DNA from: Rugalucina vietnamica
Taxonomy: Eukaryota > Mollusca > Bivalvia > Lucinida > Lucinidae
Assembly: GCA_964017185.1 (NCBI GenBank)
Contig: OZ024870.1
Span: 24,265,621 to 24,329,620, forward strand
Direction: 5' to 3'
Length of the DNA stretch: 64,000 bases
Shown: in pieces, positions 1 to 64,000 of the stretch
Numbering within the stretch: the stretch's first letter is position 1
Layout of the letters: each line of letters starts with the position of its first letter
Position numbers and translations under genes: made by a program
Notes under the pieces: model-generated
Database searches by the model: none
What the model was told of the DNA's origin: nothing
Seen by the model: only the letters and a program-made list of their open reading frames with translations

Positions 1-1036
1 TTATCGTTGATGGACAGTTATCGGTGCTACAGAGCACAACACATCATATGAAACCATAGCCACTGTGGAAAGGTTTGATTTCTTTCTAAGCTATGCTAAA
101 TGTAATTATCTTGAATTACGGTGATGTGATCAGACTGCGCGATAGCGTATCAAACTGTCCACATGCATGAAACTGCAGGAGCTATACCCAAAACATAACA
201 GTTTGTATACGTTTGATGTATTTCAATACATCATAGCTAATTTATTTCAAATCAGCACATCAGCAAACGACTGTCAAGTTTCTAAATGGTATGGTCGCAC
301 ACGGACAAAGACACTGCATAAGCACTGACGAATGTTATCAAATACATTATTCACAATTTGCATTTGCTTAACCTGTAACAACGATCAAAAGTGGTGTACA
401 ACAAAAAATAAGCAGTTCAGTATTTCAGCGTTTTAATATATTTCCGCTGATCAGACAGTTGCTGAATTCAGCAGAAATTTCAGCGTTTTATTCTGTCCCT
501 GTTTGTACAAATGTGCGCGTATAAATTAGACATTTTATTCAGAATAAAATCCAAAATTGGAATAGTAAATATTTTGGAATAGTTTTCATTGCTTGTTTCT
601 AGCATATGAAAAGTATTTTTTTGATGTCCAAATCTAATAAATAAGTAGATGTCTATTGCAACCAATTATGACACACAAATATGGTCAGTTTTATGACCCC
701 TGAAAGTAGCCAGCTACCTGCGTCTTTTAAAGCCCCGCCCACTTTGCAACCCTTTGTACAGCGTGTGTACCTGTGTGTGAGCTCCGCCCACTTTGCAACC
801 CCTTGTGTAGCGTTCATATGAAGCGAAATTTTGTCCATATTTACCACCCTAATAAGCTTTCAAAGGTGACATTCTATGGAAATACTGAATAAATAATGTT
901 ATTAGCTTCATTGATGTACCCCCCCCCTGTAAATAACTAAGACAAATATATACTGAACAAAAAAAAAGAAACGCAAAATCACGTCACCTGAACTTTTTAT
1001 AATTTGCGCATTCGCCCTTTTTATGCTTTGATTGAT
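1..1036. other. No gene recognised; short GC-rich direct repeat inside
   Basis: Only short frames are open. A direct repeat CCGCCCACTTTGCAACCC sits at about 735-755 and 784-805, with further similarity after it. No coding domain, RNA gene or complete mobile element was recognised. Confidence 0.5.
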
Positions 1037-1276
1037 TTTTTTTTTATTCAGTTTAACGTCCCTTTCAAGATTATTTCAGCTCATATGAGACGAATCAATC
1101 AGTAGGTGGGGCGACAACGGGAGAACACCGAGAAAAACCACCCGACACACCCGCAAGCAGAACTTGGCATGTCCCACATGTGGCCAGAGCGGGGCTCGAA
1201 CCCACACCAGATGATCGAATGGTTAAGTGCGGTAATAAATATCAGCGCTCCTAACCACTCGGCCACGGGGGCCGCC
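1037..1276 (-). mobile_element. tRNA-derived SINE, near full length
   Basis: Read on the minus strand from 1276 it begins GGCGGCCCCCGTGGCCGAGT. The A-box-like TGGCCGAGTGG and B box GGTTCGAGCCC are those of a Ser/Leu-type tRNA head. A conserved body follows (CTTGCGGGTGTGTC, GCCCCACCTACTGATTGATT), and the tail is AAACTGAATAAAAAAA. The same body and tail recur at 12222, 12596, 15325 and 61267. Confidence 0.88.
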
Positions 1277-2422
1277 TGCTTTGATTGAGACAGAGACAAT
1301 AAACACGACCAGCACACTCTCTTAGTCGGATCGCATTCGTAGCATTATCATTAATCAAGAAATAGTAGACATTTCCAACTTAATCCGATATTGATATGGG
1401 AGTTTGACATGGTAGTTCGGATAATTTTTTTGAGGGACATTGTCAAGGACAACATGTAAGCTAATAGGTGAAGACATTGTATACAAACATGTTCATGTAT
1501 ATACACGGGATCTATCGGTAAATCGCTTATTGAGGCGCCGTGCTGTCTTAGGAAATAAGATTATGGCATTTTTATGCGTCGGCGAGATCATAACAATTGT
1601 ATTCTCCCACATCTTTTCAGCGGCCCTTGGATGGTGGTCGCCCGGGGTGGGGGTGGACGCAATATATCGGGTTTGAGAACTTGTACAGATGCACACCTTC
1701 GCATGCGTCACTAGACATTTCCTACTTGCTAGCAAAATGACGATAGCGAGTTACTTTTTCGCCATTGCTTCTTCGTGTTTTACCGACAACGCATAAACGC
1801 CGGTCCTTGGAATATGTCTTGCACTAAGTTAGGACTTTTCTAGGTCCCAGTATTGTTTGAAACTTAATATTATACTCAATATCAAGGTAGAGTATGTACA
1901 ACAAGCAAAGATTCGTGTAAGCATATGTACATGCATATTTTTATCATTATTATCTTAGTTAACAAATCAACATGACAGTTGATTTTGTTATATATTTAAC
2001 GCACGACGAAGACCATAAATTGATTTATTATCCGATATATTATGCTTTGCTTACGCATGCGCGTTACATTGTACTGTTTTGCAATTTCTCAACAGAAGAA
2101 GACCAGGCGCAAGAGACTGACCAGAATTCAGATGGCTTTACCATAAATGATGTGGTAGATATAAACGACCGACATTACTTCAACATTTTTTTTCCATGGA
2201 CGCAAGGCATCAAACCATATTTTCATTTCTTGTATCAACAGATAAGGTACATATGTGGGTACAAGCCAGTTTTTACAGACTACCTAGAGGACTTACGGCT
2301 TATCAGTTGGCAGCATCTAGTAAAAATACAACATGAAGTATAGGGAAAGTCCCGCCAAATTATGCAATCTCTTGGTGTAAGTCTCTAAGGTAAGACGACG
2401 ATGTGCCTGCCTGTTTTAATAA
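1277..2422. other. No gene recognised
   Basis: The longest frame is a 123-codon plus-strand ORF at 1972-2343. It has a reasonable amino-acid mix but no motif I recognise and no clear splice context. It could be an exon of an unknown gene or chance. Confidence 0.4.
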
Positions 2423-2661
2423 TGAGCCCCGTCGTGAGAAAACCGGATTTTTGCCTACGCGAAAACAAAGTCACAGAGCAGCTTCACAGCAGCTGCGAAG
2501 CTGATTAGCAGCTATGTTTTCGCTACAATTCGCTAGTACAATTCCTCTACTTTCATAATCTAAAATTTCCCGTCTCTAGTCATCGCCTGTCCTTGTACAG
2601 CTCGAGTTGTGTCAGACCTGGTCGGAAACCCCGAAGACCGGGTTTCTCGCGTCGCGGCTCA
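2423..2661. mobile_element. TIR element family A (MITE), copy 1
   Basis: The ends are TGAGCCCCGTCGTGAGAAAA and the inverted match TTTCTCGCGTCGCGGCTCA. Inside are the family's central foldback (gcgaaaacaaag...ctatgttttcgct, partly decayed) and the conserved segment TGTGTCAGACCTGGTCGGAA. No coding capacity. Confidence 0.85.
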
Positions 2662-3879
2662 GTTATTTTAGCACATGTTAGAAACAGTGGAATTATGTAT
2701 GCCAACATGATATCGCACCATTCCAGTAGAAGTGAACAGAGCATTTTTAAGAAGGGGTTTCTCATTACGTGCCCCCACGAATGCCATGATGGTATGTTTT
2801 ATGAATGTGAAAACAACACTTTCTGACAAAAAGAATTGACGGGTGTAGGACACACGTAGATATAAACAAAGACAGTGAAAATTTTATGCAATCTGGAAAC
2901 ATTTCTTTCAAAATAAACTTAAAATTGTAAATCCCTGATAGTGCCATTGTTGTTGTTGTTGCTTTGTAGAGCTCCGCCGCTGACTGTTCTGCGAACTGGA
3001 TAACCAAGAATGATTCAGTGAATAAAAGTTGTCACTAAAATTCTCAAAGTTTGGATGCGACTTTTCTCATTTGTGTTAACTCCATCAGTGTCAGAATATC
3101 ATTGTCTACGCATATATGACTAGTATATGACCGCCGCACTGAGAAAGAACTTTCCGGATAACTCATTCGATCAGTAGCGTCGTAATCTTCTGATTACCTA
3201 CATAGGGATCGAATCCATTTGGCGACGCCAGTAAAATGTCGATAATTGATAAACCAGCATATTTCAATGTTGTGATTGTCACCTTCCAGGCACGATGGTT
3301 TCACAAGGCATTTTCCGATCAAACATCGAGAACTGCTGTGGCCCCCCCCCCGACGACCACCACTAGTCTAAGAAGCAGAATTGCTAAGACAATCATAATG
3401 CTTCACCTGAGACGTCTGTTTCTTGCAAGGTGCATAGATTTGCGTGATTCGTGACAGGAAACAATTAAAAACATACCATGGCCTTAGCATGTATGTGATC
3501 GATGCACAAGATTAAAATAAGATCTGTGTACGATTTTTAAATTAAAAAACTTCATATACCTTCTGAAAAACTTATAAAACATGCTACGAAAGTTATCAAA
3601 CACCTTTGATCGTGTAAGGTAGTAGAAGTATAGGGTTTTCTCCAACTAAGTTGGACAGCCTTGAGATACCCCCCAGAAATCGATTAAAGTTTCTCGTACA
3701 CCGTATATCGTATCTCAGACTAAGTTGGAAATGTCTAGTAGTAACAATAATAATGTCCGTTCCCGGAACCAGAATAAGAGAAGCTTTATAAAGGTAACAG
3801 AAGGTAATGATCAGGAAATGGCGCAACCAGAAAGAAATGTCCACTCCAAAAACAGAGATAAGGAAAAAATGAATGAACA
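2662..3879. other. No gene recognised
   Basis: Short frames only. The stretch at about 3795-3860 (gatcaggaaatggcgcaacc ... ccactccaaaaacagagat) resembles 49348-49405 in the core of a large foldback element, so part of this is old repeat DNA. Confidence 0.45.
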
Positions 3880-4900
3880 GTTTGGTATTTATACTAAGTA
3901 AAATGACACTTTTAGTAAGATTGAGTGATCAGACCTGTGATAAACTTTAAAAGTTGCGGACATTGCTGGACGGCCAAAATGGTCCGCAACTTTTTTATTG
4001 AAACTATTACTATTACTATTATATCTGTTAAAAACTATAAATATTGTCATGTAAACTCATTGAAGATGTCCGGTTGAAATGCATTTGTTACGTAAGAATT
4101 ACAAGGATGTAAACTAAAAAGGGTTCCGACTGTTCGTCGAAACACAAGCAAAGCATATCTTAAAGATATTGTATTTGTTATCAATAACAGAAATCAGTCG
4201 GGACCAATGTGATCGGATCTGTTTATAATAGGCATTGTGGACCATAATTTACATTAGTTGCTTCAACTTTCGCAATAATATGCCATGCGTTTTAATCATT
4301 AACCGTTTTCCTCATTTAGTATAAATTTTAAATGTTGCGGACATTGCGGGGCGATCTAAATGGTCCGGGATGCCCGCAAGATTTTTTATTGAAACTATAG
4401 TTATTAAAACTGTTAATTACCATGAATTATGTGATGTAAACTCACTTAAGAGTTAAAATTTACCGTTGAAATGCAATAATTTAAACGACAGAATTACAAT
4501 AGTGTAAACATGGAAGAAATTGTGACCAAACGGTCAAACATGTGTTATTATAATCAGACACTCGTGGTTTGTGGGTCAAATGGTCATTATGTTTAAAATT
4601 TACTTGTTTTATCGCATTGATAAAGCATAATCGATGGGTATTATATCGGTTTAAAGAGAAAACAACATTTACGGACATTTCGGGCCTGCGGACATTTCGG
4701 TCCCTTTGGGGCGTCCCGGAATGTCCGCAAGGAATTTTTTTCTAAGTTCTTTTTTTGTTTTTATGAAAATTATTTCCCAGAATTTTTGCATTTAATAGAC
4801 TTATTTAACGATTATTTATGTTTTAATACATATTTAAAATAACTTAATTTTTTTGCGGACATTCCGGGCCGCGGACATTCCGGTCCCCTACATACGTCTG
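3880..4900. repeat. Degenerate tandem repeat with GCGGACATT motifs
   Basis: Two units about 380 bp apart share ttgcggacattgc near 3955 and 4335, then ttttttattgaaactat and gtaaactca. Further GCGGACATT(C/T)CGG clusters occur at about 4670-4735 and 4852-4885, several as near-palindromes (GCGGACATTCCGGGCCGCGG). No coding capacity seen. Confidence 0.6.
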
Positions 4901-5087
4901 CGTCCGCGTCACACTTTTGGTCACAGTTTTTAAAATCGTTATATCTGGGTAGTCACTGACCAGAAATCATTCATATTTGGAACATTGCTGCATATGAGGG
5001 TCCTCTGTGATTTAGTGTGAAGGGACCCGTGGGGTCATGCCTGGGGGCGGGGCTAGAGGTCAATATCTAGAACACCTTTGTACAATG

Positions 5088-5819
5088 CTCAGATGCTGTG
5101 TTAGTTTCTCATCAACTGTAAAGCCTAGAACTGTCAAACCTTACATAAGGCTTCTCCTCGATGTCCTGACTCGGCACCCACATTGACCTACTGACCTTGA
5201 CCTATATTTCATGCTCCAGTGACTTTGTCATTTTTGAAGCCAACCCTTAATATCTCATCAACTATAAAGCCTACAACCATCAAACCTTGCATATGGCTTC
5301 TCTTTGATATCCCGACTCTGCACCCTCATTGACCTACTAACCTTGACCTATATTTCATGCTCCAGTGACTTTGTCATTTTTGAAGCCAACTCTTAATATC
5401 TCATCAACTATAAAGCCTACAACCATCAAACCTTGCATATGGCTTATCCTCGATGTCCCGACTTTGCACCCACATTGATCTAGTGACCTTGACCTATATT
5501 TCATGCTCTAGTGACTTTGTCATTTTTGAAGCCAACTCTTAATATCTCATCAACTATAAAGCCTACAACCATCAAACCTTGCATATGACTTCTCCTAGAT
5601 GTCCCGACTCGGCACCCACATTCGCCTAGTGACCTTGACCTATATTTCGTGCTCTAGTGACTTTGTCATTTTTGAAGCCAACCCTTAATATCTCATCAAC
5701 TATAAAGCCTACAACCATCAAACCTTGCATATGGCTTCTCCTCGATGTCCCGACTCGGCACCCACATTGACCTACTGACCTTGACCTATATTTCATGCTC
5801 CAGTGACTTTGTCATTTTT
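5088..5819 (+). repeat. 146-bp tandem repeat, five units
   Basis: CCTATATTTC recurs at 5201, 5347, 5493, 5639 and 5785, exactly 146 bp apart. Units share TAATATCTCATCAACTATAA and CTACAACCATCAAACCTTGC. A sixth unit at about 7887-8032 is displaced by an insertion (see 5821-7884). Confidence 0.95.
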
Positions 5820-5929
5820 TAGCTCGACTGCACGAAGTGCATAGAGCTATTGCAGTCACCCCGGTCGTCCACGTTCCCGTTCCCGTGCGCGTGCGTGTTC
5901 CCGTGCGCATGCGCGTCACACTTGCGTTA

Positions 5930-6600
5930 AAGTTTTCTAGAAGTCCATATCTTGACAACCACTCATCAGAAAGCATTCATACTTGGACCATAGATACCCT
6001 GTAGGGTTAGCTTTCATTCCATGGCATCGGGCCCCTGGGTCCAGGCCAGGGGGTGGGGCTGGAGGTTAAAATCTAGAACACCTTCAAAAATGGCAATTCT
6101 TGTGTTAAAGTTTTCTAGAAGTCCATATCTTGACAACCACTCATCAGAAAGCATTGATACTTGGGCCATTGACACCCTGTAGGGGCGGCTTTCATTCCAT
6201 GGCATCAGATCCCTGGGTCCATGCCAGGGGGTGGGGCTAGAGGTTAAAATCTAGAACACCATTAATAATAATGGCTTTTCTGTGATATAGTATTCTAGAA
6301 GTCTATATCTTGGAAACTTTTTATCAGAGGGCTTTCATACTCGGACCATAGTTACCCTGTAGGGTTGAGTTTCATTTCATGGCATCGGATCTCTGGGTCC
6401 GTGCCTGAGGGGTGGGGCTGGAGGTTAAAAACTAGAACACTGTAAAAAATAGATGTACTGCTGTGTAACTTTTACAAGGAGTCCATATCTTGACAACAAC
6501 TTATCATAAAGCATTCATACTTCATACACTTTAGGTTCCATGACATCGGACCTCTGGGTCGGAGTCAGGGGGGCGGGGCTAGAGGTCAAAATCTAGAACT
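5930..6600 (+). repeat. ~180-bp tandem repeat, four units
   Basis: AAGTC(C/T)ATATCTTG-type starts occur at 5941, 6119, 6299 and (as AGGAGTCCATAT) 6479. Each unit also carries CATGGCATCGG and GGGGTGGGGCTGGAGG-like segments followed by AAAATCTAGAAC. A diverged unit lies in the outer element near 4935-5085. Confidence 0.9.
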
Positions 6601-6719
6601 CCCTGAATTTTTTTTTCTTTTTATTTCTTAATAGAAACAACTTAGGAAGATGGTTGGTCATTCATCTTTTGACTTTGTGACACTGACTTGTGTGTCATGA
6701 CGGTAAGCGTCGGTTGACC

Positions 6720-7770
6720 TACTTTCCGTGGTTCAGTGATTTTGCCTTATATCTTGGCACTCAATTAGTATATTTTCTTACTTCTTTCAGATTATGAGTG
6801 AGTATGACCAGGCCTTTGACCCCAATATACTTATAGGTCACTGTGACCTAATTTCACAGTTCAGTGATTTTGCCTTATATCTTGACACTCAATTTGTATA
6901 TTTTCATACTTTTTTCAGATTATGAGTGAGTATGACCAGACCTTTGACTCCAATATACTTATAGGTCACTGTGACCTAATTTTACGGTTCAGTGATTTTG
7001 CCTTATATCTCGGTACTCAAATGGTTTATGAACAAACTTCTTTCAAAGTATGTTTGCGTATGACAAGACCTTTGACCCTGAAGTAGTTCTAGGTCACTGT
7101 GACCTAATTTCATGGTTCAGTGATTTTGCCTTATATCTTGACACTCAATTAGTATATTTTCATACTTTTTTCAGATTATGAGTGAGTATGACCAGACCTT
7201 TGACCCCAATATACTTATAGGTCACTGTGACCTAATTTCACAGTTCAGTGATTTTGCCTTATATCTCAGTACTCAAATGGTTTATGAACAAACTTCTTTC
7301 AAAGTATGTTTGCCTATGACAAGACCTTTGACCCTGAAGTAGTCCTAGGTCACTGTGACCTAATTTCACGGTTCAGTGATTTTGCCTTATATCTTGTCTG
7401 TGTCTTATATCTTATATAAGTTGGTATTTTTCATACTTATTTCTGATTATGAATGAGTATGACCAGACCTTTAACCCAAACATACTTATAGGTCACTATG
7501 ACATAATTTCATGGTTCAGTGATTTTGCTTTATATCTCAACACTGAATGGGTATATGATCATATTTCTTTCACATTATGAGTAAGTATCACTAGACCTTT
7601 GACCCTGAAATACTTATAGGTCAGTGTGACCTTATTTCATGGTTCAGTGATTTTGCCTTGTGTCTTGACACTCAGTTGGTATATGAACACACTTCTTTCA
7701 CAATATGAGTGAGACCTTTAAATCTTAGGTAGTTATAGTTAACTTTCATGGTTCAATGATTTTGCCTTAT
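6720..7770 (+). repeat. 128-bp tandem repeat carrying estrogen-response-element-like palindromes
   Basis: AGGTCACTGTGACCT is at 6835, 6963, 7091, 7219 and 7347 (exactly 128 bp apart). A degenerate copy AGGTCACTATGACAT is at 7490, and AGGTCAGTGTGACCT at 7618. Units also share GGTTCAGTGATTTTGCCTTA. The palindrome is two AGGTCA half-sites inverted with a 3-nt spacer (IR3), the consensus form of an estrogen response element. Confidence 0.93.
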
Positions 7771-8032
7771 TGCATCAAGGCGAAAAGATTTATGAGCATA
7801 ATGCTTTGGGTTACTGGTCGGGTTTGGCCTTATGTTTGACAAAGGTAAGAAGCAGTCGAGCATGCTGTCCTGCGACAGCTCTTATTAAGCCAACCCTTAA
7901 TATCTCATCAATTATAAAGCCTACAACCATCAAACCTTGCATATGGCTTCTCCTCGATGTCCCGACTTTGCACCCACTTTGATCTAGTGACCTTGACCTA
8001 TATTTCGTGCTCTAGTGACTTTTTCATTTAAG

Positions 8033-8510
8033 TTTTTAGAAGTCTATATCTCTTGAACATGTTGATGGATCAAGTTGATACTTTGCGTGTTGGTAGATAT
8101 TTGTCTGAAGTTTTATGCAGTACCATCATGACCCACCCTGGGTGACCTTGAGGTCAAGGTCACAGACTTAGATTTTTTTTGTTAAAGTTTTCTGTTAAAG
8201 TTTTTAGAAGTCTATATCTCTTGAACATGTAGATGGATCAAGTTGATACTTTGCATGTTGGTAGATATTGGTCTGAAGTTTTATGCTGTATCATTATGAC
8301 CCACCCTGAGTGAACTTGAGGTCAAGGTCATGGCCTTAGAAATTTTTGTTTAAAGTTTTGGGTTAAAGACTTTTGAAGTCTATATATCTCTATGTTGATG
8401 GATCAAGTTGAAACTTTGCATGTTTGTGGATATTGGTCTGAAATTTTATGCTGTACCATCACAAACCACCTGAGCGACCTTGAGGTCAAGGTCATGGGTC
8501 ATAGATTTTG
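8033..8510 (+). repeat. ~168-bp tandem repeat carrying TCAAGGTCA inverted pairs, three units
   Basis: TGACCTTGAGGTCAAGGTCA is at 8143-8162, with one- or two-base variants at 8311 and 8475. Units begin near AAGTTTTTAGAAGTCTATAT and share GATGGATCAAGTTGATACTT. The same unit forms the core of the element at 9719-10541. Confidence 0.92.
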
Positions 8511-8571
8511 GTAAGTTTAGTGGCAAAGCACAAGTCAGGCGAGCTACGCTGTCCTGCGACAGCTCTTATTT

Positions 8572-9718
8572 TCATTTGATAAAAATGACTTCTTATGCTT
8601 CAAACAATTTTGATGCTTGACTAACACCAACTCACTGTCATACAGTAGCCTGGCTAATTGGCTAGCATGTACTTCACATCTGACAAGTTAATTGTTTTGT
8701 GTTGTTGTTTTTTTATGTCCGAAATAGTCCCAAACATAAAGAACTGTCCGAAATAGTCCCAAACATAAAGGGCAAAACAATTGATTAATAGCCAAACGTA
8801 CATGTAGTTGTAGTTAAATTGAGCGTCATTTACAAAAAACGCGTTGAAACTAAACAAAACAAGTAGTAATTTACAAATACTTTTTATAAGTACATGTACT
8901 TGAATGTTATAGTGTGATGAATCACGTCGCGCATCGCGCAAAGATCCATGCACAATGCACGACGAACCAAAAAAGCTTTGCGTCACTCGCAAACTGTATT
9001 ACATAAAACTTGCGCGTCACTCGCAAAACGTTTTTAGAAGGGATTAAATTTTTTTTGCATGTTGCGCGATCGCTAAAAGCATCGCGACAACTGTACTGTA
9101 TGTCTATTGGTTACTTGTGATATTTTGTCATTTTAAGCTCTTTATTTCTGATTCAAGAACATCTTGGTATCACTTCAGGGTTCATTTTGCAGGATTTCAG
9201 GATTTAGAATTTCTGGCTGTTATCATCCCTGAATTTACCTTACAATTCAAACAGGTTCTGAAAATGGCTCAAAACATGTAATGTGAAACATCAGACACTA
9301 TAGACCATGAATGGAGTAAAGTAACAAATGGTGTTGGTCTACACTACCACTTAATTTGGCATTGTAAAATTCCACACAATATCTGTATTTATTTAATAGT
9401 TTCCCTTTCATCATGACTAGCATAGTGGAACCTCCTCTGCTTTGTTGGCAACTATATTGTGGCACATGCTGCGATTTTGCATCCCCTCTGTAGGTTTTAT
9501 AAGAATGTTTACATACCTGTGACTGGCAGTGAGATCACTGCTGACTGCATTTATCAATGTTTAGAAGAAAAGTGGACAGTTTATTGTGAAGTGAAGTGCC
9601 ACAATGCTTATATAGCAATGCCATACACTTTATACCCATACCCAACTTCATCACTAGATTTTTACAGGAAAACACCTTTATCATGCTTCTTCAGAAATGT
9701 ATGTTGATGTTAATTTTT
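8572..9718. other. No gene recognised; small direct repeats
   Basis: TCCGAAATAGTCCCAAACAT is duplicated at about 8718 and 8748, and GCGTCACTCGCAAA at about 8980 and 9014. Open frames (8654-8992 minus, 9459-9707 plus) show no motif I recognise. Confidence 0.4.
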
Positions 9719-10541
9719 AGCTCGCCTGCACGAAGTGCATAGAGCTATTGTAGTCACCTCGGTCGTGCGCGTTTACGTTTACGTTTACGTGTGCGTCCGC
9801 GTCCGCGTCCGCGTCACACTTTCGGTTAAAGTTTTTTAAAAGTCTATATCTCTTGACCATGTTGATGGATCAAGTTGATACTTTGCATGTTGCTAGATAT
9901 TGGTCTGAAGTTTTACGCAGTACCATCATGACCCACCCTGGGTGACCTTGAGGTCAAGGTCACAGACTTAGAAATTTTGTGTTTAAGTTTTTGGTTAAAG
10001 TTTTTTAAAAGACTATATCTCTTTACCATGTTGATGGATCAAGTTGATACTTTGCATGTTGCTAGATATCGGTCTGAAGTTTTACGCAGTACCATCATGA
10101 CCCACCCTGGGTGACCTTGAAGTCAAGGTCACAGACTTAGAAATTTTGTGTTTAAGTTTTTGGTTAATGTTTATGTAAGTCTATATCTCTTGACCATATT
10201 GATGGATTGAGTTGATACTTTGCATGTTGCTAGATGTTGGTCTGAAGTTTTATGCAGTACCATCATGACCCACTCTGGATGACCTTGAGGTCAAGGTCAC
10301 AGACTTAAAAATTTTGTGTTTAAGTTTTTGGTTAATGTTTTTGTAAGTCTATATCTCTTGACCATATTGATGGATTGAGTTGATACTTTGCATGTTGCTA
10401 GATATTGGTCTGAAGTTTTACGCAGTACCATCATGACCCACCTGAGTGACCTTGAGGTCAAGGTCATGGGTCATAGATTTTAACAGATGTAGTGGCAAAG
10501 CACAAGTCAGGCGAGCTACGCTGTCCTACGACAGCTCTTAT
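9719..10541 (+). mobile_element. Helentron/pearl-like element, compact copy (~820 bp)
   Basis: It begins AGCTCGCCTGCACGAAGTGC and ends CAGGCGAGCTA (10508-10518), hairpin GCTGTCCTACGACAGC (10520-10535), CTCTTA. Its 5' CGCCTG pairs with its 3' CAGGCG, just as 5' CGACTG pairs with 3' CAGTCG in the copy at 5821. A hexamer run (gtttac, gtccgc) at about 9770-9812 precedes four ~168-bp units with TCAAGGTCA pairs at 9943, 10112, 10280 and 10447. No ORF. Confidence 0.78.
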
Positions 10542-10744
10542 TATGCTTTCAGGCTGCTGAAGAAGCTAAGAAGATGAGACCGAAAGGAACACTAATAGAC
10601 AAGTGATCTGACAGACAAGTGATGGACATGTGCAATTGACAATTGAGTGACATGTGTGATTGACAGATCATGGACACATGCTACAGTGATGTTCTTTATA
10701 AGAAGGTCAAGATTAGGAGTATTTTCTCAATTTTGCTGGAGTTT

Positions 10745-10980
10745 TCCGTTACAAAAACATATACAGAGATTTTTTCAGATCTAAAAATTGAAAATTTCAT
10801 TGGATTTTTTTTTTTAAACTTTTGCTCAAAATAGAGATTGTGGGTACATATTAGAAACTGCCTTGCCGAGGCAGTTCTAACGAGTACCCACATCTATGTT
10901 TTGGAGCAAAAATAAGAAAAATAGGTATACCCCTGCATACCCAAGTTTTGCTGTATGATTTGACGAACATGTTTTTATGA
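10745..10980. mobile_element. TIR family B (MITE), degraded copy
   Basis: The core inverted repeat is GATTGTGGGTAC ... GAGTACCCACATCTATGTTT around an inner GCCTTGCCGAGGCAGTTC palindrome, then AGCAAAAATAAGAAAAATAG and CCCCTGCATACCC, the signature shared by about ten copies in the window. Outer ends are poorly kept. Confidence 0.75.
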
Positions 10981-11189
10981 TTTTTGTTTCTGCTCACAAA
11001 AGCATGCTGTACAACATCCATTATAGACGCCAGCTAACAGCTTGACATGTGGGAACTAGATTCTTGAGAAATTTTGTTATTCAGGCAGTGAACGACAAAA
11101 AGGACTTACAACTATTTGCTTACCATCACTTACCTGTCATTTTCAAAGGGGGAGCATGATGTCCTAGTGGTAGAGAATCAGACCACAAA

Positions 11190-11300
11190 TGAGCCGTGAC
11201 GGGAGAAAACCAGTCTTTGGGTTTTTCCAACCAGGTCCGACACAAACCTGCCTGTACAGTCACAGAAGAAAGCTAGACGCTTGAAATTTTGGATTTCGAA
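11190..11300. mobile_element. TIR family A, left half only
   Basis: TGAGCCGTGACGGGAGAAAA, then the family segment CCAGGTCCGACACAAACCTG and TGTACAGTCACAGAAGAAAG. The right half is missing. A tRNA-like A-box phrase (TCCTAGTGGTAGAG) just before it (11161-11175) may be part of another decayed SINE. Confidence 0.65.
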
Positions 11301-11596
11301 GAAATGAACGTTATAAGCAATATGCTTCCCTTCAGATCCTTTCATTATGAAGAATCAGTGACAGTCTTGGGGGTCTGATGCCCCGTTTTCAAAAGACCAG
11401 AACAATGTCTCAAAGGTCCTGGTGGTGGTATTTCATGATTAGGGCAATAGCCCAATTTCTTGCACACCAGACAGAAATTGCCACACTTTTTGCCTGGGTG
11501 ATAAAATTGCATCTCCCCCAGGTGTTCTCACCCAGGATGAAAAAACACGCAAAACCTTGAAATAAACCAGATTTTGGGGGTTGTTGTGCAAGAAAA

Positions 11597-11739
11597 AGAA
11601 TCTAATATGGTGTTCTGTTCTAGATGGAAGTTTCCAACCCTCGGGATGACCGTGCTGAGCGGAACCTCGGTTCCGCTCAGCACGGTCATCCCTTGGGTTG
11701 GAAACTTCCATCTAGAACAGAACCCCATATAAGATTCTT
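11597..11739. repeat. Near-perfect 143-bp palindrome with a 2-nt loop
   Basis: The arms are about 70 nt (AAGAATCTAATATGG... and ...CCCATATAAGATTCTT), meeting at GAGCGGAACC-TC-GGTTCCGCTC near 11667. Only a few mismatches are seen (for example ACCCTCGGG against ACCCAAGGG). The arms also read as open frames simply because of the symmetry. Confidence 0.93.
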
Positions 11740-12209
11740 ATAGTATCCTGAGCCTATAACTATTAGAAGTTTTGACTATTTCCTCCATATAGTTTAAAAA
11801 AGACGATTTTAGCGGGGGTGGGGGTCAAAATTTCATATGTGAGAAAAATTAAATTTTTCGCTTTTCCTTGCTTGTAGTCCTTTAATTCCACTACTGTGTC
11901 ATATTTTGGGCATGCAACACTGTGTTAAGTGCGATAAACATGCATTATGCCATTGAAATAAAATTGAAATATTACAATGTCAACATTTTGGGTACAAACC
12001 TTTAGCAGTTACCTGTATAATATTATTGTGTCAGTACTACCAAAGATTAAAGAAGACACTGTTACCTCATGAGAAAACCTAATATTTTTATATGCAAAAC
12101 CATATACCCAGATCTGCGATGACCAGCCAGCTACTCAGAATCCTGTCATTAATTAACGTAACTTCAATCCATCCTCTATGTGTTGCACAGCTTGATTGAA
12201 GTTTGATCT
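11740..12209. other. No gene recognised
   Basis: AT-rich unique-looking sequence, with no frame, repeat or RNA I can support. Confidence 0.4.
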
Positions 12210-12221
12210 AAACCTAAAACG

Positions 12222-12470
12222 GGCGGCCCCCGTGTCCGAGTGGTTAAGGTCGCTGACTTCAGTGCTCTTGATCATTCGATCATCTCACCAATGTGGGTTC
12301 GTGCCTCGCACGGGGCACGAATTCATATGTGAGACAAGCCATGTTCTGCTTTCGGGTGTGTCAGGTGGTTTTTCCCCGGGTACTCCGGTTTTCGCCCCAC
12401 CTACCGATTGATTCGTCTCGATATGAGTGAAAAAGCTCGAAAGACGTAAAACTGAATCCAAAAAAAAAAA
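12222..12470 (+). mobile_element. tRNA-derived SINE, full length with target-site duplication
   Basis: It starts GGCGGCCCCCGTGTCCGAGTGGTTAAGG, split here as head GGCGGCCCCCGTGTCCGAGT. It has a B-box-like GGTTCGTGCCT, the body CGGGTGTGTCAGGTGG and GCCCCACCTACCGATTGATT, and a tail ending in A10. AAACCTAAAAC flanks both sides (12210-12220 and 12475-12485), an 11-bp target-site duplication, so this is a recognisable retroposition event. Confidence 0.93.
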
Positions 12471-12595
12471 GAATAAACCTAAAACATTTTCTCTAGACAC
12501 GGCCCATTGTGACAAAACTTGGGTCACACTGAGCAACCTTGCATGAATATTATTTACCCATATAAACCTGTAACAACACGGCCTTCAGTGTATTT

Positions 12596-12740
12596 ATTTT
12601 TCTGATTCAGTTTAATGTCCCTTTTAAGATTATTTCAGCTCGTATGAGATGGACCAATCAGTAGGTGGGCGAAAACACGCGAACCCAGACAAAAACCGCC
12701 TGGCACACCCGCAAACAGAACTTGGCTTGTCACAAATGTG
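12596..12740 (-). mobile_element. tRNA-derived SINE, 5'-truncated
   Basis: It has the tail side (GATTCAGTTTAATGTCCCTT) and the body (AGTAGGTGGGCGAAAAC, CACACCCGCAAACAGAAC) of the same family. It stops near ACAAATGTG, before the tRNA-like head. Confidence 0.85.
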
Positions 12741-13941
12741 TCCCGTTAAATGGATGTGTCGTAGTGATTCTAATCATAAACTTTATTTTTGGTTCAGTTA
12801 GATTATGGCCGAACATCCTTTAATAGTAACATTTTTTCAGTCATTTTGGGATTTAGCCACGTATTTCTTCTTGTACCCAGTACTCTGGGGAGTTAATGTG
12901 TCTCAGGCACAGCACGGCTCCCCACGATTGGATCAAACACAGGGCCTCCATTTAGAGTCGGTTGCATTAAAGAACCGAAAGATACATATTTTGATGCCTA
13001 ACGTGGTATAATATGCAAATAGTTTTATGAGAATGAATGGCAAACTGTTTAAACATCCTAAAAGTTGGTAATTTGAAACTTCACATCGCTGTATTGTACC
13101 AATGACAAAGACATTTTAAGTTCCCCTAGTACTGGCTAATAGTGGCCATAGACAGTGGTGGCATCGTACCGACGTCTGAAAAGTTGTTGATTTGGAAGTT
13201 AAAACATTTTTTAAAAAAGTAAAACAATCCACCAATGTTACTGTTTGTGGTGCAAGAGGTTACTGGCCGTGTAAACAAGTGGACAATATTAGTATAGAAT
13301 GATTTCAAAAGTTTGTTCCACAGAATGTACAGTACCCTCATTTTCTGAGGAATGGAACATAAAAAGTGGTTATAAATCATGCAGATTTGGGTTAACTTTG
13401 GAAACAAATGTATATATCCATTTTTTGTACTTTATACATGGCTTACATTTTAACTTCTGTTTTGTTTTCTTTTCATTTTTAAGTTTAAAACAATTTCACA
13501 TACTTGGGCTCTAGTACTGAGATAACATTTTGGGCTGTAGGGTAGTGTTCCCCCCGGAGTCCCAGAACGCCATTCACATATTTTATGTAAAATATGACAA
13601 TGCATTCACATGCAAAAGGATTTCTTGGGACTCGGGGGGGGGGGGGTGGGGAACAATGTTAAATAAATACATTTCTATTTTTCTATATGTTTAATACAAA
13701 ATATGCCCATTTAAACCCAAAAATAAAGCAATACATCTTTTGAAACAAAAACCTCAATCCAATATCATGAACTATGGACTACTAGCAAGCATGTATAAAA
13801 AAACAAAAGCGTTTGACCAAAATTTATCTTTCTCAAAATCTGAGGCATCTATACATTATAACTCCCATTACCACCGTCAGAGGTCATTTGTATTTGTTCT
13901 TGTATTTGTATATTGTAAATTTGAATAAATATGTTTACATT
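12741..13941. other. No gene recognised; poly-G run
   Basis: Short frames only. A G-run lies at about 13626-13641, within a locally mirrored GGAGTCCCAGAACG / TTGGGACTCGGGGG context at 13555-13640 that may be a decayed inverted repeat. Confidence 0.4.
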
Positions 13942-14061
13942 TAGTAGAAGAGGAATTGTACTATCCGAGTAGCGAAAACAAAGGGGCTTATCAGCTGTGC
14001 ATGACTGCACAGCTGATCTGCGCCTTTGTTTTCGCATAGAAAAGTCCAGTTTTCTCTCAGA
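13942..14061. mobile_element. TIR family A, right-hand part
   Basis: TAGTAGAAGAGGAATTGTAC, TATCCGAGTAGCGAAAACAA, then the central palindrome around CAGCTGTGCATGACTGCACAGCTG and CGCCTTTGTTTTCGC, ending in a decayed right TIR (GTTTTCTCTCAGATTA). Confidence 0.75.
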
Positions 14062-14522
14062 TTAGTAAAGACGTACTGGGTTTGAATTCCACTGCTCTAG
14101 AGTTGTGTCCTTGAACAAAACACATTAATCTCCTATAAGCAGCCATGGCATAGTGGTAGTCACTCGCTATGTAATCATGTGTTTGATCACAATATTCTTT
14201 GATCTTTTGAATGAAAATTTAAACTTAGGTCCCGACTCCATGTTAGCTTAGCTATTGAACAAAATGTTAAGCTCCAATTTAGCCAGTCGACAACAACCTA
14301 CATTAACTCCCTACAGGATTGGTTAATACCTACGAAGCAGGGGCTCTGTCCCATCTTGACTGAAAAATTGTTGACAGGTTAAACCATAAAAAAAAGATTT
14401 TCTTTTTGAAATGCAGTTTCATCTTGATGCCTTTCATACATTTATGAACTTATCTTATTAAATATTGTTCTAAGTTTTAATAAAGTAATAGTTTTTAAGA
14501 TGTTGGGTTTTGTGTTGTCATA

Positions 14523-14795
14523 GAGTATCTTACACAAGTGGTCATTTCATATGAAATTTATTAAACGAGCCTTCATATGAAATGACCATGAGTGTAAGAT
14601 TCGTTTTATCATATGACTTTTAAAAATAGGATTTTATCGCTTTCAAAGTGGACATATTTTAAACGAAAATTTACATTGTTGTTACGGACGTCATCAATGA
14701 CGTTACGAATTCCGACAAAAGTGTTAATACACGTGTGATCATATCACTTTTATAACATGATGTTATCCACTGGAAAACAGCCACCTTTTATGATA
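14523..14795. mobile_element. Palindromic family C, copy 1
   Basis: ATCTTACACAAGTGGTCATT and its inverted partner (AAATGACCATGAGTGTAAGA) form a hairpin at 14526-14602. Then come GATTTTATCGCTTTCAAAGT, ACATTGTTGTTACGGACGTC and TTATCCACTGGAAAACAGCC. The whole is repeated in reverse orientation at about 41920-42207. Confidence 0.82.
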
Positions 14796-14844
14796 AATTA
14801 TGGTAGGTAACTTGCTGGAGTGTAAAAATTCTATCAACATCTCA

Positions 14845-14958
14845 GTGAGGCGGTTCTAACAAGTAGCCACAATCTACGTTTTGGAGCAAAAATAAGAAAA
14901 AAGATATACCCCTGCATACCCCTGCATTCTATATATTGCATGGACATGTTTTCCTGAT
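14845..14958. mobile_element. TIR family B, right half
   Basis: AGTGAGGCGGTTCTAACAAG, AGCAAAAATAAGAAAAAAG, CCCCTGCATACCCCTGCAT and the terminal GCATGGACATGTTTTCCTGA. The left half is absent. Confidence 0.75.
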
Positions 14959-15324
14959 GGCATTCATTGTCTTGTGTGTGTGTGTGTCTGTGTTCAGAGA
15001 CTCAAGCGAAGACTGCGTCTTCAGTTCCACAAAGATTCCGAGCAGATTTGGTTGGTTGATATGGGGTTTAACATACCACCAACAGTTAATTTCATTTGGA
15101 GATTGGACCTCAATTGTTTATAGTCTCTTTCCAAACAGATTTAGACAACTGCAATTGAGCAGGGAATTCTATCACATCTTCAATATTTGCAGGGAACCGT
15201 GACTTGAATGAGCTTTAAATCCACAACAACTATAGAGGGTGCCTTTGAGTGTCTTGTGCTTGATCTGATCCTTCATTAGCTTGCTTCCTCTCACGTGAGG
15301 GATTGCTGGTCTTTGGACCTGATA

Positions 15325-15544
15325 TTTTTTTAATTCAGTTTTACGTCCCTTTCAAGATTATTTAAGCTCATATGAGATGGGCCAATTAGTAGGTGGGAGA
15401 AAATGGGAGAACCCTGAGAAAAAACACCTGGCACACCCGCAAGCAGAAATTGGTTCGTCTCACGTGGTCAGAGCGGGGCTCAAACCCATACCAGACACAG
15501 AGATATGATCAAGTGATTATGAAACAGCCGCCACGGGGGCCGCC
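15325..15544 (-). mobile_element. tRNA-derived SINE
   Basis: Minus-strand head GGCGGCCCCCGTGGCGGCTG (decayed A box), B-box remnant GGTTTGAGCCC, body and tail as in the copy at 1037. The tRNA-like half is more degraded than the body. Confidence 0.85.
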
Positions 15545-15786
15545 CCTGTCATTTTACTAAGATAACTCAAAATATTGGTAAATTGCCTCTGAGATTCCTA
15601 GCTACCAGGAACAGTATACTCGTGTAAATGTAAATCACAACTTTCGTATGGAAAGAAATGAAACTACGAATTCATTTGAAGCAATTTATTAAGCTAAATA
15701 AAATATTTTTCAATCACAACCTATAAATCTGGAGCTAAAATGCCATAGCAACAGTACACTTAAACAATGCAGTTATTGCAAATATT

Positions 15787-16022
15787 TGAGCCGCATCGTG
15801 AGAAAACCGGATTTTTGCCAATGCGAAAACAAAGGCGCTGATCAGCTTCGCAGTAACTGCAAGCTGATCAGCGCCTTTGTTTTCGCTACTCGGAGAGTAC
15901 GATTCCTCTTCTATTTAAATCCAAAATTTCAAGTGTCTAGCCTTTGTCTGTCACTGTACAGGCCAGTTTGTGTCGGACCTAGTCGGAAACCCCGAACACT
16001 GGTTTTCTCGCGTCGCAGCTCA
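15787..16022. mobile_element. TIR family A, copy
   Basis: TGAGCCGCATCGTGAGAAAA to the inverted GTTTTCTCGCGTCGCAGCTCA. The central palindrome GGCGCTGATCAGCTTCGCAG/CTGCAAGCTGATCAGCGCC is well kept. It lies downstream of the IF gene's 3' end. Confidence 0.9.
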
Positions 16023-17344
16023 TTTTATGCTCCAGTCTGAGTTCAAACTTAACCAAAAATATTAACTCTCAGTCATAATAATTGTATATAACTATATGAT
16101 AAGTCTGTATTCTAGTCTAAAAATAAAGGCTACATACACCAACACTCAAGCATAAAACAATGACAAATGTAAAAATTGGGAAAAACCAATGTCAATGGAA
16201 TGTCTATGAATAGTGCACCTTGTGGAATCCATTCAAACTATAATATTTGCAATATATTTGCATTTTATAGCACATATTATGCCAGGATTCATTTGATGAA
16301 CAAATGTTGACCTTTGTTGTTACTATAATTAAAAACCTTTATTGTTCACATAGAAAAATCTTGTATTCGTAAAGAGTTTTTTTAATTTTAACACAGAATT
16401 AAATAACATAAAAATTGATATTGTTTAGCAAAATCTGCAGTCTGTTGACAATAAAGCTCACAATGACTCGGAGTAATAAAATTGAGTACATGATTTGAAT
16501 CCACTCTATTGAAAGCACCTTTTGAAATCGGTAAGTAATGAAGCTATTCACAAACATATACTTTACAAGACATGTTTTGTGAACTATTAACACATCATGT
16601 AACAGATATGAAAGGCAAATTTTATGCAATAAAATATATTCTATATACATGTACAACTATCATATGAGCCAGACCAATCACAAACTGCCTTATTACCCAA
16701 CTTAAGGCCTGTTAATTGATGTTAGCATTAGAGAGTCAAGCGTAAATTTTTGTTCACTGCGCTTTTATTTTACTTCTTGTATTCTTCTAGCTTTACCAAT
16801 AACTCTGAGTAGGCAAAATGCAGTTTTTAGACTTGATGAGGCTCCACTTTTTTAAATGAGATTCAAGAAGAATGACTAATGACTCTGATCAGCTGTCTGT
16901 AAAGGCCAGCTTTAATATGGATAATGGTATCTTTTTCCTTCCAATGCATTTTAAGATGACTATTAAATCATTAATTCACTGGAATGCATTACAATGATTA
17001 GCTTTCCTTGTTCCATATGGTGGTAAACCTTATAACCCTTTGTCAAGTTTTATTCTGACATGTTTTGCTTTTTTGAAAGTGATAAACATTGTTAATTGAG
17101 AACCATAGGTAAGACTGCTTTTTATCAAAAATAAGTCCAAAGTTTACCAATAAACACTCAACTTCATGATATCTGTTCCATTTTCAGAGTTTTTTTATTA
17201 TGGCAAGTAAGTAAATACAAACTGTATTTGTCCACATGATTATATTGTCTTTGTAGCACCCAGTCCACAGTGCTTTACTACGTGTATAATATGTAGTCGA
17301 TGACGTCTTTCTATCGAAGAAAACTTTCTATCCTTTGAACTGAT
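16023..17344. other. Downstream region of the IF gene, candidate 3' UTR
   Basis: No coding frame or repeat recognised. Minus-strand AATAAA matches at 17199-17194 and about 16769-16764 are candidate polyadenylation signals for the long form. Confidence 0.4.
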
Positions 17345-17383
17345 CTATTTGAATTCTATTGTGGAGCATGCCTTCTCTTGTGG
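17345..17383 (-). CDS. IF gene exon 11: C-terminal residues and stop (long form)
   Basis: A strong pyrimidine-tract acceptor (cattctaatttcag) ends at 17384. Twelve codons follow, PQEKACSTIEFK, then TAG at 17347-17345. The KACSTIEF segment fits the last strand of the lamin tail domain (family pattern EEKAT.T). No CaaX prenylation box is present. It is short and rests on frame plus splice site, so it is less certain than the other exons. An AATAAA on this strand at 17199-17194, about 150 nt past the stop, is a candidate poly(A) signal. Confidence 0.72.
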   Translation of the reverse strand, partial: PQEKACSTIEFK

Positions 17384-20300
17384 CTGAAATTAGAATGGGG
17401 CAATTATTTAAAACCATTTGCATTACACTAGAAAGACCCTTGAAAACCTAAGTATACGTTTAGGTATGTGTGTATAAATAACTAAAAATACCAAGATTTT
17501 ATCGTCATTTGAAATAACAGTTATATGATTTTATTGGTCAGCAATGACAAAAAGCACTAGTAGTCTTTGTGTATTTATCTTCCAGTTATCAAGCTATTAC
17601 AGAGAACCTCTGTTAAATGCATCCAAGCTGTTTGAAAACTCATCCTGTACGCTTTTGTTTTTCTCTCTTTTTTGATGTGTTGTCTGTAGTATCATTATTA
17701 TTATTATTATTATTATTATGCCTGGAAATATAAATGTGAAAGTACAGTTCACATGAAATTTGAACGAAGCAATGACTTACTGGTTTGGAGTTGTCTCTCA
17801 GTGTGTAGTCACCGTTGCCTACTCCCCAGTCTCTGCAATCCTTGGGGTCGCCCACTAGGTCATCTCTGCCGCGGCTCTTGTCATCCTTGAAGTCAGCTCC
17901 GAAGATCTGAAAAACAAAAATGTTTGTAAGCTTTTACTACCATATTTCCTTCACATTAATGATAAAAGTGTTTTAAGACAGTATTTTAAGCATGAATGTC
18001 AATCATCTGTTTTGTCATGGGAAATGTTGTACTCTTTGGAATACAAACATTAATTATTATCATGTTAATATGTGGATCAAAATGATTTTCAATTCATTAA
18101 CATTCGCTAGGCCCCGTGGGAAATATTAAACTCCAGGGCGTAGCCGAGGTTATCAATACTCCCCAAGGGACCTTGCGAATGTTAATTAGAAACTATTTTT
18201 GATATCTACTATTGCATAAATTAAACGAAAGAAATACTGATGAACAATACCTTACAGCCTCGTCGTCTTATGCTCGTTCCGGGCAGACTTCAGTTACTAG
18301 CACGTGCTTTGCGTTACTAGGCACCCGGTAACGAGCATAAATAAATGCAGTATATTTATAGCACGCGAGTACGCATATACACAGCTGAGAAACACGTGGT
18401 ATGGAATGGGTGACGCACAATGAATTCTGCCCGAAGTTGAGATGAAAAATTCGAGTTTTCTCTTGTACCATTTACTCTATTGATTGATAGATAGGTGCAG
18501 TCAATGCAGACATTGAACATTTTTTGAATGAAAGTAACATAAGGAATCCAGGTTATTTCGTTTTCGCAAACACTTCAACCCATGAAAACACAATGCGAAA
18601 TAACCATGATTTCTTAGTTACTTTCTTTCAATAAATGTTCAATTTCTGCATTGACTGCACCTATCAGTCAGTAGAAGAAACGCTGTAGGAGAAAACTCGA
18701 TCTAACCCCAACTTCCGTCTCAATTGCAGTGTGTCACCGATTATGTATCGGTTTGTATGTATACAATACCACGTGATTGTCAGTAGTTATATATGTTCAT
18801 TAATAACCGACTTTTTACCTCATTAGTATACGCCTGTTAACATCGCGTGACACGGCGATTTTAGCAATAATTTTACATCTGAGTTATTTTTGTATGTAGC
18901 TACACAGACATGGACTCATTTTATTACTCATCTTGAGGGATATCATTTGATAAAATATTTTGAGAATTGAACCATATATCATCGAAAATCTACACAAATT
19001 ACCTTGACTCCCTGTCCTTTCTTCAGTACATATCCTGCTGGGAAGACAAACCTAGATGTTCCTCGGGGGAATTTTCTTTCCAGACTCCAGTTTCCAATGT
19101 CACAGTCCTAGTAAAGGTAACAATAGACTTTTAAATAGAGCCGCCTCGTGGGAAAACCAACAAAGTGGTTTCCGAACAGGTCCCACACAAACCGACCTGT
19201 ACAGTCACAGAAAAGAGCTAGAAGCTTGAAATTTCGGATTTAAGTAGAAGAGGAACTGTACTATCCGAGTAGCGAAAACAAAGGCGCTGATCAGCTTCGC
19301 AGTTACTGCGAAGCTGATCTGCACCTTTGTTTTCGCCTAGGCAGATTGTTGGTTTTCTCATGTGGCGGCTCAATTATTGGAAGTTATAGTCCTAACAAAC
19401 GTTATTTGACAAGTTAAACTGATAAATAAAAGATAGCCCCTGTAAAACAGCTTGCACGCTGCCAACAGAAAACTTACATAACTCAAGTCAAGAAGAAACA
19501 ATATCATTTTTGCAAGGTTTAGAATAATTCACATTAGATAGGCAACCAAAATGAGTCGCAGCTTAAAAGTGGTAATTTACTACGCATTACTTGCATTTGG
19601 GTAGTTAAAGAACTGAAAGATACGCGTGTGGAGCAAAACAGAACGTGCGTGCACGGTTTCTTGTAGGTGCTTTTACACGTGCATGATCGTTTGAGAAAGA
19701 AAAAAATTTCTACAATTGTGCGTATAAAATTATTTTCTTTTGCAACGTGTTGCCATTAATTTGAACTTGAGCAATAAACATGATAAATAACGGTCATATT
19801 CCCAATTAAACTGCCACGTACAATTACCCGTACACGTTCGTTTTCCTCAACCTCTTTTCTGTTTAAACATTAATAATTGGAAGAAAATGCAATTTTATAG
19901 TCACCTTTGTTGCAGATGTATTCTCTAGTTTCACATAGGATCCGTCATGTGAAAGGTCGGAAATGGACACGGCACACTTCGATGTTTTCTTTACATTAAT
20001 TCTACCGGTGGATTCGCTCATGGCTGCAAAGCAATTTGTCATGTTGTCATTACAATAACTTAATAAATAGTGTATAAACTGCAAAAAATCAAATTACATG
20101 ACTTGATTTTTACTGCTGCTTTAAATGTTTTGTGCAGGCTTTTTGTGTTACCAAAAATATGCTTGGAATTTACTTTGATTTTCAGTGATGCCCAGGCTCT
20201 TTGCATCAAGAAGCAACAAAATGTTGATGGGTACGACTTAAAGTGGCCGTGACACAATGAAAGCCTGTATCCTAGTTGTTTTACTAAGCCAGACTAACAA

Positions 20301-23300
20301 GCACACTGAATGGGCCCGACTGTCCAAAAAACTTACAAGGTACGTTTACAGATACAGCGAATAGCAAACAGTCTGATTAGACTGTGCGACTGCCTATGTT
20401 GATCAGACAATTTATTGTTCGCATTTATCAAAGAAAAATCCATTTTTAATTTTTTCTTTAAATTCTAATAAACTCAAATCGACTGACATCAGTTCAATGG
20501 CTGGGATGATGATACTCTAGCCATGGCGATGTAAAAATCGTCATTTGATGAGATCATGGTTCTCATCATTCACTTAGCATGTGCATATGTATTTTTGTTT
20601 TTATTTCTTGATTGTTTTTCACCTTGCATGCGACCGAAAAGCATGTCACCTTCAACTAGTCTACGCATGCTCTTACTAGTGATCACTACGATGATGTCAA
20701 TTGATGACCAATTTAATCAGGTATGTTAAAAGCATTCCATGAAATAAAAACCAAATAAAAAGCCCCAACAATCTTAAGCATGCGGCTTTATCCGACCACC
20801 AAAGCAACTAAAAATGCAAATTTCAACGGATCAAGGACCATGCTATCGTCGAGCCATATCATGGAATTCCGAAAATGGACATGAGCAGTGCATGTCTTTC
20901 TCATAAACATTTAACCGACTGACCTGCGCTATCCTGATGCGACGGCGAGAATATGCCGCCTCACCTGAGATAACGGCGGTTGTCAATGTGAAAGCAGGCT
21001 GACACGATAAAGGCGTGTTTATATGATAAGGACCAAAACATGAGATGGCTCGTTCTAACTGCATTAATGAATGGTCATGGGTAAAAACAACAAAAATGAT
21101 AAACAATAAATTAATATACCAATGATGTTGCAAATAGAAAACAAGACAAAAAGAATCATAATGATTAAGCAAGATTTCTGGCGTCGCTTTTTCAAAAAGA
21201 AATGCAAACGAAATTTAAAGAATAAATATAAATTAAATAGTGATTTTATGATACTTTGTTCACTCCAGAAACGGATAAACTGATTTGTAATAATAATTTA
21301 ATCACTCCAGAAACGGTTAAGCTGTTTTGACAATTGTTTTAAAATTCTGTTTCTGTTAAGCTCCTAGTAAGGGTAATTCCAGAAAGAACAACGGCAAATT
21401 AGAAAGCATATGGTATTAAATTTATAAGCACATGTGTATTGCTAAAATAAATGGATGCTTGTCGTCGCGAATAAATTTTCGCTGGTACTCGACAAAAGCA
21501 TGCGTCCATCGCAATATAATGCATTGAGTTAATGTATACTGATACACTGGTCCGAAACAGGCTAAGAAAGCGATATTGTAGAAGCATTGGCCGATGAATA
21601 ATTCAACAGCATGTTAGTCCATGTAATTTAGTTCAGACTCAGACTTTCTTTTCTATATATGTGAGCATGGCCTTGCACATAGAGGAAAATGTTATCCAGC
21701 CATATTCTGTTCAAATCAACAAAACAATCACTTTGACCAATAAAACTTCCCGCCATATTTCTTTCTGGAATAACCCTTATAGTCTAAACCTGGACGTTTT
21801 TGGAATTTAGAAAATGGATTAGAAACAGAGTGGTTGGCATGCATCAAACTGCGTTAAACAAAAAATGTTAATTCTAAGCCTTTTTGTGATCTTAAAAGGT
21901 AACACCGATCGCGCTTTTGAAATAACCTAAGAGGAGTAAAATTTAACAATTCATGAACCTTCAATTTGTTCTGCACAAAAAATAGATGAAATAAGGAAGC
22001 TTTCCAGTTAAAGTGTGAAAAAATAAATGGGCAATTTTCAAAGATGAAAAAAAAATACTGTTTATCTCTTTCAGGCTTAGAATCAACATAAAACGAACTA
22101 TTGTTAGCCACACATTTGTTATAGAACACATTCCACAAAAAGGTTTACATCGCTTCAATGACGCCTCTAGTTTACGTTGAAATATAAAACCAGTATATAC
22201 TTACGACGATGTGTCTCTGAGATCTTTCGAGGATGTCGCATTTAAAATTCGAGAAAATGACTCGTGGTTAATCGAATAAAAGATGAAGTCTGATTAATCA
22301 TGAAATCTGTTTGTTGGCTTTGTACTTTTTTCTGGATACGTGGCGGTGCAGTTTTAATGGTCAAACGACTGATTGCTCCACCAGTAATATGATTGTCTCT
22401 GCTTATACTGACTACACAATAATGTATAAACTGAGTGTAAGTTATGCTCGCGCGCAAATAAGGTACTTCGCAGAGCACGCCTGTGTAAGTGATCACATTC
22501 CAATGCATTGAGTGATTTGCGGGCTATAAAGTTTGTTTTGTATACTGACAGATCCATTAAGCTAGTGTGATCATGCATATTGACTGGAAATTTAAACAGC
22601 TGAAATGTCACGTGTAAGGCGTTTAATTTTCACTACGTTGATATGGAAAATCTATTGTGTATACCATTACAAGTCAACCGTTGTAGTCATCCCAAATATT
22701 AAGCATAAATTTGTACCGACAAATGGAAATATGCTATGCTCGTTTTTTTTTTTTTTTTTTTTTTTTTTTCTTCAAGACATGTCGAGACTGTTGCGTCTAA
22801 ATATTACTTTTTGTACCAGTGTACTTACAGCGCCGTTCGGTAAAAGCAACACGAATCTATGTTAATTGTAACTGATCACTCGCATGGCTATTGCTATTAG
22901 CCAGTTAATGAAGACCTGCTTTCGTTCTATTATAGAGGATTAACTATCGCAAGCGCGCAAAATCAAACGCTATTGCAAACATGCATTTTATCAATTTGTA
23001 CAAATTTTCCCTGATATGCTTCCCGATATGAATCCTAGTCAAGGTGTATATGGCAAACGTACTAGCATCGGTGCATCCACATTTCATTTGAGTTCTTAAC
23101 GCCAATAAGAGACAATATTCAGATTATAAGATTTCATTGAATTTCAAGAATTCAAAAAACACAAACCAAAGAAAGAAAAACACTTGATACAAAAGAAGTA
23201 AAATGGTTTGGTATATAAGATCTAGATTTAATTAAGAATCCGTTCCCAAAATCGTGATGCACCAATGCCAACTTAAGAGACAGGAGTGCTCTCTAGAGAG

Positions 23301-26300
23301 GTAATTCACCAACTAACAAAAAGGTTAAATACGATACTAATATCCACAAATCGGCTACTTCCGTCGATCATGACATGTGTTAGTAGAATACGGAATTAAC
23401 CGAAACGTGCCTGGACATCACTAAATGTAAGTGTATACTCACTATAAACTAATGGCTCTTTTTTCTCTGAGTAAAGAAACAAAAATGTCTATGCAATAAT
23501 GACTAGCTTTCGAAAGTCTTCAGGTATTCATCATTATATAACATGTTTACTTATATTATTAGGTGAATAACCTATGTGAAAACGTGCTTATGTATTATTT
23601 TGATATGATAAGTATTGATAGCATGGAATAAGACAATTGTTAAAATGCAATATTATATCTGTTGACATTGTGTCACCATAATATCTGTGTCCAAGGGGTC
23701 AATCGAGATATAGTCTAATTTCTTTTGTATAACATTTCTAATCTCAAGCAACTAAATTGTAACACTATAAAACACATCAGATATGGGAATGTTTGTAGGA
23801 CGATTGGTTGTGATAAAGAAAAGACATCATGTTCTCGACCTACAACTAGACGTAGCCCAGATGTTCTTCGAAACGTGATAAGCTAACATTTCTCTCTTTC
23901 TCTCTGTTTCTAGCTCTCTCTAAATCGCCGATGAAGTTGAATAGTGTCGAATTCAGGAAAAATATGTTCTATCTCTTTCTGTGCAAATATTTGCAGGATA
24001 TATTTGTTCACTACATTATTGAAGCATGCTGTTAGTATTTTGTACCCGTAATAGATTATATATGATATTTATTAAATGTGGTAAACCAACACCGTTAGTT
24101 GATGAGTATGTTTGGGTTTAGTAGTTCTAATCCTTACGCATTTTTTCTCATTATATTTTGCCAATAAATCATGTGTAAATACATTCTATATAAACGCAGA
24201 CATAGCCATGTCAGAGAATCTTTTTCGATCACCGTCTAACATAATGGCTATAAATACGCCCGATGAATCATATTTGTCATTGAACTTGGTAAAAGCAACT
24301 CATAGAAAGAGCAGGAAAAGTGTAATCAACCACATCAGGATAACATGTCCATGCAATAAATACCCCCTTAAACCCCACTTTTATCTAGTGAAAATGGGGT
24401 TTGCAGGGATACACCTATTTTTCTTATTTTTGGTTCAAAACAGATTGTGGGTACTCGTTAGTTCCCACAATGTATGTTTTGGAGCAAAAATAAGAAAAAT
24501 AGATATACCCCTGCATACCCCAGTTTTACCATATAAAAGTGGGTTTAAGGGGATATTCATTGCACGGACATGTTTTTCTGATGCCAAGCACTGTATCGTT
24601 AAACTGGTATAAAAGCGTTAAACTTGAGCAGAAATAAATGAATGATATTTTAATATAAATTTTGATGTACGGCAATTATATACACAAAATCTATTATTGC
24701 ATGCTTTAATCTCTTAGTGCATGCATTATTTTAAACAATGTGTTAACCAATGTGCAAAATATTTACAGTCTTCTGTTAGAAGGTAGAAATAGAAAACAAT
24801 TTGTTGAGCAATGTAACTCATCACAAAAGTCAACAAGATTTTTCAAAGCAAATATTTTATTTTATATAGTTTCATAACAGTATGACAAAATGCGTAGCTT
24901 TATTCCCCATTGCAGAATCTATGCAGATATATAATATATAACAAATTCAAGCATTTACAGTGAACCATCAACAGTGAATAAATATACTGAATCAAGAAAT
25001 ATAAATCTAAACATATATATTTATGGCAAGTGCCGAGACATTTATTCTAATGTTATTACAAACACGTGCTGTTAGCATGAAGGGTAAAAAGTAAAGGAAA
25101 TAACAATTGTTAACATGTAACAGTATATAAATAATCTAGTAATGGAAGACATTTTAATCATTGTCAAGTTGATATTGATAACCAAGAATCGATACAATCA
25201 ACAGAAGTGTCACATTTATATTAAGTTTATGAAAAAGACAAAGGAAATATGACGAAAAGAACATATAGAGCATCTTGTCTGTTTTCTGTTGCGAGTTTGA
25301 TAATTTCAAAAACACTGTAACGCGAATGCAAGGTTTTATAAACATATGGCGTTGACTGTACTGTATTTGCCATTTTTGAGTTTAACTGCGTTCCATAACT
25401 TGTGAACGCGATAAATGTTTCTGTATAACGAAATATAGCCTGTCTCTGGTGAAAAAAATGGCCTTGTCGCCTCAGTCTTGGACAGCTGGCGTATAAATGC
25501 AACAAAACGCCATATCATACAATGCTACATATACAGCGGCATCAGGTTATTTGATATAAACTCCAATTCCGTTTGACTGATCATTACTTTTAAACCAAAA
25601 ATATTCCGTTCAGATTAAAGATAAATGCTTTAATAGATTAAATTTAATGTCCAGCTGTTCACATTTCATGTAGATTATTAAGAACAAAAATCAATGATTT
25701 GACGTTACAATAAAAATCTGTGAATGATTTCGCGTTGTTACACATGTCATCGAAACATTCTGACAAATTCGAAATAATATAATAGCATTAATATCATATC
25801 TTGAAGAAGGAAAATGACACTTTACAAGTTTACAACATGTTAGAGGAAGGAGACCGGGGTATTTTTAACTGACTGAATTTTATTATAGAAACACAGTTTT
25901 TAACATGGCTCTGTACTCCTGACAAGCAGTGAATGCTCTATAAAGCAAAGGAGTAAAAAAAGATCCGTATCCTTTTTTTGTCCCTTGAAAAAGCTAACTA
26001 TGTGTCCCTCAGTACAAACTGATTTTTGCAGCTACAAAAATCACATGTTACATTGTGCATGCTTAGTAAGGCAATGATATGATAAATCCCCAGCCTCCGT
26101 CATCAATTGAAATCCAATTTTAAAGACGAGCTAGATGTACAGTTATTAATTTAGAAGAATAAACTATTATTTCTGAGAAACGCACTGTGCTATAATTACT
26201 ACAATTGTCATTAAGCGTTGACTACTCTGGAACTACGGAGAGAATAAGAAACTAGGACTCATTTACTAACTCGATTGCATGCTGCTTCCACCACCGCCGC

Positions 26301-29300
26301 CCATGATTATCTTCGAAAGATCTTCCCCACCTCGGCTCCTCATATGGCTTTGATCCTCAACAACTCGACGAATATCCCTGTAAAAGCAAGGTCGGAGTAG
26401 CTTTATTGGGACTGCAGTGGAGACTTTTATTGAAATTGTATGGTAATGGTAATGTCTTATTTCCCCTTTTTTATCAACTTAATCGTATTGTTACTGGAAA
26501 AGTTATATGTGAGAAATTTCTTGTGAGTACAAACATTAAAATTTATTTTCGATAAATACTCGCCCCCTATTCATAATTTATCTATTTTCTACTGGTAAAA
26601 CAATTCTTGTATTATAGAACGTAATTAATCACGATTCAACAATAACAGGTCTACTCCTTCCATATTCCAGCACAGCCAAATGTGTATACTTACCCTACAT
26701 TGTCAAAATTAATGCTTTTGTTTTCCCATTAGTGATGAGCCTTATTATTAGGACGAGTCCACTTTCACTTTCTCTAAGCAAACAGAATTGCCCCAGATGG
26801 GACGCCGCGTTCTGTGGCGTCATATCTGGGGCTATACTGTTTGCCTATGTCCCATAAACGACTTATAATGGTGTCAAATTTGTATCTGATGAAAAAAATG
26901 AAGTTTCAGTAAAATCAATTGATGAATAATTATTTTAAAAACTTTTAAGTCAATTTAGCCTTTCTATAACAAGAAATATATTCAGAATATGCATTCAGAG
27001 AAACATATTCACCGCCTAGTCATATTTTATCATATGTCATACAGTCAACGCAATCCATTTATTCTGTTTTACCTTTACGTCTTGATATTAAAACAAATAT
27101 GATTACATTATATTTAAAGAAGCGTGTTAGACGTGTGATAATTTGGCAAAGGCGCTTTACGAAATGTATAAAATATTAATTGATGTTTGAGCCTTTTATC
27201 CCTATGAAGCTACAAAAATACAATGCACTGAAAAATGAAAACTCCAAAAGCATAACAAATGTAGCTGAACTTTGGATGAAAACTATATGATACCCATGGA
27301 TGCGTGTTAGATCTAAGTTGTTAAAATATGCCATCAGGTTCTTTAGTCGTCAAATAAAACACCACCATCTACACTAAATCACAGAGAAGTAGCTGGGAAT
27401 TTGTATATGAAACTAAACAATTGAACATTGAATACTAGTATATCCTCAATTTCAGTCCTTCAGGTTACCCAACAAGGTTAGAATATTAAGCGTGAAAATT
27501 ATTCATAGAATTACCCAGCTACAACCCTGAAATGTATTCTACAGAGGCCCCTTCAGGGTCTGGACCACATTCCAAAATAAAACAAAATGAAAATATCATA
27601 ACAGAATCAGATGCTCAAAACGAAAATAAAAATAGACAGAAACTGACAGAAACTGACAGTTTACAAACGGCTGGTGATCATTCATCTACCACGAGTGCCT
27701 GCACCTATTTTTGACAATTCAATTTACACCTGGCTAAACAAAAGCAATTTATTGGCTGTCGTTTTCCAGCACCGCTGCAAGGGCCTTCTCTAGAAGCTTA
27801 AAGCTTATTAATAGTCACTCCAGTAGGTAATCAAACTATTGGAATTATCCAAATGCGAAATACCCATGCTCCAGATGACTTTTTTCCTTTTTCAGATTGT
27901 AGTTGGCACTATGTAAAGAGTTATTGATATGAACTGTTAAATCTCCAGGCATCTATAACGTTGACATATGTGTGATCATGTTAACAAAAGAGGTGCAGGA
28001 ACATAAAAAGACAATGAGTGATGGGGTTAAGTTAGAAATTGATGACTCAATGTGCTACAGTAGTGTTATGTACTATGTTAAACTCTAAAATGGTCGCCAT
28101 AATACACTATTTTCATATTTGGACATTTAATATAATGTCCCCAACTTTCGTATTTTAAACTGTCAACACAGTCATGCTACTGAACATCACAAAAAGAAAG
28201 TAAAATGGCACCTTACACTTCTTGTAATAACTTGTTGTGTTTTAAATCGATTCGAAACTTTAGAGATTGGGAAAAGCGCTGCCAGAACTGTTATAGGATC
28301 CATATTACTACAAAAAGAGGGGATTTCTGCAGCAAACGGTTAACAATATCATAAGCCCAGCGAATATATGTCATCTGGAGCAAAGGAAGCATATGTGTCA
28401 GTACTGAATCAAGGTGAAGAAAATCTAATCTTACCGAAGGAAGTGTCGAAGAGTCCATACACTTTTGGATGTTTGCTCGGTGTTTACGGTTTCATTTGCG
28501 TTTAATATGTAATGCTAAACAACTTATGGATAATGACCAAAGGTCATTTCACGAACACGTAACACAGTTTTATTTCTCTACTTTATTTAAAAGCTAATTC
28601 ATATATATGAAAGCAATTTTCAAACCACCTCAATCACAAAGACCTCAATCACATAGACCATGATATAATGGTAAGCTTTGATTACACGATATGTAATGCT
28701 TTTATCAACATGCAACTTAGCAGTCAGTTTATTTACATGAATGCATTTGTAAATGCAAACTGATCGACAGTCATATAACTTTGAATAAGTCTATTGCAAT
28801 AGCTCCTGAAGCAATTAATCTATGAATTTCTTAAAATGTCTGTATTTATATCTATTAGTATTTCATTTGTTTTGTTTTCTGTCAGTTCCTTTATTTCCCT
28901 TTGCCCCTGAAATACAAAAATACAGGAAAGGATGCTAAAGGAGAAATGGCTGAGAAAATAATATGGAAGGAGTAAACATACCCAATAAGAACGAATGATG
29001 CTCAAAGCTTTTTCACTTACAGATCGTCTCTTTTTAAATAATTTACGAGAAGCAAATAATCACAAGGAAAGTCATTACGAAAACTTGTCCATACAAAATA
29101 CAGAGAATGTTTTTCAACTTTCAAAATTGTAAATTTCGTCGGAAAAAAATCGATATTTTTAATATATTTATTCAAAAAATTGGTTGTGGGTACCCACAAT
29201 ATATGTTTTGGATCAAAAATAAGAAAATAAAACAGGCATACGCCTGTTAACCCCAGTTTTACTATGTAAAAGTGGGGTTTAAGGGGGTATACTTTGTACA

Positions 29301-31420
29301 GACATGTTTTCGTGGTGAAACACATTTAGGTCAATTTATCTATTAAAAAGCACAATAACAGACAATCATCGTTTTTCACATTTATTCACATTAAGTTTAC
29401 TTGAACTGATTTGGCACGCCACTTGAAACGGACCATAGTTTATACAATAGTGTTGGCGGTACTGCGACAACTAATAAAACAAAATGGAGACGAGAAACTA
29501 TCGCCTGTTGCAATGTCTCGGGCAATGTCTATAAAAGCTGAGAGTAAAATTACTCACATACAATTTAGTAGGTTGTGTAAGATTTGTCACTTTTGTGTTT
29601 TTAATGCATGGCAGCACGTGGATGTTAAATTTATATGGACTAAACAGCTTAGTGCAAACAAGTCTGACATTTTTTCATGATGAATAGTTTTTAATATTTT
29701 TTTTTTGTTTTATTTGTTTGTTTGAATTGATGCTTAACGTCAGCTATGGTCATGGTCCTATTTTATGTGACTTTTACCAAACATTAGGACGTCATGACAT
29801 CCAAACAGTGTGCTTCGAATATAACCATTCAAGCTTACATGTATGGATGGTTTGACTTGAACCACTTTTAACCTGAGTGGTTAACCAGAAATCAGATGGT
29901 CAGTCAGTGGCGAAGAAGCTGTGCCTGGAGGCACGAGCAGCCCATCTATTTCTTTAGGCCCCAATGGGCGGGGGCATTTGTTTTCATTGTAGTTCACAAA
30001 GAGTTTATCAACTTTCGAGATTTTAACATTAACACACGAAATGCCTTCTTAGCAAAATTATTAAAGGGAACATATTAAAATTATTCCAGATCCTACTTGT
30101 TCTTTGTATGCTGATCCCATTTGCTCTTGGGATTTGTTTATCGAAAACTAAACCCAAATATTCCAATGGGCTCAATAGATACGGAGTCATATGTAAATAA
30201 CAGCATTATTTTCTGTGAGAGTAGTCTCCCTTGGTGAAAAAATTAAAAACTAAAATGGTCATTAGAAGTATTGAAACTGATACAATCAGTTGTATGAATG
30301 ATAAAAATTGTTTTCAAATCGTGTGATATTTGTTTTAGTTGTTGCTCTGATGAAATTCACAATTTTCATAGCTCTTCTATAACGTCATCGTGGAACTTAT
30401 GAATATTTATGAGATAAAATGCTTAATTTCAAATCAGATTATCTCCGGAACCAGTGATGATAATTTGTTAAGGTTTTCTGCAATCAGTTCCTTTAATCAA
30501 TGTCTAATTCAATTTTACAAAATCAAAACCTTATCAAATACAGTACCGTCAACAGTGTCCTTTCCCATTCTTTAGCATCGAAAATGTGATGACTGACAAA
30601 TGTGTTTATGGGATGAACACAGTGTAAGCAAATAATGCATATCAAAAGCTTATAACACGATATATGCGTACGGATATAAAAAGAAAAAAATATTCTCATA
30701 TTAGTCTGGTCACTTTGAAGAATGACAAGTTAAAAAGATTTATTCGTGAGTTAAGACATAAAAATAAAAACTTATTTGCTTTTAGCAAATTTATCGAATC
30801 ACAAATAAATATACATCATACAATAATCATATTCACTTTCTCACGGATGCCGGAATATTTGCTACTGAATGGCTGTCAACTATGCTGCATTATTTTCGAA
30901 GTGTTCAAAACAGCATTGAACAGCAACATACATAATGTTTTAATAGCCAGAAAACCGGAACAGATTAGACAATTTTGATGGTATAGTAACAGAATATATT
31001 TGTTTCTTTATTTGAATGGCAATGTTTTTGTTGTTGACTGTCTTTAAAAAAATGTACATCCATTGAATTATTTGATCCCAATTCCATGATAATATTTTAA
31101 AAGAGTAAGCGTATTTCGTTCAGTCTTATTTCTTCAAAGGCGATGAAAAGGAGAAACAAACAATATCATCTTTTACACCTTGTTGTCGAATATGTAAACT
31201 ATTTAAGCATCTGGGATTGTCATGATTTATACTGTTATGTTAAAGTTACCTAGCTCATGTATTTCATTGCTACATTCTAACCAGCAACTTATGGATGATT
31301 AGATAATTTTACAATTAATTAGGAAAATTGTTTATATTTCTTTGCTTGATCAAAGGTACGAGTACTTTTAATTTACAGCTAACACCCATTGCAATATACA
31401 TGTTTTTTTGTGTTTTTTTT

Positions 31421-31452
<32 letters not shown>

Positions 31453-34030
31453 TTGGATATCATGTATTTGCGGATATGTCTATAATAACCTTAACCACAA
31501 GCGAGTGCAAATTATGTTTGTGGCGTATGTTGTCTTTTATTTACATATTGGATCTCATCATAGGGAAATCTGCTTTGTTAAAGGATCGCTTGATTTTGAT
31601 ACAAAAATGTGCAGTATCTTTGCTATTTTTAATCTGACATTTCAATCCACTTATGTGGCTTTATAGCCCACTTTGTGTTAGATCTGAAGATAGCTCCGAA
31701 GCCAGGTTTTCTCATATCATCAGTCATTTTTTCTCATATTCATTTGAGCCGCCTCGTGGGAAAACAAACAATGTGGTTTCCGGCCAGGTACGACACAAAC
31801 CGACCTGTACAGTCAGAGAAAAGAGCTAGAAGCTTGAAATTTCGGATTTAAGTAGAAGGGAACTGGACTATCCGAGTAGCGAATACAAAGGCGCAGATCA
31901 GCTTCGCAGATCTGCGCCTTTGTTTTCGCCTAGGCAGATTGTTGGTTTTCCCATGTGGCGGCTCATTTTTAGGTCTGAACCCACTGAGACAAAACTTGCA
32001 GTATGGCATTTACACTCATCACTTGGAAGGCTACTGTATTCATTTGCTAGCTCAGGAGTTTCGATAGTGAATGATTGCACTGGTTTAGTAGTGAAATGAC
32101 TGATGAGACACAAAATGTATTTGACAGTTATTTCTTATTTAATTTTTTATTATTACTAATAATAATATTATTGTTATTAAGATAATGGGAAATGCTGACT
32201 TTCAGACCATTCAAGCTCATTAGGTAAGTGTTTCAGGGATACTAGCTTAAAATTGTAATTAGTTATCGAAAGGAAACAGAATAATAATGATGATTTTACT
32301 GTTTTACTGTCAAATGTCTTTCTGCCTCATCAGCCGCGTCGTGAGAAAACGGTATTATTGCCTAGGTGAAAACGGCGCAGATTAGCTGTGCAGTAACCGC
32401 ACAGCTGATCAGTGCCTTTGTTTTCAATACACGGATAGTACAAGTCCTTTTCTTTCTAAATTCGAAATTTCAAGCTTCTAACCTTTTTCTAAGAGTGTAC
32501 AGACCGGTTTGTGTCGGATATTGTCGGAAACCCCGAAGATCAGTTTTCTCGCGTCGCGGCTCTATTTGTTACCACTAAATCAGAATGAATCTGAAAAATA
32601 TTGTTAATTAACCTACTTCTATTTTAACCTACCTCTGCTCTTCTCCCTCCAGAAGTTTCCTGTAGGTGCAAATTTCAGTTTCCAAACTCAATTTTGCGTC
32701 TTTAAGACCTTCGAGTTGCTCCATCATCTCCCTAATGTCTTCATTAAGGTCCTCGATGTTGCATCTCAGTCCTTCCTTGTCTTTTTCGCAATCTTCACGG
32801 CATTCTTTCAACTCTTCCTCCCGTGCTCTTAGCCGGGCTTTCAATGCGTCATTCTGTACAAGAGAAACAAAGCATGTTAGGACTTGAGGTCGAGCAACAG
32901 TCTATCGATTTGGTATCCATAGAAATTCAAGGTAGATCTACATCATATTAGCCCCTCGGGTATGCAAACATAAATGTGGTTATCGATTTTCATACTGAAT
33001 TTGGGAAACTGCTGTCAGCAAAAGCACGATGGAGTTTTAGACTGAAAATAAATTTTTGTTGGTTTGTCCTCAACCTACCCACTCACTTTTTTACCCCCTA
33101 CCCAAAAAATTAGATTGCAATATTGTGAGGTAAAATATTTTTTTCAGTTGATAATTTGCTAGGAATACATTTTTTCTTGCAAGTGCATCCTGTCTACCAA
33201 AAGCATGATTGTTGAGAACATTTGTTGCTGTGTGAAATGCAAAAGATCAAGTGATCAAACATTCAAGATCAATACCAGATTTATCAGATAAAACGACGAA
33301 ATGTCTGCGTTTTTGGCTTTCTACTGAAAGCAAAATATAATATAATAATTTCTCTATCTACCTACCTACCAAATTCTAAAATGCTGGGAAGGTAAAAGGC
33401 AAACAAATAATTTTTTATTCATGCCTTAAATGTTACAGTGGCGTACTTGTAGAATAATACTGTACCTCGGCCTCCAAATCTCTCAAGCGGTTCTTGTGAT
33501 CGCTGAGCTGACTCTTCACTGTCTTAACCTCTGATTTATTAATAGCAGCATCGGCATTTTCCTTGTTGAGTCCCATCTGGATGGTGCGTAGCTGCAATAA
33601 AAATATTCGGTTATTTGGTCATTTTAAACGGTAGAGCCTGTGCGTGAAAACAACACCGATTTGGGTGCCGACCAGGTCCGACACAAATCAGGCTGTACAG
33701 CCTCAGAAGATGATTAAAAACTGGAAAATTTGGATTTAGAAAATAGAGGAATTGTACTATCCTTGTAGTGAAAAAAGGTGCTGATCAGCTCGCTGATCTG
33801 CGCCTTTGTTTTCGCCTATGCAGATTATTGGGTTTCCCATGCGGAGTCTCATATATAACAAAGGGATGTTGTTCTTATCTACGTTAAATGCAGATAGGGG
33901 TTAACCTAATTGTGGCATTTCCAGTTTGTTCTATTCGGTTAGGAAACTTTATAAATACATACAGTTGCAATGTTTTAGATTAATTATTCAATTATCTACA
34001 GAATGCGGTCGATCTATTGGTTTATTCAAG

Positions 34031-34087
<57 letters not shown>

Positions 34088-36413
34088 ACTGAAGCTGGAA
34101 ACAAACTAAATGGAACTATAATTTACCCTCTCCTCATACTGTCTCTTGTTTTCGTCGCACACTCTTGCCAGTTCGTCTCTGTACGAGTCTTGTAGGCTTT
34201 CAACAGCGGCGGCGAAGTTCTTCTTCATTACACTTTGGATGTCGAATGGTTTGTTGTTGATATTTCTGAGGCATTCTCTTAGCCCCTCGATTTCCTGAAA
34301 GAATTCCATGGATGTTTTTGACATTATTGTAGTAACTGGACATGAAAGTATATAGTATTAAATTGTATGGTGTCATCACTACATTTTGCATTAGGCTTTA
34401 TGCGGACCATGCATGGCAGGCGATATTAGAAATTTTCCATGGAGATGTTGGAACAGATAATGCACATAGTTAACAAATATGAGGCATTATTACTCTACAT
34501 GCAACATGAATATAATATTTTAGGAGTTTCTTATTTGATAGTAGGTGGGTGGGGTATGGTTAACGTTTTCTTTAACATGCTTTTTGAGGAATTTGACGGT
34601 TTAATCATGGATGGGTGGGGTAGTATAAAAGTTGCCTTAAACAACACAGTGAGAGCCGATTTAACAATAGATGTTGGGTTATGGTAAAATTTATTTTTAT
34701 AATAACATTGACAGAGTCTACGGTGTTGCCCAATTAATAATAATATTTGGGAGGAGTATGGTACAGGAATTCTGTAACAGAATTTTTCAGGAATTGTCGA
34801 TTTATGGGTGGGTGGGGTACTGTAAAAGTTTTCTTTACCAGCATAACCATAGCCAATTTAATTATAGAAATAGGTACGGTAAAATTTCTTTCTATAACAG
34901 CACTGACAGAACCCTAACCAGTTAAAGGATTTGCCTTTGCCCACTGAATTATATGTGGGTGGGGTATGGTTAAAGCTTTCCTAAACAGTATAGCCAGAAC
35001 AGTCGACTTTTATGGAAAAACGTGGCATTTATTTCAGATACATATTTATATTTCAACCATTGCAACTTACTGTCTTTGATACTAGCGATTTATCTTTTCA
35101 ATTGTGACATTTTACATGTACATGTAAATCTGTTTGATTTCGATAGAGAGCCAGAGTCTTTTAAAAACGCGCGTAAGGATGCTTATAAGTTTTATTAGTT
35201 GTGTCTCCACAACTACCGTGAATTATCATACATACATGTACATAGCAAATAAAATTTAAAACTAAGAAATTTGTTCAAAGTGTAACTGATAATTTGCTTA
35301 TTTTTACTATCTTGGTCAACTGTCAGTGCCCCACCTCAAGAAGTGCTTGTTTTTCAAATTCTAGCTGCTCATCCGCGTCCTTTGCCCTCTCGCTTGCATC
35401 AATCTGTGCAGCTATTGCCTCTTCTAAGTCCTGCAAAAATAAGTGGATTTTTGAAAAGTAATTTAAGAATAGAATGCAAGGGATTGATACAATTAACTCT
35501 GTAAATAACTGCACATAGAAATTCTGAGTATTTGTTTCCAATTGAAAGTTCATGAACGATATGTTTGAATTGCTTGTAACGTTTGTGAAGTGCACCCATG
35601 CCGTTTCAACAGTGCGTGAAACTCCCATCAGTTTTATAGAAACTAGTGAAATGGGGCCTCGATTTGGTGTGATCTTGTAAGTGGGTTTGGAAAAGCAATC
35701 TTTCACGTACAAACAGTAATCTTTTCTAGAGCCCATGATGATTCTCATATTGTCGTTTAGCCAGTGTAGCGCCTTAAGAGGCGACTGTCCTGACCCCTAG
35801 GTCTCGCAAAAAGATTTGCCCATAGTTTCAAATGTTTTAGCATTTCATGGCCTATCCAGAACACATATTCCACATTGATTAGGTAAAAATACCCGTTTAT
35901 AAGGTTCATCTCCAGTATGCAGTGACTACCAAACACATCACGGACCCACGCACAAAATAGAGGAGACAAAAATGTTGACCCAGTCACGACGGTATCGGCA
36001 TAGATCTACTTACATTTCGCAACCTCCTATTATCACCATTGGCAAAGTTCAGTTTGTCTTCTAGATTCGCAAGTCGTTGTCTTAAGTGTTCCGCTTCATT
36101 GGTGAGTTTCTTGCATTCGCCCTCCAGGTCTCCATTTTCAGCCCCTAATTGACCCATTTTGTCGTTCATTTTTCTCAATTGTTCCTCTGCATCTTTAAGT
36201 CTGCAACGAAGACGTAAAATTAAGGAATACTAAAAATACAAGTTTTGAATAACAACTCAGTTAGAACTAAGGAGTGACTTGTCAATTGTACATAGTAACT
36301 ATCATAATCTCACTGCGTGGAAACGTTCTGTCAGCAGTGCAAAAACTGGTACCATTACGAAAACTAGCCCATGCAATATACAGATTTTTGGTGGTAAAAA
36401 AATATGGAATTTC

Positions 36414-36453
<40 letters not shown>

Positions 36454-38839
36454 CGAAACAGATTGTGGGTACACGTTAGAACCGCCTCACGAGTACCCAC
36501 AATCTATATTTTGGAGCAAAAATAACAACAAATAGGTATACCCCTGCATATCTCAGTTTTCTATATAAAATTGGGGTTTAAGGGGGTATATATTGCACGG
36601 ACAGTTTAAGCTTCCCACTGTACTGGGTAAGCTTCAGTAATCTTTCACCCCGACATGAATGCATAAAGTGTTGATTAGGACATCAAGGCATAACCAAACC
36701 AAATCAGAAGTTAAATTGCATTAACATCAAGTTGCTGCACATTGGGGTGTCGTTTGGGTACAAACACCAAGATAAAATAGTCTAAAACTGAAATGGGAGG
36801 CAGAAAATAAGAATAAAATGCAAAGAAAGAAAGAAAAAAAAGAAAAAGAAAAAATTTGGTGCGTGTTAGTAAGTGTTGCAAAACGTAAAAAATTAAAGAT
36901 AGAGACAACAAACAATCCTTTCACCAGCAGGCGACATTGACCAATATTACCGATCGACTGTTTCAAGTTATTTGGACGTAAAGCATAAGCTCGATACTTT
37001 GGACGATCAGTTTCAGTGTGAATAATCACTGTGAGATATTTCAGGTTTGTCATCAATATGTATATGATTTTCTAATAAAGATGTATTGGTTTTTAATGCG
37101 CTTGTTTTTATCGCAAGTATGAATAGGTATTACACTGTACAGCACTGTGAGAAAACCAGCTATGTGGCATTTTGAAGACTCAGGTCCGAGACCGTGAGAA
37201 CGCTGCGAAAGCGACTCGAGCTTTTTACACAACACGAGATTCATTACAAGTAGGAATAGAAGGTACAGAGATTGTCCAATCAAATTTAAAATCCCACCCT
37301 ATACACCAGGTGGGAAAGAAAAATAAACAGTACAAAACATCGCTAAAATGTTACAACATGCATGAAGAGCAAGGTGATTAGCTCTTTCCTAACAAGGTGG
37401 CCATTCGGCTTGCATCAAACATACACACAAGTGACGAGTATAACAGGGAGGTAGACAGAATAAACAGAGCACATGCAAGATAAATCAAAACAGAACCACC
37501 TGGAAACGGACATTAAATAAAACCCCACTTTTTTCCAAAGACAAAGTTAGTTTTCTTTTCGTCGCAGCTTATTTTCTCCCGATCGAAGGTTGTCTGATCA
37601 GGCACGATAAGAAAAAACTAACAGCTATTACCCGTTTCGTGACATTCAAATTTCCGATGAAATTTCTCTTTAAGCAAACAGAATAGCCCCAAATTGGACA
37701 CCGTGTTCTTACCTATGACCCATAAACAGATCAATAGGATGTCAAGCCTTAACATTCGCTCCCTGTTTTGAAAATTTGCTCATAGGCACCGAGGTTGTAG
37801 AATATTTTGGACTAGTGGATACCATGGTGTATGTACTGCTAAAATACAGGGTACGCCATCTATTTTAATACCTTGAAAACAGCTGATCAGTTTAAATCGC
37901 CCAAACTTGGTATGACCACAATTGCTGATAAGCATAAGGCGCCTCGGCTAAAAAAACGCCTTATCAGCAGATTTTGTGAGTTGAACCAGCATTGGGTGAA
38001 AGTATTTTAAGATGATTTTAGCGAAAGAACGTGGCTTTAACTCGATGCCTGTTTTTACGAGGTCTAACGTCCAAGTCGACACTTTTTCAGTCCTAACGGA
38101 GCCTCCGCTTCATGGGTATTAACCAGTACCATGGGGAGTTAGGGTTTTGCTCACGGACACAACACAGTGCAGCCTGTGGGGATCGAATCCAGGACCGAGG
38201 ATTCGGAGTCCGATGCTTTACCACTACGCCACCGCGCTCCTCATCTGAATTTTATGAATTGGACACTTTACCGATCAAGCACGCATTCGAAAGAATTGTA
38301 AACTGATTTTTTTTTTTACTAAAGGGAGAAAAAACTGAGGTTACTTACTTTTCGTTGAGGGTTTCAATTTCATCATCCTTGGCAATTATTTTAGAATCCA
38401 AGGGTGCCGTTTTTTGTTCCAACTCTTTCTGAATATTTCTCAATTCCTCAATTTCTTCCTTGTAAAGGTCGGCGACTCTTGATTGGTCGTAAGCCTTGGC
38501 CTTTTTCAGGCGGTCGATTTCAGCGGTAAGGGCAGCGCAGGTTTGTTCCATCAATTGTTTGTTTGCGATAAGGTCGGCGAACCGGGTGTTAAGGTGGTGT
38601 ATCTCCTCTCGCTCTTTGTCCCGGGTTTGCAGGACATTGTTGATGCCTTCCTTCGTGACTTGTCCGGCGACGCCAGATTTCAGTGCGGGTACTCCGGCGT
38701 AAGATCGCCGCACGGTCGTTCTCTCCACCACGTTACCGCCGTACCCAGGTCCCCCGATGGACGCCCTGACGGAGCTCGGGGCGGTCTTGGTGACCATGAC
38801 ATTTTGGGTCATAACCTGTGATCGCTTTTTCGTAGACAT
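17345..38839 (-). CDS. Cytoplasmic intermediate filament protein gene, lamin-tail type, 11 exons, two predicted tails
   Basis: The gene encodes a structural coiled-coil protein that would assemble into 10-nm cytoplasmic filaments. Joined exons (38839-38349, 36200-36014, 35430-35335, 34294-34127, 33591-33466, 32853-32633, 26377-26331, 20023-19905, 19107-19003, 17906-17781, 17383-17345) keep one frame over 1725 nt, giving 574 residues. The head is about residues 1-71. The rod is about 72-428, near 357 residues, which is lamin-like length and longer than the roughly 310 of vertebrate cytoplasmic IFs. It ends in TYRKLLEGEE (419-428). A lamin tail domain spans about 451-570. No CaaX motif or obvious nuclear localisation signal is present, which favours a cytoplasmic protein over a nuclear lamin. 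Every intron has GT-AG ends. If exon 7 is read through to TAG at 26268-26266, a 466-residue short-tail form results. Splicing is inferred, not shown by transcripts. Confidence 0.93.
17694..17719. repeat. (ATT)n microsatellite, IF intron 10
   Basis: About eight to nine trinucleotide units, between exon 11 and exon 10. Confidence 0.95.
17781..17906 (-). CDS. IF gene exon 10: lamin tail domain, late part
   Basis: 126 nt, 42 codons, phase 0 at both ends: IFGADFKDDKSRGRDDLVGD then PKDCRDWGVGNGDYTLRDNS and KP. The W-G-V-G-N core matches the conserved tryptophan/glycine turn of lamin tails (family form W..G......L.N..G). The acceptor is gtttttcag and the donor is CCA|GTAAGT at 17780. An (ATT)n microsatellite follows in the intron at 17694-17719. 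Confidence 0.92.
18098..18187. repeat. Short inverted-repeat element, IF intron 9
   Basis: TTAACATTCGCTAGGCCCC at the left and GGGACCTTGCGAATGTTAA at the right form imperfect 19-nt ends around about 50 bp. Confidence 0.6.
18390..18785. repeat. Foldback element in IF intron 9, ~190-bp arms
   Basis: CACGTGGTAT at 18393 pairs with ATACCACGTG near 18765. AGGTGCAGTCAATGCAG (about 18493) pairs with CTGCATTGACTGCACCT (about 18645). The centre is near 18585. The arms are imperfect but matched along most of their length. Confidence 0.8.
19003..19107 (-). CDS. IF gene exon 9: lamin tail domain, middle
   Basis: 105 nt, 35 codons, phase 0 at both ends: DCDIGNWSLERKFPRGTSR then FVFPAGYVLKKGQGVK. It corresponds to the family segment IGGW.L.R......Y.FP.GF.LK.G..V. 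The acceptor is ctttactag (AG at 19109-19108) and the donor is AAG|GTAATT at 19002. The upstream intron carries a MITE copy that ends 30 nt before this acceptor. Confidence 0.92.
19138..19372. mobile_element. TIR family A, copy in IF intron 8
   Basis: GAGCCGCCTCGTGGGAAAAC to GTTTTCTCATGTGGCGGCTC. The central palindrome CAGCTTCGCAGTTACTGCGAAGCTG is intact. Its left edge is 30 nt from the exon 9 acceptor, so any branch point lies in the narrow gap or inside the element. Confidence 0.92.
19905..20023 (-). CDS. IF gene exon 8: start of lamin tail domain
   Basis: 119 nt. The acceptor ctttgcag ends at 20024 and the donor is AAG|GTGACT at 19904. With one base carried from exon 7 the frame reads A-MSESTGRINVKKTSKCAVS then LSHDGSYVKLENTSATK. 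This matches the opening of the lamin tail Ig-like fold (family pattern G.I.V.....G...I.....DG.YV.LEN). Direct splicing from exon 6 without exon 7 would put a stop after seven codons, so exon 7 must be included. Confidence 0.88.
20024..26330 (-). other. IF intron 7 (long form); contains 3' UTR of short form
   Basis: 6.3 kb bounded by GT at 26330-26329 and AG at 20025-20024. Contents seen: a family B MITE (24332-24583), a T-run at about 22742-22770, a small direct repeat CACTCCAGAAACGG(A/T)(T/A)AA near 21260 and 21304, and the downstream sequence of the short-tail exon. Its numerous short ORFs show no domain. Confidence 0.75.
24332..24583. mobile_element. TIR family B, near-complete copy
   Basis: CATCAGGATAACATGTCCAT at the left and ATGGACATG-like GGACATGTTTTTCTGATG at the right. 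Both halves are mirrored: CCCCTTAAACCCCACTTTTA ... TAAAAGTGGGTTTAAGGGG, and GATTGTGGGTACTCGTTAGT with CCCACAATGTATGTTTTGG. The plus-strand frame across it (24112-24612) is a by-product of the symmetry. Confidence 0.9.
26266..26377 (-). CDS. IF gene exon 7: short-tail terminal exon with an internal alternative donor
   Basis: The acceptor ttttacag ends at 26378. Joined to exon 6 in phase it reads RDIRRVVEDQSHMRSR, then GGEDLSKIIMGGGGGSSMQSS and TAG (26268-26266). That is a complete 37-residue short tail and gives a 466-residue protein. Within the exon, after CCGAG at 26331, a GTGGGG donor (GT 26330-26329) yields a 47-nt version. Its length is exactly what is needed to enter exon 8 in the lamin-tail frame. 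The exon can therefore act as terminal or internal. AATAAA matches occur downstream on this strand (for example 25883-25878), but I cannot say which one is used. Confidence 0.85.
26737..26880. mobile_element. Palindromic family D, copy 1
   Basis: The core is GCCCCAGATGGGACGCCGCG / TGGCGTCATATCTGGGGC, with TCTAAGCAAACAGAATT on one side and ACTGTTTGCCTATGTCCCAT on the other. The same core recurs at 59405-59640, and decayed copies lie near 37590-37760 and 46335-46520. Confidence 0.75.
29073..29317. mobile_element. TIR family B, copy
   Basis: CATTACGAAAACTTGTCCAT to ACAGACATGTTTTCGTGGTG. The inner GTGGGTACCCAC palindrome and AAAGTGGGGTTTAAGGGGGT are as in other copies. Confidence 0.88.
31405..31454. 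repeat. Poly-T run (interrupted)
   Basis: About 50 nt of T with single interruptions, in IF intron 6. On the minus (sense) strand it is poly-A, possibly a retroposon tail, but no retroposon body was recognised beside it. Confidence 0.9.
31745..31965. mobile_element. TIR family A, copy in IF intron 6
   Basis: TGAGCCGCCTCGTGGGAAAA to CATGTGGCGGCTCA. The central palindrome is shortened (GGCGCAGATCAGCTTCGCAG then ATCTGCGCC). TT flanks both sides. Confidence 0.9.
32331..32563. mobile_element. TIR family A, copy in IF intron 6
   Basis: CAGCCGCGTCGTGAGAAAAC to GTTTTCTCGCGTCGCGGCTC. It lies about 70 nt past the exon 6 donor. Confidence 0.88.
32633..32853 (-). CDS. IF gene exon 6: end of coil 2 with helix-termination motif
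   Basis: 221 nt, residues 357-429 plus two bases. It starts NDALKARLRAREEE and ends LSLETEICTYRKLLEGEEQ. TYRKLLEGEE is the near-invariant IF helix-termination consensus, needed for filament assembly in the family and the strongest single identifier here. The acceptor is cttgtacag and the donor is CAGAG|GTAGGT at 32632, phase 2. A 6.3-kb intron separates it from exon 7. Confidence 0.97.
33466..33591 (-). CDS. IF gene exon 5: coil 2
   Basis: 126 nt, 42 codons, residues 315-356, from LRTIQMGLNKE to NRLRDLEAE, phase 0 at both ends. The acceptor is tttattgcag and the donor is GAG|GTACAG at 33465. It is a continuous coiled coil. The acceptor lies only about 42 bp from the end of a MITE copy (33633-33850). 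Confidence 0.92.
33633..33850. mobile_element. TIR family A, copy in IF intron 4
   Basis: GAGCCTGTGCGTGAAAAC to GGTTTCCCATGCGGAGTCTC, with CCAGGTCCGACACAAATCAG and CGCCTTTGTTTTCGCCTATG inside. It ends about 42 nt upstream of the exon 5 acceptor. Confidence 0.85.
34031..34086. repeat. (ATT)n microsatellite, IF intron 4
   Basis: About 18 trinucleotide units, uninterrupted. Confidence 0.97.
34127..34294 (-). CDS. IF gene exon 4: end of coil 1B and linker to coil 2
   Basis: 168 nt, 56 codons, residues 259-314, from EIEGLRECLRN to KRQYEER, phase 0 at both ends. The acceptor is ttctttcag and the donor is AGG|GTAAAT at 34126. The stretch KPFDIQSVMKKNFAAAVESL followed by SYRDELARVCDENKRQYEER resembles the coil 1B/linker/coil 2 start of protostome IF proteins. 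The next intron holds an (ATT)n run and one copy of the 235-bp TIR element. Confidence 0.92.
34430..35030. repeat. Degenerate GTGGGTGGGGTA repeats filling IF intron 3
   Basis: GTGGGTGGGGTA(T/C) or close variants occur at about 34544, 34611, 34808 and 34956. Most are followed by a GTTAAcgttttctttaacA-like phrase. AGGTACGGTAAAATTTCTTT and GTTATGGTAAAATTTATTTT are half-unit variants. The units are diverged, so the period is not exact. Confidence 0.7.
35335..35430 (-). CDS. IF gene exon 3: coil 1B
   Basis: 96 nt, 32 codons (DLEEAIAAQI to QALLE), residues 227-258, phase 0 at both ends. The acceptor is tttttgcag and the donor is GAG|GTGGGG at 35334. The GTGGGG donor is off the usual GTAAGT consensus, but reading on gives a stop after three codons (V G H *), and the next exon follows in frame. 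The same unusual donor recurs in exon 7. Confidence 0.88.
36014..36200 (-). CDS. IF gene exon 2: coil 1B
   Basis: The acceptor ttcgttgcag ends at 36201 and the donor AAT|GTAAGT has GT at 36013-36012. Joined to exon 1 it completes a Lys codon and reads KLKDAEEQLRKMNDKMGQ onward to NRRLRN, residues 164-226, a clear heptad-repeat coiled coil. It ends in phase 0. It belongs to the coil 1B segment, which in lamins and protostome cytoplasmic IFs carries an extra 42 residues. Confidence 0.92.
36353..36605. mobile_element. TIR family B, copy with a 30-nt T-run
   Basis: CATTACGAAAACTAGCCCAT to ATATATTGCACGGACAGTTT. The inner GATTGTGGGTACACGTTAGA / GAGTACCCACAATCTATATT pair is clear. A T-run at about 36420-36450 sits at the position where other copies have ATTTTTCTTATTTTTGCTC. 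Confidence 0.88.
37590..37760. mobile_element. Family D, decayed copy
   Basis: CGATGAAATTTCTCTTTAAG, AGCAAACAGAATAGCCCCAA and CCTATGACCCATAAACAGAT match the element at 59405. The second arm of the core is lost. Confidence 0.6.
38099..38243 (-). mobile_element. tRNA-derived SINE of a second type
   Basis: On the minus strand it starts GGAGCGCGGTGGCGTAGTGG. The A-box-like TGGCGTAGTGG and B box GGATTCGATCC are spaced as in a tRNA, and a non-tRNA tail follows (CACAGGCTGCACTGTGTTGT). It lies in intron 1. No CCA or intact acceptor stem is seen, so it is not a functional tRNA gene. Confidence 0.78.
38349..38839 (-). CDS. IF gene exon 1: head, coil 1A, start of coil 1B
   Basis: Residues 1-163 plus two bases. 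The ATG at 38839 opens a Ser/Thr/Arg-rich, basic, non-helical head (MSTKKRSQVM, then Gly-rich and Arg-rich parts), typical of IF heads that are regulated by phosphorylation. The rod begins near residue 72. The segment RDKEREEIHHLNTRFADLIA fits the conserved helix-initiation motif of coil 1A (family form LNDRFA.YI), but ANKQLMEQT is more divergent than usual where the family has EKVRFLE. Coil 1B starts near residue 118. The donor is AA|GTAAGT with GT at 38348-38347, phase 2. No in-frame upstream ATG is joined by an evident splice site, so this start is preferred. Confidence 0.93.
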
Positions 38840-40273
38840 TGTCTCTGTGATTTCAGTGAGTTTCTTAACTAAATCCGGGTCAGAAATAATTTTTAGATCT
38901 TAAGTTAATATCCAACAGTTTAAGTTTTCTAAAACAAAAATCCAAAGACAATTTGAAAAGCAAGCAGACGACAAGTAGCTAAAACACTACACCGTGCGCC
39001 GCAACACTCCGTCAAAGAAAGCTCCCGATCGCAAAAGGCTGACTGCAAAGAAAATTGATATATAAAGTAGTAGTATATAGCTTATTAGGTAAATAAAATC
39101 CTGGTGCTTATTCCAGCGTATCGTCTGCTTTGCTCCGATTGGCTGAATTTCCTGCGTGGCTAATTTGCAAACTGGTATAACATGTTTTATACCTTGTGAA
39201 AAAAGAGCCGGTTTAGACAAGGTATCAAAGATAGTTCCAGATCAGCCTGCTAATATATGGACACCAACTTAAAAACTAAAAGCTAAGGATGGGATGCAAG
39301 AAACGATTAACAAATGTGCTGACCAGGCTGTGCGATTGCGTGGGCTGATCAACATATTTGTTGTTCGCATTTGGCACATTAAGTTTTCTCCTGTTTACGA
39401 AAATGTGTTTTATAACTTTTAATCTTAACTTCCGTAGGTGGTTAAAATAGTTTCTTCACAGAAGCGTCTATTTTGTATTTGTATAAAATCGATCTATAGG
39501 CTTAAGCTGGCTGTTTTATTATTTTTGCGTTCAATACTTGACTTATGTTACATGTGAAGATATACTTTCTTGAGCATATACAATGAGAAGGGACCCGCCC
39601 GTTTTCATTAATGATTTTATCGACAGTTTGTTGTTTAACACTTCCACTTTTGTTTCGAGCTTGTATACGTTCAGTCTTGATCTGTTGATTCAGCGTATGT
39701 CAAATATTAATGATTTATCATTTAAGAATTACGGAACTTGGTCAGAAAATTCCTCTTCCATTAATTCAGGAAGCGCGTTTGGCAGTAAGCGGAGAAAGAA
39801 ATGTACACTACGAGTTGGTAACCTGGTCCAAAACAAACAAACAAACAAACAAACAAAAGTGTGGACTAACATTTTGAAACTTACTATTAACATTCGTAAA
39901 ATAATTTAGATTCTTTCTAAATGTTAAAATATCTGCATTTTATTACATAAGTTAAATGCCATGCAACTTTCATCACATCGAAGATCATCATTAAAGGCGA
40001 GAACAGGCGCATGCATTAGTACTAGTAATTTATGTTTTCATTTAGTCGCAATATACATTTTAGTTATAGACCCACAGAATAAAACTGACAGGTATATACC
40101 ATCAAACATTATTGCAACATTAAAACCGAGATTCGTGCATATGTTTTGGCATGAATGACGTGCGAATAATAATGAAAAAAGAAAACAAAACATATAAGCA
40201 GTGATGACACTATATCCCTAGTATGAAATAGACAAGCCTTATTTTGGTATTTGCATAGCAAATACCTCAATCC
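38840..40273. other. Upstream region of the IF gene
   Basis: It presumably holds the promoter and 5' UTR. A (CAAA)n run lies at about 39831-39857. The plus-strand frame 39583-39909 shows no domain. No other gene recognised. Confidence 0.45.
39185..39191 (-). promoter_or_regulatory. Possible TATA box of the IF gene
   Basis: TATAAAA on the minus strand, about 350 bp upstream of the ATG. A second, weaker AT-rich match (TTTATATATC) lies nearer, around 39057-39068. With no transcript start the choice is a guess; a first non-coding exon is also possible. Confidence 0.2.
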
Positions 40274-41640
40274 CATTACGAATACACGCCCATGCAATAT
40301 TAGGCAAAGGGCCAAGTCCAAAAAGAGCCCTATTTCAGATTCTTTTTCAACCCATCTGGTAGAAAAATCCCAGTGGTACAGTGGGTTAGTATAGTCCATA
40401 AGAGGCACTTTGAGCATGGATGCCAGATCTGAAAGTGGTGCAGATTTTTTTTTTTAAGCTAACAAACACACCCGCACTAAATTCGCTAACGTGACTCTGA
40501 TAAATGGGGGTGCACCTACAAAATCAGTCATAACTCAGCTGCCACTAAGCCTAGAGCACATACCTATGTACCATATTACAGCTAAAACATTAGCCTAACT
40601 CGCATAGTAACAAATGCAAATAATATAATTTGCATATTGATGAATATTAATTTTAATCATCATAAAAAGTTAAAAACCATAAAAAATATCAAAACGTGGA
40701 GAAAACAATAAAACACCTTGTTTCATTAATATTCATTAATATACAAAGATATTGTCAAAAGGATTCATAACAAGAGAAAGTTTGCCAAATGGTTTAAGTA
40801 CATTAACCAATTTTTCACAATGATTCGGGCTTTTATTTATTTATTGTCTTTTTTTTATGATATTTCTGACATTTTTAATGTCTTTATATTAAATAAACAT
40901 GAATATGCAAATTTGTTTATTTGCATGATGTGTCAGTGAATCATACCCAGCAGACATTTGACGTCAGTTGGACGTCAGATAGACGTCAGACTCCGACGTC
41001 ATGATGACGTTGGATTTAGGTTGATTTTGAAAGTTTGTTTGACGTCAAAAACAGACGTCATTCTGACGTCAACTACAGACGTCATTCTGACGTCAGAAAA
41101 ACAACGTTGGTTTGATGTCTCAAATGTGACGGCATAATGACGTTGGGGTTAGGTTGATTTTGAAAGTTTGTTTGACGTCAAAAACAGACGTAAATCTGAC
41201 GTGCTAAAACCGATATCGTGAATGTTTGTTCGCAGTTTAGTTAACATTCTGAAATCCTGAAGTGGATTCAGTAGTGCGGTATTGTTATTCCCTTTCACTC
41301 CTTTGATAGAGTCACTCTGATGTTGGTATATCTTATTCATGTCAAATTTTATTGTTATATGGTGCTAAAACAAATAAGACATTAGTGTAAATAATAAGAC
41401 TATTGTGAACAATCAATAATTTAAAATGGTGAAATAAGTATTAAAATATACAAATTTCATTTTCGTCTTAATAGAAGGTTTAATAATTTAGTGAAAGACT
41501 TTATTTTGATTAACAAATAATTATTTTTTTCTAAATTAATTAAGCATGGTGATTTCCGATACGAGACCTAGATATGGCTTTTTTAAAAGTGGCAATGTTG
41601 AAATTATTATTTGAATTTGATGTTGTTACATTTGCGCAAG

Positions 41641-41907
41641 AAATTATGTCAGTTCAAGGGCAGCTAACTCTGTCGACATATGACGTTAGACTTACGTTTG
41701 AATCCGGCGTCATTTCGACGTCATATCAATACGTCCACTGACGTCAGGACTGGACGTCAGGTGGACGTTGGTTATTGGTTGTATGACGTCGTGACCAAAA
41801 TACAACCAATATCCGACGTCAAGTTGACGTCAGATGCCTGCTGGGGACGTGTTTTTCATATATGTCGACAGAGTTAGCTGCCCTTAAACTGACATAATTT
41901 ATTACAC
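41641..41907. mobile_element. TIR element nested in the foldback loop
   Basis: AAATTATGTCAGTTCAAGGG (41640-41659) and CCCTTAAACTGACATAATTT (about 41881-41900) are inverted, and the match runs on through GCAGCTAACTCTGTCGACAT, giving ends of about 40 nt. The middle is GACGTC-rich and directly repeats 44270-44418, including TGCCTGCTGGG. Confidence 0.8.
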
Positions 41908-41919
41908 ATATTATGTATT

Positions 41920-42207
41920 ATCATATGACGTCGCTTTTTTCCAGTGGATAACGTCATGTCATAAAAATCGTATGACCACACGTGTAATAACACTTTTGCG
42001 GGAATACGTAACGTCATTGACGACGTCCGTAACAACAATGTAAATTTTCATTGAAAATATGTCCACTTCGAAGGCGATAAAATCCTATTTTAGAAGTCAT
42101 ATGATAAAACGAATCTTACACTCGTGGTCATTTCATATGAAATTTATTAAACTCGCTGAAGGCTCGTTTAATAAATTTCATATGAAATGACCACTCGTGT
42201 AAGATCC
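41920..42207. mobile_element. Palindromic family C, copy 2 (reverse of 14523-14795)
   Basis: TTCCAGTGGATAACGTCATG, GTAACAACAATGTAAATTTT, then the hairpin ACTCGTGGTCATTTCATATG / CATATGAAATGACCACTCGT with about 40-nt arms around CTCGCTGAAGGCTCG (42112-42207). It is more complete than copy 1 because both hairpin arms are full. Confidence 0.82.
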
Positions 42208-42616
42208 TCAAATTAATATCAAATTCAAATAATAATTTCAACCTTGCCACTTAAAAGTCATATCTGAGTCTGGTATGGGAAATCCCATATTTCGCCCTCA
42301 TGCTTAATTAATGTAGTAACAAATGATTATCTATTAATCAAAATAAAGTCTTTCACTAAATTATCAAACTTTCAATTAAAATGAAAATAAAATTTGTATA
42401 TTTTAATATTTATTTCACCATTGTTCAGAATAATCTTATTTCTCACACTAATGTCTTATTGGTTTTAGTACCATAAAGCAATAAAATTTTGCTTAAATAA
42501 GATGTACCAACATCAGGCTGAATTAATATCTTGAACATTTTGTATGTTCCGAAAAACTCTATCAAAGGAGTGAAGGGGACTATCAAAAGTGCATCACTGC
42601 TCTTCTGAATCCACTG

Positions 42617-43898
42617 TTATTGAAAAATGCGAAAAAATATACACCTTAAACTAATGAAATTTAGCGGAAACGGACACAGATGTAAGTCAGTGTTCCTATA
42701 TAAGGAAAGACCCATCGAGAATGTGTCTACTTATAAATATTTGGGAATTGAATTTAGTTCTTCTGGTACATGGAGCAATGCAATTACAAATATATCAAAT
42801 AGGGGAATGAAGGCACTGTTCTTACTTAAGGGCTATATATGTTCTGGAAATATAAAACCGGGTTTGGGATTGAAACTATTCGATCAGATGATACGGCCTA
42901 TTTTATGTTATGGTTCAGAGATTTGGAGTGCATTTGATGGAAACAGAAAAACTTTCTCAAATATTGATGGCATCTCACAGTTTCTAGATTCCTTAGATAT
43001 AGAAAAGGTACACGTAAAGTTTTGTAAGTTCCTTCTTGGTGTGAATAAACGGGCGATCAATTTAGCTGTAAAGGGGGAACTTGGACGTTTTCCAGTTGGA
43101 ATTTCATGTATGCTACAAGCCTTTAAATACTACTATCACATTCAATCATCAAATAACATATTACTTCGAGAAGCTCTAACATTATCCGAAGACCTTCACA
43201 AAGAAAAGATTTTTACTTGGTTCTCATTCTTTACAAGTTTATGCAAAATGATAGATGTAAAATCAAATGATGTCACTTTGGAAGCGTTTGTTTTACTAAA
43301 GGAGACATTATGTGAACGGTATATTGAGTTTTGGTCAGATCGTTTAAAAACATTTAGCAAAATGGAAACTTATTGTCTACTGAAACAAAATTTTGGACTA
43401 GAAAATTATATCAGTGATGTCAACATAAGGGAACATAGAATAGCTCTTTCTAAAATGAGAATCAGCAATCATAGATTAGCCATTGAAACTGGTAGATTTT
43501 CGAAGACCCCGAGGAATGAACGGTTATGTATATTTTGTAAGGCTAATAACATATACGAGATAGAAGATGAGCAGCATGTTTTGTTACGATGCTCTAAATT
43601 TAATGATTTAAGAAATGACCTCTTTGATAATGTTAGGAATACTTGTCCAAGAATTGACTCGTTGAATGACGAAAATAAGTTTCTCTACCTTTTAAATTCC
43701 AGTGGTTCGACAATTAAAAACGTAGCAAGATTTGTTCATTCAGCATTTACGACGAACTCTTCAAAAACTTAAAATTGCATATTCATTTGTCAATGTTTGT
43801 TTGTATTTTGTACTTCTTTCATGAATGTACAGTATTTTGTGAATGTCTCATATGAATTGAGATCAAACAATAAAATTATTGTATTGTATTGTATTGTA
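42617..43898 (+). mobile_element. 5'-truncated LINE (non-LTR retrotransposon) with ATTGT tail
   Basis: It contains the 3' part of a reverse-transcriptase frame (next entry), a short 3' UTR and a tail of about four ATTGT units (43877-43898). The 5' end falls just before a TGA next to the first ATG, consistent with 5' truncation on insertion. It interrupts the right arm of the GACGTC foldback. Confidence 0.82.
42627..43772 (+). CDS. LINE reverse transcriptase, C-terminal part (381 residues), partial
   Basis: The frame is uninterrupted from an ATG to TAA. VSTYKYLGIEFSSSGTWSNA (residues 33-52) is the Y.YLG motif that follows the catalytic fingers and palm of non-LTR reverse transcriptases. LFDQMIRPILCYGSEIW (83-99) is the conserved R.ILCYGSEIW-type thumb motif. 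Near the end, C-x2-C ... H-x4-C (CIFCK ... EQHVLLRC) is the zinc-knuckle-like motif at the C-terminus of LINE ORF2. The endonuclease, the catalytic FADD box and the rest of ORF2 are missing, so this copy cannot be autonomous. Lack of stops suggests recent arrival. The ATG is unlikely to be a native start. LINE clade not assigned. Confidence 0.9.
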   Translation: MRKNIHLKLMKFSGNGHRCKSVFLYKERPIENVSTYKYLGIEFSSSGTWSNAITNISNRGMKALFLLKGYICSGNIKPGLGLKLFDQMIRPILCYGSEIWSAFDGNRKTFSNIDGISQFLDSLDIEKVHVKFCKFLLGVNKRAINLAVKGELGRFPVGISCMLQAFKYYYHIQSSNNILLREALTLSEDLHKEKIFTWFSFFTSLCKMIDVKSNDVTLEAFVLLKETLCERYIEFWSDRLKTFSKMETYCLLKQNFGLENYISDVNIREHRIALSKMRISNHRLAIETGRFSKTPRNERLCIFCKANNIYEIEDEQHVLLRCSKFNDLRNDLFDNVRNTCPRIDSLNDENKFLYLLNSSGSTIKNVARFVHSAFTTNSSKT

Positions 43899-44874
43899 TA
43901 TATGACATGAATTCAAACGTCGTTTTTAGGACGTCAGATTGACGTCAGCTTTCAGACGTTAAACCGACGTTGGCTTTAGCACGTCAGATTGACGTCTAGT
44001 TTTGACAACAAACAAACTTTCAAAATCAACCTACTCCAACGTTATTATGACGTTGGAGTCTGACGTCAATCTGACGTCCAACGGACGTCAAATGTCTGCT
44101 GGAAATAACATAGAAAAAAAAGAAAGGAAGAAAGCAAAAGAAACACACGAAACGAATGATCTGATTTTTACCCAAAGTGAAGTTTCATTAATTTGCACAC
44201 CACACATGGTCAGAAGTATGAAAAACACAAGGTCTAAATCACGTCTTGATTACGACGTCTAACTGACGAACTAGTTTGACGTCAAAACAACGTCCAATCC
44301 AGACGTCCAAAAGACGTCAGGAAATGACGTCTGATAGACGTTGGAAATTGGTTATATGACGTCGCGACCAAAATATAACCAATATCTGACGTCAAACAGA
44401 CGTCAGGTGCCTGCTGGGATAGGGATATGTCTAAGCTCTAAAATAAGACCAAGTTTGGTGGTCCAGGGTAAGAAGCAGCAGAAATATGATGAGTTCTGTA
44501 GTCACATTCCCAATTCAGAGAAACACATAATGGGTTGCCATGGAAACCGTTATTCTATGTATCTGGGTTGAGTTTATTCAAGGCAAAAACTTTGATTACA
44601 ATTCAGGAGTCTCAAGAAATAAATTGACACCCATGAGAAGTAGTATTGGGTGTTTTGGGTGCAAGATCAGCCTTACTATCCCCGATAATGTGAAATAATT
44701 GTATTTTTAGTGGGTGGGGTAACAAAATGGCGTCTGTAAAAATCTGCACCACTTTTGTTTCTGGCATCCACCCTAATTTAACTTCTATATAGTTATACTT
44801 TTGCCTGGTACCAAAGAAATTTTTCTACCAGACGGGTTGAAAAGAATTTGACTCCAGCTGACCAGCCCTCTGAC

Positions 44875-45124
44875 TATATACAGAGATTTTTTTCATCTGT
44901 AAAAATTGAAAGTTTCATTAGAAAAAAATTGATACTTTCCTTATTTTTGCTAAAAACATAGATTGTGGCTACAAACCGCCTCATCGAGGCGGTTCTAACG
45001 AGTACCCACAAACTATGTTTTGGAGCAAAAATAAGAAAAATAGGTATACCCCTGCATACCCCAGTTTGCTATATAAAAGTGGGGTTCTAGGGGGTATACA
45101 TTACATGGACACGTTTTCGTGATG
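44875..45124. mobile_element. Family B core forming the right end of L1
   Basis: GATTGTGGCTACAAACCGCC, the palindrome CCGCCTCATCGAGGCGG, GAGTACCCACAAACTATGTT and GGTATACCCCTGCATACCCC, ending ATGGACACGTTTTCGTGATG. Confidence 0.85.
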
Positions 45125-45261
45125 CTAGATCGACTGAGATGTAATGGAGGTGCGCGCAGTGACACCATTTCATTGCTGTGTACAGAAAACTCACACGTCA
45201 AGGCTCCACACTTTTAGGTCACAACTTTTGTGATACCACTTCTTGTGGAACTTGCGCTGTA

Positions 45262-45525
45262 CATCAGGAAAACATGTCCGTGCCATGAATACCCTTATAT
45301 AGAAAAACTGGGGTTTGCAGGGGTATACCTATTTATTTTATTTTGCTCCAAAACATAGATTGTGGGTACTCGTTAGAACCGCCACGGCGAGGCGGTTCTA
45401 ACGTGTACCTACAATCTATGTTTTGAGCAAAAATAAGAAAAATATCAAACATGTTTCTATTGAAAATTTTCATTTTTTACAACTTTCAAAACCTCTATAT
45501 ATTGCATGGGCATGTTTTCGTAATG
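45262..45525. mobile_element. TIR family B, complete copy
   Basis: CATCAGGAAAACATGTCCGT to GCATGGGCATGTTTTCGTAATG. The inner GATTGTGGGTACTCGTTAGA and its inverted partner surround CCGCCACGGCGAGGCGG. Confidence 0.9.
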
Positions 45526-45534
45526 ATAAGCAAA

Positions 45535-46311
45535 TGAGCCGTCTCGTGAGAAAACAAACAATGTGGTTTCCGAACAGGTCTGACACAAACCAAGTTATAA
45601 ACACACAGAAAGATAGCTACTGTCTGTACACCATCTTTCAGAAACTGCATTTTTCAGAATCTTACTTTTCTGAAACGCCACAAGAAATATATTACCATGT
45701 CATCTTTTTGCAACCCAAAAATCCTAAAAAAGTGCCGCAAAAATTTAAAAATCGGTTCTCTAATAAAATAATTTCGACCAAAAACTATTTTGAATAGGCA
45801 TTTTGCATGTGCAAGGGAGGTAATCCAAACACCTTAAAATTGAAAATGAAACAAATTTGTTTGAAACTTCTAAGAGTTTGGCGCTCAGCTATGCATGCAA
45901 TACAATTTTGTTTTGAATTGGTTCATTCTAAATGAAAAATAACCAATATATTTTTTTCGGGAAAACTGTTACTTCCCTTGCTGACATTTTTGCTATGGTA
46001 AAAAGCATATTCAAAATCATTTTCTGGCATAAATTTTTCATTTGTTAACCGATTTTCCAATTTTTTGTGACACTTTTTAAGACTTTTGGAATGCAAAATG
46101 GTGACATGGTCATATTTTTCTTGAGGTCTTTCAGAAAAGTGAGATTTTGAAAAATGCAGTTTCTGGAAGATTGTGAATAGACAGTAGATACTGTAAATTT
46201 TGGATTTAGAAAGTAAAAGAATTGTGCTAGCCGTGTAGCGAAAACAAAGGCGCTGATGTGCGCCTTTGTTTTCGCATATGCAGATTGTTGGTTTTGCTAT
46301 GTTGCGGCTCA
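45535..46311. mobile_element. TIR family A copy split by a foldback element
   Basis: The left part is TGAGCCGTCTCGTGAGAAAA ... GGTCTGACACAAACC (45535 to about 45612). The right part is TGTAAATTTTGGATTTAGAA ... GTTGCGGCTCA (about 46193-46311). Between them lies about 580 bp with inverted ends CTACTGTCT (45615) and AGACAGTAG (about 46181-46189). See the next entry. Confidence 0.85.
45615..46189. mobile_element. Foldback element with ~200-bp arms, inserted in a family A MITE
   Basis: CTTTCAGAAACTGCATTTTT at the left pairs with AAAAATGCAGTTTCTGGAAG at the right. CAAGGGAGGTAAT (about 45811) pairs with TTACTTCCCTTGC (about 45969). The spacer is about 150 bp. No coding sequence is apparent despite frames of 124 and 129 codons, which are mirror images of one another. 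Confidence 0.85.
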
Positions 46312-46334
46312 AATGTTTAACCCATTTTCAGTTG

Positions 46335-46520
46335 ACGAATGCATTCGCCCATTATCATTTGGATGAGTCCACTGTCACTTTAGGGGCGCCAGGCCAGTAG
46401 TGATTTTGCCTTTTTATTCCATTCTCTAAGCAAACATAATAGTCCCAAATGTGACACCTCTGGGACAATACTGTTTCTTATTTACCATAAAAGGACGCCA
46501 GGCTTATACATACGAGTTAA
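46335..46520. mobile_element. Family D, decayed copy
   Basis: GATGAGTCCACTGTCACTTT, AGGGGCGCCAGGC, TCTAAGCAAACATAATAGTC and ACTGTTTCTTATTTACCATA match 59440-59620. The core palindrome is partly lost. Confidence 0.65.
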
Positions 46521-46544
46521 GGTCTGGCCTGACTAGGATACATT

Positions 46545-46780
46545 TGAGCCGGTTCGTGGGAAAACTTACAATGTGATTTCCGAACAGGTCCGACACAAAC
46601 CGACCTGAACAAGCACAGAAAAGAGCTAAAAGCTTGGACTTTCGGATTTAAGTAGAAGAGGAATTGTACTATCCGAGTAGCGAAAACAAAGGCGCTGATC
46701 AGCTTCGCGGTTACCGCGAAGCTAATCTGCGTCTTTGTTTTCGGCTATGCAGATTGTTTGTTTTCTCATGTGGCGGCTCA
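46545..46780. mobile_element. TIR family A, copy
   Basis: TGAGCCGGTTCGTGGGAAAA to TTTTCTCATGTGGCGGCTCA. The central CAGCTTCGCGGTTACCGCGAAGCT palindrome keeps its pairing through compensating changes (GCGG/CCGC where other copies have GCAG/CTGC). TT flanks both sides. Confidence 0.92.
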
Positions 46781-46994
46781 TTAAAAAGATAATAACATTT
46801 AAATTATTAATAAGCATTGCCCCAAAATGCTCACTAGAGTGCAATATCATTAATGCCTTCATCATTATTACAGTACATTGACAAGATTTGGCCACGGATC
46901 GTACCAGATCTATATCGGGCTCATACAAATGCACATTACATTGGCAACCACAGCGGCTGTGGATTGGTATAACAGGCTCGCTATCAACATTTCC

Positions 46995-49900
46995 CATTAC
47001 GAAAACACGCCCATGTAAAATATAGATTTTTAGTGCGGTGCATGAATCCTGTACGACGCTTAGATCGAGCGAAAAATGCACCTTTATAGGGAAAGGTTGA
47101 AATTGGTCTCAAATTAAAGCTCATCATCTCTTCTTTCAATTACCGGGTGTCGTCGCGTCCGGAAAGTGTAGCGTCATATTGTAAAATGGGGAGATAACTC
47201 TGTACTAAAATGTTATAAAATGCAATATTTTAAAGAGTGCATAATGCTAAATCGTCAATATCTCCACTGTTGAATATGCTAGATGACTAAACTTGGTCTC
47301 ATTCTAAAGCTTAGACTTACTTTTTTAGTAAATGGTTCGTTATGCAAATTATCTAATTTGCATATTCATGATTATTGATAAAATCATAAAAAATGACGAT
47401 AAACTCGTTCAAAATCAAAAAGTAAATTAAATAAGACCAAAATCACCATTGTGGTGATTTTTGTTGCACCGTTGATACAATTTGACAAGTTCTGTCATGT
47501 TATGGACCTGTAGGAAAATCGTGCTACTTGCATATTTGATGAATAGTAGACAAATATGAGATAAATCATGGAAAAAAAACTGAGGGGCTATACCTACACA
47601 AACACATGTACCTGGGTTGTTGTTAGACATAGGTTTTTTTTTTCAAAGAAATGTTCTAATGAATGCTCAGCCAATGACCTTTTGCCAAAATAGTCAGGTA
47701 TACAATCATGTGATTTTAGCTTCATGAATATTAATGAAAACATTAAAATGAAAAAAAAAAAAAAAGGAATAGACTTACAAAAATGATTTGCACCTCGACT
47801 AAAAATAACACCAAAGTGCTGACAATTATGTAAAATTAAAGTTTATTGTCCCTCCTTTCTGTTACTTCTTATTGTCATGTCCGGAATGTGTATGTCATAT
47901 AGTAAATAGGGGAGATAATTTTATACAATACCACTTAAAATACAAGATTTTGTATTTATTTTGTGTTTTGAGTGTAAAATGCTTAATCAATAGTATCGCC
48001 TCTGTTAGTAGTCTACCATTAACCTGGTCTCCGTTTATAACTTAATCCAATGGTTAATTATGCAACTAATCTAATGCATATTCATGAAACATCAATAAAG
48101 ATATCAATAATGAAAGAAAAGCATTTAAAAACCAAACATTTCAGACCAAACCATTATTGTGGCACACTGCTATTGCACCACTGATACGGTACTATTTGAC
48201 ACATTTGCAAATACCATGGACCAGTATAAGATTATCACATTTGCTTATCTATTAATATTTGTCAAAACTTCAAATAATCAGAAAAAGCAATGAGAAAGCT
48301 GTCCTTAAAGAGAATGGAGTGCTATATAGATAGATATAAGATCTACCCCGTAACTCTAGAACAATTCCTCATGTATACCAAATTGTTCTAAATACTTAAA
48401 TATGTCCCTGTTAGCGAAACGTTGTTGGAATGACATAAACTTACAAGTTTTACATGGTTTTTAACCTATTATATGATTCTTAAGGACGATGTGTACCTAC
48501 TACATTGCTCTTTCTCCCTTTACAGTTGACTAAATTACTAAAATTAGTGCCATATTAATACAGGCATTTGACACTTTTACCTGGTTCTACATAAACATAG
48601 AACACTGAAAGCAGTATCAAATACATACTATACTAATTTATAAACCTCACATGAGTTTCAATTTCATGAATATTAATGAAAAATTGAAACTGATGAGAAG
48701 AAAATGGAAAATTAAATGGGTATACCTACAAAATGACCTGTATCTCAGCAACCAAAATTTTTGATGTGCTGAAATTGGTGCCGAAATATTTTTAATCTAA
48801 TATTATACACCCTACAAAATAAACTATGTACCGTTTGACTTTCGTTTCATGACTATGAATAGAATCTTGAAAAATCGGAGACATATTGCAGAAAAAAATT
48901 TAAGGCGGTTAATCTATAAAACCACCCCTATCTTAGCTAGTAATAGCCTTAGATAATTATACTTTGTATTTAAATGATAACTACGACAATGTGCTATACC
49001 CATTTAATATTATCAATGAATTATATGAATATTTTCATGAATTTTCATGATAACCTCAAAAATAGGTGAACATTCACGGAAAATTAAAGGGGTATACCAA
49101 CATAATCCCTTGTATATCAGTTACAAATAGCCACAAATTATTCGAAAGTGCATCAAATAATTTCTACGACTATTAGTCATTGTCATATGGCCAGATTTAC
49201 AACCAATTAGTTAAAAATGAATGTACAAATGGTTTTATTGGAGCTCAACCTTATTTTTTTCTGTTATTTTTTTCTGTTATTTTTTTCTGTTATGTTTACA
49301 TTTTTATGAAGTTTTACGTAGCGTTCACAAAAAGGTACAAGTAGGCAAAGATCAGGAAAAGGCGCAATCAGGAAAAGATTCCCACTCCAAAAACCGAGAT
49401 GGGAAAAAAAAAACTATCAATCAGGTACATGTACTTATACCATGAAACATATCGTAAGCCGAATGAGCAGCTATTTTCCCAATAGGTGGCCACTCAGTTA
49501 CCTTAACTTAACTAAAAATATGAAAACATACATAAGGCGCCAACAGCACAAAAAACACCAAGTTTTAAACACCAAGACATAAAACAAAAAGAACCACCAC
49601 AGAAGTATCGACTTGGAACGATCAGTAACACAAAGTTACTGGCGGGCTTAAACCGGTTTTACAGGTACCTAACCTCATCCTCAGCTTCTGCAGTGGTTCA
49701 TAACATTTAGTTAGTTATTCGATCCTCGTGGTGAATCTCTAACTAGTCAATGAATCATCAAGAACAAACAAATAAATCATGATAAACAAAACTAAAATGG
49801 TTAATATATACCAGACTGCAGGGAAATAGTTTATTGCCTTAGAAATTTTTTGGTACCATTTACAACACTCTATGACTTTTGCAAGCTGTGATATAAGCGA

Positions 49901-52593
49901 TTTTATTGGTATAGACCCTTTAATTTGATTTTTCTTTCATATCTAATGTTATGATTACTATTCGTACAACAAAGAGTCGGATGATTTATATATTATCTTA
50001 TTACTTGGATATAGTACACTGACCTAGCAATCATTTGGTACCATTTTCTACACTCTGTGGCGTTTTGTAGCTGAGATATTCGTGATTTTGTTGGTATACC
50101 CCCATCATTTTTCTGTGATTTTTCTATTTAAGGTTTTTGTTAATATTCGAACATTAGGAAAAGAAAGTCCAATAGCTTAAATACATCTTATTACTTGATT
50201 AAAGCACATTGTCCTAGCAATTAATTGGTATCATTTTCGACACTCATTTGGTAGCTGTTTTAGCCTGTAAGATATAAGCAATTTTGTTGGCATATCCCTT
50301 CATTTTCTGTGATATTTCTCTTATATCTAAATTTCTTATAAATATACGAACAACAAATATTTCAGCTGAACAACATATTATATTACACGGTTACAGAACA
50401 ATGTCCTAGCAATAACTTGGTACCATTTACAAAAAATCTAAGGTTTTTACTAGCTGAGATATAAGCAATTTGTTGGTATACCATTTCATTTTTCTGTGAT
50501 TTTCTTAACAATCTGAAGTTTTATTAATAATTGAACAATACGTTAGCCATCCGATTTATATTTCTTATAATCTGGTAATAGGACAGTGTCCTACCAATCA
50601 TTTTATTTCAATTTAGCTCTCTAGGTATAAAAATAGCCAAGATAGGTGTGGTAATATAGGTATACCCCCTTCATTTTTTGCAGTTTTCTCCAATTTCTTC
50701 AGATTTAATTAAAACAAAACTCAAATGATTTATCTACGTATTCTAGAAAAGAGTCATATAATTTTGCTAAGGGAATCGTTTGATACCAATTTTAACACTT
50801 TAGGGGTTTGGTTGCTGAGGTGCAAATCATTTTGCAGATATTCCCGTTTATTTTATTCTATTTATTATTATTTTTTTATTTTTCTTTATTTTTTTCTCCA
50901 ATTTGCAGTTTTCATCAATATTCATGAAAATGAAAATCAAAAAAGTATGAAATATCAGACTTGACGATGATCGACCATTGTCATAGCATTCACTTGATAC
51001 CAATTTCAGTGTTCTATGCTCATAAACAGCCCTGGTACAAGTCACTTTCCCCCCTTATTGTACCGGTTTTTATAATAATTTATTAATTTCATGAATATGC
51101 AAATTCAATGATTTGCTTAATGCATGTATTAAAATATGTATTCATGTAAAAAGTTCTATGTCCGTGAGTAACTAATTGACAAACTATAATATTGTAAAGC
51201 ATGCTGTCGCTAGGGTATGAGTTTTTCTTTAAGAACACGCCCCTTCTTTACAATCACATTAGGGGTTGGTTGAGACACTTTGAAATTTACATCATAGAAA
51301 TGTGTTCAGCGTTGAAGACAATATATTTTTGGTATTCAGTTTCTGATGGTATTCTGACCAAACTGGTGGCCATGAAAATTTGTCTAAGGGGGTCTAAGAT
51401 CCTATTTCCCCTCCCTAAAGTCTTCAATGGCTAAAATTTTCATCGGGTTTCCTGATTTTTGTCATTGTCATTAATATTCATGAAAATACAAATAATATAA
51501 TTTTCATATAGATACATGATATCAACAGTTTTGTCAAGTGGTATAACTGGTGCAATTACAATGTGTCGCAATGGTAGTTTAGGTATGAAATTAGCTCACT
51601 TATTGTTTTTATGTGTGTTTTTTTTTTTCTATGGTTTTGTTGTTTTCATTAAAATTCATGAATATGCAAATTAGATCATTTGCATTGTTTATCATACAAT
51701 ATCAGGTATATGTCTCTGCTTTAAAACGAGACCAAAATTCGTGGTCTAGGATAAGAAACATCTGAGATATGGTCCATTTTCTTTGTGCACCCCCATTATT
51801 AATTCACAAAAATGTGCAAGTTTTTGAACGGGGATGCGCTACTTCTAAGGATGTAACTCCAGTAATAGAAATAGTACAGAACCGTAGCAAACATTGCTGA
51901 AAAGCTTATGAAATTGTCTCCAAGACCAAAGAAAATTCGTTTCAAAAGTATACATATGAATCGCGCAAATTAACTTGAAAATATTCATTTTCAACGATTT
52001 CATGGGCATATTACGTAACATTACGTAATATCATCACCTTGACATTCAAGGATTCTGAACAGCAACCAATCGCCGCGAAATACATGTCTGTGTTATATAA
52101 CTAGAAATTTTAAGTTGTCCCGTGTATAATTCTATGATTTTTTAAACGAAAACACCTAACTGTCGGAACTTGCTGTGTTATAGTAGGGAGTTATCTCCCC
52201 TTTTCCTAATATGACGCTACACTTTTAGAAAGCGACGACAACCGGGAATCAGTAGAAGAGGTAATAAGCTTTCATTTGAGACCAAGTTTGTCCTTTCCCC
52301 TCATGGGTGCATTTTATCGTGAAGATTCAGTTTCATGCACCGTACTATTTTCTTAAGTTGTAAAAATTGAAAATTTTCAGCAGAAATGTTTTGATATTTT
52401 TCTTATTTTTGCTCAAAACATAGATTGTGGGTACTCGTTAGAACCGCCTCGGCGAGGCGGTTCTAACAAATACCCACAATCTATGTTTTCGAGCAAAAAT
52501 AAGAAAAATAGGTATGCCCCTGCATACCCCAGTGTTGCTATATAAAAGTGGGGTTTAAAGGGGTAAACATTTCACGGACATGTTTTCCTGATG
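46995..52593. mobile_element. Large foldback element L2, ~5.6 kb, AT-rich, non-coding
   Basis: The left end CATTACGAAAACACGCCCAT and right end CACGGACATGTTTTCCTGATG are family B termini. Next to them, GCGTCATATTGTAAAATGGGGAGATAACTC (47170-47200) is inverted at 52185-52220 (GTTATCTCCCCTTTTCCTAA, TATGACGCTACAC). The inside has repeated GGGTATACC(T/A)AC and (A)TTTGCATATTCATGAATATT phrases, in one orientation to about 49200 and in the other after about 49800. No ORF of note. Confidence 0.72.
52330..52593. mobile_element. Family B core forming the right end of L2
   Basis: GATTGTGGGTACTCGTTAGA, CCGCCTCGGCGAGGCGG, AATACCCACAATCTATGTTT, AGCAAAAATAAGAAAAATAG and ATAAAAGTGGGGTTTAAAGG, ending CACGGACATGTTTTCCTGATG. 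Confidence 0.88.
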
Positions 52594-54038
52594 CAACGAT
52601 CTCATTGGCAGGGATTTAATTGTACGTATACCGTACAGCCAGCAGACAAATTAATAGAACCTTTGGAATCAGTATGATAAAGAAACTCATGTGTAAGAAG
52701 CAGCGAGCAGTCGTGAAACGGCGGGGTAAAATTACGGCCTACCCGACCTTCTATACCACAAAGCCGCTAGCCAATCTGGCGCCGTGAAAATGCCTCATCG
52801 GGCGTTTTAATAGATTTTAGCCGAAGAATTCCGAATTCGTAGCCGAGTCGCTTTTCATGTTGAAATGTAAAGCCCTTTTCCAGTTCTAAATACTATTAAA
52901 TGCCTTTGAAGAATGCAAGGACCAGATAACCAACAAATTTTAAAGTTCATACGTCAGAATTGAAATCCAAAGGCGAGGTAATTTTGGTTCCCTATAGGGA
53001 AACTCGGTGTAATTGTTTATATACTCGTATCAATATATAAAATAAAGTGCATAGATCTTCTGAAAGCAGTCAATTCATTCAGATAGAAGGTGGGTCATAT
53101 TGTATAATTTTAGGTGACGTGACCTTTTAAAAATTGGAGCTCCCTTGTTCCTGCCTAAGCGGTCACTATTAGACGGAATAGCTTAACTTTTCCTCTCGAA
53201 TATTTGTCGATTTTCTCAACAAGAATGTAACGACTGTCTGTCAATTATCACCAAAAATGGCCGCCGATTGTATAACAAGGATGATGCCTGCTTTTGCATC
53301 AAACCAGTCTGATCAGTCATCAGCTTCGTATTTGTCAAATGAGCCACGTACAAGAATAGTTAGTGAGGATCTATCCCCAGTCAGAACTGGTCTTCGCTAG
53401 GCCCCGTCTTTGTCGCGAAACGGTGCCATTCAATTAGTCCCTCCGGAACTGACTTGAATCGTGGCCAAATTCAAGGAAAGTATTGATGGGATCGAAGTAA
53501 GACAGTTCGTGAGGAGATGGTGCTTATAAAATACATAGCCTTGTGTTACCGTTAATTAAATATGTATACATTGTAACTTGCATTTATGTTTGGTCATTCA
53601 CTGAACGAATAACAGCAAGCGCCAACAGAAAGGCCCGTGCATTGCTCACAAACAATGCAGCAACGTTCCACAGGTTGACGCAAAACGTGTGGCACCGTGA
53701 CTTCTATGCCCTATATTCTGAGCTAACTTTATCTGCAACAAGTGCCAGACTGCAGAATAATTCCACAATAAACAAGCTACTGCAGACAATGATATCGATT
53801 ACATCGGTAATGAAGTTTATGTCATATTAGGTCAAAGTCGAAACCAAGAAGCTGGATATGGAACAGAAATGGTCAGAAAGCACCGAGATTATAAACGATT
53901 ATTAATTCTTAGGCTGTAAGAAATGTATTTAGCCCTTTATGCCCTTTGAAAATGGCTACCTTAATACATGTACAATAATTGACACCTGTCCAATCAGAAT
54001 CAGGCCCCCTGGTCGTTCTTCTGACATCACAATAATGA
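52594..54038. other. No gene recognised
   Basis: A 95-codon plus-strand frame (53543-53830) has a balanced composition (ANRKARALLTNNAATFHRLT) but no motif I recognise. It may be a fragment of an unknown gene or chance. Confidence 0.35.
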
Positions 54039-54292
54039 CATTACGAAAACATGCCCATGCAATATACAGGGATTGTTTGAGCTTCAAATATTGAAAATTT
54101 TCAGCTGAAAAATTTTGATATATTTCTTATTTTTGCTCAAAACATAGATTGTCGGTACACGTTAGAACCGCCTCGCCATCTATGTTTTGGATCAAAAATA
54201 AGAAAAATAGGAATACCCCTGCATACCCCAGTTTTGCTATATAAAAGTGGGGTATAAGGGGGTATTCATTGCACGGACATGTTTTCCTGATG
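54039..54292. mobile_element. TIR family B, copy
   Basis: CATTACGAAAACATGCCCAT to GCACGGACATGTTTTCCTGATG. The centre is shortened: CGTTAGAACCGCCTCGCC runs straight into ATCTATGTTTTGGATC. Confidence 0.9.
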
Positions 54293-54834
54293 GATTACAA
54301 ACCCAAGTATTTATAAGCGTGTTCAAAACGCTTGCGATCTCTCAGCACTATTTTCACTGTATGACCACGTGTAAATCCACGGCGATAACCACATACCGAA
54401 AAGACTCAGGTAGTCAGCTTTCATACCCGAGCCGGCATGCGGCATTTAGTGTGACCCAGTCGGAGCTGCCTCAAGTACGACCTGAAGTCGGCGGTCGATT
54501 AACAACAAGATTCCAGTCCTGTTCAATTATGTACGCGCTCTCGCCGTGGTGAGATCGCAAAAGAGGTGAATCGACATCAAAAGCTATTCAAAAATACGGA
54601 TTGGTGAAGGCCTAGCAATGTTCCAGGACCAATTCAATTATGGTTCTATTCGCACAGAAACATCATATACTTTATCAAATTAATCTAAATTTATAAGCTA
54701 GCCAATGAATTCGAAATAGCAGAAATCCTGTTAGGAATCAACTGGTCGATCTTCCAACAAAAATGTTTACGGGGGCGTTACTGAGTTGATTGAAGAACGG
54801 TTCCTGTAACCAAGTTTTGAAAGAATTTATCATA

Positions 54835-55070
54835 TGAGCCATCGCGCGAGAAAACAAACAATATGGGTTTCCGAACATGTCGACACAGACCGGTCTGTAC
54901 TGTCACAGAAGAACGCTAAAAGCTTGAAACTTTGCCTTTAAAGTAGCAGAGAAATGGTACTATCCGTGTAGCAAAAACAAAGGCGTTGATCAGCTGTGCA
55001 GTTACTGCACAGCAGATCTGCGCCTTTTTTCACATATGCAAATTGTTTGTTTTTCTGATGCGGCGGCTCA
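54835..55070. mobile_element. TIR family A, copy with TA flanks
   Basis: TGAGCCATCGCGCGAGAAAA to TTTTTCTGATGCGGCGGCTCA. TA is directly outside both ends. The central palindrome is CAGCTGTGCAGTTACTGCACAGC. Confidence 0.9.
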
Positions 55071-56319
55071 TACATGTCTAGACTAACGTATCACAAACTT
55101 GGATCACATAGTTATTTAATACTGAACAAACGGTATTAGCCTTGGACTAAATCGCATACTTTGCCACAAGTTAAGGTTTGTTTAGCATTTCGGAGACCCA
55201 TACAAGACATTTACAGCATTGCGTAATTTGTTCTGAACAACTTCATTTTCCTGTCTTTGCCAACACTATAGCTCGCTTGAGAATGTTCGTTTTGACCAGG
55301 TATATCCATTCATGTTTCCGACCCTGACCCATGATTATAAGAATATTTAAAAATTTAATATTTGTACAATGCACAAATCCTTCTTGCGGAATTATGATTG
55401 CTATAAACATTTTAACACCTTTTGTAGATGGATTAAGGCTACTCCTCGTACTTTTATATTAACTTTTGTATTGGACTACCATGCGTTGGAATTCAGACGG
55501 ACCAAGCCCTAAACTGGCATTGATTGTATTTGGTGCCAGTAAAGCTTGTGTTGAGCTGTGTCGTGGTCTTAATGACTACATGTAACACGTTCATGGTCTA
55601 GAGCGAAAATCTTTGTTTTGTCTTTTCGGATCAAAATTCGCTCATCTTTTCTAAACTTCGTATTTTTGAACTAGCTTGACTGCCTGGTTAATGCTCGAAA
55701 CATAAGATAGCATTGCCAAGATATTTAAGCATTGTCAAGACATATAAGATAGAGTCGAAGTTGATTATAAAACAAAATATATATACGCGAGTATATTTTC
55801 ACATAGTTTAGGCATATAACATGTTCTTGTCGTTTGCAAATCGTACACTGCTCAGTTGCTTCAAAGAACGCAATTTCATTTCCCATGTGACATATTCAAC
55901 TGAAATGACCACAAGTAACCACATTCTGTGAATGCATTTGAATCTATGAAAATTCTATTGGGTTTTGTGGCCTACATATATCGTACTGCAAATGAGGCGA
56001 ACGGAATTCTTTTAACAGTTCAATACAAATCGTACTAACGTTTGTCTCCAAACACCTCTCCTTGTCAAAGTTTGAACTCTTACGTGTAAAAGAAGAATAG
56101 CTATTATTCGAGTAATTTCATTTCTTAAATAGATATAATTTTCTGTACAAACACACTGAGGCTAAGGGTCATTTTGAAAACAAATACATATTCTCACGTT
56201 CCAAGTACACATTGATTTCTTTCAATCATACATTTTGTATATTATAGTATGGTATTGTGTACATTTTGAAGTTTATCTTGAAGTTTTAGTCTATTTAGCC
56301 CCCTATTACAATGTCGGTT
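55071..56319. other. No gene recognised
   Basis: AT-rich, short frames only, no repeat or RNA recognised. Confidence 0.4.
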
Positions 56320-56648
56320 CTCGTGTGGCTTTTCGGGTATTTGATTGTACAGCATAAAACTTCAGGCCAATATCTACCAAAAACTTGATCCATCGACATG
56401 TTTAAGAGATATAGACTTATAAAAAAACTTTAACCAAAAACTTTAACACAAAATTTCTAAGTCCGTGACCGTGACCTTGACCCAGGTGGGCCGTGATGGT
56501 ACAGCATAAAACTTCAGACCAATATCTACCAACATGCAAAGAATCAACTTGATCCACCGATATGTTCAAGAGATATAGACTTTAACCAAAAACTTAAACA
56601 TTTGAGCAACGCCGACGCCGACCCAACAGGGTCCTGTACAGGAGAGCT
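56320..56648 (-). mobile_element. Helentron/pearl-like element, truncated copy
   Basis: Read on the minus strand from 56648 it starts AGCTCTCCTGTACAGGACCC, then GTCGGCGTCGGCGTTGC, AAGTCTATATCTCTTGAACA, GATCAAGTTGATTCTTTGCA and TGACCTTGA-type motifs, as in the ~168-bp units at 8033 and 9719. One and a half units remain and the 3' hairpin end is missing. Confidence 0.75.
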
Positions 56649-57296
56649 AAAAATGAATTCCAAGGATTTATACTTGAAACTTACAACTCGCGGTATGTTT
56701 ACGATTAAGTATCTAGCACATTTCAACAAGAAATACTTGTACGGACCAGCAGTTGAACAAAATGAGACAGCGGCTCAATATTGTATCTATAAACTGTCAA
56801 ATTCTAAAAAGGCATAATTGTCCGGAGAATTAAGCAAAATTGCTGTCGATAATTTATGCAGTATCATGCTGTTTTCCTAAATAAATGCAACCCAATTTCA
56901 CCCTTATTAGCTGTTAAGCGGCTTTAAACTTAATTCGGCCCAGTTAGCAGCCCAGTGAAAGAAGGCTTGAGGCTTTTAAAGCGGACTATGTGATTAAAAC
57001 ATAAAATTGTTCAACGGAAAAAATCCATTTCAAGATTTTTCAAGATATTTGGAGAGCGACGCGTCTAGACGTTTATAAATTTTTAGTCAATCTATCATAA
57101 CGATCTTTTCAGCGGCTCCTCGAGTAAACCATAAGCCAAAATAAATCTTTGACACTCAAAGCAAGCCTCTTCATGAAAATTATGTCGGTTCGGGTATATG
57201 TATCGTTTCACCATTGCCGACGGTGAATTTGAGCTAAACTCGCAATAAGCACCTTCACTGGTTTGACAGTGCCCGGCCATTATTATCAGAATTATT
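56649..57296. other. No gene recognised
   Basis: Short frames on both strands without motifs. Confidence 0.4.
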
Positions 57297-57603
57297 CACT
57301 AGTCATTTGTAACCACGCCCCCCCCCCACCCCCAGGGGAGTGCGGGAAATAGCAGTGGAAATGAGCGGGCTTTGACCAAAGTTTTGTCACGGCAGTGCGG
57401 CGGAAATACCCGGGTTTAGCTTTATATAGACAAAAAGGACCGTGAAATGAAAATAGCAAAGTGCGGGGGGAAAACAGTGGTTTTACCAAAGAGCAGTGCC
57501 CCTCAGTGTGGGACTTTTTTATTAGGCATTTGCTGGACCAAATGTCAAAGTCCGGGCCCCGCTATTCCCTGGGGTGGGGGGTCGTGGTTACAAATGACTA
57601 GTG
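57297..57603. mobile_element. TIR element, 307 bp, with perfect 21-bp ends
   Basis: The ends are CACTAGTCATTTGTAACCAC+G (57297-57317) and its exact inverted copy (57583-57603). Similarity extends inward as CCCACCCCCAGGGG / CCCTGGGGTGGGGG. The inside is GC-rich compared with its surroundings. Only one copy is in the window. Confidence 0.88.
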
Positions 57604-58646
57604 CATAAACATTAAATGCCACCAAAGACCATGAATATTGACAAGTACAAGAATCACTTGCTGGAAACTGGAGTAAACGAACGAACCAACAACGAGGACC
57701 ACGGCGATATTGTACCGAGTGTCATAAATGAACTGCGATATGCCATTTGACAAAAAGTTCCGTCAACACCTAGTTATCTATTTGTCGAAAGATAACCGTA
57801 GGCCTACTACCGACAACCACATTTTGAAATTTCGGCGGATCCTAGGAACTCTTTTCCTTACTCTGTGAACAGAGTGCCTATGTAGAAATGTCATAAACGG
57901 GGTTGCTCAGTATAGTCTCGGCTGGTTGTACATTTAATAAAAACTCTGTAACACAAGGCCTGGCTCGAACGCAGACGTTAATAATGACAAAACTGATAAT
58001 ATCGCGAAAGTGGCTACATTAGTATAATCAGTAGGTAAATATTTTGACGACCTTGATTAAATCCATTGAAAAAACTAGTAAGCCAGTGCAATAAAATGAC
58101 CGTGACAAGACAGTTTGGATAAGATAAAATCAGCAGTCCAATATTATGTAAAAATACAGACCTTCCTACTTTCAAATATAAACCATACGGCCCATGCATA
58201 CGGTGTTCATCAACAAAAATGTCAAACAAATCAATTCTTGGAATTGGGGTTAAATTAAGTCAACTTCGCTGCATCCAATGTACGACGGCATTTATTTTTA
58301 GATACGATAGAGTTCAAAGGCATGTGCATGATTTGAGTTAGCTTGATACTAAAAATGTCAATGCGCGCTGCTATCTATACATGTAACTTTCACAACGAAT
58401 AACTCATTGTCAAAGCTGTCAGAACGTTTTCAATACATATATGCATATGTATACGTTCTGATACATGTGTTTTGTTCCCATGCATTGTTTAGTTTAGAAA
58501 CGGTGGGGTTTAGGACACCCCTCGTATTTATTTCTGCTGTTCAGAGACAGACGTGTAGGCTTTAAGAATGGGTGTAGTTCTGGTGTCTCGCAGTGAGATA
58601 ATGGCTTTGAAGATTATTATACGTTAATTTATAATGCAATAAAATA
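57604..58646. other. No gene recognised
   Basis: No supported frame, repeat or RNA. Confidence 0.4.
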
Positions 58647-58862
58647 TGAGCCTTCGCATGAGAAAACCAACAATTTGGGTTTCAGACCAGGTCCGAAACA
58701 AATCGGGCTGTACAGTCACAAAAGATGGTTAGAGGCTGGAAATTTTGGATTTAGAAAGTAGAGGAATTGTACTATCCGTGTAGCGAAAACAAAGGCGCTG
58801 ATCAGCTTCTGCGCCTTTGTTTTTGCCTATGCAGATTGTTGGTTTTCCCATGCGGCGGCTCA
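58647..58862. mobile_element. TIR family A, copy with TA flanks
   Basis: TGAGCCTTCGCATGAGAAAA to GGTTTTCCCATGCGGCGGCTCA, TA on both sides. The central palindrome is shortened (GGCGCTGATCAGCTTCTGCGCC). Confidence 0.9.
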
Positions 58863-59404
58863 TATTTGTTTAAACTTCCATAAATAAATGCCACTAGGTA
58901 TCAGAACGGCAAGTACATGATAATCTATACAAACACTGGCTTTAAGAAAAAAAATATGACCATATAATAAACGGCGCAATGTATGCAAATATTTGATTTA
59001 ATGCAATAAAATGTATAGCTTATGGGCAATAAGGCTAGTTTATGCAAACCAGTCAAATAGATTATGAGCAGTGACAAAATAGATAAGATGGTATCTTAAA
59101 ATATTCGAAAACAGTAAAAATAAACAACAAAAAACTTTCCGCTCAAATTGTTGATTTGAAAACCGACGGAGGCTTTGAAGTTCAGCGACTTTTAAAATTG
59201 TACAGCTGCTACAGCACGTGTACTTTTCAAAGTATTGTGGTGCGGTTTCGGTCAGCTCCATATTATGATAATTTATATCAAAAACGTTTTCATTGTACTT
59301 TTTCCCATAAATTATCATCGCTGAGACTTAAATATCAATGTTAAAAAAGGCACCGTCACACAGAACCTTCGGAGTTTATTCAGTTTCAGGAGGAATTGTG
59401 ATAA

Positions 59405-59640
59405 TCATTCTGATCGTTACCCATTTTTTGACGAATGAAATCGCCATCATTATCAATTTGTTGAGTCCACTTTCATTTTAGGGGCGTTATGAGTAATTTT
59501 AAATTCTTATCTCATTTTTCGATGAAATTTTCCTATGCAACCAGAATAGCCCCAGATGGGACGCCACGTTTTGCGGCGTCACATCTGGGGCTATATTGTT
59601 TGCCAATGCCCCATAACAAGGACGGTAGGCTTATATGAGT
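59405..59640. mobile_element. Palindromic family D, best copy
   Basis: The core is ATAGCCCCAGATGGGACGCC ... GGCGTCACATCTGGGGCTAT with GTTTTGCGGC at the turn, flanked by GTTGAGTCCACTTTCATTTT and TTGTTTGCCAATGCCCCATA. Confidence 0.8.
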
Positions 59641-60682
59641 TAAAGTTGTTCCCAAACATGTATGTTCATCCTACAGTCTTATATTGGCATCATTTGCGTT
59701 GGTTGCATCCGGATAACCACAGTGGCGTAGTCACAAGTTTTAAATATGCAAACCTAGACATTTTTGCAGTAAGCAATGTAGCAATAGATTTTCATTACAA
59801 CCCTTTGTCGTGCTTTTAGAATAGCCAGAGTTTGTCAGAATATATTAAGCACCAATTAGTCATACACATTTCAATGCAGCATGCATATTTTAAGCATGAT
59901 TTCTAAACCATTATGTGGAAACAAGATTTTGAAACAAAACAAATATGAAAACTACATCTGACAAATGAAAACTACAAATGACACTAGTTGCATTCGTTTG
60001 ACACAGTAGATATGAAAAGCAAATGTTTGACAAACCCATGCAAATATTTGGAATTAATTTCCTTTTAAAGGCAGCGAAATGTCATTTCTACAAAAATGAC
60101 TCATAATCACTGAGGCGCTGCCAAAACTTTTAGTAGGAAACAGACTCATCAAAAATTCATTACGTGTAGCAATGAACATAAATTGCTGTTCAGCAGTTTA
60201 CTATAGAATGACCTTGACGAGTATGGTCTGACTAACTTTTATATGAAAATAAAAAAAAAAAGTGAAAAACAAATTCATGACTGTGACGTCTTGCTCAACG
60301 AACCTTAACTTTTTGAATTTTCATATTATACGCTTAGATTTTATGAAAGTAAACATTCTTCATTCAGTTGGTAACAGTATAAACATTTTTAAGAGTGCTA
60401 AAGTACCAATGTATATAAATTTTGTGCAGAATGTTGGTTTGATCGATATACATCTATCGTAACGTGTCAGTCAACAGCTTTTCAGTCATGTCCGCACGGG
60501 ACCAGCGTTTTATGAGTATTAACCATTACTATGTAAGAGTATTGCTTAAGGAGACTCCGTGGCGGAGGTACCTAACGTAGGGCATCACGATCCGAATACC
60601 GGAACCACTCTAGGGCAACCCTATCTGTGCAGAAACGGATGAGTGGATATGTCTTTCTTGGTGTGACATGAATCTTTAATAT
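59641..60682. other. No gene recognised
   Basis: Short frames only. The phrase TGAGTATTAACCATTACTAT (about 60513) resembles the tail of the second SINE type at 38115 and may be a very old copy. Confidence 0.35.
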
Positions 60683-60924
60683 CAGGGGCCAGTTGTTCAA
60701 AAATTCGTTAGCTTAACATCATCGTTAAGACCTCAACTCGTTAAGTAAATGCCGACTATATAAGCAAATACACTTATTTTAATTGATAAAATGTAAGAAT
60801 CCTTTGCATTGCAAAGAATTCTCACATTTTATCAACAACAAAAAAGTAACAGTGTATTTGAAATATTCATATTTGAAATTTTAACGAATCGATGACGTCG
60901 TTAATTTTGAACAACTGGCCCCTG
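60683..60924. mobile_element. TIR element, 242 bp
   Basis: CAGGGGCCAGTTGTTCAAAA (60683-60702) and its exact inverted copy TTTTGAACAACTGGCCCCTG (60905-60924). An internal foldback (TTGATAAAATGTAAGAATCC / GAATTCTCACATTTTATCAA) is centred on TTGCATTGCAA near 60812. CAGGGG...CCCCTG ends are common in hAT-type elements, but no 8-bp target duplication was seen. Confidence 0.88.
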
Positions 60925-61266
60925 GTCGTCGAATAATTTGAATATAAGCAATCCTTTATTTTTGTTATAATATCAAATTTTACTACAGCGACCTTGAATG
61001 TATAGGCTTTTCTTTTTCCTTCCACGTAAGCATTTTCCTTTTCATTCAATATTGACATTGTAAGAAAACGTGTTACAAATCTTTACGGCAAAATCAATGA
61101 TCTTGAATGAAGTTGTGGTACTATAAAGAAAATGCATTTCAAAGGATTTCTATTGCGATCCAAAATTATAATTAATAGTAATCTATTGGAGTAGCTATGG
61201 ACTGAGAAAAGGAAACTGCATGACAGAAAGATGTGACCGTCATATCATCTAGCAATGCAGAAATCC

Positions 61267-61508
61267 ATGGCCGAGGCCGAGTGGTTAAGGTCGCTGACTT
61301 CAGTGCTCTTGATCATTCGATCATCTCACCGCTATAGGTTCGCGCCTCGCACGGGGCACGAGTCACATGTGGGACAAGCCAAGTTCTGCTTGCGGGTGTG
61401 TCAGGTGGTCTTTCCCCGGGTACTCCGGTTTTCGCCCCACCTACCGATTGATTCGTCTCGATATGAGTGAAAAAGCTTGAAAGGGGCGTAAAACTGAATA
61501 AAAAAAAA
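61267..61508 (+). mobile_element. tRNA-derived SINE, full length
   Basis: GGCCGAGGCCGAGTGGTTAA head, the segment CTTGATCATTCGATCATCTC shared with the copy at 12222, B-box-like GGTTCGCGCCT, the same body and an AAACTGAATAAAAAAAA tail. No clear target duplication. Confidence 0.9.
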
Positions 61509-62138
61509 TCAGGAACGCTAAAACTACACTGTAACAGAAGGCAAAACATACAATTTATGAAAGCACAATGTAAGTTTGCGATTGAAACCAACACTCGAAA
61601 ATCTCCACAACGAAAGATCATGCGCATCACATTGTTGTTTGTTTTATCAGATTACATGTGACTTGTACAACATACTCAATGATACATTCAAATCGGTCAA
61701 CGTCCCAGACCCAATCTGGGTTTTTCATAGACGAAAAATAAACGCTCAAGAAAATCATGCATGCATGCGCATGTACACGCAGTTTGCACACAATCTTTCA
61801 CACACATGAAGTTTAACATTGCACAAATACGCATCATATATTAAAGGACAATCGGTCATCCTACTCTCTGATCCCACTAATGACACAAAGCATTGACATT
61901 AGCGTTTTATTGTGACATATGATCTCTGACTAACATTCTGTTTGTTACAAAATGATGGGATTTTAATTACCCTCATTGCATTTCATTAGCAGTATGTCCT
62001 TCATGATGTCCTGGGCCTATAGTTTCGTATAGCTTATATTAAGTTATTTGTCCTTGGAACTTCTTGAATATGCAAAGCAATGCTAATGCAACACATTTTG
62101 ATTAAGGACGAAATGTCGTAATTGCTTGATATCATTAA
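61509..62138. other. No gene recognised
   Basis: No supported feature. Confidence 0.4.
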
Positions 62139-62375
62139 TGAGCCGCATCGTGAGAAAACCGGTCTTCGGGGTTTCCGACCAGGTCCGACATAAACCGGGC
62201 TGTACAGTCTCAGAAGCAGGCTAGAAGCTTGACATTTCGGATTTAAGTAGAAGAGGAATTGTACTATCCGAGTAGCGAAAACAAAGGCGCTGATCAGCTT
62301 CGCAGTTACTGCGAAGCTAATCTGTGCCTTTGTTTTCGCATAGGCAAAAATCCGGTTTTCTCACGATGCGGCTCA
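62139..62375. mobile_element. TIR family A, well-preserved copy
   Basis: TGAGCCGCATCGTGAGAAAA and the exact inverted TTTTCTCACGATGCGGCTCA, with GGCGCTGATCAGCTTCGCAG / CTGCGAAGCTAATCTGTGCC in the middle. This copy is a good type sequence for the family. Confidence 0.95.
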
Positions 62376-63175
62376 TTTATGTACATGGAGTAAAGACACT
62401 ATGTAATTGAACGGCCAAAAGTCACCAATACATGCGTCAAAATACTACCAGATTACGTTTTCACACAGTCTAGTACTTATGCATATCAATGCCTTCCGAA
62501 TATTGCTGCTAAACGCCATCTTGTGGAACGGCTCTGTACATAGTGTTTCAGCTTTTGACAATACTGTAGAGATCACCCGTTGAACCTTGACTGATCAAAA
62601 ACGATGTTTTGAAGATCGTGTGTGTCCACGGTCAACAGACATTTGGTCAACAGACGTGGGAAAAACGATACAAAATCAATTGTAGACATCTTATAGTGAT
62701 AATATGTGGCATTTTGACTGGTAATTCAAGGGTGAAAAGGCCACACAAAATGACAAGGCCAATACACAAACTGCCTTTAAACAGACCAGAAAACTGTGAT
62801 AAATCGTCTGGAAAAGTTACAAAAGCTTGTTTAATTCGTAGTTTCATTTTACCGTACAACAATATACGTTTCATTATTAATGGGCAGGTAGAATTTAAAG
62901 TATGCAAAACGATCCAGAGCTTAATGCTAGTCACCAGCTGATTTTAATTGAAAACCCTGACGTAAAATAACAAACCGTAAAAGGTTGTTTTGGCTCAACA
63001 AAACAGTCTTATAAATGAACCAGATGTATGTTCGGAATTCAATGACACGATTCTATTTTCTTTGCATTTTTTCGTCATCAAGTTAGTGTCCCCAACCCCT
63101 AAGTGTATGGTTCGACTATAAGCCACGAGCTTAAAGAGAGAGAGGTTTCGCCCGTAAACATGGAACCGTGCAATC

Positions 63176-63281
63176 ATTTGTTGCTTATTGCACTTACAGC
63201 AGTCAGTGCCATGAGTATCTTCGGATATCTGGTGTTGAGCACTAGAAAGATCCGTTTCAATCAGTAACCCATCATATATAT
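63176..63281. repeat. 106-bp direct repeat, left copy
   Basis: From ATTTGTTGCTTATTGCACTT to AACCCATCATATATATA. It is repeated at 63521-63626 with three differences seen by eye. Confidence 0.95.
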
Positions 63282-63284
63282 AAT

Positions 63285-63520
63285 TGATCCGCCACGTGGG
63301 AAAACCAACAATCTGTCTAGGCGAAAACAAAGGCGCAGATCAGCTTCGCAGTAACTGCGAAGCCGATCAGCACCTTTGTTTTCGCTACTCGGATAGTACA
63401 GTTCCTCTTGTACTTAAATCCGAAATTTCGAGATCCTAGCTCTTTTCTGTGACTGTACAGGTCGGTTTATGTCGGACCTGGTCAAAAACCACACTGTTGG
63501 TTTTCCCACGAGGCGGCTCA
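63285..63520. mobile_element. TIR family A, copy between direct repeats
   Basis: TGATCCGCCACGTGGGAAAA to TTTTCCCACGAGGCGGCTCA. The inside is in reverse order to most copies (the palindrome comes first, then GTACAGGTCGG). Confidence 0.92.
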
Positions 63521-63626
63521 ATTTGTTGCTTATTGCACTTACAGCAGTCAGTGTCATGAGTATCTGCGGATATCTGGTGTTGAGCACTAGAAAGATCCGT
63601 TTCAATCAGTAACCCATCGTATATAT
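63521..63626. repeat. 106-bp direct repeat, right copy
   Basis: Starts directly at the MITE's right end; see the left copy at 63176-63281. Confidence 0.95.
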
Positions 63627-63783
63627 AGTCCATGCACGTGTATGAGACGATAAGCCTCGAGCTTTAAGAGCGAGGAATGTGCCATACACGCATTATCCTG
63701 CAATAAGTTGCTTGAACACCTTTTGCAGTTATAAATCTTGACTATATGCATAGACACACACTGTGTACATCTGCATGGACACA

Positions 63784-64000
63784 CAACATGCAACTATTGT
63801 CAGTGCCTATGCATCCACGATGACAAATGCAGATGAGGTTAAGGACAAGTTCTATTATGACTTAGACGACGTTATTTCTGCAACACCCCGTTCAGACAAG
63901 TTATCCAATGCCAGAGTTGGTAAGACCACCAGACCTGGGAAGGAGTTATAGGTCCAGAAGGTGTTGGAAAGTGCAACAGCAATGGTCTCTTGCTTCTAAG
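63784..64000 (+). pseudogene. LINE endonuclease fragment, broken, runs off the right edge
   Basis: The frame HATIVSAYASTMTNADEVKD then KFYYDLDDVISATPRSDKL matches the apurinic-type endonuclease (exonuclease-endonuclease-phosphatase) domain of LINE ORF2 proteins often annotated as craniofacial development protein 2-like. The expected D-F-N-A-R-V-G catalytic block is damaged: after SDKL the sequence goes straight to SNARVG, so residues before NARVG are deleted. A TAG follows at about 63949, then the reading shifts frame to GVGKCNSNGLLLLR, also family-typical. At least one deletion, one stop and one frameshift: a dead copy. Its 5' side is truncated. Confidence 0.8.

Follow-up and report, generated by a model that had tools for sequence, protein, structure and literature searches.

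Satellite arrays within non-autonomous Helentrons (HINEs) and receptor sites borne by transposons are both already known, each separately. Two mobile elements that carry sites for proteins are Alu, a retrotransposed SINE, and Drosophila ISX, a Helitron. One transposon family can supply most copies of a receptor site, as Alu does for the DR2 retinoic-acid response element: 90% of the 108,582 human DR2 motifs are placed in Alu, with ChIP evidence of binding for several Alu-DR2 elements (PMC1785376). Alu repeats are reported to carry HNF4 sites as well (PMC3252374). ISX is described as having dispersed binding sites for MSL, 77 of them on the new X chromosome (PMC4384637).

The closest described relatives in anatomy are the Cg_HINE elements of Crassostrea gigas. 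They are non-autonomous Helentrons with subterminal inverted repeats (subTIRs), a 5′ inverted repeat, a microsatellite and a 3′ palindrome, and they sit at T-rich targets without duplication of the target (PMC7492417). Their centre is made of satellite-like arrays, related ends can enclose unrelated repeats, and some elements hold two consecutive arrays (PMC7492417). Pearl elements and the BIV160, Cg170 and HindIII satellites of bivalves are likewise described as short arrays of ~160-bp repeats in mobile elements, and a large bivalve satellite family is said to share two well-conserved motifs (PMC5139131, PMC7492417).

The array and the elements around it

We analysed a stretch of 64,000 nucleotides from Rugalucina vietnamica (contig OZ024870.1, positions 24,265,621 to 24,329,620 of the forward strand; hereafter the window), which contains a 128-bp satellite, and followed that satellite through the genome. 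An inverted repeat of AGGTCA with a spacing of three is the classical binding site for receptors of the estrogen type (estrogen-response element, ERE). The array and its palindromes are as follows.

6715–7713, + strand: 128-bp satellite array, 7.7 copies (Tandem Repeats Finder); seven of its units each hold an ERE-type palindrome
6835–6849, + strand: AGGTCACTGTGACCT, inverted repeat with spacing 3
6963–6977, + strand: AGGTCACTGTGACCT
7091–7105, + strand: AGGTCACTGTGACCT
7194–7206, − strand: block AGACCTTTGACCC, invariant between the consensus sequences of the 128-bp monomer classes (n = 3)
7219–7233, + strand: AGGTCACTGTGACCT
7347–7361, + strand: AGGTCACTGTGACCT
7490–7504, + strand: degenerate copy AGGTCACTATGACAT, a step of 143 from the previous palindrome
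7618–7632, + strand: AGGTCAGTGTGACCT, a step of 128 from the degenerate copy at 7490

The preliminary description had reported palindromes at an exact 128-bp period inside a mobile element. Both observations were confirmed: five copies of AGGTCACTGTGACCT, with AGGTCAGTGTGACCT and the degenerate AGGTCACTATGACAT, occupy the positions given, and the array lies between defined element ends at 5821 and 7886. Its further claim, that the palindrome occupies a better-conserved portion of the unit, was confirmed with one reservation: among the seven units of the window the 15 bp were 97% identical, compared to 89% for the whole unit, but ranked only 13th of 114 windows of that length. The block AGACCTTTGACCC, read by eye on the minus strand, is GGGTCA-A-AGGTCT, a receptor-type direct repeat with a spacing of 1.

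The window held 14 matches to AGGTCAnnnTGACCT at up to two mismatches, compared to 1.82 expected from shuffles (the largest of 100 shuffles gave 6). Seven belonged to the 128-bp array and seven were ACGTCAnnnTGACGT sites at 41–44 kb. Half-sites numbered 48 inside the elements of the window (3.2 expected from shuffles) and 16 in its remainder (22.6 expected).

Three elements of one kind, A, B and C, lie close together in the window, and B, which carries the 128-bp array, is inserted into A.

4915–8570, + strand: element A, interrupted by element B; first recognised unit at 4915; order 178-like unit, 146-bp array, element B, 146-bp unit, 168-bp array, 3′ end
5107–5819, + strand: element A, array of the 146-bp satellite; contains TGACCT as direct repeats (TGACCTTGACCT)
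5821–7886, + strand: element B, 2,066 bp, non-autonomous and Helentron-like (HINE); 5′ end AGCTCGACTGC, 3′ end CTCTTATT
5822–5831, + strand: 5′ subTIR of element B, GCTCGACTGC, 10 bp, with its reverse complement at 7852
5826–5857, + strand: 5′ internal inverted repeat of element B, GACTGCA (5826) and TGCAGTC (5851), 7-bp arms 18 bp apart
5879–5913, + strand: microsatellite-like segment in the left module of element B, 18-bp unit, 1.9 copies (Tandem Repeats Finder)
5921–6522, + strand: 178-bp satellite array of element B, 3.4 copies; its consensus has AGGTTA and no intact half-site
7852–7861, + strand: 3′ subTIR of element B, GCAGTCGAGC
7864–7879, + strand: 3′ palindrome of element B, GCTGTC-CTGC-GACAGC, 7 bases before the end
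8030–8494, + strand: 168-bp satellite array of element A, with boxes of the TGACCTTGAGGTCAAGGTCA type
9719–10542, + strand: element C, complete, both ends found; 168-bp array only (9820–10466)

Element B has the anatomy of a HINE: subTIRs, an internal inverted repeat, a microsatellite, a 3′ palindrome and a T-rich target. Its ends, AGCTCGACTGC and CTCTTATT, also delimit copies elsewhere, mostly in different flanks, and the 146-bp unit of element A picks up again at 7887, directly after element B. Element C has the subTIR AGCTCGCCTG at 9719 and its complement at 10508, and no 5′ end of element A was recognised within the window. Among the copies compared, all 21 recognised 5′ ends were preceded by TT or a longer run of T, 22 of 23 3′ ends were CTCTTATT and the remaining one was CTCTTATC; inspection by eye showed no target-site duplication. 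Flanks differed among most copies, with the exception of two loci (L015 and L018) that share a flanking repeat. The 3′ palindrome folds as a 6-bp hairpin (−5.7 kcal/mol), with a z-score of only −1.1, and 33 of 200 shuffled sequences folded as well. Scans of the window with Rfam (at the gathering threshold) and for tRNAs returned no matches.

Compared with Cg_HINE, by description rather than by sequence, element B differs in its dimensions. Its 128-bp unit is shorter than the Cg_HINE consensus units of 138–181 bp, its subTIRs are 10 bp rather than 11–12 bp long, and the arms of its internal inverted repeat are 18 bp apart rather than 1–12 (PMC7492417). The available text on Cg_HINE mentions no nuclear-receptor site (PMC7492417).

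Several other features of the window were recorded. Palindromes of the GACGTC or TGACGTCA type are dense at 40960–41830, partly in 24-bp tandem units; we take them to be the CRE consensus. The seven ACGTCAnnnTGACGT matches, at 40996–44077, form another repeat built on a palindrome resembling a transcription-factor site. On the minus strand, an open frame at 38345–38899 resembles an intermediate filament protein, with a match to Pfam Filament (E = 1.7e-7) that falls short of the curated cut-off, and is probably an exon of a host gene. To the eye, a 382-residue open frame at 42624–43772 resembles the end portion of a protein of non-LTR retrotransposons; it had no Pfam match at E = 0.001. A 121-bp repeat, 95% identical between 12323–12443 and 61363–61483, has a tRNA-like head, GTGTCCGAGTGGTTAAGG, ahead of it at 12221; the tRNA scan of the window gave no gene, and the repeat, at 12221–12470 and around 61363–61483, is probably a SINE.

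Numbers and distribution in the genome

We scanned 1,089,854,562 bases (1.09 Gb) in 47 contigs. Perfect AGGTCAnnnTGACCT sites numbered 22,978, compared to 20 for a control in which the pattern was reversed. In 19,864 of them (86%; 9,878 + 9,986) the next bases were NATTTCA, as beside the palindrome in the 128-bp unit; the control gave 0. These counts bear out the suggestion that copies of the element have spread arrays of ERE-type sites. A chance origin of the palindromes is ruled out by the window shuffles together with the genome-wide control, which was one pattern, the site read backwards. The exact 21-base 3′ end of the elements occurred 5,277 times (2,626 + 2,651; control 0). The AGGTCAnnnTGACCT matches listed comprised 83 distinct sites, of which 77 had a neighbour 127–129 bp away and five lay beside arrays at steps of 136–390 bp; thus 82 of these 83 were in arrays, judged by spacing, and one, at C1:2265558, was alone.

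Two samples of copies were drawn. The first consisted of the best 20 of 40 scored array matches after the window's own, and favours copies resembling that of the window. The second comprised 39 loci found by the 3′ end alone, hand-picked for spacing from 100 matches listed, all on contig C1. Among these 39, the 128-bp array was present at 14; eight had both the 146- and the 168-bp array, 16 had the 168-bp array alone, and one (L062) had none. In the first sample, the first-drawn part of the second and the window, 25 elements classed as having a 128-bp array had both ends; each held 5–12 perfect EREs (mean 7.9), and their first 720 bp differed by a median of 3.2% and a maximum of 7.5%. The closest pair differed by 0.14% and lay on different contigs, which suggests recent movement.

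The sampled 3′ end at L062, which lacks all four satellites, shows repeated GGTCGGCA words in its first bases. Copies were sometimes clustered: two 3′ ends lie 2.3 kb apart at another locus (L009), and five lie within 18.4 kb on C1 (C1:1873722-1894819). ERE positions near 1877010 recur near 1883341 on this contig, displaced by 6,331 bp, which suggests local duplication. Beyond this genome, IMG/VR gave no exact match to two patterns, and in GTDB five bacterial contigs matched a 20-base box exactly, which we took as chance.

Conservation of the half-sites and the sister satellites

We compared 222 full 128-bp monomers from the 20 best array loci and the window. The 12 half-site columns diverged by 1.9% and the three spacer columns by 12.3%, compared to a mean of 12.2% and a median of 3.2% for the rest of the unit. 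The palindrome is not, as a 15-bp whole, the most conserved part of the unit: it ranked 23rd of 110 windows, and the best was GTTCAGTGATTTTGC.

The monomers fell into three classes (114, 87 and 21). Between the class consensus sequences 30 of 126 columns differed; one of these was a spacer column, and the 12 half-site columns were all the same (P = 0.03). Within classes, the half-sites diverged by 1.9%, while elsewhere the mean was 5.6% (permutation P = 0.026) and the median 1.8%; tested against columns fixed between classes, the difference gave P = 0.11. Thus the half-sites are held in source lineages, whereas for single insertions this is not clear. Selection acting on separate copies is accordingly unsupported, the half-sites there being close to the median column. 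The geometry of the site was exact: at the 39 loci, all 97 close inverted pairs had a spacing of 3 (spacings of 0–10 were searched), and nine different spacer sequences occurred among them, so that the letters of the spacer vary and their number is fixed.

The 146- and 168-bp satellites lie in elements with the 3′ end of the 128-bp elements and allowed a wider rate test. The 39 loci supplied 123 monomers of the 128-bp unit, 31 of the 146-bp unit and 72 of the 168-bp unit, for which we counted parsimony changes on a FastTree tree. A half-site was the slowest hexamer in every unit: TGACCT in the 128-bp unit (1st of 114) and the 146-bp unit (1st of 133); for the 168-bp unit it was AGGTCA (1st of 155). 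The remaining half-sites were less slow or ordinary, with AGGTCA 13th of 114 in the 128-bp unit, ranks of 6 and 32 of 133 in the 146-bp unit (the latter for TGACCT at column 76), and ranks of 78 and 38 of 155 for TGACCT at 114 and AGGTCA at 128 in the 168-bp unit. Only in the 146-bp unit was the slowest 12-mer a pair of half-sites (TGACCTTGACCT); for the 128- and 168-bp units it was TTCAGTGATTTT and GTTGATACTTTG, respectively. The expectation that the palindrome evolves more slowly than the rest of its unit across copies therefore holds for the half-sites; the 15 bp taken together are not the most conserved stretch, ranking 23rd of 110.

Over the three families, half-site columns underwent 47 changes, compared to 89.9 expected from the same trinucleotides elsewhere in the units (ratios 0.44, 0.28 and 0.68). 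The combined circular-shift P for this deficit was 5e-5, and the single families gave 0.0079, 0.0069 and 0.12, the 168-bp family not being significant. Combined values were 1e-4 without context correction, 5.5e-4 without CpG columns and 4.5e-4 by plain divergence. An earlier subset (the first 20 of the 39 loci and the window) gave a combined P of 4.5e-4, and 0.004 without CpG columns; there the 146-bp family alone was not significant by divergence (0.18).

The three satellites also have the half-site itself in common. AGGTCA, counted together with the overlapping words GGTCAA and AAGGTC, was the sole hexamer common to the 128-, 146- and 168-bp consensus units, which hold 2, 3 and 3 copies; no hexamer in any of 2,000 shuffles reached two copies in every unit and 7 altogether. 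Across 29 elements whose two ends were both present (40,778 bp, both strands) AGGTCA occurred 435 times, compared to 27.7 in shuffles, and was present in all 29, whereas the reversed control hexamer TCCAGT occurred 16 times (26 in shuffles). These elements contained 150 copies of TCAAGGTCA (0.67 in shuffles; 21 of 29 elements) and 51 EREs (8 of 29 elements). The arrangement of the half-sites differs between satellites, being inverted with a spacing of 3 in the 128-bp unit and, in the sister satellites, direct with a spacing of 0 or in the extended form TCAAGGTCA. As two sister satellites arrange this half-site differently, the finding reaches beyond sites for estrogen receptors.

A site in all four satellites was considered and rejected, as the 178-bp consensus reads AGGTTA and lacks the half-site. 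The half-site was also absent from two other tandem arrays in flanks of sampled loci (159 bp in L015 and 151 bp in L024). Close homology of all the satellites was likewise rejected. In pairwise alignments only the 168/178 pair was clear (score 48, shuffled maximum 35); the 128/146 pair was borderline (33, shuffled maximum 34) and the remaining four pairs were within their own shuffles. The 128- and 146-bp units have in common a 30-bp block that includes TGACCT, and these two may therefore have inherited it.

Could the motif be a mere passenger? On that account, which we consider possible but rather unlikely, this is an ordinary HINE satellite: the abundance of the site would reflect amplification, its slow half-sites would reflect descent, homogenisation and uneven mutation, and no protein would read it. 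The near-median divergence of half-sites within subfamilies would fit, as would the equal conservation of other blocks in the 128-bp unit, the 30-bp block and the 178-bp units that do without a half-site. Against it, the rate deficit survives both trinucleotide correction and removal of CpG columns, AGGTCA is the one hexamer shared by three otherwise mostly unalignable satellites, and the spacing is fixed while its letters vary. The passenger account thus needs the context-corrected deficit and the shared hexamer to be coincidence or common descent.

A second alternative, to which we give distinctly less weight, is that the box is read by a protein other than a nuclear receptor, element-encoded or chromosomal, or acts as a DNA structure, serving as a recognition or breakage site that would aid array expansion or recombination. 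Published work on bivalve satellites treats conserved motifs and palindromes in this way, and the two conserved motifs shared by such satellites elsewhere (PMC5139131, PMC7492417), like the recurrence of the present motif in three kinds of tandem array, agree with it. A structural palindrome, however, would have no need for the half-sites to switch from inverted to direct order between satellites, and the link between motif and junction in BIV160/Cg170 is described as lacking statistical support (PMC5139131).

Candidate receptors and comparison with known systems

The nuclear-receptor zinc-finger model gave 75 matches in the genome, mostly exon by exon, and 30 regions were translated. An ER domain is predicted from two exons on contig C4 near 6.684 Mb, with the P-box CEGCKA; its best solved relative was the ancestral steroid receptor AncSR1 (7e-43), followed by estrogen receptor entries including 1hcq (9e-39). 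Two exons on C4 near 58.45 Mb predict an ERR domain (CEACKA; best solved relative 8ifo, 5e-41). Thus, as judged from translated exons, the genome encodes the DNA-binding domains of both ER and ERR. The ER of the snail Marisa cornuarietis is reported to bind GGTCAnnnTGACC without ligand in gel shifts, and its ERR not to bind the ERE, data that are not shown in that paper (PMC3778743). Elsewhere on C4 (C4:30355688-30356251), seven half zinc-finger matches (model positions 2–25) stand in tandem, 82 bp apart.

The explanation that we prefer, and to which we would give about an even chance, is that selection on source elements kept a candidate nuclear-receptor-type site, and that amplification of the HINE satellite made it the main source of ERE-type sites in the genome. 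The array is the central repeat of a HINE that presumably moves by rolling circle with enzymes from a partner element, and each 128-bp unit has an AGGTCA inverted repeat at the estrogen-receptor spacing of three. Source copies may amplify better if they retain a site to which a nuclear receptor of the host binds, both the binding and the benefit being suppositions here; the putative binder would be ER, ERR or another AGGTCA-binding protein expressed in germ cells or the early embryo, and open chromatin or germline transcription could bring the benefit. Amplification has turned the element into the chief supplier of such sites, and copies once inserted would decay largely neutrally.

The anatomy, the copy numbers, the enrichment, the slower change of half-sites, the exact spacing and the encoding of receptor domains have direct support. 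Counting against source-element selection are the rank of the palindrome below the top 15-bp window, the ordinary behaviour of some half-sites and the 178-bp units without the motif; the reported failure of the snail ERR to bind the ERE (PMC3778743) may also weigh against it. A broader version is that Helentron satellites of this lineage, whose central repeats are largely unrelated, converge on AGGTCA in different dimer layouts, with putative binding by host receptors (ER, ERR, NR5) aiding source elements; this we put forward tentatively, as doubtful. Least probable by far is that the arrays are putative regulatory EREs for neighbouring host genes: the consensus sites, over twenty thousand in number, and the ER domain encoded in the genome would suit such a role, but excess conservation within subfamilies is not clear.

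If the broader version is right, almost all consensus EREs of this genome would be docking arrays of a selfish element, and the arrays could also titrate receptors or supply ready-made regulatory sites. The question of EREs in a mollusc now has a count, 22,978 consensus sites with at least 86% in one mobile satellite, and a map of receptor binding in such an animal would have to handle these arrays first. Three satellites with the same 3′ end serve as natural replicates for the direct question of whether sites for host receptors benefit the rolling-circle element that bears them.

The present combination, and its scale, look new. In one open-access library, a literature search brought up no paper that describes receptor sites in satellites of Helentrons or counts EREs in the genome of a mollusc, and four motif strings were found in no paper. 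Compared with the Alu DR2 sites, the candidate receptor sites described here lie in a DNA element of the Helentron type, stand in tandem at a fixed 128-bp period and are inverted repeats with a spacing of 3. For ISX, binding and selection are described as shown (PMC4384637), whereas here receptor binding is a prediction and the copy numbers are far larger.
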